This document shows, piece by piece, positions 1 through 64,000 of a stretch of 64,000 bases of DNA. Positions within the stretch are counted from its first letter, which is position 1. Each line of letters begins with the position of its first letter. The stretch comes from an uncultured Bacteroidales bacterium (GTDB lineage: Bacteria; Bacteroidota; Bacteroidia; Bacteroidales; P3). Location of the stretch: the NCBI GenBank assembly GCA_900318275.1, contig ONJY01000013.1, positions 1 through 64,000 on the forward strand, given 5' to 3'. The notes below the pieces were generated by a model that was given only the letters and a program-made list of their open reading frames with translations, ran no database searches and was not told where the DNA came from. The translations under genes and the position numbers were made by a program.

Positions 1-45
1 TTCATCCCGTTTCTCTTTTGGAGTAATTTCTTTAATTGTTCTCAT
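1..45 (-). CDS. N-terminal fragment of a possible IS transposase OrfA
   Basis: Only 15 codons are visible (MRTIKEITPKEKRDE), running off the left window edge. They start at the ATG at 45-43, just downstream of the putative IS terminus. The charged, helical N-terminus would suit an IS3-type OrfA helix-turn-helix protein. That rests on position next to the terminus rather than on any visible domain. Nothing else can be said from 15 residues. Confidence 0.35.
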   Translation of the reverse strand, partial: MRTIKEITPKEKRDE

Positions 46-99
46 ACTTTTAACACATTTATTGTTCCTAAATGTGTCAACCTATTTCAGTACAAGACA
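1..99 (-). mobile_element. End of an IS3-like insertion sequence (partial)
   Basis: Read on the minus strand, the segment begins at about base 99 with TGTCTTGTACTGAAATAGG followed by TTGACAC. A short palindrome (ACACATTTA / TAAATGTGT, 52-80) and a small ORF start at base 45 follow. A TG-starting terminus with a GTTGACA block just inside, ahead of a small first ORF, is how IS3/IS150-type elements begin. I infer the left end of such an element, most of it lying outside the window. No flanking target duplication can be checked because the other end is missing. Confidence 0.4.
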
Positions 100-180
100 C
101 CCTATCGATAACGCATTGTCTTGCAGCTTTTACCAAAGGCAATAATCTGCTTTCCCCCAATTTTACTGCTTTTGCAGCCC

Positions 181-222
181 CTTAACGGCTACTAGACGGC
201 TAGTAAACGGCTAGTAGACCCT
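181..222 (+). repeat. Tandem 11-mer repeat (ACGGCTACTAA type)
   Basis: Three degenerate copies of the 11-mer ACGGCTACTAG/A follow CTTA and end in GTAGACCCTATGG. The same block, with the same AGACCC ending, recurs at 12427, 18690 and 18766 (reverse), 29786, 30018 and 51110. Here it lies just beyond the broken 3' end of the pseudogene at 221-529. Confidence 0.8.
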
Positions 223-529
223 ATGGAGAAGTCAATTCTATCGCGCGGAAGTCGCGACAGATGGCCTCTACGAGATTGGACAATTGGCCCTTGTTACCCC
301 CGGAATCGGCCACGAGGTTGGCCATTTAGCCGCAAGTTTCCTTCCAGGTGAGGTCAGGATACTGGAACTCTGCGCCACTCATATGTGCTCCAAGTACGGG
401 GAAGAACATGGGAACTAAGGCTTCGTGCATGTCTTTTGATGCCTGTGAGAGGAGAATTTTGATGCATTCTGTGCCGTTTCCGAGGCTCGGCATCTTGGGT
501 GCCTGGGGTTTGGTGATATCGTAATTCAT
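221..529 (-). pseudogene. Nonsense-broken, 3'-truncated remnant of a large Bacteroidales protein (VirE/DUF3987-like, tentative)
   Basis: From the ATG at 529 the frame encodes 67 residues (start MNYDITKPQAPKMPSLGNG) ending KETCG, then TAA at 328-326. Reading continues in the same frame without a shift as MANLVADSGGNKGQLSNLVE and on to a TAG at 223-221. The continuing sense after the stop shows a point nonsense mutation, and the 3' part of the gene is missing. Phrases such as MHEALVPMFFPVLGAHMSG and YPDLTWKE resemble, from memory, the N-terminus of large primase/helicase-like virulence-E or DUF3987-type proteins scattered in Bacteroidales genomes. That family assignment is tentative. The octamer repeat element lies immediately upstream (570-736). 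Confidence 0.6.
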
Positions 530-569
530 TGTTTGTTTGCTCTTTAGATTGAACTTAATGTGTGTTTTA

Positions 570-736
570 TATCAGTGTATCAGTGTATCAGTTGTTTTTT
601 GAGGGGTATCATTTTCTTGTTTCCACCCCTTTTATTATTTATATATATCTAATTATTAATTATTTATAAGAATTATAAAGAGGGGATTTTGAAATTAGGG
701 GTGCCATTTTTAAACTGATACACTGATACACTGATA
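570..736. repeat. Octamer-triplet inverted repeat element A with AT-rich core
   Basis: Left arm 570-593 is three octamers, TATCAGTG, TATCAGTG, TATCAGTT. Right arm 713-736 is their exact reverse complement, AACTGATA, CACTGATA, CACTGATA. Between them are 119 bases, very AT-rich (645-680) and bounded by CCCC and GGGG runs. It lies directly upstream of the start of the broken gene at 529. A second element with the same architecture but a different octamer is at 29531-29686. Iteron-like repeats beside an AT-rich stretch would suit a replication origin or a recombinase/regulator site; this is inference. Confidence 0.85.
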
Positions 737-749
737 CATTCGACCTTGG

Positions 750-926
750 TTACTTATTCTTTCTAGAGCCTTTCTTCCCTACGCGGCCAGCGATCATTTT
801 GTCCACTTTCTGGGCGATGGAGAGGGCTTGGTGGACGAGGGTGTCGGGGAGGCTGTCGGCCTGGGCTTCGGGCAGGATGAAGCAGAAGTAGTACTTGCCG
901 TCGCGACCGAGGGTGAAGGTGCTCAT
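750..926 (-). CDS. Small conserved-looking hypothetical protein (58 aa)
   Basis: The ATG at 926-924 opens a 58-residue frame, MSTFTLGRDGKYYFCFILPE at the start and VDKMIAGRVGKKGSRKNK at the end, stop TAA at 752-750. Codon use (GC-rich third positions) matches the neighbouring genes, and the frame reads as a soluble, slightly amphipathic protein with a basic tail. It lies just outside the right arm of the octamer element. That places it with the broken gene at 221-529 as cargo of the same element, but no family is recognised. Confidence 0.5.
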   Translation of the reverse strand: MSTFTLGRDGKYYFCFILPEAQADSLPDTLVHQALSIAQKVDKMIAGRVGKKGSRKNK

Positions 927-948
927 TGCATTTTAATAACTTGAATGC

Positions 949-1101
949 ATGCCCATAGAACCCCTCGAGAAATGGGACCTGCTGCAAACAGAAAACGGGC
1001 TCCTGTCAGAGACACCAGACCTTTCTGCCATCCGGTACTCCATGCTTCCCTATAAAGAACAAGGCCAACTGACGAACGTCCCACTATACGCCGCGAGATA
1101 G
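949..1101 (+). CDS. Possible small ORF (50 aa), divergent from the 58-aa gene
   Basis: The ATG at 949 opens MPIEPLEKWDLLQTENGLLS and ends PLYAAR, stop TAG 1099-1101. It is a plausible small acidic protein transcribed away from the gene at 750-926, with 22 bases between the two starts. The frame stays open for about 38 further codons after the TAG, so it could instead be a broken longer gene. No family recognised; weakly supported. Confidence 0.2.
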   Translation: MPIEPLEKWDLLQTENGLLSETPDLSAIRYSMLPYKEQGQLTNVPLYAAR

Positions 1102-1217
1102 CGTCTTTATTTCACCTCGCAGGAGGGGATATCGATGCGGCGGGCCATTGCGGCGGGTGTGGTAGAAGACATGACTATCACCCTTTCTCGGGTGAGCGGG
1201 AGCCTTCTTGACTGGGT

Positions 1218-2024
1218 TTATCTGGTCAGATAGGCTTCCACCTCGTCGAGCTGGAGGGCGTCGGCGACGGAGTAGGTGCCTATCTGCTCGCGGCGGAGGG
1301 CCGAGAGGAAGGCGCCGGAGCCGAGGGCGAGGCCGAGGTCGCGGGCGAGGGAGCGTATGTAGGTGCCTTTGCCGCAATGGATGCGGAAGTCGGCCTGCGG
1401 CAGGTGGGCGGGGACGGTGCCGAGGGGGTTCTTGTAGAGCTGTGAGTTGGTAGTTGTGAGTTGGGAGTTGTCGGGTTGCTGTTGTGGCGGCTCGTCGTCG
1501 ATAGGGCCGCCTGGGCGGAAGGCTGTTATCTCGAAGCTGTAGACGTTGACGGGCTTTGGCTGGATGACGACGGTGGGGTCGTCGCTGCGTGCGTACTGGT
1601 AGGCGCGTTGGCCGGCGACCTTGACGGCGCTGAACATGGGTGGCACCTGTAGGATGGTGCCGGTGAACTGCGGCAGGGTCTGCTGCAGCAGCTCGGGGGT
1701 GATATGGTCGTAGGGGTAGTAGTTGTCTATGGGGCGCTCGAGGTCGTAGCAGGGCGTCGTGGCGCCGAAGACCATGGTGCCGGTGTAGACCTTGTCGCCG
1801 TCCTGCAGGGTGGGGATGGTCTTGGTGGCCTTGCCGACGCAGACGAGGAGGAGGCCTGTGGCCAGAGGGTCTAATGTCCCCGCATGGCCTATCTTGAATT
1901 TTTTAAGGCCGTAGGTGTTGCGCACTACGGCCTTTATCTTGTTGACGGCCTGGAAGGAAGTCCACTGGCGTGGTTTGTCGATTGGGAGGACGATGCCGTC
2001 CTGGAGCTGCTCGAGGGTGACCAT
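1218..2024 (-). CDS. truB: tRNA pseudouridine(55) synthase TruB
   Basis: TruB isomerises U55 to pseudouridine in the T loop of tRNAs. The 268-residue product has the TruB signature GHAGTLDPLATGLL (residues 47-60), whose Asp52 is the expected catalytic nucleophile. The C-terminal half carries HCGKGTYIRSLARDLG (217-231), also typical. Between them, residues about 174-200 form a Pro/Gln/Thr-rich segment (PQQQPDNSQLTTTNSQLYKN) encoded partly by tandem heptamers, absent from normal TruB. Start ATG at 2024 lies 7 bases after the uppP stop, so the two are probably cotranscribed, last in the dnaN-ftsX-DUF3098-uppP-truB run. Function is secure; the loop is the oddity. Confidence 0.95.
   Translation of the reverse strand: MVTLEQLQDGIVLPIDKPRQWTSFQAVNKIKAVVRNTYGLKKFKIGHAGTLDPLATGLLLVCVGKATKTIPTLQDGDKVYTGTMVFGATTPCYDLERPIDNYYPYDHITPELLQQTLPQFTGTILQVPPMFSAVKVAGQRAYQYARSDDPTVVIQPKPVNVYSFEITAFRPGGPIDDEPPQQQPDNSQLTTTNSQLYKNPLGTVPAHLPQADFRIHCGKGTYIRSLARDLGLALGSGAFLSALRREQIGTYSVADALQLDEVEAYLTR
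1437..1475 (-). repeat. In-frame tandem heptamers inside truB
   Basis: Forward-strand heptamers GAGTTGG, TAGTTGT, GAGTTGG, GAGTTGT run from 1444 to 1471 with degenerate flanks. They are the same type as intergenic heptamers elsewhere in the window. In truB they encode NSQLTTTNSQL in a surface-loop position without breaking the frame. Confidence 0.8.
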
Positions 2025-2031
2025 CGGGGCA

Positions 2032-2838
2032 TCAGAGGACGTAGGGGAGGACGATGGTGAGGGTGCCGACGACGGCGCAGTAGAGGGCGAACCAGATGAG
2101 TTTGCCTTTCTTCACGATGCTTATCATCCACTTGCAGGCGAGGCAGCCGCTGATGAAGGCGGCGAGGAAGCCGACGGCGAGGGCGAGGGGCGAGATGCCG
2201 GCCATTGCCTGGCTGACGCCCATCTCGGCCATGTCCTTGACGTCGAGGAGTGCTTCGCCGAGGATGGGAGGTATGACCATGAGGAACGAGAACTGGGCGA
2301 GGCGCTCTTTCTTGTTGCCCAGCAGGAGACCTGTGGCTATGGTGCTGCCCGAGCGGGAGAGGCCGGGGAGGACGGCGAGGGCCTGTGCGACACCGATGAT
2401 GAAGGCGTGCAGCGGCGAGATGTTCTCGCGCTGGCGCGGACGAGCCCAGTAGGAGAAGGCCAGCAGGGTGGCGGTGACCAGCAGACAGATGCCCACGACG
2501 AGGAGGCCGCTGCCGAAGATGGCCTCCACCTTGTCCTTGAAGAAGAGGCCGACGATGGCCACAGGTATCATGGAGATGAGGATATTGATGATGTATTTCG
2601 TTCCCTCATTCCACTTGAACTTGAAGAGGTCGGTGAAGAGCCACACTATCTCGCGCCATAGGATGACGATGGTGCTGAGGACTGTTGCCACATGTACGGC
2701 GACGGTGAAGGTGAGGTTCTCTTCGCCGCTGAGGCCGAAGAGGTTGGCGCCGATGGCGAGGTGGCCGCTCGAACTGACGGGCAGATACTCGGTCAAGCCC
2801 TGGATGATGCCAAGGATGAGTGCTTCAAACCATTCCAT
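2032..2838 (-). CDS. uppP: Undecaprenyl-diphosphatase UppP (BacA family)
   Basis: This integral membrane enzyme hydrolyses undecaprenyl diphosphate to the monophosphate, recycling the lipid carrier for peptidoglycan and other glycans. The 268-residue protein shows the two family motifs: [15 protein letters not shown] (about residues 15-29), with the catalytic Glu and Ser residues, and [15 protein letters not shown] (about 158-172). Several hydrophobic helices cover the rest. Length is normal. It starts at 2838, downstream of a repeat-filled gap from DUF3098, and runs into truB with a 7-base spacer. Its placement after ftsX and DUF3098 is a common Bacteroidota gene order. Confidence 0.96.
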
Positions 2839-2850
2839 TGTTTCAGTTAT

Positions 2851-2951
2851 GAGTTAAGAGTTAAGAGTTAAGAGTTAGTTCACTTCGTTCACTCACGTTG
2901 CTTGGGCTCGGCATAGAAAGCGAGCTTTCTCTGCTCTCGCTTTGCGCAACG
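2851..2951. repeat. GAGTTAA heptamers plus GTTGC/GCAAC hairpin element (copy R1)
   Basis: Bases 2851-2878 are four GAGTTAA heptamers. Bases 2896-2951 form a hairpin element whose ends are GTTGC and GCAAC, with conserved blocks CTCGGCATAG and CTCTGCTCTCG around a central palindrome GAAAGC-GA-GCTTTC. A nearly identical inverted copy is at 40266-40321, a deleted one at 58333-58350, and a diverged one inside the rhs gene at 36095-36152. Bases 2839-2975 otherwise hold no gene. Confidence 0.85.
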
Positions 2952-2975
2952 GTTTGAGTTTTGAGTGGGTTGGGG

Positions 2976-3212
2976 CTATTTCTTTTTGTACATGATGGCC
3001 ACTATCTCGACGACGAAGCCGAGGACGATGAGTATGGGGGCCCATACGAGGCGACGGCTGTCGAACATGGCGGGGTTGAAGACGTTGGGGTCGTCGCTGC
3101 CGCCGCCGGCGAGAAGGATATAACCCAGGGCGAGAATCAGGATGCCGACACCCATGAGGATGTAGTTGATTTTGCCGAAGGGGAGCTGGATGTTGTTGTT
3201 GTTTTCTTCCAT
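2976..3212 (-). CDS. DUF3098 small membrane protein
   Basis: A 78-residue protein of unknown molecular function, matching the DUF3098 family found next to ftsX and uppP in Bacteroidota. It has a short polar N-terminus with four consecutive Asn, a first membrane helix at about residues 16-36 (NYILMGVGILILALGYILLA) and a second at about 57-74. A basic KKK tail predicts a cytoplasmic C-terminus. Start ATG at 3212 is 28 bases after the ftsX stop, so it is likely in the dnaN-ftsX operon. A role in envelope biogenesis is suggested only by neighbourhood. Confidence 0.85.
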   Translation of the reverse strand: MEENNNNIQLPFGKINYILMGVGILILALGYILLAGGGSDDPNVFNPAMFDSRRLVWAPILIVLGFVVEIVAIMYKKK

Positions 3213-3240
3213 AATGATTATTGTTCAGCTGTTTTGTTGT

Positions 3241-4095
3241 TCAGGTTCTGGCTATGTAGCGGCGCACGGTGATGGCCGTCGAGAGGTAGGAGATGAGGAT
3301 GCCGACGACGATGAGTATGACGGCGATGAGGAGGTACCACTGGAGGTGGCTGGCGTCGGTGAGGGGTATCTGGAACTCGTTGCCTGCCACCCATACTGCC
3401 GCGAAAGTGAGCAGCGACGCTATGAGGCCGCCGAGGGCGCCGTAGGCGACGCTGCGGACGATGAAGGGGCGTTTGATGAAGCTCACGTTGGCGCCCACCA
3501 TGCGCATGGTGTGGATTGTCTCGCGCTGTGCGTAGAGTGCTATGCGCAGGAGGCTGTCGATGAGCACGACGGTGATGAGCACGAGTACGAGCATGAGGGC
3601 GATGAGGAACCACGAGAGCTTGTAGAAGCCGTCGCGCACCTCGTTGACGAGGTTCTCCTGGTAGGCGACGCCTGTGACGCCTTCCTCGGCCCCCACTTCC
3701 TCGCAGAAGCGGTCGAGCACCTCGTTGCTGTTGTCGGGCAGCAGCGAGACGTTGAAGTTGACCATGAGTGAGGGGTAGAGGGGGTTGTAGCCGATGAAGC
3801 CCACGAAGTCCTCGCCGAGCTCGTCGGTGAAGATCTCGGCGGCTTTCTCCCTGGAGATGTAGTCGACATGCTTGATGTAGTCGCGCTGCTCGATGCGGCC
3901 TTTGACGGCGAGGGCGAGCGAGTCGGTGACGTCGGGCGAGAGGTCCACCTTGTAGGTGATGCGTTCCTGGGCGTCGTGGGTGATGCGGTAGGAGTGGTAC
4001 TCGATGCAGAGCAGGAGGCCGAGCATGAAGAGTACCAGGGTGATGCCGAGGATTGTGGCGCCGTGGGTGGCCCAGAGTGATGCTTTCTTACTCAT
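3241..4095 (-). CDS. ftsX: Cell division protein FtsX-like ABC permease
   Basis: FtsX pairs with the ATPase FtsE and activates peptidoglycan hydrolases at the septum. The 284-residue product has the FtsX layout: one N-terminal helix (about residues 11-32, ATILGITLVLFMLGLLLC), a periplasmic domain of about 120 residues, then three C-terminal helices around the FtsX permease core. The motif ALYAQRETIHTMRMVGA in the cytoplasmic loop (about 186-202) is the usual coupling-helix region. Its ATG shares one base with the dnaN stop (TGATG), implying translational coupling. No ftsE lies in the window, which is normal where ftsE is elsewhere. Confidence 0.9.
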   Translation of the reverse strand: MSKKASLWATHGATILGITLVLFMLGLLLCIEYHSYRITHDAQERITYKVDLSPDVTDSLALAVKGRIEQRDYIKHVDYISREKAAEIFTDELGEDFVGFIGYNPLYPSLMVNFNVSLLPDNSNEVLDRFCEEVGAEEGVTGVAYQENLVNEVRDGFYKLSWFLIALMLVLVLITVVLIDSLLRIALYAQRETIHTMRMVGANVSFIKRPFIVRSVAYGALGGLIASLLTFAAVWVAGNEFQIPLTDASHLQWYLLIAVILIVVGILISYLSTAITVRRYIART

Positions 4096-5237
4096 CAGTT
4101 GGCGAGCATTACGGGCATGACGAGCATGAGGATGTCATCCTGCTTGCCTTCGGTGTCGTCGCCGAAGGGGAAGATGATACCTGCACGTGAGGGGTGTGAC
4201 ATCTCCATGATGACCTGCTCGGAGTCGAGGTTGCTGATCATCTCGGTGAGGAATTTGGCGTTGAAGCCGATTTCCATGGGGCTGCCCTCATACTGGCAGG
4301 GGATGGTCTCCTTGGCGTTGTTGGAGAACTCGAGGTCTTCGGCGCTGATGGTGAGCTTGTCGGCGCTAATGGAGAGGCGCACCTGGCGGGTGGCTTCGCT
4401 GGCGAAGATGCTGACGCGGCGCAGGGTGTTGATGAACGACTGGCGGTCGAGGATGAGCTTGTTGGGGTTGTCCTTGGGGATGGCTGCCTCGTAGTTGGGG
4501 TAGCGGCCATCGACAAGACGGCAGATGATGTAGAAGTTGTCGAAGGTGATGAAGAGGTTGGTGTTGTTGTACTCTATGGTGACGTCGCCGCCTTCCTTGC
4601 GTGCTGCGAGGATGTTCTTGACGATGGTGATGGGCTTCTTGGGGAGGATGAAGTTGGTGCTCTCGGGCGTGGTGACGTCTTTGCGGCGGTAGCGGACGAG
4701 CTTGTGGGCGTCTGTGGCCACGAAGGTGATGCCGTCGGGGGTCATCTCGCAGTAGATGCCACTCATCTGCTGGTGCATCTCGTCGTTGCTGGTGGCGAAG
4801 TAGGTCTTGTTGATGGCGTTGACGAGTGCGTCGCAGCTCATGACGACGGTGGCGGTACCTTCGGCGGTGGGCATCGTGGGGTACATATCGGCATCCATAC
4901 CGGCAAGGTGATATTCGCCCTCTCCACTGCTGAGCTCGATGGCGTGGCTCTGGTTGTCGACGTTGAAGGTGACGGGCACATCGTCGAAGCTCTTGAGGAT
5001 TTCGAGGAGCATCTTGGAGGGGATGGCCACTTCCTCGGGGTTTTCCATGCGGCCGGTCTCCACTTCCATACGTGCGACGAGGGTGGTGGAGAGGTCGGTG
5101 GTCTTGATGGTCAGCGTTCCTTCTTCGAGGTGAAGGTGGAAGCAGTTGATGATGGGCATGGTGTTGTTGTTGGACAGAACACCGCTGAGGGATTGCAGCT
5201 GTTTGAGTAGCTGCTGGCTGTTGACAATGAACTTCAT
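4095..5237 (-). CDS. dnaN: DNA polymerase III sliding clamp (beta subunit)
   Basis: The beta clamp encircles DNA and tethers polymerase III. The 380-residue product, starting MKFIVNSQQLLKQLQSLSGV, is close to the usual length and covers the three clamp domains. The C-terminus ends ILMLVMPVMLAN, the typical hydrophobic tail (MLVMPV) that forms the partner-binding pocket. I chose ATG 5237 over an in-frame ATG 11 codons upstream because it matches the family N-terminus and leaves room for a promoter (TAATTTTG on the minus strand, 5275-5268). It is first in the run to truB and unlinked to dnaA here. Confidence 0.96.
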   Translation of the reverse strand: MKFIVNSQQLLKQLQSLSGVLSNNNTMPIINCFHLHLEEGTLTIKTTDLSTTLVARMEVETGRMENPEEVAIPSKMLLEILKSFDDVPVTFNVDNQSHAIELSSGEGEYHLAGMDADMYPTMPTAEGTATVVMSCDALVNAINKTYFATSNDEMHQQMSGIYCEMTPDGITFVATDAHKLVRYRRKDVTTPESTNFILPKKPITIVKNILAARKEGGDVTIEYNNTNLFITFDNFYIICRLVDGRYPNYEAAIPKDNPNKLILDRQSFINTLRRVSIFASEATRQVRLSISADKLTISAEDLEFSNNAKETIPCQYEGSPMEIGFNAKFLTEMISNLDSEQVIMEMSHPSRAGIIFPFGDDTEGKQDDILMLVMPVMLAN

Positions 5238-5267
5238 ATTATTGTTTTTTTTGTTTCTAAAGTTTTG

Positions 5268-5275
5268 CAAAATTA
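5268..5275 (-). promoter_or_regulatory. Bacteroidota-type -7 box for dnaN
   Basis: Minus-strand TAATTTTG about 30 bases upstream of the chosen dnaN start fits the TAnnTTTG -7 consensus. No TTTG is evident at -33, so support rests on the -7 box and position. Confidence 0.5.
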
Positions 5276-5325
5276 CACATTTTTCGGCGGGGCGGTGGGG
5301 GTAGCTTGCTATAGTTATTCACTTT

Positions 5326-5697
5326 TTAATCAACATTGACTTTGGTGAAGACGCCTTGTGGGAGGTAGTCGTCGGCGTGGATGTGGAGGCTGCAGTTGGT
5401 GCGGGAGTAGTTGTTGTCGAGGTAGAATTTGCCTGATATGCGGTTGCCGTGTTGGATGCGAGTGCCTGGTTCGTAGAGGATGACGACGTTCTGGAAGGTG
5501 TCGTTGCCGAAGATGAATGTGGCGCCTGTGGCTTCGGGTGTTTCGAGTGCGGTGTAGAAGCCTGCGTTTGACTGTATGTCCTGCGAGGCGCAGTATTCGA
5601 TGTTGACGACGGTGCCGCGGAATGATATTTCGTCGTGTTTGGCGCAGGATGAGAGTGCTGCTGCGAGGAGGAGGCTAAAAAAGACGTAGTGCTTCAT
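5326..5697 (-). CDS. Hypothetical lipoprotein (123 aa)
   Basis: The chosen start [20 protein letters not shown] gives a clean lipoprotein signal with lipobox LSSC (Cys18). The mature part is a small, beta-rich domain ([42 protein letters not shown]) that resembles a small OB-like or immunoglobulin-like fold, but no family is recognised. The ATG at 5697 lies inside the last codons of dapD (23-base overlap), so it is probably translated from the same mRNA. A longer in-frame upstream extension is only the dapD shadow. Envelope location is well supported, function unknown. Confidence 0.75.
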
Positions 5698-6472
5698 TGA
5701 GGGAGGTTTTAAGGTCGGTGGATTCTTTGCGTTGTCCGATGATGAGTGCGCAGGGGAGGGCGTAGTCGCCTGCTGGGAAGTGACGGTTGTAGGTGCCGGG
5801 TATGACGACGCTGCGTGCGGGTATGCGTCCGCTGTAGGTGACGGGGTGCTCGCCTGTGACGTCGATGATGTGTGTGGAGGCTGTGATGACGGTGCCTGCG
5901 CCGATGACTGCTTCGTGTTCGACGATGGCACCTTCGACGATGATGGCGCGGCTGCCGATGAAGCAGTTGTCTTCGATGATGACGGGGTTGGCCTGTAGAG
6001 GTTCGAGTACGCCGCCGATGCCTACGCCGCCGCTGAGGTGTACGTTTTTGCCTATCTGGGCGCAGCTGCCCACGGTGGCCCATGTGTCGACCATGGTGCC
6101 GCTGTCGACGTAGGCGCCGATGTTGACGTAGGAGGGCATGAGTACTGCGCCGGGGGCTATGTAGGCTCCGTGGCGTGCTGCTGCGGGTGGCACTACGCGG
6201 ATGCCGCGTTGGGCGAGGTTGTGCTTGAGGGGTATTTTGTCGTGGTATTCCATGACGCCGGCTTCCATTGTCTGCATGCCGCTGATGCGGAAGTAGAGGA
6301 GTATGGCTTGCTTGACCCACTGGTTGACATGCCAGATGCCGTCGTCGCCGCGCTGGGCGACGCGGAGCTCGCCGCGGTCGAGCATGTCGATGGCTTGGAG
6401 GATGGTTTCTTTTACCCGGGGTTCTTTGAGCAGTTGGTTGTTCTCCCAGGCTTGCTGTATTGTGTCTTTCAT
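5675..6472 (-). CDS. dapD: Tetrahydrodipicolinate N-succinyltransferase DapD
   Basis: DapD transfers a succinyl group from succinyl-CoA to tetrahydrodipicolinate in lysine/meso-diaminopimelate synthesis. The 265-residue product has the N-terminal helical domain ([20 protein letters not shown]) and then a left-handed beta-helix of hexapeptide repeats from about residue 100. It includes [20 protein letters not shown] and [20 protein letters not shown], highly conserved in DapD. Length is normal for the tetrahydropyridine-dicarboxylate family. Its ATG overlaps the stop of the upstream T9SS cargo frame as ATGA (6472-6469). That argues that the C-terminal frame of that cargo is really translated and that dapD depends on it. 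Confidence 0.97.
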
Positions 6473-6824
6473 CGTATCAGTAGTATTGTGCCGGTTTTTT
6501 TCTGTAGCCGCTCGGGGTGCACGCGTGTGCGGTAGTGGGCTTTGTATACGTATGACCCTTGCGGGCAGGGTTGTCCGACGAGGTTGCGTCCGTCCCAATG
6601 GCCGTCGGGCTGGTCGTAGGTGGCGACGAGGTTCCCCTGGCGGTTGTATATCCACACCTGGAGCTCGATGACGTCTTGCGTGACGACGTACCAGAGGTTG
6701 TTGTCGTCGCGCGAGGGGGTGAAGGCGTTGGGGATGGTGATGTGGCTACGGTCGAGCTGGAGCAGCACGTCGGCGGTATCGTGGCAGCCTTCGCTGTTGA
6801 TGGCTATGAGCTGCACGCATCCTG
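6469..6824 (-). pseudogene. Out-of-frame C-terminal part of the T9SS cargo gene (gliding-type C-terminal domain)
   Basis: This segment continues the protein of 6804-9758 in another frame. From about 6824 it reads GCVQLIAINSEGCHDTADVL and then a classic gliding-motility/T9SS C-terminal domain: [58 protein letters not shown]. The domain has no start of its own. The shift is repaired by adding one base to the C/G pair at 6821-6822 (CAG GGA TGC instead of CAGGATGC), giving SDNSQGCVQLIA. It ends with TGA overlapping the dapD ATG. Either a real frameshift or a one-base sequencing/assembly error. Confidence 0.8.
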
Positions 6825-9758
6825 GCTGTTGTCGCTGAAGACGACTTCCGGCGCATCGGGTGTAACCACCATGGGTGAGATGTGCGGGGTGGCCTGCAGG
6901 TGGACGCCTCTGACGTTGAGGCTGAGGGTGATGGTGCTGTCGCAACGGTGGATGGTGGTGTACTTGACGCTGTCGGTTATCGTTGTTTTGTCGTTGTAGT
7001 CGAGTTGGCGTCCTTGCCAGAGGTAGGGCATCTGTGTGAGGCACAGGGTGTCATACTCTGTGTATCGCTCGGAGGGCCAGACGGTGAGCTTTATGATGAC
7101 CGAGCTGTCGCAGCCGTATATCGATTGCAGGTTGTAGCGGTATGTGCCGCTGGTGGTGAGGTTGTCGCCGTGGTAGGTGAAAGGCATGTTGTCGCAGGTG
7201 GAGGTGTCGATGGGTGTGGTGTAGTCGTAGGCGGGGTTTACGGCCACATGGAGATGCAGCGTGCTGTCGGCGCCGTGGGTGGTGAGCAGGTGTCTGACGG
7301 CGTTGCCTCCGCCGTCGAACCGGTGGCCGTACCACACGAGCGGCCACACGTTGTCGCAGACGATGGTGTCGTGACTCACTTCCACGTTGTACCACACGTG
7401 CAGCTTGTAGTTGACGGTGCTGTCGCAGCCTTGGTTGTTGGCGATGAGGAAGAGGGTGTCGGTGACGGTGTCGAAAGCCCCGAGCCCTTGGCGTACCCAC
7501 GGCAGGTCGTTCTCCACGACGGTGTCGGCGATGTCGCTACGGGTGTCCTCGATGACCGTGAGGCTCATGACGAGGAGGCTGTCGGCTCCGTGGCTGTTGA
7601 CGAGCACCACCTCATTTGTACCTCTGTTGTTGAAGGTTACGCCGTTCCACACGATGGGCAGCTGGTGGCGGCAGACGACGGAGTCGGCCAGCGCCGAGGT
7701 GTTGCGCCACACATGCAGGGAGTATTGCAGCACGCTGTCGCAGCCGACGGCATTGACCAGGGTGTAGGTGGTGTCGAAGTCGGAGAGGAGTGTGTCGACT
7801 CTCGGCAGGACCCATGGGAGGCTGTTCTCGACGATGGTGTCGTTGCGTGTGGCTCGGCTGTCTTCCTTGACGGCGAGGGACATCACCGTGATGCTGTCGG
7901 CCCCATGGATGTCCGTCAGCGCCAGCGTCTGCACACCGGCGTCGCTGAAGGTGAGGGTGCCCCAAGTGAGCGGCAGCTGATGGCGGCAGACGGTGCTGTC
8001 GATAGAGTCGAGGGTGTTGAGCCATACGTGGAGGCTGTAGTGTATGGTGCTGTCGCAGCCGACGCTGTTGGTCACAAGGTATTCCACCGTTGTGTCGGCC
8101 ATGAATGTCTCATATCCGGCGAGGCCCCACGGGAGGGTGTTCTCCACCACGCTGTCGGCCAGCGTTGCCTGTGTGTCCTCCAGCAGCGTGAGCCTCATGG
8201 TGACGATGCTGTCGGCCCCATGTATGTTGGTGAAGGTGACGTTCTGCATGCCGGCATCGTCGAAGGTGACGCCGTTCCACGTCAGCGGCAGCTGGTGGCG
8301 GCAGAGGGTGCTGTCGAGGGTGTCCGCCACGTTGTACCACACGAAGACCGTCAGGTGCACCGTGCTGTCGCATCCCTGTGTGGTGGTGGCGACGACGGTC
8401 GAGTCAATCATCAGCGCGCCGACGGCAGGGTGGGGGGCTCCCGGCTGCTGCGGCGTTATAAGGGTCTGTCCGGCGAAGATGTAGGGCAGCTGGTTCTCGG
8501 TGACGGTGTCGGCTATGGTGGCGGTCTTGGAGTGGTTTATGTGCAGCTTGTAGCGCATCGTGCTGTCGCAGCCGTCCACCGATGTGAAGTGCGTGGTTAT
8601 CTGCCTGTCGCTGGTATATGTCTGTCCGTGAAGGGTGTAGCTGTCGCATGCTGTGTCGTATTCCGTGATGTTGTACTTCGGGTGTACCGTTATCACGGCG
8701 GTGCTGTCTATGGTGTCGCCGCAGGTGCTTATAATCCTGAAGAGTACCGGTATCGCTGTGTCGGCGACGATGTTGTTGGGTGCGTGGAACCTGTATGTCG
8801 AGTCGTTGACTCTCTGCACGCAGGGGCTTATCACCTCGCGTCGCTCGAGGGCGCAGCTGGTGGGCAGCAGTTCGGGGTTGAGGGAGAGTTCCCAGTCGAA
8901 GACGTAGCCGTTGTCCTGGCTGAAGGCGTCGATGACTTCCACATACCATGTGCCGTTGAGTGGGCAGCCGACGAGCGCCGACAGGTTCTGGTCGGGGTGG
9001 TAGAACTGCTGTCTGGCGGCCACATCGCTGCTGTCTATGCTGTAACCCGTCCGGTTGGCCGCGCGGTAGATGCGTCCGTCGCCCGGCGCATACTGGTAGC
9101 CGCTGGTGGTGTTGCTGCTCCAGCAGTAGTTCCAACCCACACCGGGTTGGTTGGCGCTCCTCGTGCGGTCGCATATTTCATAGGGATCAGAATGGTCGTA
9201 GGCGACGCCGAGATAGGTGCCGCCGCTAACATTGCTGTAGCTGGTGTTCCACGAGCGGTGTCCCGCAGGCACTTCGTCGTCGCAGTCGCTGCTGCCACGT
9301 CCGCTCCAGTTCATGAGGCTCGCCCTCTGACCGTTGGGGCACACGACGCCGATGTACAGGTCGCCGATATACGAGTGTTCGATGTTCACCCTCACATACT
9401 TTATGTCCTGAGCCGATGCTACGGTGGCTCCGGGTATGAAATCGCTGAAGGTCAGCGTCGAGCGGTAGGAGCATCCGTAGGGCGGACACGACACCCCGTC
9501 GGGCAGGAAGGCCAGCTCGGCGTGACTCTGTGCCGCCATGGGCAGGTCGAACACTACGTTGAAGTTGTTGTTGTAGCCGAATTGTATTGTGGTGTATGAG
9601 TTGGCGCAGACGTCCGTTGGCAGCACGAAGCGCAGGAACTCATTGCTCTGCGCCTGTGTGGCGAGGGGCGTTAGCAGCATCGTCAGAACCGTTGCCGCTC
9701 CAAGCAGCAACCTCGACAATGTCCTGTGTTTGTGTCTAACGTCAATATTCATAACCAT
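6804..9758 (-). CDS. Large secreted protein with P-domain and tandem repeats (T9SS cargo, N-terminal frame)
   Basis: This frame encodes 984 residues before a premature TAG. It has an N-terminal signal peptide (LLLGAATVLTMLLTPLATQA) and a proprotein-convertase P-domain-like region at about 100-300 (GDLYIGVVCPNGQRASLMNW, NGTWYVEVIDAFSQDNGYVF). Then come six or more repeats of about 80 residues built on GCDST and DSTVCRHQLPLTWNG phrases. The matching C-terminal sorting domain lies in another frame (6469-6824). Without it the product would lose its T9SS signal. The paralogue directly upstream (9786-12311) shares the signal, P-domain and repeats. Function is unknown; probably an adhesin-like or surface protein. 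Confidence 0.85.
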   Translation of the reverse strand: MVMNIDVRHKHRTLSRLLLGAATVLTMLLTPLATQAQSNEFLRFVLPTDVCANSYTTIQFGYNNNFNVVFDLPMAAQSHAELAFLPDGVSCPPYGCSYRSTLTFSDFIPGATVASAQDIKYVRVNIEHSYIGDLYIGVVCPNGQRASLMNWSGRGSSDCDDEVPAGHRSWNTSYSNVSGGTYLGVAYDHSDPYEICDRTRSANQPGVGWNYCWSSNTTSGYQYAPGDGRIYRAANRTGYSIDSSDVAARQQFYHPDQNLSALVGCPLNGTWYVEVIDAFSQDNGYVFDWELSLNPELLPTSCALERREVISPCVQRVNDSTYRFHAPNNIVADTAIPVLFRIISTCGDTIDSTAVITVHPKYNITEYDTACDSYTLHGQTYTSDRQITTHFTSVDGCDSTMRYKLHINHSKTATIADTVTENQLPYIFAGQTLITPQQPGAPHPAVGALMIDSTVVATTTQGCDSTVHLTVFVWYNVADTLDSTLCRHQLPLTWNGVTFDDAGMQNVTFTNIHGADSIVTMRLTLLEDTQATLADSVVENTLPWGLAGYETFMADTTVEYLVTNSVGCDSTIHYSLHVWLNTLDSIDSTVCRHQLPLTWGTLTFSDAGVQTLALTDIHGADSITVMSLAVKEDSRATRNDTIVENSLPWVLPRVDTLLSDFDTTYTLVNAVGCDSVLQYSLHVWRNTSALADSVVCRHQLPIVWNGVTFNNRGTNEVVLVNSHGADSLLVMSLTVIEDTRSDIADTVVENDLPWVRQGLGAFDTVTDTLFLIANNQGCDSTVNYKLHVWYNVEVSHDTIVCDNVWPLVWYGHRFDGGGNAVRHLLTTHGADSTLHLHVAVNPAYDYTTPIDTSTCDNMPFTYHGDNLTTSGTYRYNLQSIYGCDSSVIIKLTVWPSERYTEYDTLCLTQMPYLWQGRQLDYNDKTTITDSVKYTTIHRCDSTITLSLNVRGVHLQATPHISPMVVTPDAPEVVFSDNSQDACSS

Positions 9759-9785
9759 TGATGTTTGTCAATCAACCGTCATCCC

Positions 9786-12311
9786 TCAATTCCTCATCAC
9801 CTCGATTGTGCCGTTCTGTTTCACCACGCCCCAGGCGCTGCGCCCCATGAAGCGGTAGTAGTAGGTGCCGTCGGGGCTGTTGGTGGCGTTGGGGTCCCAG
9901 AAGTCCTCGTGGCGGTACACATTCACCGCGTGGAACACCCGTGCGCCCCATTGGTTGTAGATCCATATCTCGTTCATCGGGTATTGGGCCATGTCCACGA
10001 GGTTTACCACCTCCCAGCGGTCGTTGATGCCGTCGCCGTTGGGCGTCACCAGCGTGGGGAACTGCAGCCAGTCGTTGACCACCGTGATGGTGTGCTCAAC
10101 GGTGTCGCGGCACACCGCCGTCAGCGTGTCGGGCCCGTGGTGCGTCCACAGCGCCGTCAGCGTCACCACGTGGTCGCCCGACGGGTTCTGTCCGTTGTTG
10201 TCCCAGTGGTACGACGGCGAGAACTCGTTGCTCGTGTCAATGCCCTGTGTACCCGAAATCTGCCACAGCCACTCCATGTCTTCGAGCGGCCACGAGCCGT
10301 TGAGCAGCTCCACCTGCGGGTCGTGCAGCGGCGGCTCCAGCGGCGTCCACTCGAAGTGGGCTTCGGGGTTGCGGAATATCCACACCGTGCTGTCCATCCG
10401 CACGGTGTCCCTGCAGCCGTTCTCGCTCACCGACATCAGCGTCAGCCCATACACCCCCGCCGAGTCAAAGCCGCAATCTATCAGCGTGTCGCCGACGATG
10501 GTGTCGCCGGTGCTCAGCACCCATTGGCGCCATGCTGTCAGCGGCGTGGTGTCCTTGGCCGCCACACCGTAAGGCTCGCAGCCAAGCAGCACGGTGTCGC
10601 CGCCCCATGTCTGGCCGTCGTCGCTCAGCAGTATGCGTGGCATAAAGGCGCTGTCGATGATGTTTATCTTCACGTGTACAAGGCTGTCGCATCCCCACAC
10701 CGTCGTGTGCGGGCTGTCGAACTCTGCCGGACCGCCATAATCCACCCCCTCGTACACAAACCCATCGTAGCGGCAATAGGCCAGCGTGTCGTTCACTTCG
10801 TAGTTGATGTTGAACACCACGGTCTTCATCACCACGCTGTCGCATCCCGTCACAGCCGTCAGCGTGTCGGGCAGCGTGGTGTCGCTCACTATCGTGTGCA
10901 TGCCCACCGTCACCGTGTCGCCCACGCACACGAGCAGCGTGTCGGTCGACGTTATCGGCGCGCGGTAGATGAACGACTTGGCCACTATGCTGTCGCACCC
11001 CGTGGCCGCCGTCAGCGTGTCGCTCAGCACGGTGTCGTGCGTCACGACGATGCCGCCCGACAGCGTCGTCGTCTCGTCGGGGCACATGTATATCGTGTCT
11101 ATGTTCTCAATCTTGTCCCTGAACTTGTAGGTGTAGGTCACCGTGCTGTCGCAGCCGTGCACCGTCGTCAGGTGCCTCACCACCGTCGTGTCGCTGTTCG
11201 TGGTGCCACCTCCCGGTATCGTCGCCGTAGCGCCGGCGCACAGCGTGTCGGCCACCAGCGTCTCCTGCTGGCTGTAGTAGTGCACCCGCACCACGGTGTC
11301 GCGCTCCGCCGGCGAGCCGGTGCCGTAGATGCGCACCGTGTACTCTATCACCGTGTCGTTATTCGCGCCGCGTGGCGACGTCACGTTCCACACCGAGTCG
11401 TTCTGCTGCATCACCCTGTTGCCAAGCACCGTGCAGCCCGTCATCACGCCGGCCGTAGGCACCAGCGCCTCGTTCAGCGACAGCTCCCAGTCGAACACCC
11501 AGCCGTTGTCGCCGCTCCATGCGTCGATGACCTCTATGTACCACGTGCCATTCACAGGGCATCCCACCAGGTTGCTGAAGCTCTGGTCGGGGCGGTAGAA
11601 ATGGGTTCCCTGCGCCACATGGCTGCTGTCTATGCTGTAATTCGTGCTGTTGCCCGAGCGGTAGATGCGGCCGTCGCCGGCACCGTACTGGTACCCGTGG
11701 GTGTTGCTGCTGCTCCAGCAGTAGTTCCAACCCGTACCCGCACGGTTATAGTAAGAGAGGGAGTCGCACTCGTTGCTATAGTCGCTGCCAGAAACCGGCA
11801 CACCGAAGTCGGTGCTGTTAGACACATTGCTGCCGCTCGCCCAGCTGCGCGCATTGGTCGGCACCATATCCGTACAGTCGCTGCTGCCGCTGCCTGTCCA
11901 GTTCATCAGGCTGGCCCTCTGGCCGTTGGGGCACACGACACCGATGTATAGGTCGCCAACCCAGCTGTGCTCTATGTTAAGCTTCACGAACTTGATGTCC
12001 TCAACATTCCTTATGACGAGGCTGTTGTCCAAGCCGCTGAAGGTCACGTGCGAGCGGTAGGAGCAGCCGTAGGGCGGACACGACTCGCCGTCGGGCAGGA
12101 ACGCTCGCTCGGCACGCGACAGGTTCAACTCCATATCCCTCACCTCGACTTCCGACGCCGCCGTGCGGCCGATGCCTATGCGCACCGTGTCGTGGAGACA
12201 CGCCACAGTGTCCACACTCACACGCACCACCTGCTGGGCCTCTGCAACGGCGCACAAGCACATGCAAACCAGTGCGATAACTATATATTTATATATATTC
12301 GGGCGTGCCAT
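9786..12311 (-). CDS. Secreted P-domain protein with gliding-type T9SS C-terminal domain
   Basis: I place the start at ATG 12311 (MARPNIYKYIVIALVCMCLC), which gives a signal peptide; upstream in-frame codons lie in promoter sequence. The 841-residue protein has a P-domain-like region (VGDLYIGVVCPNGQRASLMN, NGTWYIEVIDAWSGDNGWVF). Repeats with VCVGDTVTVGMHTIVSDTTL-type phrases and GCDS motifs follow, then a PKD-like stretch (AHFEWTPLEP). The C-terminal sorting domain contains FPTLVTPNGDGINDRWEVVN, IWIYNQWGARVFHAVN and NATNSPDGTYYYRF. It is intact, unlike its downstream paralogue. It is predicted to be exported by Sec, then by T9SS to the surface; the in-window partner is the SprE-like gene at 59526. 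Confidence 0.9.
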   Translation of the reverse strand: MARPNIYKYIVIALVCMCLCAVAEAQQVVRVSVDTVACLHDTVRIGIGRTAASEVEVRDMELNLSRAERAFLPDGESCPPYGCSYRSHVTFSGLDNSLVIRNVEDIKFVKLNIEHSWVGDLYIGVVCPNGQRASLMNWTGSGSSDCTDMVPTNARSWASGSNVSNSTDFGVPVSGSDYSNECDSLSYYNRAGTGWNYCWSSSNTHGYQYGAGDGRIYRSGNSTNYSIDSSHVAQGTHFYRPDQSFSNLVGCPVNGTWYIEVIDAWSGDNGWVFDWELSLNEALVPTAGVMTGCTVLGNRVMQQNDSVWNVTSPRGANNDTVIEYTVRIYGTGSPAERDTVVRVHYYSQQETLVADTLCAGATATIPGGGTTNSDTTVVRHLTTVHGCDSTVTYTYKFRDKIENIDTIYMCPDETTTLSGGIVVTHDTVLSDTLTAATGCDSIVAKSFIYRAPITSTDTLLVCVGDTVTVGMHTIVSDTTLPDTLTAVTGCDSVVMKTVVFNINYEVNDTLAYCRYDGFVYEGVDYGGPAEFDSPHTTVWGCDSLVHVKINIIDSAFMPRILLSDDGQTWGGDTVLLGCEPYGVAAKDTTPLTAWRQWVLSTGDTIVGDTLIDCGFDSAGVYGLTLMSVSENGCRDTVRMDSTVWIFRNPEAHFEWTPLEPPLHDPQVELLNGSWPLEDMEWLWQISGTQGIDTSNEFSPSYHWDNNGQNPSGDHVVTLTALWTHHGPDTLTAVCRDTVEHTITVVNDWLQFPTLVTPNGDGINDRWEVVNLVDMAQYPMNEIWIYNQWGARVFHAVNVYRHEDFWDPNATNSPDGTYYYRFMGRSAWGVVKQNGTIEVMRN

Positions 12312-12320
12312 AATTAAATG

Positions 12321-12328
12321 CAAAGATA
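12321..12328 (-). promoter_or_regulatory. Bacteroidota-type -7 box for the T9SS cargo/dapD operon
   Basis: Minus-strand TATCTTTG lies 10 bases upstream of the ATG at 12311. A GTTG at 12351-12348 lies at the right distance (19 bp) for an imperfect -33 box. The untranslated leader would be only a few bases. Confidence 0.6.
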
Positions 12329-12426
12329 CAAAAATTTCGCAACATGACAACATCTCACCCCAATTTTTCTTATTTTTAACATTTCGCGCCCACTCCCGAC
12401 CGCCACATCCACCTCTTACCCCCACC

Positions 12427-12566
12427 TAAACGGCTACTAAACGGCTACTAAACGGCATCAACACCCCATAACTCAAAACTCCTAACTCCCAATCACGCCC
12501 CACAACGGCAGTTCTTCAGTAGTATTTCAGTGTTTGACTGAAGAACTGCCATGCCGTTTCCGTAGT
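12427..12566 (+). repeat. Composite repeat (11-mers, spacer, GGCAGTTCTTCAG hairpin), copy 1
   Basis: Tandem ACGGCTACTAA 11-mers (12427-12455) are followed by a spacer with degenerate heptamers and then a perfect 14-bp inverted repeat, GGCAGTTCTTCAGT (12507-12520) / ACTGAAGAACTGCC (12537-12550). The whole block aligns with the reverse complement of 18595-18710 and with 51110-51289, so it is a dispersed composite element. The gene-free stretch 12312-12650 holds this element and two promoters only. Confidence 0.85.
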
Positions 12567-12596
12567 GGCTTCGTAAGGGAAAGACCCTAAAATAAT

Positions 12597-12627
12597 TTTG
12601 TCAGACATAAAAAAAAGTGTATCTTTG
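12597..12627 (+). promoter_or_regulatory. Promoter of ftcD (TTTG-N19-TATCTTTG)
   Basis: TTTG at 12597-12600 and TATCTTTG at 12620-12627 are separated by 19 bases, an excellent match to the Bacteroidota sigma-ABfr promoter. The ftcD ATG follows 23 bases later. Confidence 0.8.
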
Positions 12628-12650
12628 CAGCAAACTAAAAACAGTACATC

Positions 12651-14348
12651 ATGAAACAACTCATTGAATGCGTGCCTAATATCAGCGAAGGCCGCAACAT
12701 GGATATCATCAACCAGGTGACTGCCGAGATTGAAAAGGTCGATGGCGTGAAGCTCCTCGACGTCGACCCCGGCCAGACAACCAACCGCACCGTCATCACC
12801 TTCGTCGGCGAGCCCGAGCCCGTCCTCGAAGCCGCCTATCAGGTGGTGAAGAAAGCCGCCGAGCTCATAGACATGACCCAGCATCACGGCGCCCACCCGC
12901 GTCAGGGTGCCACCGACGTGTGCCCCCTCATCCCCGTGAGCAACATCACCATGGAAGAGGTCGTCGAGTACGCCCACAAGCTCGGCAAACGTCTCGGCGA
13001 AGAACTGCAGATACCCATCTACTGCTACGAGAACGCCGCCTTCCTGCCCGAACGCCGCAACCTGGCCTACTGCCGCACCGGCGAGTACGAGAGCCTCAGC
13101 TCCCGTCTCGGTACCGAGCAGTGGAAGCCCGACTTCGGCCCCAACGCCTGGAACGACCACACCGCCCACACCGGCGCCACACAGGTAGGTGCCCGCGACT
13201 TCCTCGTGGCCATCAACTACAACCTCAACACCACCAGCACCCGCCGCGCCAACGCCATAGCCTTCGACGTGCGCGAGAAAGGTCGCCCCAAACGCGAAGG
13301 TGGCAAGCCCAGCGGCAAGCCCATCAAGGACGAGAACGGCAAGACCATCATGATTCCCGGCACCCTCAAGGGCACCAAGGCCATCGGCTGGTACATCGAA
13401 GATTACGGCATCGCACAGGTGTCCATGAATATCACCTCCATCAAGGTCGCCCCCGTCCACCTCTGCTTCGACGAGGTGTGCCGCTGCGCTGCCAACCGCG
13501 GCCTCCGCGTCACCGGATGCGAAATCGTAGGCCTCATACCGAAGAGCGTCCTCATCGACGCCGGCAAGTACTACCTGGCCAAGCAGCAGCGCTCCCTCGG
13601 CGTCAGCGAGGAGGAAATCATGAAGGTGGCCATCAAGAGCATGGGCCTCGACGACCTCAAGCCCTTCGACCCCAAAGAGAAAGTCATCGAATACCTCATC
13701 GAGGACCACTCGAAGAAAAAACTCGTCGACCTCACCTGTCGCGGCTTCTGCGACGAGACCGCCAGCGAGAGCCCCGCTCCCGGCGGCGGCAGCGTCAGCG
13801 CCTACATGGGCGCCCTCGCGGCATCCCTCGGCACCATGGTGGCCAACCTCACAGGCGGCAAGGCTGCCTACGACGACGAGTGGGAGAAATTCTCCGACGT
13901 GGCCGTCAAAGGTCAGGCCCTGAAGGACGAGCTCCTGCACCTCGTCGACGAGGACACCGCAGCATTCAACAAAATCATGGATGCCTTCGGCCTGCCCAAG
14001 AAAACCGACGAGGAGAAGGCCGCCCGCAGCGAGGCCATCCAGGAGGCCACCAAGTTCGCCACAGAGGTGCCCTTCCGCACCATGCAGCGCTCCCTCGAAG
14101 CCTTCGAAGTCTGCCGCGCTATGGTGGAATGGGGCAACCCCAACAGCGTCACCGACGGAGGCGTGGGCTCCCTCGCCGCACGCAGCGCCGTCATGGGTGC
14201 TCACCTCAACGTTAAGATCAACGCCTCGTCGCTCAAGGACGAAGCCTTCAAGGCCGACATCCTCGCCAAAGCCCAAGCCATCGAAGACGAAGCAATCAAA
14301 CAGGAAGCTGAGATACTGAAGATAGTCAACGAAAAGATAGGATTATAA
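12651..14348 (+). CDS. ftcD: Bifunctional glutamate formimidoyltransferase / formimidoyl-THF cyclodeaminase
   Basis: The first domain moves the formimino group of N-formimidoyl-glutamate (from histidine breakdown) to tetrahydrofolate. The second cyclises the product to methenyl-THF with release of ammonia. The 565-residue protein starts MKQLIECVPNISEGRNMDII and contains the formiminotransferase N- and C-subdomains (GAHPRQGATDVCPLIPV at about 83-99). From about residue 365 it has the cyclodeaminase domain with SESPAPGGGSVSAYMGALAA. Fusion of both activities is known from animals and from Bacteroidales. A strong Bacteroidota promoter lies upstream. No other hut genes (hutH, hutU, hutI) are in the window. 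Confidence 0.96.
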   Translation: MKQLIECVPNISEGRNMDIINQVTAEIEKVDGVKLLDVDPGQTTNRTVITFVGEPEPVLEAAYQVVKKAAELIDMTQHHGAHPRQGATDVCPLIPVSNITMEEVVEYAHKLGKRLGEELQIPIYCYENAAFLPERRNLAYCRTGEYESLSSRLGTEQWKPDFGPNAWNDHTAHTGATQVGARDFLVAINYNLNTTSTRRANAIAFDVREKGRPKREGGKPSGKPIKDENGKTIMIPGTLKGTKAIGWYIEDYGIAQVSMNITSIKVAPVHLCFDEVCRCAANRGLRVTGCEIVGLIPKSVLIDAGKYYLAKQQRSLGVSEEEIMKVAIKSMGLDDLKPFDPKEKVIEYLIEDHSKKKLVDLTCRGFCDETASESPAPGGGSVSAYMGALAASLGTMVANLTGGKAAYDDEWEKFSDVAVKGQALKDELLHLVDEDTAAFNKIMDAFGLPKKTDEEKAARSEAIQEATKFATEVPFRTMQRSLEAFEVCRAMVEWGNPNSVTDGGVGSLAARSAVMGAHLNVKINASSLKDEAFKADILAKAQAIEDEAIKQEAEILKIVNEKIGL

Positions 14349-14445
14349 ACAGAAACGTGAATTACCGGTAATGACCGTTAATTATCAATAATTAATTTAC
14401 GGCAATTAACGGAATATTCACGATAATTAACGTTAGAACGGAAAT

Positions 14446-14568
14446 ATGAAAAAGAAAGCATTATTGTTATTGGCCGTCGTGGTGCTGACGCTCGTCGCAG
14501 CCGCCTGCACCCACCACACTTGCCCCGCCTATCGTGGCAGCGTGGTGATGGCCGAAGCCACCGAGTAA
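14446..14568 (+). CDS. Very small lipoprotein (40 aa)
   Basis: ATG 14446 opens MKKKALLLLAVVVLTLVAAA followed by CTHHTCPAYRG and a short tail, stop TAA 14566-14568. The lipobox VAAAC gives a mature peptide of about 20 residues with a second Cys and two His. Such tiny lipoproteins are common and often missed. It is 97 bases after ftcD in the same direction, separated by an AT-rich stretch of TTAATTA repeats, and ends just before the bidirectional terminator at 14588. Function unknown. Confidence 0.65.
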   Translation: MKKKALLLLAVVVLTLVAAACTHHTCPAYRGSVVMAEATE

Positions 14569-14587
14569 AAACATGGGGACATAAGAA

Positions 14588-14625
14588 AATCCTCTACAGA
14601 ATATCAGCATATTCTGGAGAGGATT
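14588..14625. terminator. Bidirectional terminator hairpin between converging genes
   Basis: A long stem, AATCCTCTACAGAATAT paired with ATATTCTGGAGAGGATT, with a four-base loop, lies between the small lipoprotein (plus) and prfB (minus). Confidence 0.75.
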
Positions 14626-14641
14626 ATTGTATCAAGTCTGG

Positions 14642-15754
14642 TCAGGCGTCGGCGCCGAACTGCATCAGGTAGGCTTTGATGAACTCGTCGAGCTTGCCGT
14701 CGAGGACACCGGCTACGTCTGAGGTCTGGTAGTTGGTGCGGTGGTCTTTCACGCGACGGTCGTCCATCACGTAGGAGCGTATCTGCGAACCCCACTCGAT
14801 CTTCTTCTGCGAGGCCTTGATTTTGTCTTTCTCCTCCATGCGGTGCTTCATCTCGCGGTCGTAGAGCTGCGAGCGCAGCAGGCGCATGGCGTTCTCCTTG
14901 TTCTTCGGCTGGTCGCGTGTCTCGGTGTTCTCGATGAGTATCTCCTCCTCGACACCGGTGTAGGGGTCCTTGTACTGGTAGCGCAGGCGCACGCCCGACT
15001 CCACCTTGTTGACGTTCTGTCCGCCGGCGCCGCCGCTGCGGAAGGTGTCCCAGGAGAGTTTCGACATGTCCACGACCACCTCTATGGTGTCGTCGATAAG
15101 GGGCGTGACGCTGACCGAAGTGAAGCTCGTCATACGTTTGCCCTGCGCGTTGAAGGGGCTTACGCGCACCAGACGGTGCACACCGGTCTCGCTCTTCAGG
15201 TATCCGTATGCGAAGTCGCCCTCTATCTGAAGCGTACAGCTCTTGATTCCGGCGCCGTCGCCGTCGAGGCTGTTGCTGATGACGACCTTGTAGCCGTGCG
15301 TCTCGGCATAGCGTATGTACATGCGCATGAGCATCTCGGCCCAATCCTGAGCCTCCACGCCACCGGCGCCGGCATTGATGGAAAGCACGGCGTCGAGGCG
15401 GTCGCTCTCGTTGCGCAGCATGTTCTTGAACTCCAGCTCTTCGACCTTCTTCTGTGTGGAAGCTATCTGGGCCAGAAGCTCTTCCTCGGTGGCGTCGCCG
15501 GCGTCGAAGAATTCGCCCATGACCTCAAGGTCGCCACACGCCTCGTCGACGTCTTTGTATGCCGTCACCCACACCTTCTTGGCGTTGATGCCTTTCACCA
15601 CCTTCTGGGCCTCTTTGGGGTCGTTCCAGAAGTCGGGCGCCTCGGTCTTCTTCTCCTCTTCGGCAATCCATGCCGCCGTGTTCTCGATGTCGAGGAACTT
15701 CTTCAATGCCTCTTTGCGGGCAGTCAGGTCTTTTATCTGTTCTTGGTTTGTCAT
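14642..15754 (-). CDS. prfB: Peptide chain release factor 2
   Basis: RF2 ends translation at UGA and UAA. The start at ATG 15754 (MTNQEQIKDLTARKEALKKF) gives 370 residues. Both functional motifs are present: SPF in LVRVSPFNAQGKRMTSF for stop-codon reading, and GGQ in FRSGGAGGQNVNKVESGVRL for peptidyl-tRNA hydrolysis. The N-terminal region where many bacteria have an in-frame UGA and a programmed +1 shift reads continuously (KKFLDIEN), so that autoregulation is absent. The gene ends in TGA. It begins 10 bases beyond the T-run of the SRP RNA gene, so it may be read through from the SRP promoter. Confidence 0.96.
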   Translation of the reverse strand: MTNQEQIKDLTARKEALKKFLDIENTAAWIAEEEKKTEAPDFWNDPKEAQKVVKGINAKKVWVTAYKDVDEACGDLEVMGEFFDAGDATEEELLAQIASTQKKVEELEFKNMLRNESDRLDAVLSINAGAGGVEAQDWAEMLMRMYIRYAETHGYKVVISNSLDGDGAGIKSCTLQIEGDFAYGYLKSETGVHRLVRVSPFNAQGKRMTSFTSVSVTPLIDDTIEVVVDMSKLSWDTFRSGGAGGQNVNKVESGVRLRYQYKDPYTGVEEEILIENTETRDQPKNKENAMRLLRSQLYDREMKHRMEEKDKIKASQKKIEWGSQIRSYVMDDRRVKDHRTNYQTSDVAGVLDGKLDEFIKAYLMQFGADA

Positions 15755-15763
15755 ATAAGCACT

Positions 15764-15866
15764 AAAAAAGGGCAAGCTGTTTATATCGCACCGCTACAAC
15801 CAAACACCCTTGCTGTATTCCTACCCTGGGGGATTCAATGGGAGCTGGTCGTATAAGACTTGCCCA
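15764..15866 (-). ncRNA. ffs: Signal recognition particle RNA (small bacterial type)
   Basis: Read on the minus strand, the segment begins GGGCAAGTC and ends CAGCTTGCCC followed by a run of six T, so the 5' and 3' ends pair. The apical part contains CCCCCAGGGTAGGAATACAG followed by CAAGGG, which matches the conserved SRP helix 8: CCAGG, then the G-GAA-type tetraloop, then AGCAAGG. A promoter with TTTG-N19-TATCTTTG lies 53-83 bases upstream. The RNA partners Ffh in membrane protein targeting. The exact 5' end is uncertain because the leader 15867-15910 could be processed. Confidence 0.85.
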
Positions 15867-15918
15867 ACCCTATGATATACAGGCGATAGCCTGCAACCGT
15901 TGTCTCTCTTTCGGAATG

Positions 15919-15949
15919 CAAAGATACGAAAATATTTATATCTGGCAAA
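15919..15949 (-). promoter_or_regulatory. Promoter of the SRP RNA (and possibly prfB)
   Basis: Minus strand: TTTG (15949-15946), 19 bases, TATCTTTG (15926-15919). It lies between the priA stop and the SRP RNA and is a textbook Bacteroidota promoter. Confidence 0.8.
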
Positions 15950-15964
15950 AAATATTTTTGCTTG

Positions 15965-18430
15965 TCAGCAGGGGTCGACGTCGAAATGGACGGCGACGCG
16001 TGCCCATCCTTCCTGCTTCGTGAGGTCGTCGGCCATCTGCATCATCAGCCGTTTGGCGTCGGCGATGGCTTCGCTGCGCTCGAAGCGAACGGTGACGATC
16101 TTGAGGTAGAGCGCGCGAATGCGGCTCACGAGCGGGTATTCGGGTCCCATGACGCGCTGTCCGAAGGCGCCGCGCAGCTGCAGCGCCAGCCAGTCGGCGG
16201 CGGCGTTGAGCACCTCGCTGTCACGGTGCTTGAGGGTTATCTCCACCAGGCGGTAGTAGGGCGGATAGCGGAAGACGCGCCGCTCGTTGTCCTGGTCGTG
16301 GTAGAGGCCTTCGTAGTCGTTGTCTTCCACTTTCTGCAGCAGCTGGTGCCCGGGGTTGTAGGTCTGGATGATTACCCGTCCGGCATCGCCGTGACGTCCG
16401 GCGCGGCCGCTGACCTGCGTCATCTGCTGATAGGCACGCTCGTAGCTGCGGAAGTTGGGGTAGTTGATGAGGTTGTCGGCGTTGACGATGCCCACAACGC
16501 TGACATGCTCGAAGTCGAGGCCTTTGGTGACCATCTGGGTGCCTACGAGGATATCTATGCGTCGTTCGGCGAAGTCGTTGAGCAGCTCGATGTACTGGTT
16601 TTTCTGCAGCGTGCTGTCGAGGTCCATGCGTGCCACGCGTGCTTCGGGGAACATAATCTGAAGATCCTCCTCGACGCGCTCGGTGCCGATGCCGGCCATG
16701 CGGATGTGCGTCGAATGGCAGGCGGGACATTCCGACGGCACGGGTATGCTGTAGCCGCAGTAGTGGCAGCGGAGCGAGTTGGTGGCCTTGTGGTAGACGA
16801 GCGACACGTCGCAATGCACGCATTGCGGTATGTGGTGGCAGTCGTCGCATTCGAGCCTTAGGGAGAAGCCCCTGCGGTTCTGGAACAGTATAACCTGCTG
16901 CCGTGCGGCGAGGGCGTCGCGGATGGCGTTGAGCAGCGTGTCGCTGAAGTGGCCGTGCACTTCGCCCTGCCGCTGAGCCTGCTTCATGTCTACCACGTCG
17001 ACCTGCGGCAGACGGAATCCGCCGTATCGCTGTGTGATGGTGGCGAGGGCGTACTTGCCTGCGAGGGCGTTGTGGTAGCTCTCGATGCTCGGGGTGGCAC
17101 TGCCGAGCACGGTGCGGGCGCCCCAGAGGCGTGCCAGGTAGATGGCGGCGTCGCGTCCGTGATAGCGCGGAGCGGGGTCCTGCTGCTTGTAGGAGGCGTC
17201 GTGTTCCTCGTCGACGATGACGAGGCCGAGGTCGTTGAAGGGTAGGAAGAGTGCGCTGCGTGCACCCAGCAGCACCTGGTAGCGGCCGGAGCCTTCCTTG
17301 AGGGCTGTGCGGCGCCACACCTCGACGCGCTGGCTGGCCGAGAAACGCGAGTGGTAGACGCCCACCCTGTCGCCGAAATGGCGCCGCAGACGGTTGATAA
17401 TCTGCGCCGTCAGCGCTATCTCGGGCAGGAGGAAGAGTACCTGCCTGCCGGCACGCACCTGCTCGTCTATCAGCTTGATGTACACCTCGGTCTTGCCGCT
17501 CGACGTGACGCCGTAGAGCAGGGATGTCTCGCGGTATTTCTCGTGGGCGATGGTGTCGTAGGCCGCCTGCTGCTCTTCGTTGAGCACGATGCTCGATGCT
17601 GGCACGATGCTGTCGTCGTCGACGTGCGCCAGACGGCTTTCGACGCGCTCTTCGGTGAGCAGCACGCCGTTCTTGATGAGTGTCTGCAGCGACGACCCCT
17701 GCGGCAGTTCGCGCTTGGGTACCAGCTCTTTGCCGAAGCCGGACATCGTCATGAAGCGCATCATCAGCTCCACCTGCTTGGTGCGCTTCTTGGCCTCGAG
17801 TTCGTCGAAGAGACGACGCTGTGCTTCCTCGGTGGCGTAGTCGTCGGCCAGGCGCACGTAGGTGGATTTGCGGGGCACGAAACGCTCGCGCAGCTCCTCG
17901 TCCATGACCACCACCTCGCGTTCCATCATGGTGCGCATCAGGGGCATAATCTTCTGGATGCCAAGTGCGCGGCTGATGTCGTCGACGCGCATCACGGGGT
18001 GGTCGGTGAGCAGGTTGACCACCTGCAGCTCGTAGTTGGAGAGCCGCGAGAGGTCGCCGTCGAAGTCGGGGTGTATGCTTACGGCGCTCTCGCTGGCCAG
18101 TTTCATGCCGGCAGGGAGTGCCACCGCCATCACGTCGCCCGGGTAGCACATGTAGTAGGAGGCCATCCACTCCCAGAAAAGCATCTGGCGCTCGGTGACT
18201 AGGGGCTGTTCGTCGAGCACGCCGAGGATGTATTTGGCGCGCCATTTGGGCGCTTCGGTATGCAGACGGCGCACGAGGGCGGAATACATGCGTTTCTGCC
18301 CGAACTGCACCACCACGCGGACGCCCACAGCCACCTCGTCGCGCATCTCGCGCGGCACCCTATAGGTGTAGGTGCCAGGTAGATGCAACGGCAGCAGCAC
18401 GTCGGCATAGTATACTTCGACCTCGTCCAT
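15965..18430 (-). CDS. priA: Primosomal replication-restart helicase PriA
   Basis: PriA recognises stalled forks and reloads the replicative helicase. ATG 18430 (MDEVEVYYADVLLPLHLPGT) gives 821 residues with the N-terminal 3'-end-binding domain and Walker A GVTSSGKTEVYIK. The DEEH box is in VIVDEEHDASYKQQDPAPRY. A zinc module follows (CDDCHHIPQCVHCDVSL and CHYCGYSIPVPSECPAC, eight Cys), then a C-terminal helicase domain with GTQMVTKGLDFEHVSVVGIV. An in-frame ATG 21 codons upstream is less likely because the -7 box TACCTTTG sits between the two (18446-18439). The chosen start leaves a leader of about five bases. Confidence 0.96.
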   Translation of the reverse strand: MDEVEVYYADVLLPLHLPGTYTYRVPREMRDEVAVGVRVVVQFGQKRMYSALVRRLHTEAPKWRAKYILGVLDEQPLVTERQMLFWEWMASYYMCYPGDVMAVALPAGMKLASESAVSIHPDFDGDLSRLSNYELQVVNLLTDHPVMRVDDISRALGIQKIMPLMRTMMEREVVVMDEELRERFVPRKSTYVRLADDYATEEAQRRLFDELEAKKRTKQVELMMRFMTMSGFGKELVPKRELPQGSSLQTLIKNGVLLTEERVESRLAHVDDDSIVPASSIVLNEEQQAAYDTIAHEKYRETSLLYGVTSSGKTEVYIKLIDEQVRAGRQVLFLLPEIALTAQIINRLRRHFGDRVGVYHSRFSASQRVEVWRRTALKEGSGRYQVLLGARSALFLPFNDLGLVIVDEEHDASYKQQDPAPRYHGRDAAIYLARLWGARTVLGSATPSIESYHNALAGKYALATITQRYGGFRLPQVDVVDMKQAQRQGEVHGHFSDTLLNAIRDALAARQQVILFQNRRGFSLRLECDDCHHIPQCVHCDVSLVYHKATNSLRCHYCGYSIPVPSECPACHSTHIRMAGIGTERVEEDLQIMFPEARVARMDLDSTLQKNQYIELLNDFAERRIDILVGTQMVTKGLDFEHVSVVGIVNADNLINYPNFRSYERAYQQMTQVSGRAGRHGDAGRVIIQTYNPGHQLLQKVEDNDYEGLYHDQDNERRVFRYPPYYRLVEITLKHRDSEVLNAAADWLALQLRGAFGQRVMGPEYPLVSRIRALYLKIVTVRFERSEAIADAKRLMMQMADDLTKQEGWARVAVHFDVDPC

Positions 18431-18438
18431 AACGGCTG

Positions 18439-18446
18439 CAAAGGTA
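18439..18446 (-). promoter_or_regulatory. -7 box for priA giving a near-leaderless mRNA
   Basis: Minus-strand TACCTTTG ends 8 bases before the ATG at 18430. With initiation a few bases past the box, the 5' leader would be about five bases or fewer. No good -33 TTTG is seen. Confidence 0.5.
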
Positions 18447-18562
18447 CGACTATTTTTCCATACGCCGAAGCATTTTTTATCCACCGTCGGCATTGGAAGG
18501 CAATCTTGCCGGCCGAGGGTTGCCGTCGGGTCATATTTGGGTTGCTGTCCCTACGGAGCCGG

Positions 18563-18803
18563 TACGGCAGTTCTTCAGTACTTCAACGATATTTCTTCAG
18601 TAGTTCTTCAGTTATATACTGAAATACTACTGAAGAAATGCCGTAGCGGGGCGTAGCTGGGAGTTTTGAATTAGGAGTTGTGGGGTGTTGTGGCCGTTTA
18701 GTAGCCGTTACGAAAATTGAGAATTGACAATTGAAAATTGAGAATTGAAAATTGGTGAGGGGGTCTTATGGCCGTCTTGTAGCCGTTTAGTAGCCGTTAA
18801 GGT
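18563..18803 (-). repeat. Composite repeat, copy 2 (reverse orientation), with GAATTGA heptamers
   Basis: The hairpin part is ACGGCA (18564) to TGCCGT (18644) with nested TTCTTCAGTA repeats. It is followed by a heptamer spacer (18656-18688), reverse 11-mers (18690-18708), six GAATTGA-type heptamers (18717-18757) and more 11-mers (18766-18803). In reverse complement, 18595-18710 aligns with copy 1 at 12427-12566. The gene-free stretch 18431-18986 contains this, plus an AT palindrome (ATAATATAATATATTAT, about 18849-18865) and the next promoter. Confidence 0.85.
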
Positions 18804-18947
18804 GGGGTTAAGGACAGATGATGGGGTTGGGAAAAGTTTTTTTTCGCATCATAATATAATATATTATGCGAATGCGCGTTATGTGTATCAATAAAGGGAT
18901 GTTGAAAACTTTATCGCGCGAGGAGGCTCGGAAAGCGAAAAAAAGTG

Positions 18948-18955
18948 TATTTTTG
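18948..18955 (+). promoter_or_regulatory. -7 box for the DUF3276 gene
   Basis: TATTTTTG at 18948-18955 lies 31 bases before the ATG at 18987. The preceding AAAAAAAGTG resembles the ftcD promoter, but the -33 TTTG is missing. Confidence 0.55.
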
Positions 18956-18986
18956 CAGTCGAAATGTTGAACCAACAATAACAACA

Positions 18987-19325
18987 ATGGAGAACCAAGA
19001 GAACAGAAAAGAAGAGCTCTACAGTCAGGCGATACCTGCCGGCAAACGTAGATATTTCTTCGATGTGAAAGAGACGAGAGGCGGTGACAAGTTCATCACC
19101 ATCACCGAGAGCCGCAAGCTCTTCAACAACAACACGGGTGACTTCTATTTTGAGAAGAACAAGATGTTCCTGTACAAGGAGGATTTCGACAAGTTCCGCC
19201 AGGGGCTTGAGAACGCCTTCTCGTTCATCGAGACGGGCATCGTGCCGCCGCCGGTGGTGGTTGAGGACGGCTACCGCGCCGACGACACCGACAGCAAACT
19301 TGAGGAGATAGATTTTAAGTTCTAA
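18987..19325 (+). CDS. DUF3276 PUR-alpha-like nucleic-acid-binding protein
   Basis: The 112-residue protein starts [20 protein letters not shown] and contains the PUR-domain core [20 protein letters not shown] then [20 protein letters not shown]. This is the DUF3276 family, related to eukaryotic Pur-alpha, which binds single-stranded DNA or RNA. Length is normal, and an upstream in-frame non-ATG extension is rejected because it covers the promoter. It ends 13 bases before parA, so it may be cotranscribed with the partition genes. A role in DNA or RNA handling is the family expectation only. Confidence 0.88.
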
Positions 19326-19338
19326 GCAACAGAGAGAA

Positions 19339-20112
19339 ATGGGAAAGATAATATCCATAGCCAACCAGAAGGGCGGAGTGGGGAAGACCACGACGGCGGT
19401 GAACCTCTCGGCGGCGCTTGCCGTGCTTGAGAAGAAGGTGCTGCTGGTGGATTGCGACCCGCAGGCCAACGCCACTTCGGGCATGGGCATAGACCCCGAC
19501 GGCTTGGAAAAGAGTGTGTACGAGTGCATCCTCGGTCAGGCCGACGCACGCGACATCATCATGGAGACCGACACGCCGAACCTGTCGCTGCTGCCCACGC
19601 GCATCGACCTTGTGGGTGCCGAGGTGGAGCTCATCAACGAGAAGGGCCGCGAGCAATTCCTGAGCCGCGCGCTGGCGGGTGTGAGGGACGACTACGACTA
19701 TGTCATCATCGACTGTTCGCCGTCGCTGGGCCTGATAACCATCAACGCCTTGACGGCGTCGGATTCGGTGATAATACCGATACAGAGCGAGTATTTCGCC
19801 CTTGAGGGATTGGGCAAGCTGCTCAACACGGTGCGCATCGTGCAGACGCGCCTCAACCCGCAGCTCTCCATCGAGGGCTTGCTGATAACGATGTACGACA
19901 ACCGTCTGCGTCTGGCGCGCCAGGTGGTGGAGGATGTGCGTGACCACTTCAAGCAGCTGGTTTTCGACACGCTCATCTATCGCAACACCAAGCTGGCGGA
20001 GGCGCCGAGCTACGGCAAGAGCATCATCATGCACGACGCTGCGTCGACGGGTGCGGTGAACTACCTCAACCTGGCGATGGAGATACTCAGGAGAAACAAG
20101 AAAAGTGAATAG
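19339..20112 (+). CDS. parA: Chromosome partitioning ATPase ParA (Soj)
   Basis: ParA is a deviant Walker ATPase that moves ParB-parS complexes on the nucleoid. The 257-residue protein has the deviant Walker [14 protein letters not shown] at residues 11-23, Walker A' [16 protein letters not shown], and a Walker B-type [19 protein letters not shown]. Length and lack of an N-terminal DNA-binding domain indicate the chromosomal Soj type. It is followed by parB after a 63-base gap filled with heptamer repeats. I could not find a canonical parS palindrome in the window. Confidence 0.96.
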
Positions 20113-20170
20113 TGGAAAGTGACCAGTGGCCAGTGGTAAGTGATTGGTGGCCAGTGGTAAAGTAGATAAG
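20113..20170 (+). repeat. CCAGTGG-type heptamers between parA and parB
   Basis: Degenerate heptamers of the CCAGTGG / TAAGTGA / TTGGTGG type fill the space between the parA stop and the parB start. The same type occurs inverted at 29205-29240 and 29880-29910. Confidence 0.75.
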
Positions 20171-20175
20171 AAAGA

Positions 20176-21054
20176 ATGGCAACAAAACCGAAGAATGGAG
20201 GCTTGGGACGCGGACTTGGGTCCATACTGCCCGACATAGCCGACCTGGAACCTGAAGGCAAGAAGACGGCCACAGCGGTGAGCATGGTGGCGATAAGCAA
20301 GATAAGCCCCAACCCGTACCAGCCGCGCAAGGAATTCGACGACAACGAGCTCGAGGAGTTGGCGCAGAGCATCAAGCAGCAGGGAGTCATCACGCCAGTG
20401 ACGCTGCGCCAGATGCCCGACGGCAGCTACCAGCTGGTGGCCGGCGAACGCCGTTTGCGCGCCAGCAAGCTGGCAGGCCTGAAGGAGCTGCCCGCCTATG
20501 TGCGTACGGCTACGGACATTCAGATGATGGAGATGGCCCTGGTGGAGAACATACAGCGGTCGGACCTCAACGCCATCGAGGTGGCGCTGGCTTACAAACA
20601 GCTCATCGAGGAATGCCGCTTGACGCAGGACCAGCTCAGCGAGAAGGTTGGCAAGGACCGCTCGACGATAAGCAACTACCTGCGTCTGCTGGGCTTGCCC
20701 GCCGAGACGCAGGAGGCTCTCGGTGCCGGACGCATCAGCATGGCACATGCGCGTGTGCTGGCCGGCGTCGAGGACGAGGAGCGTCACGCCGAGATACTGC
20801 ACGCCATCGTGGAGCGCCACCTGTCGGTGCATCAGGCTGAGGAGATGGCCAAACAGGCAAAGGCCAAACCCAAGGTGCAGGTGTCGCGTCGCGGCGAGCT
20901 GCCGTCGTTGCACAGCGCCGCACAGAGCCGCCTGAAAGACCGCCTGCAGTCGACGGTGGAAATCAAGCGCTCGCAGCGTGGCAAGGGTACGCTGACTATC
21001 TGCTTCAACTCAGACAGCGACTTCGAGCGCATACTGGCGCTGATAGAGAAATGA
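20176..21054 (+). CDS. parB: Chromosome partitioning protein ParB
   Basis: ParB binds parS near the origin and spreads as a CTP-dependent clamp. The 292-residue protein has the CTP-binding ParB domain with GERRLRASKLAGLKELPAYV and ENIQRSDLNAIEVALAYKQL. The helix-turn-helix LSEKVGKDRSTISNYLRLLG follows, then a C-terminal dimerisation region. An N-terminal KNGGLGRGLGSILPD motif is the ParA-stimulating box common in ParB. Its stop overlaps the DUF5683 start (ATGA). All expected parts are present. Confidence 0.96.
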   Translation: MATKPKNGGLGRGLGSILPDIADLEPEGKKTATAVSMVAISKISPNPYQPRKEFDDNELEELAQSIKQQGVITPVTLRQMPDGSYQLVAGERRLRASKLAGLKELPAYVRTATDIQMMEMALVENIQRSDLNAIEVALAYKQLIEECRLTQDQLSEKVGKDRSTISNYLRLLGLPAETQEALGAGRISMAHARVLAGVEDEERHAEILHAIVERHLSVHQAEEMAKQAKAKPKVQVSRRGELPSLHSAAQSRLKDRLQSTVEIKRSQRGKGTLTICFNSDSDFERILALIEK

Positions 21055-21566
21055 GACGTCTGCTGCTCTTGATATTGCTCGTCCTGCCGCTCGGCACCAC
21101 AGCGCAGCTGTCGGAATACGAGGAGCACTCGCCCGATGTGGCGTTGCGCTGGTCGCTGCTGCCGGGAGCGGGACAGATATACAACGAGCAGGCGTGGAAG
21201 GTGCCGATAATCTATGCCGCCTTTGCAGGTGTGGGATACTTCATCTACGACAACTACAAGGCCATGCACCTCTTCAAGGACGAGTACCTGTATCGCGTCA
21301 ACCACGACGACGCCACCCAGAACCCCGACTACGCCTCGTACCCCACAAGCAACATCGCGGAGCTCTACAACTCGTACAACCGCAATTTCCAGCTGATGAT
21401 TATCATCGCTGCCGGCATCTACGGGCTTAACCTGCTCGACGCCTACGTCTTCGGACATCTGTTCAACTTCAGCATCGACGACGACATAAGCCTCAACGTG
21501 GTGCCTGCCGTGCAGCCGACGCCCATGGGGTGGTACCCGACGGTAGGGGTGGGGTTGACGTTCTGA
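21051..21566 (+). CDS. DUF5683 membrane protein
   Basis: The 171-residue product has a signal peptide (MRRLLLLILLVLPLGTTAQ) and the DUF5683 core, WSLLPGAGQIYNEQAWKVPI, followed by helices at about 56-73 and 110-128. It ends in a short beta-rich tail (WYPTVGVGLTF). DUF5683 proteins regularly follow parB in Bacteroidota. Molecular function is unknown. Start ATG 21051 overlaps the parB stop by four bases, so translation is likely coupled. Confidence 0.88.
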   Translation: MRRLLLLILLVLPLGTTAQLSEYEEHSPDVALRWSLLPGAGQIYNEQAWKVPIIYAAFAGVGYFIYDNYKAMHLFKDEYLYRVNHDDATQNPDYASYPTSNIAELYNSYNRNFQLMIIIAAGIYGLNLLDAYVFGHLFNFSIDDDISLNVVPAVQPTPMGWYPTVGVGLTF

Positions 21567-21614
21567 GCACAATAACCAAAAATTGCAAACAAAACAGATA
21601 ACACATTAAACGAT

Positions 21615-22331
21615 ATGACAAGCAAACTTCTTATGATTCAAAGCGACATGTCCACGGTGGTAGACACCATGGGCGAAGCTGTCGGCGAGACCGTTGCCGC
21701 CCCCGAGCGCATCACGTTGTGGGACATGGCCCTCAACGGCGGATGGATTATGCTGGTGCTGGCGTTGCTGCTGGTGCTGGCCATCTACGTGTTCGTGGAG
21801 CGCTACCTCACGTTGAGCACAGCCCTCAAGGGTGAGGCCGACAACCAGTTTATGGAAGAGATTCGCGAGCATGTGCACAAAGGCGAGCTCGACGCCGCCC
21901 GCAACCTCGCCAAGGAGACCGAGACCCCGCTGGGACGCATGATCAACAAGGGTTTCTCGCGCCTCGGGCGTCCGCTGCCCGACATCCAGGCGGCCATAGA
22001 GAACGAAGGCCAGCTTGAGGTGGCACGACTGGAGAAGCATGTGTCGCTGGTGGCTACGGTGGCTTCGCTGGGCCCCATGATCGGCTTCCTCGGCACCGTG
22101 ACGGGCATGATCACCGCCTTCCAGGAGATGGCATACGCCGGCAACAACATCGACATCAGCCTCCTCTCCACGGGTATCTACCAGGCAATGGTGACCACCG
22201 TCGGCGGCCTCATAGTCGGCATCGTGTGCTACTTCCTGCACAACCTGCTGGTGAACCGCATCAGCAAGGTGGTGTTTGAGCTGGAGGTGCGCGCCAACGA
22301 GTTCATGGACCTCCTTCACGAACCAGCATAA
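21615..22331 (+). CDS. exbB: ExbB/TolQ-type proton channel subunit
   Basis: Part of the ExbB-ExbD-TonB motor that passes proton-motive force to outer-membrane transporters. The 238-residue protein has an N-terminal extension, a first helix at about 39-58 (GGWIMLVLALLLVLAIYVFV), a cytoplasmic domain, and the conserved MotA/TolQ region LVATVASLGPMIGFLGTVTG. A final helix TTVGGLIVGIVCYFLHNLLV follows. Followed by exbD and a TonB-like gene in the usual order. An 86-base gap to exbD is filled by GGTTATG/CAATAAC heptamers. Confidence 0.93.
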   Translation: MTSKLLMIQSDMSTVVDTMGEAVGETVAAPERITLWDMALNGGWIMLVLALLLVLAIYVFVERYLTLSTALKGEADNQFMEEIREHVHKGELDAARNLAKETETPLGRMINKGFSRLGRPLPDIQAAIENEGQLEVARLEKHVSLVATVASLGPMIGFLGTVTGMITAFQEMAYAGNNIDISLLSTGIYQAMVTTVGGLIVGIVCYFLHNLLVNRISKVVFELEVRANEFMDLLHEPA

Positions 22332-22335
22332 AAGT

Positions 22336-22410
22336 TTATGGGTTAGAGGTTATGGGTTATGGACAGCCGCGTCAGCCCTCAATAACCAATAACCTATAAA
22401 CAATAACCAT
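22336..22410 (+). repeat. Inverted GGTTATG / CAATAAC heptamers between exbB and exbD
   Basis: GGTTAGA, GGTTATG, GGTTATG (22343-22363) face CAATAAC, CAATAAC, CTATAAA, CAATAAC (22380-22408). The two sets can pair, putting a hairpin within the operon. Confidence 0.75.
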
Positions 22411-22417
22411 TACCATT

Positions 22418-22834
22418 ATGATCAAGAGTCAGAACCAGATAAAGATAGAGACGTCGTCGTCGAGCATGAGCGACTTGGTGTTCCTGCTACTCATCTTCTT
22501 CATGATTACGTCGACGCTCATCAGCCCCAACGCCGTGAAGCTGCTGCTGCCCGAGAGCAACAGCAAGACGATGGCCAAGGAGAGTGTGACGGTGTACATC
22601 GACGAGAGCCACAACTTCTATGTGGAGAACGACATCCCCATAGTGCCGGCGGAGCTTGAGTCGTATCTGCGCACCAGTATCGCCGCCGACGAGACGGAGG
22701 CCTGCATAGTGCTCCGCGCCGACAAGACGGTGCCTGTGCAGGATGTGGTGCAGGTCATCGACGCCGTCAACAGTATCAATGCCGCAGGTGGCACCAAGCA
22801 CAAGGTGATTCTTGCCACCTCGCCCAAGAAGTAA
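22418..22834 (+). CDS. exbD: ExbD/TolR-type biopolymer transport protein
   Basis: The 138-residue protein has the ExbD layout: a short cytoplasmic N-terminus, one helix (about 19-36, SDLVFLLLIFFMITSTLISP) with the essential Asp (SMSDLVF), and a periplasmic domain. The latter ends INAAGGTKHKVILATSPKK. It forms the channel with the upstream ExbB and couples it to the TonB-like protein encoded next. Only one exbD is present, whereas many Bacteroidota have two in tandem. Confidence 0.93.
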   Translation: MIKSQNQIKIETSSSSMSDLVFLLLIFFMITSTLISPNAVKLLLPESNSKTMAKESVTVYIDESHNFYVENDIPIVPAELESYLRTSIAADETEACIVLRADKTVPVQDVVQVIDAVNSINAAGGTKHKVILATSPKK

Positions 22835-22847
22835 CGACATACGACGT

Positions 22848-23582
22848 ATGAACAACAGAATCATATCAGGCATCATCACCGCCGTCATCATGGCTGTGGT
22901 TGTGGCTGTGTTGCTGGCCTTCGGCTATGACCCGCCCGACCCGCCGATACCCGAGGAGGGTGTGGAGGTGAACCTTGGCGACAGCGACTACGGCATGGGT
23001 GACGACGCCCAGCCGGCAAGTACGGCGGCAGCCACACAGGCGCCGTCGACGCCCAACCAGGTGGCCACGCAGCATGCCGAGCCTACGCCCAACATCGGTG
23101 CCAGCACCAGCGAAGGCAACACCGTGAAGCCCGTCGCCGAGCAGCCGAAAGAGGTGGTGAAGGAGCCGGAGATTAACAAGAACGCCCTCTTCACGGGTCG
23201 GCGTAACCGTCAAAGCGGTGACGGCAGCCAGGGTATAGCCGGCGGCACTGGCGACCAAGGCAAGCCCAACGGCAACCCCAACAGCAACAACTACACGGGC
23301 AACGGTGGCGGCAACGGGACGCCTTCCCTTAAAGGCCGTGACGTTGTTACGCTGCCCAAACCGCAGTACAACTCCAACCAACAGGGCCGCGTAGTTGTCA
23401 AGATTGTTGTTGATCAGCAGGGCCGTGTGACTCGTGCCGAATATGAGCCGAGCGGCTCTAATACTTCCAATGGCGACCTCGTGGCGAAAGCCATAGCAGC
23501 TGCCCGCAAGGCCCGCTTCAACGCCGACCCCAGCGCTCCTGAAGAGCAGAAGGGCACCATAACGTATATCTTCAAGATATGA
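22848..23582 (+). CDS. TonB-like energy transducer
   Basis: The start at ATG 22848 (MNNRIISGIITAVIMAVVVA) puts a single membrane anchor at residues 4-23. An in-frame start 12 codons upstream lies within exbD and is less likely. The 244-residue protein has a Pro/Ala/Gln- and Gly/Asn-rich periplasmic spacer and the TonB C-terminal domain GRVVVKIVVDQQGRVTRAEY ending KGTITYIFKI. It spans the periplasm and contacts TonB boxes of outer-membrane receptors. Its stop overlaps the start of the S4 gene (ATGA). Confidence 0.88.
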   Translation: MNNRIISGIITAVIMAVVVAVLLAFGYDPPDPPIPEEGVEVNLGDSDYGMGDDAQPASTAAATQAPSTPNQVATQHAEPTPNIGASTSEGNTVKPVAEQPKEVVKEPEINKNALFTGRRNRQSGDGSQGIAGGTGDQGKPNGNPNSNNYTGNGGGNGTPSLKGRDVVTLPKPQYNSNQQGRVVVKIVVDQQGRVTRAEYEPSGSNTSNGDLVAKAIAAARKARFNADPSAPEEQKGTITYIFKI

Positions 23583-23953
23583 GGCTCGACAAATATCTCT
23601 GGGCGGTGCGTCTCTACAAGACGCGTTCGATGGCTGCCGACGCCTGTGCCAACGGTCGGGTGAAGATGGCTGAAGGTGACGGCCGTGAGCTGAAGCCTTC
23701 GCACGACGTCAAGGTCGGCGAGCGCTACTCGCTCAACATCGACCAGCTGCACAAGGAAGTGGAGGTGCTGGCGCTGCCGCCCAACAGGGTGGGGGCTCCG
23801 CTGGTGCAGGGGTTCATGATTGACCGCACGCCGGCGGAAGAGTACGAGCGCATACGTATGGCACGCCAGTATGCCTTCGAGAAACGCGACCGCGGTGTGG
23901 GACGACCCACCAAGCGCGAACGCCGTGAGATAGAGGAGTTCAAGTACAAATAG
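23579..23953 (+). CDS. hslR: S4-domain RNA-binding protein, Hsp15 family
   Basis: Hsp15 binds 50S subunits that carry stalled nascent chains. The 124-residue product begins MRLDKYLWAVRLYKTRSMAA, the S4 fold start, with NGRVKMAEGDGRELKPSHDV as the second half. It ends in a long basic tail (KRDRGVGRPTKRERREIEEF). Length is normal. Its ATG overlaps the TonB stop, so it rides on the exbBD-tonB mRNA, and a terminator hairpin follows at once. Distinction from RqcP-like S4 proteins cannot be made from sequence alone. Confidence 0.85.
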   Translation: MRLDKYLWAVRLYKTRSMAADACANGRVKMAEGDGRELKPSHDVKVGERYSLNIDQLHKEVEVLALPPNRVGAPLVQGFMIDRTPAEEYERIRMARQYAFEKRDRGVGRPTKRERREIEEFKYK

Positions 23954-23982
23954 GAAAAATCCTCAAAAAAAGAGGAATTTTG
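23954..23982 (+). terminator. Rho-independent-like terminator after hslR
   Basis: A hairpin AAATCCTC / GAGGAATTT with an A-rich loop, followed by TTTTG, begins right after the hslR stop. Confidence 0.6.
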
Positions 23983-24037
23983 TGCAACGAGATGCAATAA
24001 ATGTCATTATTAAGATACAAAACTAACGATTGAGCCG

Positions 24038-24571
24038 GTGGAAGACAAAGAGATAGTAGAGGCTGTGCTTGCTGGCGACACCCAGAAGTATGCCGTGATA
24101 GTGGAGCGATACCAGCAGATTGTGGCCAATCTGACGTACAAGCTATGCGGCAACCGACTGGAGATTGATGAGGTGACACAGCAGGTCTTTGTGGAGCTGT
24201 ATACTGCTTTGCCGCGCTTCCGGTTCGACTCGAAGCTGAGTTCTTTCATATACCGCATCACCGTCAACGTGGTCAGCAAGATGCTTAAGAAGGCCAAGCG
24301 TTTCATCTCCACCGATGCCCGCGAGGACCTTCCCGAGCAGCCGAGCGACGACCGCAATGCGCAGCAGCAGATGATCTACAACGAGCAGATGGAAGAGCTG
24401 CGCAGCGCCATAGGTCGCCTGAAGGACGAGCAGCGCACCGCCTTGGTGCTCTACGCCTTCGAGAACTTCAGCTACCAGGACATAGCCGACGTGATGCAAT
24501 GTACGTTGAGCAAAGTGGAGAGCCTTATATTCAGAGCTAAGAAGAACCTTGCAAAAGAGATAAGACAATGA
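24038..24571 (+). CDS. ECF-type RNA polymerase sigma factor
   Basis: The 177-residue protein has region 2 (LTYKLCGNRLEIDEVTQQVF then RFRFDSKLSSFIYRITVNVV) and region 4 with ALVLYAFENFSYQDIADVMQ and the recognition helix CTLSKVESLIFRAKKNL. I take GTG 24038 as the start: the frame has a stop (TAA 24011-24013) upstream and no ATG fits before region 2. It overlaps the next gene by ATGA; that gene has one membrane helix and may restrain it. The third gene is a Spy-like periplasmic protein, suggesting an envelope-stress regulon. Confidence 0.9.
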   Translation: MEDKEIVEAVLAGDTQKYAVIVERYQQIVANLTYKLCGNRLEIDEVTQQVFVELYTALPRFRFDSKLSSFIYRITVNVVSKMLKKAKRFISTDAREDLPEQPSDDRNAQQQMIYNEQMEELRSAIGRLKDEQRTALVLYAFENFSYQDIADVMQCTLSKVESLIFRAKKNLAKEIRQ

Positions 24572-24906
24572 CATTAGAGCAGAGATTGGAACAGCTGTCG
24601 CAGCAGCAGTATCCCCACAAGGTAGATGTGGTGGAGAGCGTGATGGCACAGGTGCAGCAGAAACCCTATCTGCGCCCGGTGCGCCGCAGCATCGGGTGGA
24701 GGCAGATAAGCGTTGCCGCCGCTGCCGCCGTAGTGGCGCTGTTCATCGTCAACATCACCATCTACAGGCCCGCCAGCCTTTCCAACGAGGATATGGGGCT
24801 TGCCATCTCGCAGTTCAACGACTACTCGTCGTGGAACACCGTCGAGGAGGCCGCCGCCAATCCTTATGAATACCTCTACGAGGACGACGAAGAAGAAAAC
24901 CTATAA
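24568..24906 (+). CDS. Single-helix membrane protein, candidate anti-sigma factor
   Basis: The 112-residue protein has a cytoplasmic N-terminus of about 50 residues, starting MTLEQRLEQLSQQQYPHKVD. One membrane helix follows (about 48-66, ISVAAAAAVVALFIVNITIY), then an acidic tail ending EYLYEDDEEENL. The layout and the ATGA overlap with the sigma gene fit an anti-sigma factor, but no ZAS zinc motif is visible and no family is recognised. The role is inferred from position. Confidence 0.65.
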   Translation: MTLEQRLEQLSQQQYPHKVDVVESVMAQVQQKPYLRPVRRSIGWRQISVAAAAAVVALFIVNITIYRPASLSNEDMGLAISQFNDYSSWNTVEEAAANPYEYLYEDDEEENL

Positions 24907-24913
24907 AACGTAT

Positions 24914-25324
24914 ATGAAGAAATATTTTATACTCTCGCTGCTCATAGCTTTCTCGCTGCCCCTCTGTGCGCAGCACGACAACGGACATCATGGCCGTAAA
25001 CACAAGGAGGTCACCGAGATGGTGGGCAACCTCTCGGCGGCGCAGAAGCGCAAGATAGAGAGCATCAGCAAGGAATCGAGACAGCATGTCGACAACCTGC
25101 GCAAGCAGCAGAAGGCTGTGCGCGACAGCATAGCCATGTATATGGAACTCGAAGGCGACCAGTCGGCGGCGCTCTATCCGCTCTTCGACCGCGAGGCAGC
25201 CATCAATGTGGCTATCGGCCGCGAGATGTATGCCGGCAAGGTGCGCATCGACGAGGTGCTCACCAAGGAGCAGCGTGCCGAGTTGCGCAATGCTGCGAAG
25301 AACATGCCGCGCAAGAAGAAATAA
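24914..25324 (+). CDS. Spy/CpxP-like periplasmic protein
   Basis: ATG 24914 gives MKKYFILSLLIAFSLPLCAQ, a signal peptide, then a His-rich start (HDNGHHGRKH) and a long helical region. The latter has NLSAAQKRKIESISKESRQH and VRIDEVLTKEQRAELRNAAK, two copies of the LTxxQ-like motif typical of Spy/CpxP/CnrR chaperone and metal-sensor proteins. It is 136 residues long and seven bases after the candidate anti-sigma gene. The cluster therefore reads as sigma, membrane regulator and periplasmic sensor or chaperone. A terminator follows. Confidence 0.75.
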   Translation: MKKYFILSLLIAFSLPLCAQHDNGHHGRKHKEVTEMVGNLSAAQKRKIESISKESRQHVDNLRKQQKAVRDSIAMYMELEGDQSAALYPLFDREAAINVAIGREMYAGKVRIDEVLTKEQRAELRNAAKNMPRKKK

Positions 25325-25344
25325 CAGTTTTCCGGAGAAAGAAG

Positions 25345-25378
25345 AAGCCCTGCATCATGAGGTGCAGGGCTTACTTTT
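25345..25378. terminator. Terminator after the sigma operon
   Basis: The stem AAGCCCTGCA / TGCAGGGCTT (25345-25372) is followed by ACTTTTTG. The converging DUF4369 gene ends at 25381, so it probably serves both strands. Confidence 0.8.
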
Positions 25379-25380
25379 TG

Positions 25381-26127
25381 CTATTGCCGAGCCAATGCGC
25401 TGCGCAGATGCTCGGTGGTGTTCTTGAAGTGTAGCGTGTGCGGGTTGTCGGGGTAGCGTTGCTCAAGACCTTCGAGCACCATGTCGTACCAGTCGATGCA
25501 TTGCGGGTTGCGGGTGTCGATGAGCATGCGGTTGTTGAAGGGCTTGTAGAGGGCTATCAGCGTAGCCAGCGACCCTTGGTTCTCCTCGATGAAGCGGCAG
25601 ACGTAATCCTGCTGTTCGCTGAAGACGAGGCGGTAGAGCGAGTCCGTCACCTCTTTCTTGGCGGCCACAACGTCGGCGCCTATGAGGCCGCGCTCGTGCA
25701 TGAGGGCGTAGTATTCTGCGGTGTCCACCAGCTCGTTGAGCACTTTGCCGCCGTCGTTGGTGTACTGCTGCAGCTGCCACAGGAGGGCGCTCTCGGGCGA
25801 GCCGCTGATGTCGTAGGTCATCGACAGGTTGTCCCACGAGCCGGTGATGTCGAGCTTCTCGCCGTAGTCGGGCAGGGTGACGATGTAGTTGTTCTCCGTC
25901 GTGTGTAGGTTGTAGAGGCTCCGATAGGGCATCTTGTAGGTGTACTTGAAGTGGCCTTTCGCGTCTACGAGTATGCTGTCGATGAACAGCGGTCCTTCGG
26001 GAGAGATCTCTTCGAGCCATAGTGTCTTGCCGGCTCCGCCGTCGATGGTGCCGCTTATGGTGAATGTGTCGTGCTTGCATCCTGCTGCCAGCAGGGCTAT
26101 GCAGGCGATGATGATGATTTTCTTCAT
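25381..26127 (-). CDS. DUF4369 lipoprotein
   Basis: The 248-residue product has a lipoprotein signal (MKKIIIIACIALLAAGCKHD, lipobox AAGC). A DUF4369 domain follows (FTISGTIDGGAGKTLWLEEI, DAKGHFKYTYKMP), a beta domain that often precedes a thioredoxin-like AhpC domain. Here the thioredoxin part is absent and the C-terminus is helical (LATLIALYKPFNNRMLIDTR, LEQRYPDNPHTLHFKNTT). Its start overlaps the aroC stop (ATGA), so it is last in the FKBP-aroC-DUF4369 run. Probable envelope protein; substrate unknown. Confidence 0.85.
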   Translation of the reverse strand: MKKIIIIACIALLAAGCKHDTFTISGTIDGGAGKTLWLEEISPEGPLFIDSILVDAKGHFKYTYKMPYRSLYNLHTTENNYIVTLPDYGEKLDITGSWDNLSMTYDISGSPESALLWQLQQYTNDGGKVLNELVDTAEYYALMHERGLIGADVVAAKKEVTDSLYRLVFSEQQDYVCRFIEENQGSLATLIALYKPFNNRMLIDTRNPQCIDWYDMVLEGLEQRYPDNPHTLHFKNTTEHLRSALARQ

Positions 26128-27032
26128 AACATGTAGTTTATCAAGCAGAGGGCTGTCATTGCTTCAACCACTGCTGCAGCCCGTTCGATGTGGTGCGTGT
26201 CGTGCCGGCCGCCGATGCTCACGGTCTCCAAGTGTCCGTCTTCGTGCAGGCACTCCACGGGGCGCGGAAGGCTCACCACGGGGTGGAAGGCCACGCTGAA
26301 CTCTATGGGCATGCCGTTGCTTATGCCGCCCTGTATGCCGCCGCAATGGTTGGTCTTTGTCGTCCCGTCGCTGTTCCAGCGGTCGATGTATTCGCTGCCG
26401 CGCATCTTCGATGCTGCCAGGCCTGCACCCATCTCGAAGCCTATGGCCGAGGGGATGCTCATCATGGCCGACGCCAGTGCTGCGTTGAGCTTGCCGAAGA
26501 GGGGTTCGCCGACGCCTGCCGGCACGCCGGTCACGCGGCAGCGCACCATGCCGCCCACGGTGTCGTCCGGGGCATCGCAACTGTGGCTGACAGGCTCGGT
26601 GTCGATAGTTACTTCCGGCATGAGCTGGCGGGCGATGGCTCCCGCCACCACGCGCACCACCGTCTCGCGCGCCGATGCGCGTCCGCCGCCGTTGTGGTCG
26701 CGCAGGCCGTACTTCATCTGGTAGGTGTAGTCGGCGTGTCCCGGGCGGAAGAGGTGCTCCAGGTGGCCGTAGTCCTCGGGGCGAGCGTCGCGGTTGTGGA
26801 TGACGAAGGCCAGGGGTGTGCCCAGCGTGATGCCGTCGACGAGGCCCGAGAGCCATTCTATGGTGTCCTCCTCCTGGCGTGGGGCGCCAGTGCGTCGGCG
26901 TGCCAGCGCGTCGGCGATGGCCTCCATGTCGAGGGCCACGCCTGCCGGACAGCCGTCGATAACAGCGCCTACGGCGGGTCCGTGGGACTCGCCGTAGGTT
27001 GTCAATCTGAATCTTTCGCCGTAGGTGTTCAT
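26124..27032 (-). CDS. aroC: Chorismate synthase (short form)
   Basis: AroC converts EPSP to chorismate, needing reduced FMN, the last shared step to aromatic amino acids. ATG 27032 (MNTYGERFRLTTYGESHGPA) gives 302 residues. Family signatures are present: YGESHGPAVGAVIDGCPAGV, FRPGHADYTYQMKYGLRDHN, GGRASARETVVRVVAGAIAR, HCGGIQGGISNGMPIEF and GRHDTHH. The usual length is about 350-360. The missing residues lie between the RETVVRVVAGAIA region and VTGVPAGVGEPLF, where the normal roughly 60-residue segment is cut to about 20, and at the C-terminus. All catalytic blocks seem intact. Confidence 0.94.
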   Translation of the reverse strand: MNTYGERFRLTTYGESHGPAVGAVIDGCPAGVALDMEAIADALARRRTGAPRQEEDTIEWLSGLVDGITLGTPLAFVIHNRDARPEDYGHLEHLFRPGHADYTYQMKYGLRDHNGGGRASARETVVRVVAGAIARQLMPEVTIDTEPVSHSCDAPDDTVGGMVRCRVTGVPAGVGEPLFGKLNAALASAMMSIPSAIGFEMGAGLAASKMRGSEYIDRWNSDGTTKTNHCGGIQGGISNGMPIEFSVAFHPVVSLPRPVECLHEDGHLETVSIGGRHDTHHIERAAAVVEAMTALCLINYML

Positions 27033-27039
27033 CCGGCTC

Positions 27040-27834
27040 TTATTTGGGGTTGATCTCCAGCAGCTCCACCTCGAAGATGAGCGTCGAGCCCGGGGGGATG
27101 GCACCTGCCTGCTGCTCGCCGTAGCCGAGGTTGTAGGGGATGTAGAGCATGTACTTGGAGCCTTCGTCCATGAGCTGCAGACCTTCCGTCCAGCCAGGTA
27201 TGACCTGGTTGAGGGCGAAGGTGATGGGCTCGCCGCGCTCCACGCTGCTGTCGAAGGTGGTGCCGTCGATGAGCTTGCCGGTGTAGTGCACCTTCACGCG
27301 GTCGGTCACCTTGGGCTTCTTGCCGTTGCCTTCCTTGATGCGACGGTATTTGAGGCCGCTCTTCGTGGTGTACACCGACTTGTTGTTGCTCACCTCCGTC
27401 AGGTATTTCTCGCCGGCTTTGATGTTGGCCTGCACGCCGTCGCGCTGGCGGCGTTCAAAGTCCTGCTGGAAGCGCTGCAGCAGCGGACGGCTCATCTGGT
27501 CGCTCCAGAGGTTCTGCCCTTTGGCGCAGTCAATCATGGCTTGTCCGGCCATGACGCCGTTGATGCCGAGGTTCTGGCTTGCCCACTGGTTGTAGATGTC
27601 GCGTCCGATGGCGTAGGAGGCCGAGTCGTTGAAACTCTTGGGGCGTGCCGGAGCCGCCTGCTTGCGCAGGGCTGCCAGCTCGGCCTGCGAGCGGTCGTAG
27701 GCGTCGGCTTTGGCCTTGAGGGCGTTGTACTGCTCCTCGGTCATGGTGGCCTTGCCGCGTTTTATCTTCACCTCCTGTGCTGCGGCGGAGCCCACGAGGG
27801 CGCACAATGCCAGCACTATAAAGACTCTCTTCAT
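27040..27834 (-). CDS. FKBP-type peptidyl-prolyl isomerase, exported
   Basis: The 264-residue protein has a signal peptide (MKRVFIVLALCALVGSAAAQ). A helical dimerisation domain of the FkpA/Mip type follows (SASYAIGRDIYNQWASQNLG, then LLQRFQQDFERRQRDGVQAN). The FKBP domain runs from about residue 165 (TDRVKVHYTGKLIDGTTFDS, FALNQVIPGWTEGLQLMDEG, IPYNLGYGEQQAGAIPPGST). It probably folds outer-membrane or periplasmic proteins. It lies seven bases upstream of aroC and 5' in the same run, so it likely shares a transcript. Confidence 0.92.
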   Translation of the reverse strand: MKRVFIVLALCALVGSAAAQEVKIKRGKATMTEEQYNALKAKADAYDRSQAELAALRKQAAPARPKSFNDSASYAIGRDIYNQWASQNLGINGVMAGQAMIDCAKGQNLWSDQMSRPLLQRFQQDFERRQRDGVQANIKAGEKYLTEVSNNKSVYTTKSGLKYRRIKEGNGKKPKVTDRVKVHYTGKLIDGTTFDSSVERGEPITFALNQVIPGWTEGLQLMDEGSKYMLYIPYNLGYGEQQAGAIPPGSTLIFEVELLEINPK

Positions 27835-27857
27835 GGTCGTTTTCTGAATATAACGAT

Positions 27858-28949
27858 TTATTTGTACTCTTTCACCTCGACGCCGTCGAGCACCTCCTTG
27901 CCGCAGATGGCGAGGGCCAGCATCTCGTTCTCACCCTTGTAGATCTTGACGGGGGCGATCCAACCCACGCGCTCCTCGATCATGGCCATCCAGGGCTTGC
28001 TGTAGGCGATGCCGCCGGTGAGGATGATGGCGTCGACCTTGCCGTTGACGACAGCGGCCAGACGGCTGATCTCCATCGAGACCTGGTAGGTGAAGGCTTC
28101 CACGAGCATCTGGCACTTGGCGTCGCCGGCGATGGCTTTCTTCTCCACCTCGTAGGCGTCGTTGGTGCCCAGGTAGGCCACGAAGCCGCCTTCGGCGGTG
28201 ACCATCTTCTTAAGCTTGGCTTCGTCATACTTGCCGCTGCATGCCACCTCGATGAGCTTCGAGGCGTTGATGCTGCCGCAACGGGTGGGCGAGAAGGCGC
28301 CGAGGCCGCAGAGGGCGCGGTTGACCTCCACGCAACGGCCGTGGTTGTGGATACCCACGCTCACGCCGCCGCCCATGTGGGCGATGATGAGGTTGAGGTC
28401 CTCGTAGTGCTTGCCGAGCTCGCGGGCGTAGAGCTTGCCCGTCATCTTCTGGTTGAGGCAGTGCCAGATGACGCCCTCGCGCGAGGGGTCGAGGTCGAAG
28501 ACGGGATGGCCGCTGATCTTGGCGAAGTCAGGACGCTCGTCGACAATGCCGGGGTCGGCGATATAGGCGCAGGGGAGGCCTATCTCGGTGGCTATGGCGT
28601 CGGAGATGAGGGCGCCGAGGTTGCAGGCATGCTTGCCCTGTATGCCGGCGTGGCATTCTTCCTTCATCAGTTCATTCACGCGGTAGCAGCCGCTCTCGCA
28701 GGGGCGGGTGAGGCCACCGCGACCCATGACGACGGCAATCTCGTCGGTGCCAACACCGTGACGCTTCACCATGTCGAGGATGGCGGTCTTGCGGTACTCG
28801 AACTGGTCGGCTACTTCGTGGAACTTCTGTATCTCCTCGATGGGGTGGGAGAGGTTCTCGGTGAAAACTTCTGTCTCGCCGTCGTAGATGGCGGCCTTGG
28901 TCGACGTGGCTCCGGGGTTGATAACCAGCGTGTATTTTCTTGTGCTCAT
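27858..28949 (-). CDS. buk: Butyrate kinase
   Basis: Butyrate kinase interconverts butyryl phosphate + ADP and butyrate + ATP. The 363-residue product has acetokinase-family motifs: LVINPGATSTKAAIYDGE at the N-terminus, LNLIIAHMGGGVSVGIHNHG mid-protein, and DAIILTGGIAYSKPWM near the C-terminus. Length fits Buk, not AckA (about 400). The usual partner phosphotransbutyrylase (ptb) is not adjacent in the window. It could also act on branched-chain acyl phosphates, as some Buk do. A -7 box lies at 29007-29000. Confidence 0.93.
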   Translation of the reverse strand: MSTRKYTLVINPGATSTKAAIYDGETEVFTENLSHPIEEIQKFHEVADQFEYRKTAILDMVKRHGVGTDEIAVVMGRGGLTRPCESGCYRVNELMKEECHAGIQGKHACNLGALISDAIATEIGLPCAYIADPGIVDERPDFAKISGHPVFDLDPSREGVIWHCLNQKMTGKLYARELGKHYEDLNLIIAHMGGGVSVGIHNHGRCVEVNRALCGLGAFSPTRCGSINASKLIEVACSGKYDEAKLKKMVTAEGGFVAYLGTNDAYEVEKKAIAGDAKCQMLVEAFTYQVSMEISRLAAVVNGKVDAIILTGGIAYSKPWMAMIEERVGWIAPVKIYKGENEMLALAICGKEVLDGVEVKEYK

Positions 28950-28999
28950 GTTGGTATTATTGTATTTGTTAATATTATCGTTGCATTGTTTTGTCGGTG

Positions 29000-29007
29000 C
29001 AAAGATA
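29000..29007 (-). promoter_or_regulatory. -7 box for buk
   Basis: Minus-strand TATCTTTG, 51 bases upstream of the buk ATG. No clear -33 TTTG. Confidence 0.55.
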
Positions 29008-29530
29008 TGAAAAAAAAACAGAACATTTGCATTTTTTTATCAACCGGGTATTAATAAGTGTATAACAGATGCAGAAACAGGCTTTTGGGGTGAACGGCAA
29101 AAATGTTTTCCGAAGGGGTGAAAAAGAAGGCCTCACATAGGACTTTCTTTTCGGTTTCAGTTGTTGCTTTCAGTTTTCAGTTTTAGAGTTTTTGATTTGG
29201 AAGTGAAGGCCACTAGCCACTTACCACTATCTACTGACCACTAAATCTGGTGCAAAAGTACAACCTCCGCATTGCGGTCTACGAATACCGCCCCAAATAT
29301 TTTCCTGTCTGCTGTCATTCAGTTATTTCCCTGCTTCAAATACTCCTTTTTCTCCATTGTCGGCATCATGATATCCCTCACGTCTCGCCATTCTCGCCCC
29401 TCTCGTCATCCATCTTTTTCATAAACTCCCCACAAAAATCCATCACTCCCTTCCCCGACTTCGCCCGTCAGCTTTATATCATTGAATATCTATCACATCC
29501 AACGTTCAAAGCACCACTCATCCCCAGCCA

Positions 29531-29686
29531 GCGTAACAGCGTAACAGCGTAACAGTTTAATTTCTCCTCTTCCACCTACCCCAAATAAGGCCTTATATCT
29601 ATATATTTATATATATAGATATAAGAATTATTTTTTGACTTTTCAAATAGCATTTTTTGAACTGTTACGCTGTTACGCTGTTACGC
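29531..29686. repeat. Octamer-triplet inverted repeat element B with AT-rich core
   Basis: Left arm: GCGTAACA three times (29531-29554). Right arm: TGTTACGC three times (29663-29686), the exact reverse complement. The 108-base core includes a long AT palindrome (CTTATATCTATATAT / ATATATAGATATAAG). Arm length, copy number, spacing and AT core match element A at 570-736, but the octamer sequence differs completely, with both arms changed together. Confidence 0.85.
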
Positions 29687-29785
29687 CTCAACTACATATC
29701 ACAGCATCATTGTCCCGTAACTACCTGTCATACAGCTATTACCAAACACACCTGCCCATCTTTACTCCATTTCTACTGACTAAAC

Positions 29786-30076
29786 ACCCTCTTAACGGCT
29801 ACTTAACGGCCACTAGACGGCTACTAGACGGCTACTAGACGGCTACAAGACGGCTACAAGACCCCCATCAACCGCCCCCTATCCACTAGTCACTATCCAC
29901 TGACCACTATCTACTTTTCGAGTAATTCGCCATAAAATGACCAGCCCAATTCGTAAAATTCGCCCAATTCGCCGTTCTCTTCCACTTTTCAATTCTCAAT
30001 TCTCAATTCTCAATTTTCGTAACGGCTACAAGACGGCCACAAGACCCCCTCACCAATTTTCAATTCTCAATTTTCT
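29786..30076 (+). repeat. 11-mer and heptamer tandem block
   Basis: Seven ACGGCTACTAG/ACGGCTACAAG 11-mers (29791-29865) end in AGACCCCC. Further on come CCACT-type heptamers, AATTCG 9-mers, TCAATTC heptamers, two more 11-mers (30018-30048) ending AGACCCCC, and more heptamers. This is the longest 11-mer array in the window. Confidence 0.8.
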
Positions 30077-30127
30077 AAGTTCGCCGTTCTCACCTTTTCG
30101 AGCAATATCAGCCTCTTCTACAAATGC

Positions 30128-30442
30128 ATGACTGAGTTACATTGTAGGCATCTGCAAGCCGATATCGACCAATATGAACGGTCGACGGACGAGGAAGTGG
30201 TCGATAAATCGGTTTTGAAGCAGAAAATGGTCGATAAATGGTCGATAAAGCCCACTTTGGCCGAGAAACTGGCCGATATTTTAGTTTTTGTGGCCGATAA
30301 AGGTCACATCACGACGGAAGTTGTCGTCAATCATTTTGGTTTCACTCCCACTACCGCCAAACGCTACCTTCGCCAGCTTACCGAGTTTGGCTATCTGGAG
30401 GCACAAGGCGGCAACAGAAACCGGTCGTATCGGAAAAGATAG
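30128..30442 (+). CDS. Winged-helix protein, probably the C-terminal remnant of a larger gene
   Basis: The 104-residue frame (start MTELHCRHLQADIDQYERST) has repeated VDK phrases (VVDKSVLKQKMVDKWSIKP). A winged-helix region follows, ADKGHITTEVVVNHFGFTPT then TAKRYLRQLTEFGYLEAQGG. This matches the C-terminal DNA-binding tail seen on AlbA/RecG-like or Fic-family proteins in Bacteroidota, whose catalytic domain is absent here. It ends with TAG two bases from the stop of the converging integrase fragment. Whether it is expressed as a small regulator or is debris is unclear. Confidence 0.5.
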   Translation: MTELHCRHLQADIDQYERSTDEEVVDKSVLKQKMVDKWSIKPTLAEKLADILVFVADKGHITTEVVVNHFGFTPTTAKRYLRQLTEFGYLEAQGGNRNRSYRKR

Positions 30443-30444
30443 AG

Positions 30445-31137
30445 TCAAGCAAACGGCAATCTTTCATAGGTGTCGGTCTTCTGCTGGTGGAACTCCAGCT
30501 GAAGGTGCTTGCCGCTGCGCTTCACATCCTTCCACCGCAAACCTTGCACGTCACTGTAGCGCAAACCAGTCATGCAGGAAAAGAGGAACATCGACTGGAT
30601 GTTGTTGTATTCTTCGGACAGCCGGTGGTGGGCAAGTTTTTTCAGTTCTGTTTCCGACAGGAAACTTTTCTTCTCCTGTTCCCGTTTTGGGCGTTTCACC
30701 CGTTGCAGGATGCGGTCGTCGAAGAGTCCGTTCTTGTAGGCGTCGTGGAGAACGCAGGCCAGTTTCTGGAAGTATAGGCGCACGCTGCCGGGCTTCATCC
30801 CTTGAGACTGGAGGTATTTGATAAAGTCTTGGAGATAGGCTGTGGTAATTTTGTCGATAGTGATGTCTCCGTAGGCTTCGAGGTGGTTGCACATGAGACG
30901 GTAGGAGTCTTTGGTATTAGGTTTGATATTGGCGGACGCGGCATAAGATTTGGCATATTGCAGCAGGCTGACGGACGGTCTCTCCTCGGCCTGGCTGTTG
31001 CCGAGGCTGGCGGAGTATTGATAATGAATATCGGTAGGAAATTCGTCGGATGTCAGGCAAATGCTGAGTTCTCCTGAGGCTGTATATTGGATAGAAGCAA
31101 CAGAAAACTGAAAGTTGGAGTCAATCTTAATGTTCAT
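30445..31137 (-). pseudogene. Truncated tyrosine recombinase (phage/conjugative integrase)
   Basis: The 230-residue frame contains an N-terminal arm and the SAM-like core-binding domain (SLLQYAKSYAASANIKPNTK, FIKYLQSQGMKPGSVRLYFQ). The start of the catalytic domain carries the first active-site Arg in FLFSCMTGLRYSDVQGLRWK. It stops at TDTYERLPFA, so the HxxR box and the nucleophilic Tyr are missing, a loss of about 130 residues. It is thus inactive as a recombinase. The truncation point lies exactly at the junction with the winged-helix remnant, consistent with a deletion or rearrangement at the island edge. Confidence 0.8.
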
Positions 31138-31194
31138 TGTGTCAATTGTTTATATTATAAATCCTTTTCAAAAAAGAGAATAAAGATACAGATA

Positions 31195-31226
31195 TTTGTA
31201 TAATTGAAAGAAAATTAGTATTTTTG
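31195..31226 (+). promoter_or_regulatory. Promoter in front of Rhs cassette 1
   Basis: TTTG (31195-31198), 20 bases, TATTTTTG (31219-31226). A divergent minus-strand TATCTTTA (31188-31181) may serve the integrase fragment. Confidence 0.6.
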
Positions 31227-31247
31227 CAGCGAAGAAAAACGACCAAG

Positions 31248-32204
31248 ATGCAAAAGGGTTACACCATATTATCGGGGAAAAATACCATGTTAAAGTGTGG
31301 CATTTTACGGGTGTATTTTGATACCTTTTCTTCAAAAAGTGGACATGGAACGACTTTTACAAACGACTATGTACAAAGTTGTTCCGTCGATTTTTGTGGC
31401 TGTTCTTTCACCGGGAAAGAGCACGATGAGGAGACGGGGTATGGATACTTCGGCGCGAGGTACATGGACCACGAGCTGATGACAATGTGGCTCAGCGTTG
31501 ACCCGATGGCTGATAAGTATCCCGGCATAAGTCCCTACAACTATTGTGTGTGGAATCCAATTAAATTGGTTGACCCTGATGGGAATGAAGCATGGAAACC
31601 TGATGAAAATAGAAACCTTGTAGCAGAAAAGGGAGACAACGCTTGGACTTTGGCTACATACTTAAATACAACACCTGAAATTGCCACCAATATGCTTGAA
31701 GAACAAGGTTACTCTGTCAACGCGAAAGGGGTGCTAAATTTAAGAGAAGGTGATGTTTTTGAGATTGATCATGGGACAATAGAAGCACATTCAGATAATG
31801 ACTTGGGGAAAACAGGAAATTTTATTCGGCAAAAAGCGGGTTCCGGAATAGCAAAAGATTTGTTTACAAACTTCTGGAATGGAGAAGGTGACATAACACT
31901 GACAGGAAGCCAATTTGCAGGGATTCTAATGTATATAAAAGAAAGCAACCAGTCTCCGACAGAATCTGATAGCAAAAGCAAATTAATTAATTTCTATGAT
32001 AGTCAGGAGTACTCTCTCGCTTTTGGAAGTGCAACTGTTACTCTAGATGGAAAGCAAAGAATAACAGGTTTCAAAGATACTTATGATTTCGATCCAAAGA
32101 AACTTGGTCAGAGAGCGTTGAAAAATGAAATACAAACTCGTGCCGTTGCAGCGGCATCTAATATTATAGGAAATGGGAAAAAATTTAAAGTTAGTTATCC
32201 GTAA
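31248..32204 (+). CDS. Orphan Rhs-core/toxin cassette 1 (possible colicin-M-like tip)
   Basis: I start at ATG 31248; earlier in-frame starts overlap the promoter. About 50 residues of unrelated sequence precede the Rhs core (FTGKEHDEETGYGYFGARYM to NPIKLVDPDG, about residues 54-110). A variable tip of about 210 residues follows. The tip begins with a LysM-like stretch (LVAEKGDNAWTLATYLNTTP) and ends with SLAFGSATVTLDGKQRITGF then KDTYDFDPKKLGQRALKNEI. The DxYD pattern and the preceding AxGxATV strand resemble the colicin-M lipid-II hydrolase end, though the downstream His is not at the expected place. AT-rich compared with the flanks. No signal peptide, so it probably depends on recombination with a full Rhs. 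Confidence 0.75.
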   Translation: MQKGYTILSGKNTMLKCGILRVYFDTFSSKSGHGTTFTNDYVQSCSVDFCGCSFTGKEHDEETGYGYFGARYMDHELMTMWLSVDPMADKYPGISPYNYCVWNPIKLVDPDGNEAWKPDENRNLVAEKGDNAWTLATYLNTTPEIATNMLEEQGYSVNAKGVLNLREGDVFEIDHGTIEAHSDNDLGKTGNFIRQKAGSGIAKDLFTNFWNGEGDITLTGSQFAGILMYIKESNQSPTESDSKSKLINFYDSQEYSLAFGSATVTLDGKQRITGFKDTYDFDPKKLGQRALKNEIQTRAVAAASNIIGNGKKFKVSYP

Positions 32205-32577
32205 TTTATTTTTTATTCCTTGTTTTCTGTTTTTTTGTGCATGCTACAATCCTATCGATGATATTTCCAATATCTTAGAGATGAATATAAAAGGAAGTAT
32301 GCGTATGGAAACAATGAAACGAGAAGAATCGTGCGGATTAAATTCGGATTTCACATGCGTTTATGTTTATTCAATAAAAGATAGCAACATTATTATCCGT
32401 GCCAAAGAATTGTTTCAACCATATAAATTCACCAACTCTGATACGAATGATATAATTTATCTTTATTTGAACAATACTAGTGGTTATTACCGAACACTAT
32501 TTTCGGACGAAGATGTAAAAAGACTATATATTGATACCGTAAACAGTAATGTGATATATTGCGTTACTCATCTGTGA
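32173..32577 (+). CDS. Candidate immunity lipoprotein for cassette 1
   Basis: The 134-residue product overlaps the toxin by 32 bases. It has a signal ending in a lipobox (LVIRNLFFIPCFLFFCACYN). The mature part is a small mixed domain ending RLYIDTVNSNVIYCVTHL. No family is recognised. Position immediately 3' of a polymorphic toxin tip and similar low GC argue for an immunity role. Export suggests that it neutralises a toxin acting in the periplasm, which would fit a lipid-II-targeting enzyme. Confidence 0.65.
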   Translation: MGKNLKLVIRNLFFIPCFLFFCACYNPIDDISNILEMNIKGSMRMETMKREESCGLNSDFTCVYVYSIKDSNIIIRAKELFQPYKFTNSDTNDIIYLYLNNTSGYYRTLFSDEDVKRLYIDTVNSNVIYCVTHL

Positions 32578-32636
32578 AGGGACGAGAGATTGGTACTTGT
32601 CACAATACAGAAATCCCAAGAGAAAACAGTAACTAA

Positions 32637-33491
32637 ATGAACTGTCCAACAATCAAAAAGAAGGGGGTAAGCCGCATGCAAACCATACGGTTTTACCCCT
32701 TTGTTTCCACCGGGAAAGAGAAAGATGAGGAAACGGGGTATGGGTACTTTGGTGCAAGGTATATGGATCACGAACTGATGACCATGTGGCTTAGCGTCGA
32801 CCCGATGGCGGACAAGTACCCCAGCATTTCGCCTTATGCTTACTGTGCGTGGAATCCTGTGAAGCTGGTGGATCCGGATGGAAGAGATTGGGTTGTGGTT
32901 TTTGACCATAAAAATAAAACCGTAACAATCGAGGCTAAATACGTGGTGAAAAAAGGCGATGAGGATGCAAAGAAATCTGCCGAAAATGCAGTTTCGGTTT
33001 GGAATAGTTTATCAGGAGAATATGGTCTGAAAGTTGGGAAAGATAATTATATTGTAAATTTTGATTTATCAGTAATTGACGACTCTGAAGTTGACGCCAG
33101 TAATTCAGACAGAAATTTAAATACATATAGACTAAAATCATCTTTTAGTAATCCTAATGTTCGTGGAGAAACGAACAGAAATAGTATATATGTTCTTGCG
33201 TCAGATAAAGATGATTTTGTAGTATCATCTCATGAGGTTGGCCATTCTTTAGGTTTAATACATCCTATCGGTGGACAAAAAGGACTTATGGAAGAGGATG
33301 GGGGCATGAAGAGTGGTCATCATGAGATAACCACAGATAACGTTAGGAATATTATTGATTTAGCACTCCACCCTAACAATAGAGATCCCAATTGGCATAG
33401 CGGCGTTGGGGGATATAGAGAAAAAGGGACATCCTCGGTTGATATTTTGAAGCCGCTTAATATAAATTTATATAAAAGAAATAAAAAATGA
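32637..33491 (+). CDS. Orphan Rhs-core/toxin cassette 2 (zincin metallopeptidase tip)
   Basis: After a short leader encoded by a terminator hairpin (KKGVSRMQTIRFYPF), the frame enters the Rhs core (STGKEKDEETGYGYFGARYM to NPVKLVDPDGRD, about residues 24-81). The tip of about 200 residues contains VVSSHEVGHSLGLIHPIGG: HExxHxxGxxH, the metzincin-type zinc site, with a Met 13 residues later in KGLMEEDGG as a possible Met-turn. A peptidase toxin is therefore likely. No signal peptide or own promoter is seen. It overlaps the next gene by ATGA. Confidence 0.8.
   Translation: MNCPTIKKKGVSRMQTIRFYPFVSTGKEKDEETGYGYFGARYMDHELMTMWLSVDPMADKYPSISPYAYCAWNPVKLVDPDGRDWVVVFDHKNKTVTIEAKYVVKKGDEDAKKSAENAVSVWNSLSGEYGLKVGKDNYIVNFDLSVIDDSEVDASNSDRNLNTYRLKSSFSNPNVRGETNRNSIYVLASDKDDFVVSSHEVGHSLGLIHPIGGQKGLMEEDGGMKSGHHEITTDNVRNIIDLALHPNNRDPNWHSGVGGYREKGTSSVDILKPLNINLYKRNKK
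32662..32701 (+). terminator. Hairpin terminator after immunity gene 1, read through by cassette 2
   Basis: AGGGGGTAAGCCGCATG pairs with CATACGGTTTTACCCCT, followed by TTTG. It is a diverged copy of the hairpin at 34107-34145. The Rhs frame of cassette 2 passes straight through it. Confidence 0.6.
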
Positions 33492-33982
33492 AGGAGCTAT
33501 TAAAAAAAAGATATTTGTTTTTTGTGTATTGTATGCCATGGATTCTCTTGTCGTGTGGAGGTATTCGTGAGACGCATCTTCCTATCGTTAATTACGATAA
33601 GATGCTTTTTTCAAACGGCGAGTATACGACAAAGCTAAGCGTTAGCAGAGTTGTGGACACAACAACCGATATCTCATTAGAGTCCGGATATTTTCAGTTG
33701 TGCGGAAATGTTTATGTTCGCGATGGTATGGAAGAGTTTTCTGGGGAACCATTTAACCGACTGGATTATCTTGGAAGTTATGGGTGGCCTCATATAGTTA
33801 TTCCTTCACTGAACCTCGATATTGAAATAAAGGACGGTTTTTTTTGCGAGACCCTCCCTGTTGGTACATATGATATTATTGTTTATTCTAATCAATTTTA
33901 CCCAATCCATCATATATATAAATTTGAGAATAGGCGCAAATATTCATTTGAATATTATTTGGGATGCACATCAATTCATTAA
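33488..33982 (+). CDS. Candidate immunity lipoprotein for cassette 2
   Basis: The 164-residue product has a lipoprotein signal (YLFFVYCMPWILLSCGGIRE, lipobox LLSC) and a beta-rich mature domain (FQLCGNVYVRDGMEEFSG, GTYDIIVYSNQFYPIHHIYK) resembling a carboxypeptidase-regulatory-like fold. The ATG overlaps the toxin stop, so the pair is translationally coupled. No known immunity family is recognised. Export is consistent with blocking a metallopeptidase outside the cytoplasm. Confidence 0.65.
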   Translation: MKELLKKRYLFFVYCMPWILLSCGGIRETHLPIVNYDKMLFSNGEYTTKLSVSRVVDTTTDISLESGYFQLCGNVYVRDGMEEFSGEPFNRLDYLGSYGWPHIVIPSLNLDIEIKDGFFCETLPVGTYDIIVYSNQFYPIHHIYKFENRRKYSFEYYLGCTSIH

Positions 33983-34106
33983 CCCCGCATTATTGTTTTT
34001 AAAGAATCATTGGCTTGCAAAAACAGCCATAGTTGCCAATGGGAATTGAAGCAGCCAAGAGAGACAAAAAACGACACTTAATTGATACATCCCGCACACA
34101 AAAACA

Positions 34107-34145
34107 AAGGGGTAGACCGCACTCAAACCGTGCGGTTTACCCCTT
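34107..34145. terminator. Terminator hairpin between the tail-to-tail toxin modules
   Basis: A 16-bp stem, AAGGGGTAGACCGCAC / GTGCGGTTTACCCCTT, with a short loop, follows immunity gene 2. The region 33983-34258 has no gene. Confidence 0.75.
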
Positions 34146-34258
34146 CGGTTTTATGTACTGGTTGGCTCAGTGGTATTTATTGTTTTTCCCCTTTCGGTAT
34201 CCCATGGCAAGAAAGTGATCCTTTGCCGTGAGTGTCTGTATAATATTAGGAAATGATA

Positions 34259-34693
34259 TCAGTGAGGTTGATTCCCTTTTCTACTTTTCTTTTTCCGTAA
34301 AGATACTATTTTGGGTCCTACATAAGCTGATTCAAATCCTTCAAATTGTATAGTATCACCGTTGTACACGTATTTTATTTCACCAATAGGAAGCATCGAA
34401 ATAGTATCAGATGTAATAAAGGTATTCCACAATGGTTTGATTACATTCCATTTGCGCGACAATCTAACCATTAAACAAGAATTGTTACTATAACAAAACT
34501 CATATTGTTTTCCTGATAAGTGATTTCCCTTGATAGTATCTTGATTTCTAACGTAATATGCGACATTTTCAATGTCATTATGAATTAGATAAAAACGACC
34601 ATTGTTGAACATATCTATATTACCACACATTTCTTGACTAAGTAAGGATGAAGAAATAGCAACAAATGAAAGCAGACAGATAAAATGTTTCAT
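34259..34693 (-). CDS. Candidate immunity protein for the main Rhs toxin
   Basis: The 144-residue protein has a signal peptide (MKHFICLLSFVAISSSLLSQ) and a beta-rich mature domain (NGRFYLIHNDIENVAYYVRN, KYVYNGDTIQFEGFESAYVG) with a basic C-terminus. It starts five bases after the rhs stop on the same strand and shares its low GC. No family recognised. Like the other two candidates it is exported, so all three toxins are expected to act in the periplasm or at the outer membrane. Confidence 0.6.
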   Translation of the reverse strand: MKHFICLLSFVAISSSLLSQEMCGNIDMFNNGRFYLIHNDIENVAYYVRNQDTIKGNHLSGKQYEFCYSNNSCLMVRLSRKWNVIKPLWNTFITSDTISMLPIGEIKYVYNGDTIQFEGFESAYVGPKIVSLRKKKSRKGNQPH

Positions 34694-34698
34694 AACAG

Positions 34699-37374
34699 TT
34701 AGTATTTATTTGATCTCGGTCTATGTGGTAGCATATACTGTGTCGGTGTTTTTATTTTAGTCGTATTGGAGTTGTTGAGTGGGGTTCGTGAACAATTTTT
34801 ATAAGCGTCCGAATTACTTATATGATCCATTTTTTTCTGGTCTGAATCACCATATGCAATCCATGAATTTCTAACATTTATATCAGGATCCGAACTCCAT
34901 ATCAATCCGGAATAGCCAATGTCACGTGCCCTTACTTCGTCCATCAAATCAAAATTTACCCCAGAATACTCCCAACCTTCTTCCGGATTGTTAGTTCTAT
35001 CAAATCCAACCTCGCCGTACTCAAATTGTACAGCATGTTCAGTTTCATGTCTCAAATTCACCATACTGTTTGTGCCTTGTTCTTCATTACTCCAGATATT
35101 ATAATTGATGAATAATCTATCTCCATCAGTTGTAAATTCCCCACCTTTTCCTCCTACATCTTCATACCCTCTAAATACGTATGTTTCATCTGATTTTTTT
35201 AAATCATAAAATCTCACTCGAAATTCTGGATTTACAATACGCTGAAAAGATACTCTTAACCAATCTCCAAACGATGAATACTCGACCTCCCGACCATCCG
35301 GGTCAATCAGCTTCACAGGATTCCATGCGCAGTAAGCGTATGGGGAGATGCTGGGATACTTGTCGCTCATCGGGTCAACGCTCAGCCACATGGTCATCAG
35401 CTCGTGGTCCATGTATCTGGCGCCGAAGTAACCGTATCCCGTTTCCTCATCCCGTTCTTTGCCGGTGAAACGGAATCGTTCGCTGTAGGTTGCGCCCGCA
35501 TGGCGTTGATCGACATACGGCTCGCCGTAGGGCAGGTACTGCAGGTGCTGAATCGGAATGCCGATGCTGTCGGTAATCCAGCTGGCACTGCCGAGGTGGT
35601 CGGAATGGTAGAAGTACACTTCATCCTCCTTTCCGTTATGATAATCGGTCAACATTGAGTTGACCATTTCATTGAACCGGCCGTAGTCAAACTCAACGTC
35701 TGCCTTCATCTGGTAGGGGATGCCGTCAATCCAATGGCCAAACTCCTCTTTTGCAAATTCATTGTTTATTATGCAGTCGAGGTTGTTCTCGTTAAGCACA
35801 CGGCTGTTCACCTGTTCGAGGCTTTGTCCAAACAACATATCGGCCTTTGTCTGTAGCCCATCATCGTTGTCGATAACATGATACTGAGCATTCAGGCCAC
35901 CACCGCCGAGACGTGCGGCCACACGCTCGGTGCCAGCATAGTAATGTTTGGTGTATCCCTTGTTGGTCAACACCATATAGGCCGAGGGATAGAGGGTCGG
36001 CTCGTTCAACGCAGAGCTGGCGTTCATGTACTCGGCATTGACATCCATCGAACAGTTGTCGCCCACCAGCTTCAGACGGCGTTGACTTCGTCTACGTTGC
36101 TCCATCTCGGCATAGCTCAAGCAAGCTTGGCTCTGCTCTCGACTTGCGCAACTCCCGCCGCTATGGTCGTAGGCATAGTAGCTGTAGTATCTGTCGTCCA
36201 CAGCGGCGTGCATACGGTTCGCTCCACAAGGTCGCGGGCCACAGCAGTCCTCGGTCCAGAAGAGGAAACGTCCGGCATCGAACATTTCATCCTGCCGCAC
36301 CATGCTCACCTGTCCGAGGTTTCCTGCTTCATCCCAGCGCATATCATAAAGCATTCCATCATTGTAGTCGAACATACGCTTCACAGCGTGGGGCTGATAG
36401 TCATCGCAATAGCCGTACGCCATATCAACTGTAGCCGACAGCGTAACTGAATTATTATCGCGGAATTTCCCTATCAGTCTGCCTGATGGCGAATACGTGA
36501 GATAGGTGTTGTAGTTTCCTATGGCACCTCCACCATACGACTCTTTAAGTCGGTGCAGGACGTCGTAATTGTATGTGTTCTCGTATGCACCTCCAAGTGT
36601 ATTTACCACACCGGCATTGTTGACAATTCTTGTCACATTGCTGGCATTGTCAAAAGTATAGTCGATGTCTTGCATTAAGTTGCCGAGGCTGTCAAAACTT
36701 CGGAGGTGGGCAAGGCGGTGCAGGGCGTCGTAGCTGTATTGGGCCTGTGTGCCGTTGCCGTAGTTCACCTGTTTTTTCTGCCCAAAGGGGTTGTAGCGGA
36801 TTTCGCGGATGTAGGTTCTGTGGTTGCTGTCCTTGACGCCGTGCATGGAGCGGAGGTCACCACCCCACTGATAGGTGTAGGTTATCTCCTCATTGTCGGG
36901 GTAGGTCATCGTGAGCATACGTCCCCAGCTGTCATACTGATAAAGCATCCTGAACTGGTACACTTCGCTGTGTTGTGGCAGGGCAATGGTGCGCGTCTCG
37001 TCAGTGACATTTCCTAGGGCGTCGTAGTGGCACTCATAGCTGCCGCTGCCGTCTGTCACAAAGACAAGGCGGCTCTTGTCGTTGCCGCTGGTACCATATT
37101 CGTATGTCACATCGTTGCCTGTCATATAACTATAACGTTTATATATTGGTCTGTAGTATTCATAATCATAAAAAATTTCCCCCAATGGGTTTGTTTCTTT
37201 TGTGATGTTGCCAGCTGGGTCATATTCATACTGCGTGGTACCGGCATCGGGGTGGTCTACCAAACTAAGGAGAAGAAAGGACTTGTCGTGACGGAATCGC
37301 AAGACCCAGTGTTTTTGGGCGCGAGGGAATTGCGGGACACAGTGGAAGCAAGGGGGCGTGGAAGCCCCTTGCAT
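34699..37374 (-). CDS. Rhs/YD-repeat toxin, 5'-truncated, metallopeptidase-like tip
   Basis: The 891-residue frame begins with about 38 residues of unrelated sequence and then enters YD repeats abruptly (TTQYEYDPAGNITKETNPLG). The original N-terminus, with export signal, is missing. YD repeats run to about residue 640 (YFYHSDHLGSASWITDS), then the core FTGKERDEETGYGYFGARYM to NPVKLIDPDGRE. The tip of about 195 residues has NLRHETEHAVQFEYGEVGFD, an HExxH zinc motif, and DEVRARDIGYSG with a possible third ligand. An in-frame insertion lies at 36095-36152. It lies 45 bases after the DUF58 gene on the same strand, so read-through is its only obvious expression route. Confidence 0.85.
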   Translation of the reverse strand: MQGASTPPCFHCVPQFPRAQKHWVLRFRHDKSFLLLSLVDHPDAGTTQYEYDPAGNITKETNPLGEIFYDYEYYRPIYKRYSYMTGNDVTYEYGTSGNDKSRLVFVTDGSGSYECHYDALGNVTDETRTIALPQHSEVYQFRMLYQYDSWGRMLTMTYPDNEEITYTYQWGGDLRSMHGVKDSNHRTYIREIRYNPFGQKKQVNYGNGTQAQYSYDALHRLAHLRSFDSLGNLMQDIDYTFDNASNVTRIVNNAGVVNTLGGAYENTYNYDVLHRLKESYGGGAIGNYNTYLTYSPSGRLIGKFRDNNSVTLSATVDMAYGYCDDYQPHAVKRMFDYNDGMLYDMRWDEAGNLGQVSMVRQDEMFDAGRFLFWTEDCCGPRPCGANRMHAAVDDRYYSYYAYDHSGGSCASREQSQACLSYAEMEQRRRSQRRLKLVGDNCSMDVNAEYMNASSALNEPTLYPSAYMVLTNKGYTKHYYAGTERVAARLGGGGLNAQYHVIDNDDGLQTKADMLFGQSLEQVNSRVLNENNLDCIINNEFAKEEFGHWIDGIPYQMKADVEFDYGRFNEMVNSMLTDYHNGKEDEVYFYHSDHLGSASWITDSIGIPIQHLQYLPYGEPYVDQRHAGATYSERFRFTGKERDEETGYGYFGARYMDHELMTMWLSVDPMSDKYPSISPYAYCAWNPVKLIDPDGREVEYSSFGDWLRVSFQRIVNPEFRVRFYDLKKSDETYVFRGYEDVGGKGGEFTTDGDRLFINYNIWSNEEQGTNSMVNLRHETEHAVQFEYGEVGFDRTNNPEEGWEYSGVNFDLMDEVRARDIGYSGLIWSSDPDINVRNSWIAYGDSDQKKMDHISNSDAYKNCSRTPLNNSNTTKIKTPTQYMLPHRPRSNKY
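36095..36152 (-). repeat. GTTGC/GCAAC hairpin element inserted in frame within rhs (copy R4)
   Basis: The segment keeps the outer GTTGC...GCAAC arms and the blocks CTCGGCATAG and CTCTGCTCTCG of the intergenic copies at 2896 and 40266. Its central palindrome differs: CAAGC/GCTTG here, GAAAGC/GCTTTC there. It encodes CASREQSQACLSYAEMEQRR inside the YD-repeat region without breaking the frame. Confidence 0.8.
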
Positions 37375-37419
37375 TACGGCTCACCGAGGTGACGGAAGAT
37401 GATCTGCACCTGGAGGGGG

Positions 37420-38370
37420 CTATTGTTTGCTGCGTTTGAGGAGGAAGGGAAGGATTACCTGGTGGAATCCTTGTGCGACGTCGACGGGGATGTAGTCGAT
37501 GCGGTACTGAATTGTGCGCTGCTGGAGATCGGCCTGCTGTCGGAGCATAGTGTCGCTGTATTGCTGTGCTATCTCGGAGGGGTTGAGGCGTAGGGTGCGT
37601 CCGCTTTCGAGGTCAACGAAGCGTGTGGGGCGAGCGTCGTAGTCGAGCTGCAGCTCGCGGGCACGGTGGAAGGTATGGAAGAGTATGACTTCATGCTTGT
37701 TGTGACGCAGATGGCGCAGGGCGTCGAGGAGTGCTTCCTGTTGACTGTCATCAACGAAGGCGTCGGTGAAGATGACTATAAGGGAGCGCCGGTGAAGTTG
37801 TTCGGCGAGGAGGTGGAGGGAGTCCACTAAGTTAGTAGTTGGGAGTTTTGAGTTAGGAGTTGTTGGTTGAGCCGACGGAACACCATGTATGGGTTGGAGG
37901 AGGTGGTCGAGTTCAGTAAGAAGGTGGTGCTGGTGGGCGGTGTTGGATCGGCATGGGGTGTTGAGGTCAATGCCGTTGGCGAGGAGTGTGAGGCCGAAGG
38001 CGTCGCGCTGGCGATGCAGCAATTCCATGAGTACGGCTGCAGCGTAGACGCTGAATGTGAGCTTGTTTGGATTATCTATATCACCTTGTCCTTCAATGGG
38101 GAAGAGCATGGAGTTGCTGTGGTCGATGACGAGCTGGCAGCGTAGGTTGGTCTCCTCCTGGAACTGCTTGACGTAGAGACGGTCGGTGCGGCCGTAGAGA
38201 CGCCAGTCGATGTTGCGGGTGCTCTCGCCGGCGTTGTACTGGCGGTAGTCGGAGAACTCGACGGAAAAGCCGTGCATCGGGCTACGATGACGACCAGTTA
38301 TGAAGCCCTCGACAACTTGTCGTGCGAAGAAGTCGAGGGACTTATAACGAGAGATTTCAGAGGAGAGCAT
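37420..38370 (-). CDS. DUF58 family protein
   Basis: The 316-residue protein has the DUF58 signature: FITGRHRSPMHGFSVEFSDY then RQYNAGESTRNIDWRLYGRT, followed by a von Willebrand A-like fold (CQLVIDHSNSMLF, RSLIVIFTDAFVDDSQQEAL). DUF58 proteins usually accompany MoxR ATPases and VWA proteins; no moxR is next to it here. Residues about 166-180 (AQPTTPNSKLPTTNL) come from tandem heptamers at 37831-37869. It overlaps thioredoxin by 14 bases. The normal downstream partners have been replaced by the truncated rhs. Confidence 0.9.
   Translation of the reverse strand: MLSSEISRYKSLDFFARQVVEGFITGRHRSPMHGFSVEFSDYRQYNAGESTRNIDWRLYGRTDRLYVKQFQEETNLRCQLVIDHSNSMLFPIEGQGDIDNPNKLTFSVYAAAVLMELLHRQRDAFGLTLLANGIDLNTPCRSNTAHQHHLLTELDHLLQPIHGVPSAQPTTPNSKLPTTNLVDSLHLLAEQLHRRSLIVIFTDAFVDDSQQEALLDALRHLRHNKHEVILFHTFHRARELQLDYDARPTRFVDLESGRTLRLNPSEIAQQYSDTMLRQQADLQQRTIQYRIDYIPVDVAQGFHQVILPFLLKRSKQ
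37831..37869 (-). repeat. In-frame heptamers inside the DUF58 gene
   Basis: Forward-strand GTTAGTA, GTTGGGA, GTTTTGA, GTTAGGA, GTTGTTG: five degenerate heptamers, in frame, encoding the Pro/Thr/Asn-rich loop of the DUF58 protein. Confidence 0.8.
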
Positions 38371-38665
38371 TCAGCTTCTCGGTGAGGGACTCTTTGGCGA
38401 CGAGGCCTACGCTCTTGTCGACGGGCTGGCCGCCTTTGAAGAAGAGGACTGTGGGGACGTTGCGGATGCGGAACTGTGCGGCGAGGTCGCTGCACTCGTC
38501 GACGTCGGCGGTGCCGATGACGGCGCGTCCTTCATACTCTTTCTCTATCTCCTCGATGCGTGGTGCGAGGGCTTTGCAGGGGCCGCACCAGGTGGCGCCG
38601 AAGTCGATCATTACGGGCAGCGGCTGCTGCATGATGCTGTTGAAATTTTCTTCTGTTACTTTCAT
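38357..38665 (-). CDS. trxA: Thioredoxin
   Basis: A 102-residue cytoplasmic thioredoxin with the CxxC active site in MIDFGATWCGPCKALAP (residues 19-35) and the cis-Pro loop RIRNVPTVLFFKGGQPVDKS. No signal peptide. It reduces disulfides with thioredoxin reductase. It follows der by 41 bases of AT-rich sequence with GTTAAT repeats and overlaps the DUF58 start, so the order der-trxA-DUF58 is likely one transcript. Confidence 0.95.
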   Translation of the reverse strand: MKVTEENFNSIMQQPLPVMIDFGATWCGPCKALAPRIEEIEKEYEGRAVIGTADVDECSDLAAQFRIRNVPTVLFFKGGQPVDKSVGLVAKESLTEKLNALL

Positions 38666-38706
38666 GTTATCAAATGTGTTAATGTGTTAATTCGTTATTT
38701 TGTTAA

Positions 38707-40011
38707 TCATTTGGCGCGGAAGAAGATGGATATGGGTACGCCGTGGAAGTCCCATAGTTCGCGGATGCGGTTCTCTACAAAACGGCGGTAGGGGTCGCGG
38801 ATGTACTGCGGCAGGTTGCAGAAGAAGACGAACTGCGGGTAGGGTGTAGGCAACTGGGTGATGTATTTAATCTTTATCCACTTGCCCTTGACAGAAGGCG
38901 GCGGGTTCTGTTCCTTGACGATGGGCAGCAGTGTATCGTTGATTTCAGCAGTGGAAATACGACGGCTGCGGGCCTCGTAGACCTGCTTGGCAGTCTCGAG
39001 GACTTTGAAGATGCGCTGTTTGTTGATGACGGATGTGAAGATAATGGGCACGTCGTCGAAGGGGGCGATGCGTTCGCGTATGAGACGCTCGAAGTCGCGG
39101 TGGGTGTTGGTGTCTTTCTCGACGAGGTCCCACTTGTTGACTACGATGACGACACCTTTGTGGTTGCGGTAGATGAGCGAGAATATGTTGAGGTCCTGCT
39201 GCTCTATACCCTGACTGGCGTCGAGCATGAGTATACATACGTCGGCGGCCTCGATGGCGCGCACGGAGCGCATGACGGAGTAGAACTCGAGGTCTTCGCT
39301 CACTTTGCTTTTGCGGCGCAGACCTGCGGTGTCGACGAAGTTGAAGTCGAAACCGAAGAGGTTGTAGTGCGAATAGACGGAGTCGCGTGTGGTGCCGGCG
39401 ATGGGTGTTACCACCGAGCGGTGTTCGCCGGTAATCATGTTGATGAAGGAACTCTTGCCCACATTGGGGCGACCGACGACGGCTATGCGGGGCAGACCGT
39501 CGGTGGGGTCGTCGGAGCCTTCTGCGAAGTCTTTGACCAGGGCGTCGAGGAGGTCGCCTGTGCCGCCGCCGGTGATGCCGGCGATGGGGTAGGGGTCACC
39601 GAGACCGAGGGCGTAGAACTCGGCCAGCCCGTCCATCTGGGCACTGTTGTCGACCTTGTTGGCGGCGAGCACTACGGGCTTGGGTTGACGGCGCAGCATC
39701 TCGGCCACGTCTTCGTCCATGGGTGTGAGTCCTTCGCGGGCGTCGACGAGGAAGAGGATGACGTCGGCCTCGTCGATGGCGAGTGACACCTGGCGCCGAA
39801 TCTCGGTCTCAAAGGCGTCGTCACCGCCCATAACGTAGCCGCCAGTGTCGATTACAGAGAAGCGCTTGCCGTTCCAGTCGGAGTGGCCGTACTGGCGGTC
39901 GCGTGTGACGCCGGCCACAGAGTCGACGATAGCATCACGGCTTTCGGTAAGTCGGTTGAAGAGTGTGGATTTGCCCACATTGGGGCGTCCTACTATGGCG
40001 ATGATGTTCAC
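38707..40011 (-). CDS. der: Ribosome biogenesis GTPase Der (EngA)
   Basis: Der has two GTPase domains in tandem and assists 50S assembly. The 434-residue product shows G1 [20 protein letters not shown] and G3 DTGGY in the first domain. The second has [20 protein letters not shown] with [11 protein letters not shown] and NKWDLVEKD, followed by the KH-like C-terminal domain ([20 protein letters not shown]). Length is normal. Upstream lies a 372-base gene-free repeat region. Confidence 0.97.
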
Positions 40012-40021
40012 GGAGGAGGTG

Positions 40022-40380
40022 TTTAGTTTTTAGTTAACGGCGAATTTTGCGAATTTTACGAATGCTTGCGCAGGTCAATTTTAGGCGAATTACTCGAATT
40101 GTGGTCAGTGGCTAGTGATTGGTTCAAGGTTCAAGGTTCAAGGTTCAAAGTTCAAGGTTGACTCACTTCATTTAATTTATTCAGCGGTGTTCGCAGCCTA
40201 CGGCACAAAGTTTAAGGTTTAACGGCGAATTACTCGAATTGTTGGCGGGAACTCTTAACTCTTACCGTTGCGCAAAGCGAGAGCAGAGAAAGCTCGCTTT
40301 CTATGCCGAGCCGAAGCAACGTGAGTGAACGAAGTGAACTAACTCTTAACTCTTAACTCTTAATTTTTAACTCTTAACTG
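40022..40380. repeat. Repeat-filled intergenic region with GTTGC/GCAAC hairpin (copy R2)
   Basis: 40012-40383 has no gene. It holds GCGAATTTT 9-mers (40040-40065), GGTTCAA heptamers (40121-40160, five copies), CGAATTACTCGAATTG, the hairpin element 40266-40321 (inverted and nearly identical to 2896-2951), and AACTCTT heptamers (40341-40378). Confidence 0.8.
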
Positions 40381-40383
40381 CCA

Positions 40384-41826
40384 TCAGTCTTGTGCCATGC
40401 GGCCGTTGCCGCCGTTGCCGAAGAGTAGGTTGAGGCCGAACTTGACATTGAAGTCTTTGGCATCGACGAGGTAGAAGCTGCTCATGTAGTCGCCCATGAG
40501 GTAGAGCTGCACGACGGTGCCTGGTGTGAAGACGAGGCCTACGCCCGGGTTGATGAAGTCGACCTTCTTGGAGTCGTAGACGACGGAGGAGCCGACGATG
40601 AGCTCGAACCAGTTGAAGAGGTTGACGCCGAGCGAGAGGGTGGTGTTGAAGCGGAAGGTGTTGGTGATGTTGCTCACGTTGAGTTCCGAGGGGTTCTTCT
40701 TGCTGAGCAGGCCGCGGTCGAGCTGTCCGTGGAAGAGGAGTCCGGCGCGGAACTTCTGGAGGAAGTTGTAGTTGCCGCCGAGGTAGAACTTGGTGGGGAT
40801 GCTGTACCAGTAGTCGTTGGCTTTAGTCATCGAGGAGGGGCGTATGCCGTTGATGAGGTTCTGATATTGGGCGTTGAGGGAGTCGGAGTTGAGGCGTCCG
40901 CCGTGGAGCATGGTGGTGACGTCCTGACCGCCGAAGGTGACGGCGATGTGGCCGTCCTTGGGGCGCACGGCGTTGACGTTCTGGTTCCAATGGATGCCTG
41001 CGGAGATGTCGTCGATGGCGAGGGAGAAGGAGAAGGGACCCATGTCGTAGCGGGCGCCGATGTCGAAGGCCATGCCGCTGTTGCCTCTGAGTATGTTCTT
41101 GCTGTCGAGAGCGAAGCGGCCGTTGCTGTCGATGGAGGCCACACCTGCTGTGAGGAACTCGTAGTAGATGTCGGCGCGCACCTGGCTGTAGTCGGGGGCT
41201 GTGGTGAGCACGGCGGTGGTGTTGTCGGTCTGCACGTTGGCGAGGCCGTAGAGGTATTTGGCGCGTGCGCCGACGGTGAGGTTGATGGGTTCGATGTGGT
41301 ATGCGGCGCCGATGGCCAACTCGGTGTAAGCCGTGCTGTTGAGGATGTCGCCACAGAGTATGTTGACTGTGGAGATGGGGCTGCCTGCGAGGTCGGTGTT
41401 ACCCTTGCGGACGGCGTCGATGAGCTCGCTTGGTATGTTGACGTTGAAGTTGGTGACCAGGCGGCTGTTGAAGGTGAAGAACAGGTTGTCGACCTTGAAG
41501 CCGAAGCCGAAGATGTTGGCGTTGAGGCCGAAGTGGATGTTGTTGTCCACGCCGAGGGCGTCGAAGGCCTTGTTGATGTCGATGACCGTCACGGTGTCGC
41601 CCTGGGTGTGCATGAAGTCGCGTATAGCCAGTGGGCTTCCGAACTGCATGCCCACACCCGGGAGGCTGAGGTAGAAGGAGGCCTTGTTGGGGAAGAAGGC
41701 GGGGTTGAGCTCGCCGCTCTGCGGGGTGCGGAAGGTGTTATAGAAGAGGTTGTTGGTCTCGTTGTATTGGGCTTGGGCGCTACCGCAAAGGATGGCCAAT
41801 ACTGCTGCGATGATTGTCTTTTTCAT
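40384..41826 (-). CDS. DUF5723 outer-membrane beta-barrel protein
   Basis: The 480-residue protein has a signal peptide (MKKTIIAAVLAILCGSAQAQ) and the DUF5723 N-terminus (NLFYNTFRTPQSGELNPAFF). Many alternating amphipathic strands follow (IHFGLNANIFGFGFKVDNLF, FNTTLSLGVNLFNWFELIVG) up to a C-terminal FGLNLLFG. This is a predicted outer-membrane barrel of the kind often linked to T9SS organisms. It follows the lipoprotein gene at 41848 by 21 bases and may act with it. Function not known. Confidence 0.85.
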   Translation of the reverse strand: MKKTIIAAVLAILCGSAQAQYNETNNLFYNTFRTPQSGELNPAFFPNKASFYLSLPGVGMQFGSPLAIRDFMHTQGDTVTVIDINKAFDALGVDNNIHFGLNANIFGFGFKVDNLFFTFNSRLVTNFNVNIPSELIDAVRKGNTDLAGSPISTVNILCGDILNSTAYTELAIGAAYHIEPINLTVGARAKYLYGLANVQTDNTTAVLTTAPDYSQVRADIYYEFLTAGVASIDSNGRFALDSKNILRGNSGMAFDIGARYDMGPFSFSLAIDDISAGIHWNQNVNAVRPKDGHIAVTFGGQDVTTMLHGGRLNSDSLNAQYQNLINGIRPSSMTKANDYWYSIPTKFYLGGNYNFLQKFRAGLLFHGQLDRGLLSKKNPSELNVSNITNTFRFNTTLSLGVNLFNWFELIVGSSVVYDSKKVDFINPGVGLVFTPGTVVQLYLMGDYMSSFYLVDAKDFNVKFGLNLLFGNGGNGRMAQD

Positions 41827-41847
41827 GGTTTGTTCCTCCTTTGTCGG

Positions 41848-43161
41848 TTATTTGATGAGACCTTGGTTGGTGATGGGTATGTTGATGTTGGCCTGCGGGT
41901 GCACCGTGATGAAGGCGTTGATGTCGAGGTAGTCGTTGCGCCGTATGGAGACGTTGTTGGCGCCGTTGTCGGTGGCCAGGGTGAGATTGAATCCCAGCTT
42001 CCTTGTCTGCTTCAGGTCGCGTAGCCGTTGTTCGTTGATGGGCACGGGGATGACGGTGGCGCGTGTGCCGCTGGCCACATAGTGGCCTGTGGCGTCCATG
42101 GCCACGGGAGCAGCGGCGATGACGGTGTCGTGGATGAGGGTGTCGCCGATGATGTTGTTATTGGCGTCGATGAGGTAGGTGGAGATGTTGAACTTGGCGG
42201 GGATGCCGTTGTTGAAGGAGAGGGTGAGTTTGGCGTCGTTGAGGTTGACGGAGAGGCCGCGGGCTATGCTGTCGAGAGTCTGCTGTATGTCGAGACGCGG
42301 CAGGCTGTCGCCGTTGAGGTTGATGGTGAAGGAGTAGGGCAGACGGTTGATCTTGACGTCGAAGGGGAACTCGGCGTCGAGGTTCACGTCGTAGCTGATC
42401 ATCACCTTGTCGAGGCTGTCGTAGAGTGTTTCATAGTTGGCTATCGGGTAGCTGAGGATGAACTGGTCGGTGAGCCAGAAGTGGTAGTCGAAGTCGACGC
42501 GAATGCGTTTGGGCAGGTCGTTGATGATGCTCTTCATGTTGATGTCTATGCGCTCCACGGTGTCGCCCTGCATGAGGTGCTTCAGGGTGGTGCTGCCGAG
42601 CGAGAGGCCCGTGAAGGGCACCTCGGTGCCGTCGTGCTTGGTGTAGTAAATCTTGATGTTGTCGACGCTCGACGAGACGTAGTTCTCGTTGTTGACCACC
42701 TCGGCCACGTTGCTCGGCGCATGGGCTTTGAAGAGGGCGTAGAGGTCGAGCCACAGGTCGCCGATGGTGATGTTGTCGTTGGCCAGCATCTGGTCGAACT
42801 CGGCGCCGTCGAACAGCGATATGTTGACGTAGTAGCGCATCGTGGTGTCCTTGCCGATCACGTTGGTCTTGGTGCCGCTCAAGCCGGGCGTGACGTTGCG
42901 CACGGTGTCGGCCAGCGTGGTGTCGAAGTAGATGGTGATGATGTCGGTGGTGTCATAGATATGACCCGTATAGGAGCTGCTGAGCATGCCGAGGATGTCG
43001 TGAAGCGTCATCCTGCCATGTGCAGCCGGCACACCGATGGTGGGGTCCATGGAGCCTTGCAGGCGTATGGGTTTCTTGAGAAGGGCCATGTCTTCGTCGC
43101 GCATGCAGGCCGAGAAGACCAGCAGCATGGCGGCGAGAGCGATAAAAGCTTTTCTTTTCAT
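41848..43161 (-). CDS. Hypothetical lipoprotein (437 aa)
   Basis: The protein has a lipoprotein signal (MKRKAFIALAAMLLVFSACM, lipobox FSAC). The mature region is beta-rich, with repeated long strands (RIRVDFDYHFWLTDQFILSY, LPYSFTINLNGDSLPRLDIQ, AKLTLSFNNGIPAKFNISTY) that suggest extended LEA-like or BPI-like beta sheets. No family is recognised with confidence. Gene order with the DUF5723 barrel suggests a two-gene outer-membrane unit. A -7 box TAACTTTG lies at 43237-43230. Confidence 0.75.
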   Translation of the reverse strand: MKRKAFIALAAMLLVFSACMRDEDMALLKKPIRLQGSMDPTIGVPAAHGRMTLHDILGMLSSSYTGHIYDTTDIITIYFDTTLADTVRNVTPGLSGTKTNVIGKDTTMRYYVNISLFDGAEFDQMLANDNITIGDLWLDLYALFKAHAPSNVAEVVNNENYVSSSVDNIKIYYTKHDGTEVPFTGLSLGSTTLKHLMQGDTVERIDINMKSIINDLPKRIRVDFDYHFWLTDQFILSYPIANYETLYDSLDKVMISYDVNLDAEFPFDVKINRLPYSFTINLNGDSLPRLDIQQTLDSIARGLSVNLNDAKLTLSFNNGIPAKFNISTYLIDANNNIIGDTLIHDTVIAAAPVAMDATGHYVASGTRATVIPVPINEQRLRDLKQTRKLGFNLTLATDNGANNVSIRRNDYLDINAFITVHPQANINIPITNQGLIK

Positions 43162-43229
43162 GGTATTATATATTGTTTGTTGTTATTACTCAATACGTTA
43201 TCGGCCTCAATGGGCATATATGACGACTA

Positions 43230-43237
43230 CAAAGTTA
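43230..43237 (-). promoter_or_regulatory. -7 box for the lipoprotein/DUF5723 pair
   Basis: Minus-strand TAACTTTG, 69 bases upstream of ATG 43161. A CTTG at about 43261 is a poor -33 candidate. Confidence 0.5.
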
Positions 43238-43275
43238 CGTCATTATTTTTGATTGTGCAAGTTTTTTGTTGTGTT

Positions 43276-44892
43276 TTACTGTTTTTTCACCCGTCGCAGG
43301 TCGATGGTGTTCATGGCGTTGGAGCGCATGCCGCTGATGTTCTTGTGGGTGAAGTGCAGTATCTGGTCGTAGTAGAGCACCACCACGGGTGCCTGCTGCA
43401 TGACGATGGCGTCCATGCGGCGGTAGAGGGCGTTGCGGCGTGCGGTGTCGGTGCAGCTGCGTGCTTCGACGTAGAGGCGGTCGAAGGTGCGGTCGGTGAA
43501 GCGCGTGTAGTTGGGGCCTGCGGGCGAGTGGTTGGGGCTGTAGAAGAGCGAGAGGTAGTTCTCGGCATCGGGATAGTCGGCCACCCACGAGCCGCGGAAC
43601 CACGTCGCCTTGCCTTGCGCAATCTGCTCGCGAAGGGCCGCCGGCGGGTTGACGTCGACCTGTATGTCGATGCCCAGGAGGCCGAGCTGCTGCTGTATGT
43701 ACTTGCAGAGGTCGAGGTAGTTGGACGTCGTGGCGAGGGTTATCTTGGGGAGGCCTTTGCCGTCCGGGTATCCTGCCTCGGCCAGCAGACGCTTGGCGCG
43801 CTCGGGGTCGTAGCTGTAGAACGGCTCGGCGGCGGCTCCCGGCAGGCCCACGGGGATGAAGCCTCCCTCGCCGGGGGTGCCTATGTTGTTGCGCAGGTAG
43901 CGCATCATCTTGCGGCGGTCGAAGCCGCAGTTGATGGCTTGCCGTATGCGGCTGTCTTTCAGGGGCGTGTCGTCGCCCTTCATGTTGAAGCCCAGGTATT
44001 CGGTGTTGAGGTACGGTGTGGAGGTCATGTTGATGCGGCCGGCATACTTCTCCTCCAGCGTGCCTTCGGAGGTGAGCAGCTCGTCCTTGTAGCTGGCGTC
44101 GAGCGAGTTCATGAAGTCGAGGTTACCTTTGACGAACTCCAGGAAGACCGTCTGGCGGTCGACGATGAAGGTCACCGCCACCGCGTCGAGGTAGGGGAGG
44201 CCGCTCTCGAAGTAGGCGGGGTTCTTGCGCATCACCAGCTTGACACCCTCTTTCCAATACTGGAACTGGAAGGGACCTGTGCCACAGGGGTGGTTGCGGA
44301 AGTCCTTGCCGTAGTGCTCCACCACCTCGTGCGGCACCACCGAGCAGTACACCATGCCCAGCAGGCTCAGGAAGGGGGCGAAGGGCTCCTTGAGGCGCAC
44401 GATGAACGTGCTGTCGTCGGGTGCCTCGGTGCCGGCTACGGAGGCGAGCACCCATGCCCCCGGCGAGGCCACCGAGGGGTCGGTGATGCGGCCGAAGCTG
44501 TAGACGAAGTCCTCGGCCACCACGCGCCGCGTACTGTCGGCGGTGCCGAAGAGGGGGCTCTTGTGGAAGAAGACATCGTCGCGCAGGGTGAAGGTGTAGG
44601 TGAGGCCGTCGGCGCTCACCGTCCAGCTCTTGGCCACCGACGGCTGCACCTGCATGGCCTCCTGCTGAGCGCCCTCGGCGCCCTCGTCGACGGTGCTCAG
44701 CTCCACAAGCCCGTTGTACAGCTGGCGGCATGGCCATATCACGCTCTGGTCCTTGGCGAAAGCCGGGTCGAGCGTGGCGATGCCGGCGCTCTCGTTGTAT
44801 CGGAATATCTGCTTGTCGTCGTGGCGGTGGCGCCCGCAGGCCGCCGTCAGCAGCAACAGGCCAATAATCAGCAGTCGTTTCATGTTTTTCAT
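43276..44892 (-). CDS. Peptide-type ABC transporter substrate-binding lipoprotein (SBP family 5)
   Basis: The 538-residue product has a lipoprotein signal (RLLIIGLLLLTAACGRHRHD). The family-5 layout includes FRYNESAGIATLDPAFAKDQ near the start, GLTYTFTLRDDVFFHKSPLF (about 107-126), VPHEVVEHYGKDFRNHPCGT and GTGPFQFQYWKEGVKLVMRK. This DppA/OppA-like binding protein captures oligopeptides or similar solutes. No permease or ATPase genes are adjacent, so it may act with a distant transporter. It lies 21 bases after the LolA-like gene on the same strand. Confidence 0.92.
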   Translation of the reverse strand: MKNMKRLLIIGLLLLTAACGRHRHDDKQIFRYNESAGIATLDPAFAKDQSVIWPCRQLYNGLVELSTVDEGAEGAQQEAMQVQPSVAKSWTVSADGLTYTFTLRDDVFFHKSPLFGTADSTRRVVAEDFVYSFGRITDPSVASPGAWVLASVAGTEAPDDSTFIVRLKEPFAPFLSLLGMVYCSVVPHEVVEHYGKDFRNHPCGTGPFQFQYWKEGVKLVMRKNPAYFESGLPYLDAVAVTFIVDRQTVFLEFVKGNLDFMNSLDASYKDELLTSEGTLEEKYAGRINMTSTPYLNTEYLGFNMKGDDTPLKDSRIRQAINCGFDRRKMMRYLRNNIGTPGEGGFIPVGLPGAAAEPFYSYDPERAKRLLAEAGYPDGKGLPKITLATTSNYLDLCKYIQQQLGLLGIDIQVDVNPPAALREQIAQGKATWFRGSWVADYPDAENYLSLFYSPNHSPAGPNYTRFTDRTFDRLYVEARSCTDTARRNALYRRMDAIVMQQAPVVVLYYDQILHFTHKNISGMRSNAMNTIDLRRVKKQ

Positions 44893-44913
44893 TTTATCGT
44901 TGAAACGCGGAAA

Positions 44914-45546
44914 CTATTTGTGGACGACCTTGGCATTGGGATACTTGCTCATGTCGAGCTTGAAGTAGTTGTCGCCGAGGCCCTTCTTCACCTTCTTGAT
45001 GTTGATGTTCACCTTGGCACCTTTCGCGCTCATCTTGAGCTCTTTCATCATGTAGTTGCTCTTCGACACCTTGACATTCACACTCTTGAGCTCGCTGTCC
45101 TTATCTATGGGGTCCCAGAACTCGATGTCGTAGTAGTCTTTTTTCTCCTTCATCTTGGCCTTGCGGTAGTCTTTGTAGATGCCCAGGTCGGCGCCGTTGT
45201 CCTTTTGCTTGGCCGTTGGTGTGTCGGAGATGTGCACGGAGTCTTTGGTGGCCACCCATTCCTGGGTGCCGTCGAAGCCCGACTCCATAGCTATCTCCTT
45301 GCCGAGCATCGAGAACGACATCAGGACCTTGAATTTGTCGTCCTTGCTGCCCATGACCATGTTGACGTTGGTCAGCGTGATGAAGGCGAGCGAGGTCTTC
45401 ATTTCCATCGTCAGCTCGACACCGTTGGGGCTGCTCATCGTTTCGTCGCATTTGCGCATTATTTCGGCCACGTCGGCGGGAATCTGGGCCTGCACGTTGC
45501 CTATGGTCATCATGGCGACCATGATGGTAATCAGTAGCTTTCTCAT
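44914..45546 (-). CDS. LolA-like outer-membrane lipoprotein carrier-type protein
   Basis: ATG 45546 (MRKLLITIMVAMMTIGNVQA) gives a signal peptide and a 210-residue product. The mature region alternates beta strands (GVELTMEMKTSLAFITLTNV, KFKVLMSFSMLGKEIAMESG) and contains the half-barrel features of LolA/LolB folds, ending KGLGDNYFKLDMSKYPNAKV. LolA carries lipoproteins across the periplasm, but many Bacteroidota paralogues have other roles. Its start overlaps the amidohydrolase stop by ATGA. A much longer upstream frame is a shadow of that gene. Confidence 0.7.
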   Translation of the reverse strand: MRKLLITIMVAMMTIGNVQAQIPADVAEIMRKCDETMSSPNGVELTMEMKTSLAFITLTNVNMVMGSKDDKFKVLMSFSMLGKEIAMESGFDGTQEWVATKDSVHISDTPTAKQKDNGADLGIYKDYRKAKMKEKKDYYDIEFWDPIDKDSELKSVNVKVSKSNYMMKELKMSAKGAKVNINIKKVKKGLGDNYFKLDMSKYPNAKVVHK

Positions 45547-46661
45547 GTTGTTTGCTGTTTGTTGTATACTGTTTTGCCGTCGACGACGGTCATCACTACG
45601 CTGTCGCCGTGCGAGGCGTAGACGAGGTCGGAGAGGCTCCGCACATCGGCTAGGAAGAGGCATGCCGGCTGGCCGGGGGCTATGGTGTGGCCGAGGGCGG
45701 CGATAGATAGTATCTGTGCGGCAGGCACCACCGTGGGGTCGCCGCGCCACCCTTTCTGCAGCAGGGCGGCGGTCTTCATCACCTCAATCATGTCGAGGTT
45801 GTTGCTGCTGGCGCTGCCGTCGGTGCCGAGGGCCACGTGGGCGCCGGCGTCGAGCAGCTCCAGCATCGGGAAGCGGTAGCCGCTGCCGAGCTTGAGGTTG
45901 CTGTTTGGGCAATGCACGCAGGTGATGCGGTGGTCGCCGATGAGTCGTATCTCGCTGTCGGAGAGGTGCAGGCAATGGGCGGCGATGATGTTGGGCCCCA
46001 GGAGGTCAAGGATGCCCAGCCGGTCGAGCCACTCCCACGGGCGGCAGCCGTGCTCGCGCAGACAGTCGTCCACCTCTTTCTGCGTCTCGCTCATGTGTAT
46101 GTGCATCGGGAGCCCCAGCTCCTTGCATGCTTCGGCTGAACGTCGCAGCCCTTTCTCGCTGACGGTGTAGATGGAATGTGGCGCCAAAGACAGGTTGACG
46201 CCGGCATCGGAGCAGCGCCGCATCACATCGTCGAGCGTGTCAAGCTCGTCGGCGTCGCCGAAGAGGTTGAGGCCAAGCCGGGCGCGTATGCCGCTGTCGG
46301 CGACAGCTTGTGCCATTGCCGGCAGGCGGAAGTACATGTCGTTGAAGGCTGTGGTGCCGCTGGCCAGCATCTCGCGGCAGGCCTGCAGCGTGCCTCGGTA
46401 GACGAGTTCGTCGGTGAGGCGCTGCTCAGCCGGCCAGATGTATTCGTTGAGCCACACGTCGAGCGGCTGGTCGTCGCCGAGGCCGCGGAAGAGGGTCATC
46501 GGTGCGTGCGAGTGCATGTTGCACAGGCCGGGGAAAACAGAGAGCCCGTGCGCGTCAATGTCGGACGTGCACGGGCTATGGGGTGTGACGCTTGCGATAG
46601 CGGCACCTTCGATGACGATGTCTACGCTCTCACCGTCGAGGAGTGCGTCGGCTATTGTCAT
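45543..46661 (-). CDS. Amidohydrolase, MTA/SAH deaminase-like
   Basis: The 372-residue protein belongs to the metal-dependent amidohydrolases of the 5-methylthioadenosine/S-adenosylhomocysteine deaminase type. It has the first metal site in FPGLCNMHSHAPMTLFRGLG, then a His in HIHMSETQKEVDDC, AAHCLHLSDSEIRLIGDHRI and the catalytic Asp in HVALGTDGSASSNNLDMIEV. It is shorter than typical members (about 430) at the N-terminus. It overlaps the atpC stop by ATGA, an unexpected partner. Substrate could also be another purine or pyrimidine base. Confidence 0.85.
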   Translation of the reverse strand: MTIADALLDGESVDIVIEGAAIASVTPHSPCTSDIDAHGLSVFPGLCNMHSHAPMTLFRGLGDDQPLDVWLNEYIWPAEQRLTDELVYRGTLQACREMLASGTTAFNDMYFRLPAMAQAVADSGIRARLGLNLFGDADELDTLDDVMRRCSDAGVNLSLAPHSIYTVSEKGLRRSAEACKELGLPMHIHMSETQKEVDDCLREHGCRPWEWLDRLGILDLLGPNIIAAHCLHLSDSEIRLIGDHRITCVHCPNSNLKLGSGYRFPMLELLDAGAHVALGTDGSASSNNLDMIEVMKTAALLQKGWRGDPTVVPAAQILSIAALGHTIAPGQPACLFLADVRSLSDLVYASHGDSVVMTVVDGKTVYNKQQTT

Positions 46662-46891
46662 TGCACCAGAATCATCAGGTCGTTCTGCTGGCTCTTCACC
46701 ACGCCGCCGCGTATGTCGAAGGTCTGCTCGCCCTCGTCGGTGACGATGCGGACGATGCCTTTGGCGAGCGACGAGATGATGGGTGCGTGGTTGTCGAGAA
46801 TCTCGAACTTGCCGCCTGTGCCGGGCAGCTGCACCAGCTTGGCTTCGCCGTCGAAGACGGTGGCGTCGGGCTTGGTAATCTTTACTTTCAT
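46658..46891 (-). CDS. atpC: F-type ATP synthase epsilon subunit
   Basis: A 77-residue protein with the epsilon beta-sandwich: MKVKITKPDATVFDGEAKLV and FEILDNHAPIISSLAKGIVR. It lacks the C-terminal helical hairpin of longer epsilon subunits, as is usual in Bacteroidota. It links the F1 rotor to the catalytic head. It follows atpD by three bases and overlaps the amidohydrolase start. The remaining ATP synthase genes are not in the window. Confidence 0.93.
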   Translation of the reverse strand: MKVKITKPDATVFDGEAKLVQLPGTGGKFEILDNHAPIISSLAKGIVRIVTDEGEQTFDIRGGVVKSQQNDLMILVQ

Positions 46892-46894
46892 GGC

Positions 46895-48418
<1,524 letters not shown>

Positions 48419-48435
48419 CTATAATAATTGCGGTG

Positions 48436-48466
48436 CAAAGATACACACTTTTTTGAAACTGGCAAA
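48436..48466 (-). promoter_or_regulatory. Promoter of atpDC overlapping the hppA terminator tail
   Basis: Minus strand: TTTG (48466-48463), 19 bases, TATCTTTG (48443-48436). The -33 box lies at the end of the T-run that follows the hppA terminator stem. Confidence 0.75.
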
Positions 48467-48505
48467 AAAAAGTTTGCCTCCAGCTTGATTTGGCCGGAGG
48501 CAAAC
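48464..48505 (-). terminator. Rho-independent terminator of hppA
   Basis: Minus strand: GTTTGCCTCC (48505-48496) pairs perfectly with GGAGGCAAAC (48481-48472), with a 14-base loop, followed by eight T. A textbook terminator 28 bases after the hppA stop. Confidence 0.9.
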
Positions 48506-48532
48506 ATTTATTCAACCGTTCTATGGCGGTGA

Positions 48533-50932
<2,400 letters not shown>

Positions 50933-50974
50933 ATATAGTTTTTTTTGTTAATTTCACATTTCTGAAACGAAGTA

Positions 50975-50982
50975 CAAATATA
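50975..50982 (-). promoter_or_regulatory. -7 box for hppA
   Basis: Minus-strand TATATTTG, 43 bases upstream of the hppA ATG. No well-spaced -33 box. Confidence 0.45.
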
Positions 50983-51109
50983 ATTTTTTTTGGACAAACA
51001 ACGAAAAAAAATATAATTTTAACATTTCAAACCCGCCTCGACCGTCATTCCGGCAAAGCCACCCATCGGCAAAAGCACGCCGCCCCCTTGTCGACCCATC
51101 TCCACACGT

Positions 51110-51289
51110 CCTTAACGGCTACTAAACGGCTACTAAACGGCTACTAAACGGCTACAAGACCCTATGGCAACCTCTACGCTTCCCCTTCGGCTCCGGAACG
51201 GCAGTTCTTCAGTACTTCAACGATACTTCTTCAGTAGTTCTTCAGTCAAATACTGAAATACTACTGAAGAACTACTATGGAAATGCCGT
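51110..51289 (+). repeat. Composite repeat (11-mers then TTCTTCAGTA hairpin), copy 3
   Basis: Four ACGGCTACTAA 11-mers (51114-51157) end in AAGACCCTATGG. They are followed at 51198-51289 by the hairpin element ACGGCAGTTCTTCAGTACTT to TGCCGTAG, with nested TTCAGTA/TACTGAA arms. It is nearly identical over its left half to the copy at 18564-18644. 50933-51421 is otherwise gene-free and holds two promoters. Confidence 0.85.
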
Positions 51290-51409
51290 AGTGGCTCCAC
51301 AGGGACTCCTTGCCGGAACTGGGGCAAAACCGAAAGGAAAAAAAGTCGGAATCCGGAGTTGTGAACGGAGCTGTTTGAAACTTTTTTTTATTATATTGAA
51401 TTTTATTTG

Positions 51410-51417
51410 TATTTTTG
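51410..51417 (+). promoter_or_regulatory. -7 box of pyrE, apparently leaderless
   Basis: TATTTTTG at 51410-51417 is followed by CACC and then the pyrE ATG at 51422. Transcription starting the usual few bases past the box would begin at or next to the ATG. Confidence 0.55.
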
Positions 51418-51421
51418 CACC

Positions 51422-52075
51422 ATGATTAACAACAACGACATGGCTGCACAGACAGCCGAATTCTTACTGACAGTGAAAGCGGTAAAGCTCAACAACGAGC
51501 ACCCGTTCACATGGGCGTCGGGCCGCAAATCGCCCATTTATTGCGACAACAGGGTGACACTTTCTTACCCCGAGATACGCACTTTTATCCGCCAGCGCTT
51601 CACGGATATCGTCAAAGATATGTGGGGTGACGTCGACGTCATTGCCGGCGTGGCCACGGGCGGCATCGCCCAGGGCGCCCTGGTGGCCCAGGAACTGGGC
51701 AAACCCTTTGTGTATGTGCGCTCCGAGCAGAAGAGTCACGGCCTCACCAACCAGATCGAGGGTGAGATCCACGAAGGTCAGTCGGTGGTGGTCATCGAGG
51801 ACCTCGTGTCGACCGGCAAGAGCTCCCTCATCGCCGTCAAGGCGCTGCGCGAGAAAGGCTGCGTGGTCAAAGGCATGGCCGCCATCTTCACCTACGGCCT
51901 CCAGGTGGCCGCCGACAACTTCAAGGAACAGGACGTCGAACTGGTGACGCTCACCGACTACGACACGCTCATCGGCGTGGCCAAAGAGCGCCAGTTCATC
52001 CGCCCCGAAGCCCTGGAAAGCCTCGCGGCTTGGCGCGTCAACCCCGAGCAGTGGAGCAAGGATCACGGCGAGTAA
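51422..52075 (+). CDS. pyrE: Orotate phosphoribosyltransferase
   Basis: PyrE joins orotate and PRPP to orotidine monophosphate in pyrimidine synthesis. ATG 51422 (MINNNDMAAQTAEFLLTVKA) gives 217 residues, the usual size. The PRPP-binding signature is VVVIEDLVSTGKSSLIAVKA, and FTWASGRKSPIYCDNR and AGVATGGIAQGALVA are also characteristic. An earlier in-frame non-ATG codon lies within the promoter and is rejected. The stop abuts the ATG of the SUMF1-like gene, and hpt follows, giving a nucleotide-salvage flavour to the operon. Confidence 0.96.
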   Translation: MINNNDMAAQTAEFLLTVKAVKLNNEHPFTWASGRKSPIYCDNRVTLSYPEIRTFIRQRFTDIVKDMWGDVDVIAGVATGGIAQGALVAQELGKPFVYVRSEQKSHGLTNQIEGEIHEGQSVVVIEDLVSTGKSSLIAVKALREKGCVVKGMAAIFTYGLQVAADNFKEQDVELVTLTDYDTLIGVAKERQFIRPEALESLAAWRVNPEQWSKDHGE

Positions 52076-52927
52076 ATGACTGAAAGGCGACATATCGTGT
52101 TGCTGGCGACGGCCTTGGCCTTCACCCTCCACCTCTCGCCATCCCCCCTGCAGGCGCAGGACAGCGTCATGCGGGTGGAACTGCCTGAAGGGCAACGGAT
52201 AGAGCTAGTGTGGGTCGAAGGCGGCACATTCACCATGGGCAGCAACGAGGCCCGCGGCGTCGACAAGCGCTACGAGAGCACCCGTCCCGAGCACCAGGTG
52301 ACCGTAAAAGGCTGCTACGTAGGACGCCACGAGGTGACGCAGGCGCAATGGCGTGCCGTGATGGGCGAGAACCCGTCGCACTTCACAGGCAACGACTCGC
52401 TGCCCGTGGAGCAGGTGACGTGGACCGACGCACAACGCTTCACAGCCTTGCTGAGCCAGATGACGGGCCACCGCTTCCGCCTGCCCACCGAGGCCGAGTG
52501 GGAGTATGCCGCCCGCGGCGGCAACCGCGCCGACGGCCAGCCCTATGCCGGATGCGACCGCAACCGTCTACCCGAGTATGCGTGGTTCTGCGTCAACAGC
52601 GACGGCCACACGCACCCCGTGGGGCGTCTGTTGCCCAACGCGCTGGGACTCCACGACATGGGCGGCAACGTCGCCGAGTGGTGCTCCGACTGGATGGCCC
52701 CCTACACCGAGGCGGCGCTGAGCGACCCCCGCGGCCCCAAGGAGGGCGACAGCCGTGTGCTGCGCGGAGGCCACTACAACAGCACCTCGCCCGGCTGCGC
52801 GGTGTTCGACCGCGGATGGTATGTACCCTCAGGCAAGACCGAATACTACGGACTCCGCGTGGTCATGGAGCCGGATGCCGAACCCGACATGGACGAAAAA
52901 GAAGCCTTCGATGCGTATAAAAGATAG
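52076..52927 (+). CDS. Exported SUMF1/FGE-domain protein lacking the FGE cysteine pair
   Basis: The 283-residue protein has a signal peptide (IVLLATALAFTLHLSPSPLQ) and a formylglycine-generating-enzyme-type fold: VEGGTFTMGSNEARGVDKRY, GRHEVTQAQWRAVMGENPSH, FRLPTEAEWEYAARGG, LHDMGGNVAEWCSDW, then VLRGGHYNSTSPGCAVFDRG. True sulfatase activators have two Cys in the last region (C-x4-C); only one is present here. It is therefore probably one of the many non-catalytic or ligand-binding relatives (as in T9SS/gliding lipoproteins). It lies with no gap after pyrE and overlaps hpt by 17 bases. Confidence 0.85.
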   Translation: MTERRHIVLLATALAFTLHLSPSPLQAQDSVMRVELPEGQRIELVWVEGGTFTMGSNEARGVDKRYESTRPEHQVTVKGCYVGRHEVTQAQWRAVMGENPSHFTGNDSLPVEQVTWTDAQRFTALLSQMTGHRFRLPTEAEWEYAARGGNRADGQPYAGCDRNRLPEYAWFCVNSDGHTHPVGRLLPNALGLHDMGGNVAEWCSDWMAPYTEAALSDPRGPKEGDSRVLRGGHYNSTSPGCAVFDRGWYVPSGKTEYYGLRVVMEPDAEPDMDEKEAFDAYKR

Positions 52928-53435
52928 GGATTTCACATCGTTCATCGACGAAGCCGAGCTCGACGCCATCGTGCGACGGCTGGCCGCCGAGGTGAGCCGC
53001 GACTACGCCGGTGGCGACCTCGTGGCCTGTCCGGTGCTCACCGGCGCCTACATGTTCGCCGCCGACTTGCTGCGCCGACTCACGGTGCCATGCGAGGTAC
53101 GCTTCGTGAAATACTCCTCCTACGAGGGCATGAGCAGCACCGGAACCGTGAGCTGCCAGATGCCGTTCCCGCCGAGTGTCCAAGGACGCGACGTGCTGAT
53201 AGTGGAGGACGTGATAGACAGCGGCATCTCCATGCGCCACCTGCTCGACGAGCTTCAGACCCTGAAACCCAGGGGCGTCAGGATATGCGCGCTCTTCTAC
53301 AAGCCCGCAGCCTTCAAGGGCGGCTACAAGGTCGACTACATCGGCCGCGAGATAGGCAACGAGTTCATCGTCGGCTACGGCATGGATTACGACGAGCAGG
53401 GACGCACCCTGCCCGAAGTGATGAGGGTGAGTTGA
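52911..53435 (+). CDS. hpt: Hypoxanthine phosphoribosyltransferase
   Basis: Hpt salvages hypoxanthine and guanine with PRPP. ATG 52911 (MRIKDRDFTSFIDEAELDAI) gives 174 residues. The PRPP motif is DVLIVEDVIDSGISMRHLLD, and CPVLTGAYMFAADLLRRL and VKYSSYEGMSSTGTVS are family regions. Longer in-frame extensions upstream are shadows of the preceding gene. Overlap with the SUMF1-like gene by 17 bases implies a common transcript with pyrE. Confidence 0.94.
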   Translation: MRIKDRDFTSFIDEAELDAIVRRLAAEVSRDYAGGDLVACPVLTGAYMFAADLLRRLTVPCEVRFVKYSSYEGMSSTGTVSCQMPFPPSVQGRDVLIVEDVIDSGISMRHLLDELQTLKPRGVRICALFYKPAAFKGGYKVDYIGREIGNEFIVGYGMDYDEQGRTLPEVMRVS

Positions 53436-53461
53436 GAGTTTTGAGTTATGAGTTAAGAGTT
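53436..53461 (+). repeat. GAGTTAT/GAGTTAA heptamers between hpt and the next gene
   Basis: GAGAGTTTT, GAGTTAT, GAGTTAA, GAGTTAT fill the whole 26-base gap, up to the ATG of the lipoprotein gene. Confidence 0.75.
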
Positions 53462-53833
53462 ATGAAAAACAGACATTGCAGATTTTTGATTATGGCGGCG
53501 CTGGCAGTAGTGCTGCTGGCCGGCTGTAAGAAAGACAAGCCGACGCTCAACGTCAGCGACAGCGAGGTGACAGGCACCTGGCGCAAGAATGGCACAAACG
53601 AGTTCTGGTGCTATCGTGGCGACCATACCGGCTGCAAATACAACACCGACGAAGGTTTCTCGGAGGAGTTCCCCAGCTACACATACGAGTGGAGCGTCAG
53701 CGAAGACCAACTGCGCCACGTGACCTACGAGCAGGGCGTGCCGATAACGAGGACATACACTATTACCGCCATCAGCTCGTCGAGCATGGAGCGGGAAGAG
53801 GAAGTGGGGACATACAATCTGACCAAGATATGA
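53462..53833 (+). CDS. Small hypothetical lipoprotein (123 aa)
   Basis: ATG 53462 gives MKNRHCRFLIMAALAVVLLA then GCKKDKP, a clear lipobox (LLAGC). The mature domain has GTWRKNGTNEFWCYRGDHTG and YTYEWSVSEDQLRHVTYEQG, the pattern of lipocalin-like or DUF4923-type beta barrels (GTW...W...D.L). Family not fixed. Its stop TGA overlaps the ATG of the AsmA-like gene, so translation is coupled. Longer in-frame extensions upstream are hpt shadows. Confidence 0.8.
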   Translation: MKNRHCRFLIMAALAVVLLAGCKKDKPTLNVSDSEVTGTWRKNGTNEFWCYRGDHTGCKYNTDEGFSEEFPSYTYEWSVSEDQLRHVTYEQGVPITRTYTITAISSSSMEREEEVGTYNLTKI

Positions 53834-56800
53834 AAAAAGGCTGGAAAATAGCGCTGATAAGCTTGGGCTCTCTGCTGGGACTTGTGATAGTCGTCGTGGC
53901 TGTGGCCCTGTGGCTGGTGTTCACCCCCGCCCAGCTGACAAAGATTGTGAACCGCGTCGCCGCCAACTATGTACAGGCGGAGACTCACTTCGACCGTGTC
54001 GACCTGACGCTCTTCAAGACCTTCCCCGACGCGGGGCTGAAGATCGACAACGTCTACATCGTGAACCCTATGGATGGTGCCCCTAACGACACGGTGGCGC
54101 GCATAGGCAGCCTCACACTGGGTCTCGACGTGAAGGCTTTCCTCAAGGAGAACAAGGTTATCGTGCATCAGGTGCTTGTCGACGACGTGGCCGCCAACCT
54201 CTATATCGACAAAGAGGGTAGGGGCAACTACGACGTCTTCCCCAAGAGCAACGACACCACCTCGAGCACCTTCAGCCTCGACAGCTTGCCGCAGATGGAC
54301 CTCCGCAAGATAAGGATCGACGACCTCGACGCTCGCTTGCTCGACGAGAAGGACGGCATGGATGCCGCCATCGAGCAGCTGTGCCTCGGTGTGACAGGCA
54401 CCCTGACGGAAGGTCAGATAGACGCCAAGCTTGACATCGACGGCAAGCAGATAGCCGTCGACATGCGCGACAGCACAGGTGCCACCACCTTGGCGGCCGT
54501 ACTCGAAGGCCTCAATGTGGCACTCAAAGGCGAGGGCAACCTCGACAACGTCGACGGCCGGCTCAAGCTCACCGTCGAAGGCGGCACGTTGAACACCGGC
54601 GGCACCGAGATGATCAACGAGAACCTGCGCGCTTCCAAGAACGACCTGCTCCACCTCAAAGTGCCCTTCAAAGCCGACCTGCAGAAGATGCACATCGTGC
54701 TCGACGAGAGCGAACTGCAGCTCGACGACTATGCCCTCGGCCTGCAGGGCGACGTGCAGCTGAAGAACGCCGACGAGCCCATGGCCGTGGATGTGGAGCT
54801 GCACACCGACGGCCAGTGGCAGGTGGCTCCGCTGCTCGACCTGCTGCCGGCACAATATGTCAGCTTCCGGAAGGACATGAAAGAGCTGGACGGCAAGGTG
54901 GAACTCGCCGCCACAGCCAAAGGCACCGTGACCGACAGCACCATGCCGCTCATCGACGCACAGGTGAAGCTCGCCGACGGCCGCTTCTACATGCCCAAAA
55001 GCCTGCCCTACAACATCAACCGCATCAACGGCGACCTCGCCGCCAACCTCAACCTCGGCAAGGGCGGCATAAGCAAGGTGAAGATAAACAGCCTTAAAGC
55101 CCACACCCGCAACACCGACGTCAGCGTCAAGGGTAAGGTGGACGACCTGCTGGGCGACATGCGCGTCGACGCCACCGTCAAAGCCGCGCTGCCTCTCGAA
55201 GACGCCATGCCCATGGTTCCCGACAGCCTCAAGCTCGACGCCGACGGCAAGGCCGACATAGACATCGCCGCCGTCTTCCGCATGAGCGACATCAACGCGA
55301 AGGCATACGAGAAGATTAAGGCCGACGCCGACATCAAGATTAAGAGCCTCGACCTGACATTCGACACCATACACGCCACATCGCCCGACCTCGGCATCAA
55401 GCTGCGCATGCCCGCCACCGAGCACTCGGGCAAGATGGCCGACGCCTATGTCAAGAGTGGTGTGTTGAAGGTGAAGTATGGCCAGCACATAAATGCCACG
55501 CTTGAAAAGGCCGACATCGGAGCTGGGGTCAACAACCCCATGAAAGAACAGATTGCTGCAGCCTTCAACATCAAGGTGGGGGAGACCGAGGCCAACATAG
55601 ACTCCATGATGGTGTCGCTCGAAGCGCTGGCATTCAAAGGCTCCGTGCGACTCGACAGCACACAGAAGAACGTCATACGCCAGTACAACCCCGACGTTGA
55701 CCTCGACCTCCACGGCGCCGTTCTCTACATGCCCGATCTTCCCGATGCCGTCCGTCTCTCGCAGCTCGCCGTCGACTACAGCCCCCGTGGCGCCAACCTG
55801 CGCACGGCAGAGGTGAAGCTCGGCCACAGCGACTTCCAGCTCTACGGCACCGTCAACAACCTCGAGCAATGGCTCGACAAGAAGGAAATACTCAAGGCCG
55901 ACCTCAACTTCACGTCAGGCTACGCCGACGTCGACCAGCTGCTTAACCTCGTCAGCGGCATCGGCTCCGACAAAGACAGCATAGAGAAGATGCGCGAGGA
56001 GGACAACGTCCCCAAAGACGCCAACCCCTTCATTGTGCCCAAGGATGTCGACGTGACACTCCACACGCACATCAAGCGCTGCATCGCCTTCAACAACGAC
56101 CTCAACGATGTCGCCGGCGCTGTCACCGTCAACGACGGTCTGGCGGTGCTCGACCAGATAGGCTTCGTCTGCAAAGCCGCCACCATGCAGCTCACGGCCA
56201 TGTACAGCTCGCCCAGACCCAGCCACCTCAACGTGGCGCTCGACTTCCATCTGCTCGACATACAGATTGACGAGCTCATAGAGATGATTCCTACCATCGA
56301 CACTCTCGTGCCTATGCTCAAGGACTTCAACGGCAACGCCGACTTCCATCTTGTGGCCAGCACTTACCTCAACGCACACTACCAGCCCCTCATGAGTTCT
56401 CTGCGCGGTGCTGCTGCAATCACCGGCAAAGAGCTGACAGTCTTGGATAACAAATCCGTCGGACAGATTGCCAAACTCATGGGCTTCAAGAGCTGGAAAG
56501 AGAAGGACAACAAGCTGACCATCGACAGCCTCGATGTTGAGCTGACTTGCCTCAACAGCATCATCGAGGTCTATCCCTTCCTCCTGAACGTTGGCAAGTA
56601 TCAGATTTGCGCCTCCGGCATGCACTCGCTCGACAACAAGTGCGGCTATCACGTGGAACTGCTGAAGAACCCCTTGATGGCTAAGATTGGCGTAGACATC
56701 AAGGGCGACCTCTCCAACCCCAAGATATCACTTGGCTCCGTGCGCTATGCCGACTACTACAAGCCGGAGAAACAAGGTGTCGTGGAGAAGCAGACACTTG

Positions 56801-56847
56801 AACTGAAAAGACAACTGAAAGAAGCTTTGCAAGCAAAGGTAAGATAA
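53830..56847 (+). CDS. AsmA-family protein
   Basis: ATG 53830 (MKKGWKIALISLGSLLGLVI) gives 1005 residues with one N-terminal membrane anchor (about 6-30) and a very long periplasmic beta-rich chain. The start resembles AsmA (VNRVAANYVQAETHFDRVDL, LFKTFPDAGLKIDNVYIVNP), and the C-terminus contains the AsmA C-terminal motif region (ITGKELTVLDNKSVGQIAKL, SLDNKCGYHVELLKNPLMAK). AsmA/TamB/YhdP-type proteins form hydrophobic grooves that move phospholipids between membranes. The preceding start overlaps the lipoprotein stop by ATGA. Very GC-rich with strong codon bias, like its neighbours. Confidence 0.9.
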   Translation: MKKGWKIALISLGSLLGLVIVVVAVALWLVFTPAQLTKIVNRVAANYVQAETHFDRVDLTLFKTFPDAGLKIDNVYIVNPMDGAPNDTVARIGSLTLGLDVKAFLKENKVIVHQVLVDDVAANLYIDKEGRGNYDVFPKSNDTTSSTFSLDSLPQMDLRKIRIDDLDARLLDEKDGMDAAIEQLCLGVTGTLTEGQIDAKLDIDGKQIAVDMRDSTGATTLAAVLEGLNVALKGEGNLDNVDGRLKLTVEGGTLNTGGTEMINENLRASKNDLLHLKVPFKADLQKMHIVLDESELQLDDYALGLQGDVQLKNADEPMAVDVELHTDGQWQVAPLLDLLPAQYVSFRKDMKELDGKVELAATAKGTVTDSTMPLIDAQVKLADGRFYMPKSLPYNINRINGDLAANLNLGKGGISKVKINSLKAHTRNTDVSVKGKVDDLLGDMRVDATVKAALPLEDAMPMVPDSLKLDADGKADIDIAAVFRMSDINAKAYEKIKADADIKIKSLDLTFDTIHATSPDLGIKLRMPATEHSGKMADAYVKSGVLKVKYGQHINATLEKADIGAGVNNPMKEQIAAAFNIKVGETEANIDSMMVSLEALAFKGSVRLDSTQKNVIRQYNPDVDLDLHGAVLYMPDLPDAVRLSQLAVDYSPRGANLRTAEVKLGHSDFQLYGTVNNLEQWLDKKEILKADLNFTSGYADVDQLLNLVSGIGSDKDSIEKMREEDNVPKDANPFIVPKDVDVTLHTHIKRCIAFNNDLNDVAGAVTVNDGLAVLDQIGFVCKAATMQLTAMYSSPRPSHLNVALDFHLLDIQIDELIEMIPTIDTLVPMLKDFNGNADFHLVASTYLNAHYQPLMSSLRGAAAITGKELTVLDNKSVGQIAKLMGFKSWKEKDNKLTIDSLDVELTCLNSIIEVYPFLLNVGKYQICASGMHSLDNKCGYHVELLKNPLMAKIGVDIKGDLSNPKISLGSVRYADYYKPEKQGVVEKQTLELKRQLKEALQAKVR

Positions 56848-56853
56848 AAGGCT

Positions 56854-57372
56854 ATGGGAATATTCCACCGATACAACAGCACCATACACGGCAACTACCG
56901 CAAGGCATATCTGCGCAGCGGCCTCATCACGGGCCTCTTGCTCTCTGCCTACGTGCTGATACGCCTCCTCATGGGCAAGCCGCTCGAGAGTCCTACCTCT
57001 TATGTCAGCGACGCCGTGATGCTGGTGGCGGTGTTCCTCTTCATGGCCTTCTACCGCAACTCGTTGCCCGACAAGAAAATCACCCTCAAGGAAGCCATGC
57101 TTTTTGGCATCGGCACAGCCGTCGTCGCAGCCTTCATCTACGGCCTGGCACTCTGGGCCTTCGGCCTTGCCTTCCCTCAGCAGACAGCACTCTTCTCCAC
57201 CACCATGACCGGCAACGAGGTGACTACCCAAGACCCACAGCTGCACTACTGGGCCGCCTGGTGGGCCATCTACTCTTTTGTGATGATGGCGCTGCTCGGC
57301 AGCTTCGGCGCCTTCGTGGCGGCCATCTTCTTCCGCAACGAGAAGTCAGACATCAAGAATCGAAAAAAATAA
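56854..57372 (+). CDS. DUF4199 membrane protein
   Basis: The 172-residue protein has four predicted helices: about 21-40 (SGLITGLLLSAYVLIRLLMG), 50-66, 81-105 (LFGIGTAVVAAFIYGLALWA) and 138-160 (FVMMALLGSFGAFVAAIFFR). This is the DUF4199 family of Bacteroidota, commonly found directly upstream of a GT2 glycosyltransferase as here (12-base gap). Function unknown; the pairing suggests a shared role in polyprenyl-glycan synthesis. Confidence 0.85.
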   Translation: MGIFHRYNSTIHGNYRKAYLRSGLITGLLLSAYVLIRLLMGKPLESPTSYVSDAVMLVAVFLFMAFYRNSLPDKKITLKEAMLFGIGTAVVAAFIYGLALWAFGLAFPQQTALFSTTMTGNEVTTQDPQLHYWAAWWAIYSFVMMALLGSFGAFVAAIFFRNEKSDIKNRKK

Positions 57373-57384
57373 AGCATTATAATT

Positions 57385-58317
57385 ATGGACATATCAATAG
57401 TAGTACCTTCCTACAACGAGGCCGAGTCGCTTCCGCATCTGGCCGAGTGGATAGACAGAGTCATGAAAGAACATGGCTTCAGCTACGAGGTGATCATCGT
57501 CGACGACGGCTCCAACGACGGCACGTGGCAGGCGGCCGAGAAGCTCCATGCCGCCAACCCCGCCTATCGTGGCATCAAGTTCCGCCGCAACTACGGCAAG
57601 TCGGCAGCCCTCAACACAGGCTTCGCCGCCGCTCAGGGCGATGTGGTCATAACCATGGACGCCGACCTGCAGGACAGCCCCGACGAGGTGCCCGAGCTCT
57701 ACCGCATGATCAAGGAGGATGGCTTCGACCTCGTCTCCGGATGGAAGAAGAAACGTTACGACAGCAAGATAGCCAAGAACATTCCCTCCAAGTTCTTCAA
57801 CTGGACCACCCGCAAGATGAGCGGCATCTACCTCCACGACTTCAACTGCGGCCTCAAAGCCTACCGCCACGATGTGGTGAAAAGCATCGAGGTATACGGC
57901 GAGATGCACCGTTACATACCCGTCATCGCCAAGTGGGCCGGCTTCGGCAAGATAGGGGAGAAGGTTGTCCAGCACCGCAAGCGCGAGTTCGGCGTCACCA
58001 AGTTCGGCATGAACCGCTTCGTCAACGGCTACCTCGACCTCATGAGCATCATGTTCATGAGCCGCTTCGGCAAGCAGCCCATGCACTTCTTCGGCCTCAT
58101 AGGCAGCGGAGCCTTCCTGCTCGGCTTCGTGGCCTTCGTCGTCCTCTGCGTGATGAAACTCTGCAACCACATTTCGCTGACCAACAGCGTGTGGTTCTAC
58201 GTCTCCATCCTGTTCATACTCATGGGCACCATGCTCTTCCTCGCCGGCTTCATCGGCGAACTCGTCTGCCGCAACTCATCCACCCGCAATCAATACCTAA
58301 TCGAAAAAGAACTTTAA
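57385..58317 (+). CDS. GT2 glycosyltransferase, polyprenyl-phosphate type
   Basis: The 310-residue protein starts MDISIVVPSYNEAESLPHLA and has GT-A motifs VIIVDDGSNDGTWQAA and VITMDADLQDSPDEVPELYR, with HDFNCGLKAYRHDVVKSI as the acceptor loop. Two C-terminal helices follow (about 235-260 and 272-295). This is the layout of GtrB/DPM1-like enzymes that charge undecaprenyl phosphate with a sugar. The DUF4199 gene precedes it; the next genes are unrelated housekeeping. Sugar specificity cannot be told. Confidence 0.92.
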   Translation: MDISIVVPSYNEAESLPHLAEWIDRVMKEHGFSYEVIIVDDGSNDGTWQAAEKLHAANPAYRGIKFRRNYGKSAALNTGFAAAQGDVVITMDADLQDSPDEVPELYRMIKEDGFDLVSGWKKKRYDSKIAKNIPSKFFNWTTRKMSGIYLHDFNCGLKAYRHDVVKSIEVYGEMHRYIPVIAKWAGFGKIGEKVVQHRKREFGVTKFGMNRFVNGYLDLMSIMFMSRFGKQPMHFFGLIGSGAFLLGFVAFVVLCVMKLCNHISLTNSVWFYVSILFILMGTMLFLAGFIGELVCRNSSTRNQYLIEKEL

Positions 58318-58321
58318 CCCC

Positions 58322-58428
58322 CAAACTCTTACCGTTGCGCCCAAGCAACGTGAGTAAACGAAGTGAACTAACTCTTAACTCATAACTCTTAACTCATAAC
58401 TGATATTAACTCTTAACTCTTAACTGAA
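58322..58428 (+). repeat. AACTCTT heptamers with a deleted GTTGC/GCAAC element (copy R3)
   Basis: ACCGTTGCGCCCAAGCAACG (58331-58350) keeps the ends of the hairpin element but lacks the middle. It continues TGAGTAAACGAAGTGAACTA as in copy R2, and then AACTCTTAACTCATAACTC-type heptamers run to the ychF start. Confidence 0.8.
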
Positions 58429-59529
58429 ATGAGCCTCCAATGTGGTATAGTAGGACTGCCCAACGTGGGCAAGTCGACGCTCTTCAACTGCTTGAGCAAC
58501 GCTAAAGCACAAGCCGCCAATTTCCCATTCTGCACCATCGAGCCCAACGTCGGCGTCATCACCGTCCCCGACGAACGCCTCGCCAAACTCGTCGAGATTG
58601 AGCGTCCGGCGAGCGTGGTGCCCGCCACCGTCGAGATTGTCGACATCGCCGGCCTCGTCCGCGGCGCCTCCAAAGGCGAAGGCCTCGGCAACAAGTTCCT
58701 CGCCGACATCCGCAACTGCGACGCCATCATCCACGTCCTGCGCTGCTTCGACGACGACAACATCACCCACGTCGACGGCTCCGTCGACCCCGTGCGCGAC
58801 AAGCTCACCATAGACACCGAGCTGCAGTTCAAAGACCTCGAGACCATAGAGAACCGCTACGACAAAGAGGTCAAGAAAGGCAAAGCCGGCGGCGACGCCC
58901 GCGCCAAGAAGCTCGTCGAGGTCATGGATCTCTACCGCGACGCACTCCTCGCCGGCAAGAGCGCCCGCACCGTACAGCTCGACGAGAACCAGGCCGAAGT
59001 GGCGCGCGACCTCATGCTCCTCACCACCAAGCCCGTCATCTACGTGTGCAATGTCGACGAGAGCTCTGTGGTGAACGGCAACAAATACTCGCAAGCCGTA
59101 GCCGACGCCGTCAAGGACGAGAACGCCGAAGTGCTCCTCATCGGCGCCGGCATCGAGGCCGACATCGCCGAACTGGAGACCTACGAGGAGAAGCAGATGT
59201 TCCTCGAAGACCTCGGCCTCAAGGAAAGCGGCGTCAACCGCCTCATCAAGGCCGCCTACCGCCTCCTCGGCCTCCAGACTTTCCTCACAGCAGGCCCCAA
59301 GGAATGCCGCGCATGGACCTTCAAGAAGGGCATGAAAGCCCCTCAGACGGCCGGCATCATTCACTCCGACTTCGAACGCGGCTTCATTCGCGCCGAGGTG
59401 ATCAAGTACGACGACTATGTCACCCTCGGCTCCGAGGCCAAGTGCCGCGAGGCAGGCAAGATAGCCGTCGAGGGCAAAGACTATGTCGTCCAGGACGGCG
59501 ACATCATGCACTTCAGGTTTAATGTATAA
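58429..59529 (+). CDS. ychF: Redox-regulated P-loop ATPase YchF (OLA1 family)
   Basis: The 366-residue protein has the P-loop [20 protein letters not shown], the typical AANFPFCTIEPNVGVITVPD, and DIAGLVRGASKGEGLGNKFL. It has a helical insertion and a C-terminal TGS domain (CRAWTFKKGMKAPQTAGIIH, ending GDIMHFRFNV). YchF binds ribosomes and hydrolyses ATP rather than GTP. Length is normal (363-366). The heptamer-repeat block ends one base before the ATG. Its stop TAA overlaps the presumed start of the sprE-like gene. Confidence 0.97.
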   Translation: MSLQCGIVGLPNVGKSTLFNCLSNAKAQAANFPFCTIEPNVGVITVPDERLAKLVEIERPASVVPATVEIVDIAGLVRGASKGEGLGNKFLADIRNCDAIIHVLRCFDDDNITHVDGSVDPVRDKLTIDTELQFKDLETIENRYDKEVKKGKAGGDARAKKLVEVMDLYRDALLAGKSARTVQLDENQAEVARDLMLLTTKPVIYVCNVDESSVVNGNKYSQAVADAVKDENAEVLLIGAGIEADIAELETYEEKQMFLEDLGLKESGVNRLIKAAYRLLGLQTFLTAGPKECRAWTFKKGMKAPQTAGIIHSDFERGFIRAEVIKYDDYVTLGSEAKCREAGKIAVEGKDYVVQDGDIMHFRFNV

Positions 59530-62285
59530 CCGCAAAGCCTATCAAGCGCATTAAGCTCATACTATCCATCGCTGCATTGGCGCTCCTGGCCTCCTGTTCC
59601 ACTCAGAAGGCCACGTGGCCCAACGTCCAGTACCACAACATCACCTGTCACTACAACGTCTGGTGGAACGGCAACGAGAGCCTCAAGGCTGGCCGCGAGA
59701 AGCTCTACAAAGCCGCCGTCGACGACTACACCCGTCTCATTCCGCCCGAGAACCTCGGCACCGAAGAGACTGCCCGCACCGTCAACCCCGAGATGGACCG
59801 CGCCATAGAGAAGAGTGTCAAAGGTATCAAGAAGCACAGCATCTACCTCAAGGGTGAAGAACACGTTCCCTACATCAAAGAGTGCTACCTCCTCTCGGCC
59901 TACGCCACCTTCTACAAGCAGGATTTCGTGTCCACAGCCAACACCGCCAATATCCTCGTCTCCCAGTTCCAGGGCACACGCGCCGGCGACGAAGGGGCCA
60001 TACTCCTCGCACGCTGTCTCATACGCGAGAAACGCTACGCCGAAGCCGAAGCGGCTCTCGACCAGTTGGCCGACAACCTCGCCCGTGGCAACTTCTCACG
60101 CTCTCAGCGCGACAAGCTTTACACAGCCCTCGTCGAGGCCACCCTCCCTCAGGAGAAATACAAGAAGGCCGCCGAGAACATACGGCTCGCCATCGACGCC
60201 TCACGCTCCTCCCGCGCTAAGGCTCGCCTGACTTTCCTCCTGGCACAGATCTACCAGCAGCTCGACAAACGCCCCGTGGCGGCCAAATACTACCACAAGG
60301 TGCTCTCCTACGGCCCCGAGTACGTCATGGAGTTCAACGCCCGCCTCGGCGAAGCATCATGCGCCGACATAGCATCCCTCAGCCCTGCCGACATCGCCAA
60401 GCTCGAACGGCAGCTCGACAATATGCTACGCGACGGCAAGAACGAGGAATACCGCGACCAGATTTACTACGCCAAAGGCGAGATGTACCTCGGCCTCAAG
60501 GACGCCCAGCGCGCCTGCGACAACTACCGCCTCTCCGTGGCCGTGTCGCGCAACAATCCTGCCTGCAAGGCACGCTCGGCCGTACGCCTCGGACAGGTGC
60601 TCTACGAGCAATACGAGAACTACCCGCTCGCTCAAATATACTATGATACTGCCATGCAGATCATCACCCCCGACTATCCGCACTACCGCGCTATCAAGAA
60701 CCGCCACGACATCCTCACCGAGCTGGTGTCCTACACCTCCGTCTACTCCCGCATCGACAGCCTCCTCGCCGTAGCCGCTCTCCCCGAACAGCAGCAGATA
60801 GCCCTCATCAACGCCAAGATCGACACTCTCCGCAAGCGCGAGCAGGAGCAGCGCGAGCGTGAGCTCCTCGCCGAAATGGCAGCCGACGCCAAAGCCCAGC
60901 AGAACACGCTCTCCGGCGACTGGTATTTCTACAACGCCAACACGGTCTCCAAGGGCAAGGAGACTTTCCGACAGCGCTGGGGCTTGCGTACGCTCGAAGA
61001 CCTCTGGTTCCTCTCCAACAAGAACACGATGCTCGTCCTCGACAATCCGCCCGAGGATGACAACGACGATATCTCCGACTCCGACACCACCGACACCGAC
61101 ACGCTGAACTCCAAGCTCAACACCCAAAACTCAAAATACGGCAACCCCGACGACCCACACTCCGTGGCCTACTACCTCAAGGATCTGCCCACGTCGCAGC
61201 AACAGCTCGACTCGCTCGACTCGCTCACCGCCTCCGCACTCCTCGGCGCCGCCTACATCTACCACGACGGCATCAACAACACTCCACGCGCACTTGAATG
61301 CTACCTCCGCCTCGCACGCGACTACACCCACCACGACGACATCGTCCAGGCTTTCTATATGCTCTACCGCATCTACGACCGGCAGGGCAACACCCCGCAG
61401 GCCAACTACTACCGCGACATGGTCCTCCGCGGCTTCCCCGACTCCGATTTCGCCAACCTCATCCGCGACAACGAATACTACCGCCAGCTGATAGCTCGCG
61501 ACCAACGCATCGAGGACGACTACCTGCAGCTCTATAATCTCTACAACTCCCACCGCTACCGCCAGACCATCACCCTCGCCGAGCAGGCCGAAGAGCTCTA
61601 CCCGGCCAACCCCAAGCTGCAGCGCTTCCGCCTCTGGCGCGCTCTCGCCACAGCCAACCTCGGCGACACCCCTTCGGCTACCAAGCAGCTGCAGGGCATC
61701 CTGCAATCGGCTCCCGCCGGCGACTCCATCATCCCCATCGCGCAAGCCTACCTCGACTTACTCAACAGCGACAGCACACGCCTCGCCAATGCCAACAACG
61801 AGGACATCACCCCGGCCGAGGAACGCCGCGCCAGACAGAACTCCGCCACCCCGACAGATGTCAAGACTCGCGACGCCGAGGAGGAACTGCCGCCCGAGGC
61901 ACGCATCTTCCGCTTCCGCGAACGGCAGCAATACTATGTCATCATCATCGTCGACGACCGCCGCGTGCAAGCCACAGAGCTGCAGTACCGCCTCTCCGAC
62001 TTCAACACGCAGTTCTACTCCAACGCCGGCTACAAGGTCAACGCATCGCTCTTCACCGACACCACACAGCTCATCACCGTCCACCGCTTCATCGACGACC
62101 AGGAGGCTCTCAAATACTACCGCCACCTCGGCTCCGCGGAAAGCCCTCTCGCCAAGCTCAGCGCTAAGGACTACACTCTCTTCTTCATCTCCACACAGAA
62201 CTACGCCACCTTCTACAACCGCAAGAACATACCCGCCTACCTCGCCTACTTCCGCAAATACCACCTCGACAAAGCTAACCCCTGA
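59526..62285 (+). CDS. sprE: SprE/PorW-like T9SS lipoprotein with non-AUG start
   Basis: SprE (PorW) is a TPR lipoprotein needed for type IX secretion. The N-terminus STQKATWPNVQYHNITCHYN then VWWNGNESLKAGREKLYK matches the family start, and DMDRAIEKS-like spacing follows (NPEMDRAIEKSVKGIKKHSI). TPR repeats run to about 750, and the C-terminus has LFTDTTQLITVHRFIDDQEA. No ATG or GTG lies before the signal: the frame upstream reads ITAKPIKRIKLILSIAALAL then LASC, a proper lipobox. ATA 59526 (overlapping the ychF stop) or ATT 59550 must act as start, or a base differs from the true sequence. TTG 59577 would lose the signal peptide. Confidence 0.85.
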   Translation: MTAKPIKRIKLILSIAALALLASCSTQKATWPNVQYHNITCHYNVWWNGNESLKAGREKLYKAAVDDYTRLIPPENLGTEETARTVNPEMDRAIEKSVKGIKKHSIYLKGEEHVPYIKECYLLSAYATFYKQDFVSTANTANILVSQFQGTRAGDEGAILLARCLIREKRYAEAEAALDQLADNLARGNFSRSQRDKLYTALVEATLPQEKYKKAAENIRLAIDASRSSRAKARLTFLLAQIYQQLDKRPVAAKYYHKVLSYGPEYVMEFNARLGEASCADIASLSPADIAKLERQLDNMLRDGKNEEYRDQIYYAKGEMYLGLKDAQRACDNYRLSVAVSRNNPACKARSAVRLGQVLYEQYENYPLAQIYYDTAMQIITPDYPHYRAIKNRHDILTELVSYTSVYSRIDSLLAVAALPEQQQIALINAKIDTLRKREQEQRERELLAEMAADAKAQQNTLSGDWYFYNANTVSKGKETFRQRWGLRTLEDLWFLSNKNTMLVLDNPPEDDNDDISDSDTTDTDTLNSKLNTQNSKYGNPDDPHSVAYYLKDLPTSQQQLDSLDSLTASALLGAAYIYHDGINNTPRALECYLRLARDYTHHDDIVQAFYMLYRIYDRQGNTPQANYYRDMVLRGFPDSDFANLIRDNEYYRQLIARDQRIEDDYLQLYNLYNSHRYRQTITLAEQAEELYPANPKLQRFRLWRALATANLGDTPSATKQLQGILQSAPAGDSIIPIAQAYLDLLNSDSTRLANANNEDITPAEERRARQNSATPTDVKTRDAEEELPPEARIFRFRERQQYYVIIIVDDRRVQATELQYRLSDFNTQFYSNAGYKVNASLFTDTTQLITVHRFIDDQEALKYYRHLGSAESPLAKLSAKDYTLFFISTQNYATFYNRKNIPAYLAYFRKYHLDKANP
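61106..61139 (+). repeat. In-frame heptamers inside sprE
   Basis: AACTCCA, AGCTCAA, CACCCAA, AACTCAA: degenerate heptamers in frame, encoding LNSKLNTQNSKYG in a linker that is also Asp/Thr-rich. Confidence 0.75.
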
Positions 62286-62329
62286 CACCCAAAAAACGAT
62301 AATTTATAAACTTTAAACATTATATCACC

Positions 62330-62725
62330 ATGGCAAAGACAATGGAAATGGAAACCACAGCCATCAACATCATCACCGACGGCACAGTTATCAAAGGCGA
62401 CATCGTCGCAACAGGCGACTTCCGCCTCGACGGCACCCTCCAGGGCAACATCCAGCTCAACGGCAAACTCGTCGTCGGCGACACCGGCGTCGTCACCGGC
62501 AACGTGCTCTGCCAGAACGCCAACATCATCGGCACCGTCAACGGCAACCTCTCCGTCAAAGAACTCCTCTCGCTCCACACCACAGCTCGCGTACGCGGCG
62601 ACATCCTCATCAACAAGCTCTCCATCGAGCCCGGCGCCGTCTTCTCGGGCAAATGCCGCATGATCGACGAGGTCAAGGCCCAGCACGACGCTCAACCCGC
62701 CGAAGAGGCACCCGCAGAAGCCTGA
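62330..62725 (+). CDS. Bactofilin (polymer-forming cytoskeletal protein)
   Basis: The 131-residue protein has the bactofilin beta-helix: INIITDGTVIKGDIVATGDF, GTLQGNIQLNGKLVVGDTGV, GTVNGNLSVKELLSLHTTAR, IEPGAVFSGKCRMIDEVK, with a short Ala/Glu-rich tail. Bactofilins self-assemble into filaments that place cell-wall or other machines. The stop shares one base with the next ATG (TGATG), so it is coupled to the phosphotransferase gene. Directly preceded by sprE with a 44-base gap. Confidence 0.93.
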   Translation: MAKTMEMETTAINIITDGTVIKGDIVATGDFRLDGTLQGNIQLNGKLVVGDTGVVTGNVLCQNANIIGTVNGNLSVKELLSLHTTARVRGDILINKLSIEPGAVFSGKCRMIDEVKAQHDAQPAEEAPAEA

Positions 62726-64000
62726 TGGAACAGCTCAAAGCTCTCTTCCATAAGTGGGCCGGCGAACCGTGCACCCAGTGTCTCGCACTCGGCGCCAACG
62801 GCTCCTCGCGGCGCTATTACCGCATCATTGGCGACACTCGCCGCTGCATCGGCGCCATAGCCTCCGACGTGCGCGAGAACGAGGCTTTCTTCGCCTATTC
62901 ACGCCACCTCCACGCTCGCGGCATCAACGTCCCCGAGCTCTACGCCGTCCACGACGACCGCCGCCGCTACCTCCAGCAGGACCTCGGCGACCTCTCGCTC
63001 TACGGACTCCTCTACGAGAAAAAGCAGAAGGGTGGGGGATTCGACGCAGAGATGCTGGCTCTCTACCGCCAGGCCCTCGCCGACCTGCACGACATTCAGG
63101 TGGCCGGACGCGACATGGACTTCAGCGTCGCCTATCCGCGGCCGGCGTTCGACTCCCGCAGCATCCTCTGGGACCTCAACTACTTCAAATACAACTACCT
63201 CAAACTGCAGCACATTCCCTTCGACGAAGACCGCCTCGAGGACGACTTCCAACGTCTCGCCGGCAGGCTCCTCTCCGCCGACACCAACTACTTCCTCTAC
63301 CGCGACTTCAACCCGCGCAACATCATGGTAGTTGAAAATTCAAAATTGAAAATTGAAAATTCGCTGACGCACAACAATAATTCTCAATTCTCAATTCTCC
63401 TACCTGCTTCGCAGGCCTTGAGCACCGCTGAAAAAAAATCAAATCCAGCGAAAAATTCTCAATTGTTCTACATCGACTACCAGGGCGGACGACGCGGCGC
63501 CGCACAGTACGATGTCGCCTCGCTCCTCTTCAGCGCCAAGAGCGACCTGCCCCAGGCCTTGCGCAACGAGCTGCTGCAGCACTATGTCTCGCTCCACGGC
63601 GACCCCCATTTCATGGACCATTTCTGGCACTATGTCCTCCTGCGCATCCTCCAGACCCTCGGCGCCTACGGCTATCGCGGCCTCTTCGAACGCAAGCCCT
63701 ACTTCATCGAGAGCATACCCCTCGCACACAACAACCTGCGACGCCTCGTCGAAGACCATCCCGACCTCCTCGCCGACCTCCCCGAGCTGCAATCCATCGT
63801 TCATAGGTTAGGTGCAATGACTCCAACCGCCAACCCCCAACCTCCAACTCCCAACCCCCAAACCGATGACTCTCAACTCACCGTCACGGTGATGAGCTTC
63901 TCCTTCAAGCAAGGGCTCCCCGACGACCCGTCGGGCAACGGCGGCGGACATATCTTCGACTGCCGCGCTCTCCCCAACCCGGGCCGCTACCCCGAATACA
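62725..64000 (+). CDS. Phosphotransferase-RapZ C-domain fusion (partial, runs off the window)
   Basis: The frame is open from ATG 62725 to the window end (425 codons seen). Residues 1-about 360 are an aminoglycoside-phosphotransferase/choline-kinase-like domain: GANGSSRRYYRIIGDTRRCI, then FLYRDFNPRNIMV (catalytic loop) and FYIDYQGGRRGAAQYDVAS (metal loop). Between these two motifs is a 45-residue insertion encoded by heptamer repeats (63330-63465). After a Pro/Asn-rich linker (63820-63880), a RapZ C-terminal-type domain begins (TVTVMSFSFKQGLPDDPSGN, FDCRALPNPGRYPEY). In Bacteroidota this fusion is known as a conserved protein; substrate unknown. Confidence 0.88.
   Translation, partial: MEQLKALFHKWAGEPCTQCLALGANGSSRRYYRIIGDTRRCIGAIASDVRENEAFFAYSRHLHARGINVPELYAVHDDRRRYLQQDLGDLSLYGLLYEKKQKGGGFDAEMLALYRQALADLHDIQVAGRDMDFSVAYPRPAFDSRSILWDLNYFKYNYLKLQHIPFDEDRLEDDFQRLAGRLLSADTNYFLYRDFNPRNIMVVENSKLKIENSLTHNNNSQFSILLPASQALSTAEKKSNPAKNSQLFYIDYQGGRRGAAQYDVASLLFSAKSDLPQALRNELLQHYVSLHGDPHFMDHFWHYVLLRILQTLGAYGYRGLFERKPYFIESIPLAHNNLRRLVEDHPDLLADLPELQSIVHRLGAMTPTANPQPPTPNPQTDDSQLTVTVMSFSFKQGLPDDPSGNGGGHIFDCRALPNPGRYPEY
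63330..63465 (+). repeat. In-frame inverted heptamers inside the phosphotransferase
   Basis: AAAATTC, AAAATTG, AAAATTG, AAAATTC (from 63334) face TCAATTC, TCAATTC (63382-63397), with a further TCAATTG at 63460. The block includes a TGCTTCGCAGGCC segment and adds about 45 residues (NSKLKIENSLTHNNNSQFSI at its start) without a stop. Confidence 0.8.
63820..63880 (+). repeat. In-frame heptamers forming the interdomain linker
   Basis: CTCCAAC, CGCCAAC, CCCCAAC, CTCCAAC, TCCCAAC, CCCCAAA: six heptamers in a row, encoding TPTANPQPPTPNPQT between kinase and RapZ domains. Confidence 0.8.

Follow-up and report, generated by a model that had tools for sequence, protein, structure and literature searches.

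Short DNA elements of Bacteroidales chromosomes, in which two inverted sets of repeated words flank an AT-rich core, are best explained by sequence comparison, and with moderate confidence, as iteron-type, origin-like sites that comprise a gene-linked type with matched initiators and a gene-less sister type. Element B, at positions 29531–29686 of the window (the whole 64,000-nucleotide stretch of DNA analyzed), belongs to the gene-less type. The computed results comprise the architecture, the family, the genomic position, the concordance of the arms, the covariation of word and helix and, in a few genomes, word matches within the same genome. The informative part of the repeat is a 5-bp word, NNNCA, spaced at 8 bp and, in the gene-linked type, also at 5 to 11 bp. 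The two inverted sets would each present three such words (TAACA inside GCGTAACA in element B) on either side of the core. In the gene-linked type, the C-terminal winged helix of the adjacent DUF3987-like protein would most likely bind the words, and the AT-rich core would be where the protein loads together with its primase, a mode of action proposed for SaPI Rep and SCC Cch2. Because word and recognition helix appear to coevolve, each copy would have a private address. We infer binding, origin function, and mobility of the gene-less copies from the sequence features described below.

Element B consists of a left array of three GCGTAACA copies (29531–29554, plus strand), an AT-rich core (29555–29662) with a palindrome at about 29592–29625, and a right array of three TGTTACGC copies, which carry TAACA on the other strand (29663–29686, minus strand). 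The arrays were established by direct reading, inverted-repeat search, and shuffles, and the core by direct reading and folding. The coordinates, the three-against-three copies, the 108-base gap, and the AT palindrome of the original prediction were confirmed on re-reading. Its description of the octamer as wholly different from that of element A (570–736), the sole other inverted-array pair of the window, has to be corrected, as the in-register units TGATACAC of A and TGTTACGC of B agree at six of eight bases. The inverted match of element B extends to 30 nt at 97%, and its two-unit word was observed four times, all within the element, versus 0.00 expected from 100 shuffles of the window. Folded as single-stranded DNA, the stretch reaches −45.8 kcal/mol (z −15.1), a value equaled by none of 200 shuffles. 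A tail of ∼145 bp (29687–29831), which ends in ACGGCTACTAG repeats, is common to the closer copies in pairwise comparison.

Element B is surrounded by an acetokinase-family gene, a winged-HTH ORF, and a recombinase fragment, with no initiator gene among them. The ORF of 104 residues and the fragment, a truncated tyrosine recombinase with a phage integrase SAM-like domain, lie at 30128–31137. A terminator or other RNA element was considered and rejected, as copies also lie between divergent genes and Rfam gives no match to them; in a search of the whole window, only a Bacteroidales small SRP RNA at 15766–15872 (minus strand) reaches the gathering score.

The window's own genome (G000; 56 contigs, 88.6% complete) harbors a family of such elements. 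A two-unit search gave 18 matches in six elements, including A and B, and further searches brought the number to about ten two-armed copies and some one-sided ones. The copies lodge between unrelated chromosomal genes in divergent, convergent, and tandem settings, and their neighbors include, by family, a divergent pair of DNA polymerase III alpha and amino acid kinase genes, a permease gene, a Rho gene (copy downstream), and a pheT-like gene (copy after its end); we take the named genes to be dnaE, pyrH, rho, and pheT. Across the genus, a search pattern built on 8-bp units with CAGTTC at their end has matches in 31 of 119 genomes, five of which (G017, G031, G074, G075, and G097) are without a repeated word and look like chance, versus 11 matches in total for the reversed pattern used as a control in the 119 genomes. 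The words of the gene-less type are TAACA, TTACA, CTACA, TTGCA, TGACA, TCACA, and GGACA, and G000 itself has TAACA, TTACA, CTACA, and GGACA elements. BLAST clustering places 26 elements from 12 genomes, with eight words, in one core family; the count is seven words without element A, which may have joined through its AT-rich core. That the window has just two such pairs could suggest that two unrelated palindromes happen to lie in AT-rich spacers. The shuffles, the copy number in G000, and the margin over the reversed control already refute this idea, the probability of which is negligible; the genome-wide pattern search that had been suggested as a check returned many further elements.

The gene-less elements are short, multi-copy, and intergenic, and they have terminal inverted repeats, and hence they could be MITEs, i.e. 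non-autonomous transposons of ∼165 bp with the arrays as terminal inverted repeats, moved by a transposase. Consistent with this, the homology of distant copies stops at, or a few bases from, the outer arm edges, while closer copies share the extra ∼145 bp on one side, with the ACGGCTACTAG repeats last, and some also more of the left flank. Three copies occur in the related genome G022 at the same place as in G000, with a word identical bar one unit. The copy between dnaE and pyrH is present in G000 and in G116, where it is split over two contigs, and is absent from G022. However, no target duplication is readable at this one absent site compared, the flanks being too diverged, and the same arrays adjoin a conserved gene pair; transposition as the whole explanation is distinctly unlikely. 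The two G116 contigs (L325 and L326) end near the center of the dnaE–pyrH element, as if the palindrome had broken the assembly. Among known elements, the BrickBuilt MITE of Porphyromonas gingivalis is likewise intergenic and multi-copy, with tandem repeats and inverted ends; it differs in its 23-nt minisatellite unit, and its abstract names neither element-specific words nor an initiator gene (PMC4596501).

The gene-linked type of the origin-like sites is represented in the window by element A, in which inverted-repeat search located a left array (570–593, plus strand) and a right array (713–736, minus strand), both with the word TATCA, around an AT-rich core (594–712). Directly downstream is the start of a broken gene for a 434-aa DUF3987-like protein, the same arrangement as in intact modules. 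This gene retains 67 codons from the start codon (326–529, minus strand; 25 aa at 76% to L103:5886–7130) and a further piece (221–325, minus strand; 27 aa at 92.6% to L103:5886–7130). Upstream of element A lies a small ORF (750–926, minus strand) with 61.5% over 39 aa to the G022 small ORF that precedes P0001, an AEP primase-helicase gene.

When element A with its flanks was used as a BLAST query, 31 of the 120 genomes of the genus gave relatives. Sixty stretches were taken from this search and, with four earlier loci, 68 places were read, most of which display, in this order, the end of an ORF, an AT core between arrays, and a gene start like MKYDITK. Most gene copies at these places are broken; nine of the ten intact proteins of ∼434 aa are 76–92% identical to the first. 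A scan of named genomes revealed 163 relatives of the 434-aa protein, the best 80 of which were kept and come from Prevotella and other Bacteroidales, mostly of the rumen, with one Segatella copri copy. Most of the genomes are MAGs, the two genome sets used overlap, and duplicates were dropped by identical protein stretches. For the 74 loci that have at least 200 bp of upstream sequence, the inverted match scores 18 of 22 or better in 59. The 434-aa gene is followed by a primase-like ORF of ∼310 aa at 71 of 78 loci; all seven of these ORFs that were tested have a CHC2 zinc finger, as in DnaG-type primases. An ORF further on is common to 25 loci (HU-like in four of four tested), and 48 loci have a small upstream ORF of ∼143 aa.

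A search of the order at E 1e-60 detected the 434-aa family in 3 of 393 genomes, one of which is the window's own, and the family is therefore confined to some lineages. The protein is without a match in phages and has a single one among viral contigs, and the pattern CAGYGTWACAGYGTWACAGTTC is in no viral contig searched. A tblastn search with the 434-aa and P0001 types gave no match among 72,556 plasmid records, so that the plasmid location of an iteron plasmid is not seen for them. DUF3987 proper (PF13148) was rejected as the partner of the elements; it is present in 16 of 119 genomes of the genus and absent from G000, and across 19 loci of PF13148 genes an octamer inverted repeat was found once, at L097, beside the broken start of a 434-aa-type gene.

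The position of the site relative to the gene bears on a further alternative. In 68 of 74 loci the best inverted match ends 30–52 bp before the start codon, as would suit an operator by which the adjacent protein controls its own gene through repression or timing, the gene-less copies being stray operators; the covariation of word and helix described below would look alike under this model. Two inverted sets separated by 100 bp, with an AT-rich palindrome between them, are more than an operator needs, however. The neighboring genes are primase-like and DUF3987-like, and the housekeeping genes on either side of the gene-less copies can be divergent, convergent, or tandem, all of which argues against an operator and makes it fairly unlikely, though these data are compatible with either role.

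The protein that would serve the origin-like sites of the gene-linked type is, by sequence comparison, a remote relative of the DUF3987 proteins, and helicase-like activity is a plausible property of it. A helicase role in mobile elements has been predicted for DUF3987 (PMC5862659). Searches of Pfam, NCBIfam, PHROGs, and PDB sequences returned no match that names the 434-aa protein, and its P-loop-like stretch, GGNKGQ, is non-canonical. The whole-protein model is poor (mean pLDDT 47.7) with a good C-terminal part, which when modeled alone from 22 sequences reaches a mean pLDDT of 87.4 and consists of three helices followed by two strands. The helix at residues 399–411 is the predicted third, recognition helix of this confidently predicted winged helix. 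Foldseek placed MarR-type winged-helix regulators and Z-DNA-binding domains at the top of its matches to the C-terminal part, none of them at E ≤ 0.001.

Identification of the word reader relies on the 71 proteins labeled with a word. The words are TTCCA (34), TTACA (11), TTTCA (9), TGACA (6), and TATCA (4), with TTCCG and TAACA twice each and CGACA, AGACA, and TCTCA once each. On the best tree of the 434-aa protein, parsimony requires 25 word changes versus a shuffled mean of 34.9. When trees were compared on the same rows, the words clustered on the 434-aa protein (14 changes versus 20 shuffled) and not on the small ORF (18 versus 20), and in a second set of shared rows on the 434-aa protein (22 versus 30.3) and not on the primase (30 versus 30.3). 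The small ORF and the primase were rejected as word readers since their trees display no word clustering. Words can differ between close relatives: L212 and L213, of the same genome and with proteins 92% identical, have TTCCA and TGACA, respectively.

Every protein column was scored in 30 close pairs with different words versus 32 pairs with the same word. The highest scores are those of columns 408 (0.77 versus 0.25) and 411 (0.77 versus 0.34), and the top dozen also includes 395, 398, 404, 410, and 403 as well as 96, 361, 276, 148, and 93 outside the helix. In 35 disjoint closest pairs, 17 of which differ in word, the best columns are 398, 408, 411, and 404, with family-wise p values of 0.013, 0.062, 0.14, and 0.22, respectively; all four sit on or beside the helix at 399–411. 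The pairings of base and residue are specific in part. A C at word position 3 is accompanied by Lys408 in 36 of 36 proteins, and Lys408 occurs, as an exception, in 4 of the 35 proteins with non-C words. The trio Arg404-Val408-Ser411 accompanies TTTCA in eight of nine rows, which lie in several parts of the tree, and no other word. For TTACA the partner is Gln408 plus an aromatic 411 in 7 of 11 rows, and for TATCA it is Asn408 in three of four, the three forming one clade; TTACA and TGACA each pair with several residues.

Independent contrasts were counted on a tree built without the winged helix and on supported branches only. For C and Lys there are six, in which Lys follows C in 5.4 on average and the opposite is seen in none (median sign test 0.06). 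Same-direction changes were found in 4.0 of 7 contrasts for A and Gln, in 3.0 of 5 for T and Val, Leu, Ile, or Asn, in 2.8 of 4 for T at position 2 and an aromatic residue at 411, and in 3.5 of 4 for TTTCA and Arg-Val-Ser, none of these being significant alone.

Eleven readable loci, unused for the rule and without duplicates of the 71, form a left-out set, to which L375 (no readable word), L444 (44% identity, irregular arms), and L442 (the same place as L153) do not belong. Words were assigned by script, except that those of L359 and L374 were read from the sequence, the script labels being out of register. The one locus with a C word (L370, a viral contig with TTCCA) is also the only one of the eleven with Lys408, which the other ten lack, and Arg-Val-Ser is confined to the three TTTCA loci (L360, L364, and L443, the last from another family), all of which have it, and is missing from the remaining eight. 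L153, the intact copy of the window's own genome, combines TATCA with Asn408, and L374 combines TTACA with Ile408-Phe411. His404 accompanies TCACA (L162, L358, L359, and L371) or TCTCA (L372) in five of five left-out loci and also in L261, but L214, a TTACA locus, has His404 as well. The weight of the covariation lies in the agreement between position in the helix, the repeated switches, and the left-out loci, with moderate family-wise significance of single columns. Word and recognition helix most likely coevolve in the gene-linked type, and the element-specific octamers in the manner of iterons with matched initiators, which the original prediction had suggested with a search for covariation of a nearby gene as a check, are supported by the family found here, by its element-specific words, and by the covarying recognition helix of the adjacent protein in the gene-linked type.

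A broader and more tentative proposal is that the elements are dispersed chromosomal mini-origins, with private 5-bp words that would be read by resident primase-helicases through a near one-residue-per-base code (at position 3, Lys for C, Gln for A, and Val, Asn, or Leu for T). A change of reader would be followed by a rewriting of words to match it, even on unrelated cores, through slippage and conversion, and the addresses would turn over like an incompatibility code; this is possible, although we would not presume it.

How words change is informed by the agreement of the two arms. The same word is found in both arms in 67 of the 73 gene-linked loci with at least 330 bp, versus a mean of 18.5 and a maximum of 29 in 2000 shuffles of the right arms. 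The six non-agreeing loci consist of four detector misses with visible arms (L222, L237, L248, and L254), one mixed locus (L255), and one with no element (L287). Among script-picked two-armed elements, A and B included, 33 of 37 have the same innermost word in both arms. The earlier statement that both arms had changed together therefore describes the usual state and not a strict rule, as the dnaE–pyrH copy of G000 (L019) carries TAACA three times on the left and TTACA three times on the right. One-sided and mismatched copies, which in large numbers would have spoken against coordinated arms, do exist, while most elements have matched arms.

Arm slippage and hairpin template switching between arms could in principle keep all six copies alike as a mutational drive without any protein reader. 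Two comparisons are in favor of such a process. In G116, the element on contig C24 (L176) has TCACA in all six units where the copy on contig C35 of G000 has TAACA, with 2 mismatches and 2 gap columns in a core of 116–118 bp, 39 of 40 identical bases in the left flank, and a different right flank; GTCACAGNGTCACAG is found at that element alone in G116 (92% complete). In the right arm of the dnaE–pyrH copy, three units differ together between G000, with TGTAACGC three times, and G116, with TGTTACGC, TGTTACGG, and TGTTACGC. These two cases indicate that a changed word comes to fill one whole arm, often the other as well, on a core that stays as it was. In contrast, the spacing of the words is mirrored in 31 and unmirrored in 26 of the 57 gene-linked loci with three words per arm (in 11 of the 26, the left arm has 9,6 and the right arm 6,9), and the 26 unmirrored loci have six identical words, from which it seems that words are kept as single sites and not only as hairpin halves. 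The templating mechanism raised at the outset is partly supported: it is in line with the six units changed on a nearly identical core, whereas the unmirrored loci are unlike simple hairpin copying. Covariation with the residues of one helix is also unexpected from drive alone, which is quite improbable as a full account; drive may be the way in which changes spread. Under the origin-like reading, slippage with template switching, or conversion from another copy, would spread words, and selection by the reader would fix them.

The gene-less type would have a different reader, the P0001-type AEP primase-helicase. P0001 has an N-terminal domain that resembles BT4734 but falls slightly short of the cut-off (E 6.6e-4) and a C-terminal half related to the 434-aa protein (29–34% identity). 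A clear word array lies in the linker between primase and helicase in 8 of 20 readable P0001-type genes: six have three identical words, one (P0001) has two and a variant, and one has two. The array at L102:6836–6860, in the linker of the intact gene of G022, is half a B-type array and in frame. The iterons of phage lambda likewise lie inside the linker of the O gene; the arrays here are one-sided, in another protein, and not in all members. Thr408 is present in three of three genes with a CTACA linker and in none of the other five array genes.

Agreement between gene and elements was found within a few genomes. G132 has a gene with a CTACA linker array and ten two-armed CTACA elements in four core groups, three of them single-element; three of the ten elements have one TTACA unit, and 18 of 20 further matches in the genome are CTACA in both printed units. 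The G067 gene carries CTACA, as do two of three further matches, the third being mixed. The gene and both arms of one element in G099 have CTTGCA, with a further match of GTTGCA. The gene of G022 has TTACA and TAACA, likewise most of its elements, the others having GGACA, and agreement in G026 is partial. A TGACA element is on the contig of a gene with Lys408-Ser411 and no linker array in both G069 and G079; this pairing, which recurs at two of six TGACA words of the 434-aa type, is a weak hint. G079 has no TTGCA element for its TTGCA gene. Eight gene-bearing genomes have no gene-less match (G078, G080, G084, G100, G105, G111, and G138, and G073, in which only its own gene matches), while G000, G103, G116, and G117 have gene-less elements and no P0001-type gene was found in them, the window's genome being 88.6% complete. 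P0001 has no match in viral contigs. The sole match in the phage collection is a 33% P0001-type match in L441 (MT839699.1), an unannotated 4,086-base 'Bacteriophage sp.' record from human feces. Because its words belong to the linker-word set of the BT4734-type genes of relatives, element B is probably a mini-origin of the gene-less sister type or a remnant of one, served by a P0001-type protein; we infer this reader from the relatives.

The closest known parallel is the SaPI replication module, in which Rep and origin pair in an element-specific manner and iterons flank an AT-rich region. The likeness consists of a helicase-like initiator with a primase and a multi-repeat origin; in the gene-linked type, helicase-like and primase genes occur together, with repeats beside the gene around an AT-rich stretch, and it would work like SaPI Rep or SCC Cch2. 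The differences are that the site is upstream and not downstream of the gene, that the primase is of the DnaG type or a BT4734-type AEP, that gene-less copies exist, and that the hosts are Bacteroidales chromosomes. Homology of the initiator to SaPI Rep or to Cch and Cch2 (DUF927, D5) is absent by Pfam and PDB searches, with no DUF927 or D5 Pfam match at E up to 1 in three proteins and no relevant PDB sequence match. PMC7581432 describes a SaPI helicase C-terminal domain that recognizes an origin of multiple short repeats, and an SCCmec Cch2 whose isolated C-terminal helicase domain binds a putative origin with three 5-nt iterons (AAGTG). Cch2, as presented there, has one direct set of iterons, whereas the elements here have two inverted sets and many words. 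The excerpted account of BT4734-type AEP and DUF3987 proteins in PMC5862659 is without repeats or an origin, in contrast with the word arrays here. Among the open-literature matches listed, the excerpts contain no account of such elements.

The joint change of specificity in initiators and origins has long been a question, and natural series that bear on it are few; the elements described here add dozens of natural word–helix pairs with repeated independent switches and half-changed elements. With so many pairs on hand, the putative code can be tested by simple binding assays. If the origin reading holds, it provides a role for a gut Bacteroidales gene set and for octamer repeats in spacers.

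Other repeats are present in spacers of the window and in other genomes. Intergenic 11-mer tandem arrays of ACGGCTACTAG and its variants, which also end the B-type tails, lie at 185–219, 29795–29862, and 51114–51155 of the window, and arrays of heptamers such as GAAAATT, TCAATTC, and AATTCTC at 18712–18754, 29989–30015, and 63332–63399. Units like CCACTAGCCACTGA occupy a spacer at 29210–29243, and two mutually alike, imperfect inverted repeats of TTCTTCAGTA-like units are found at 51207–51291 and 18559–18649. A one-sided TTACA array (L106:3861–4009) lies shortly 5' of a Type ISP restriction-modification gene, and G058, from another family of the order, has long one-sided TGAAACYC octamer arrays on contigs C44, C51, and C122.
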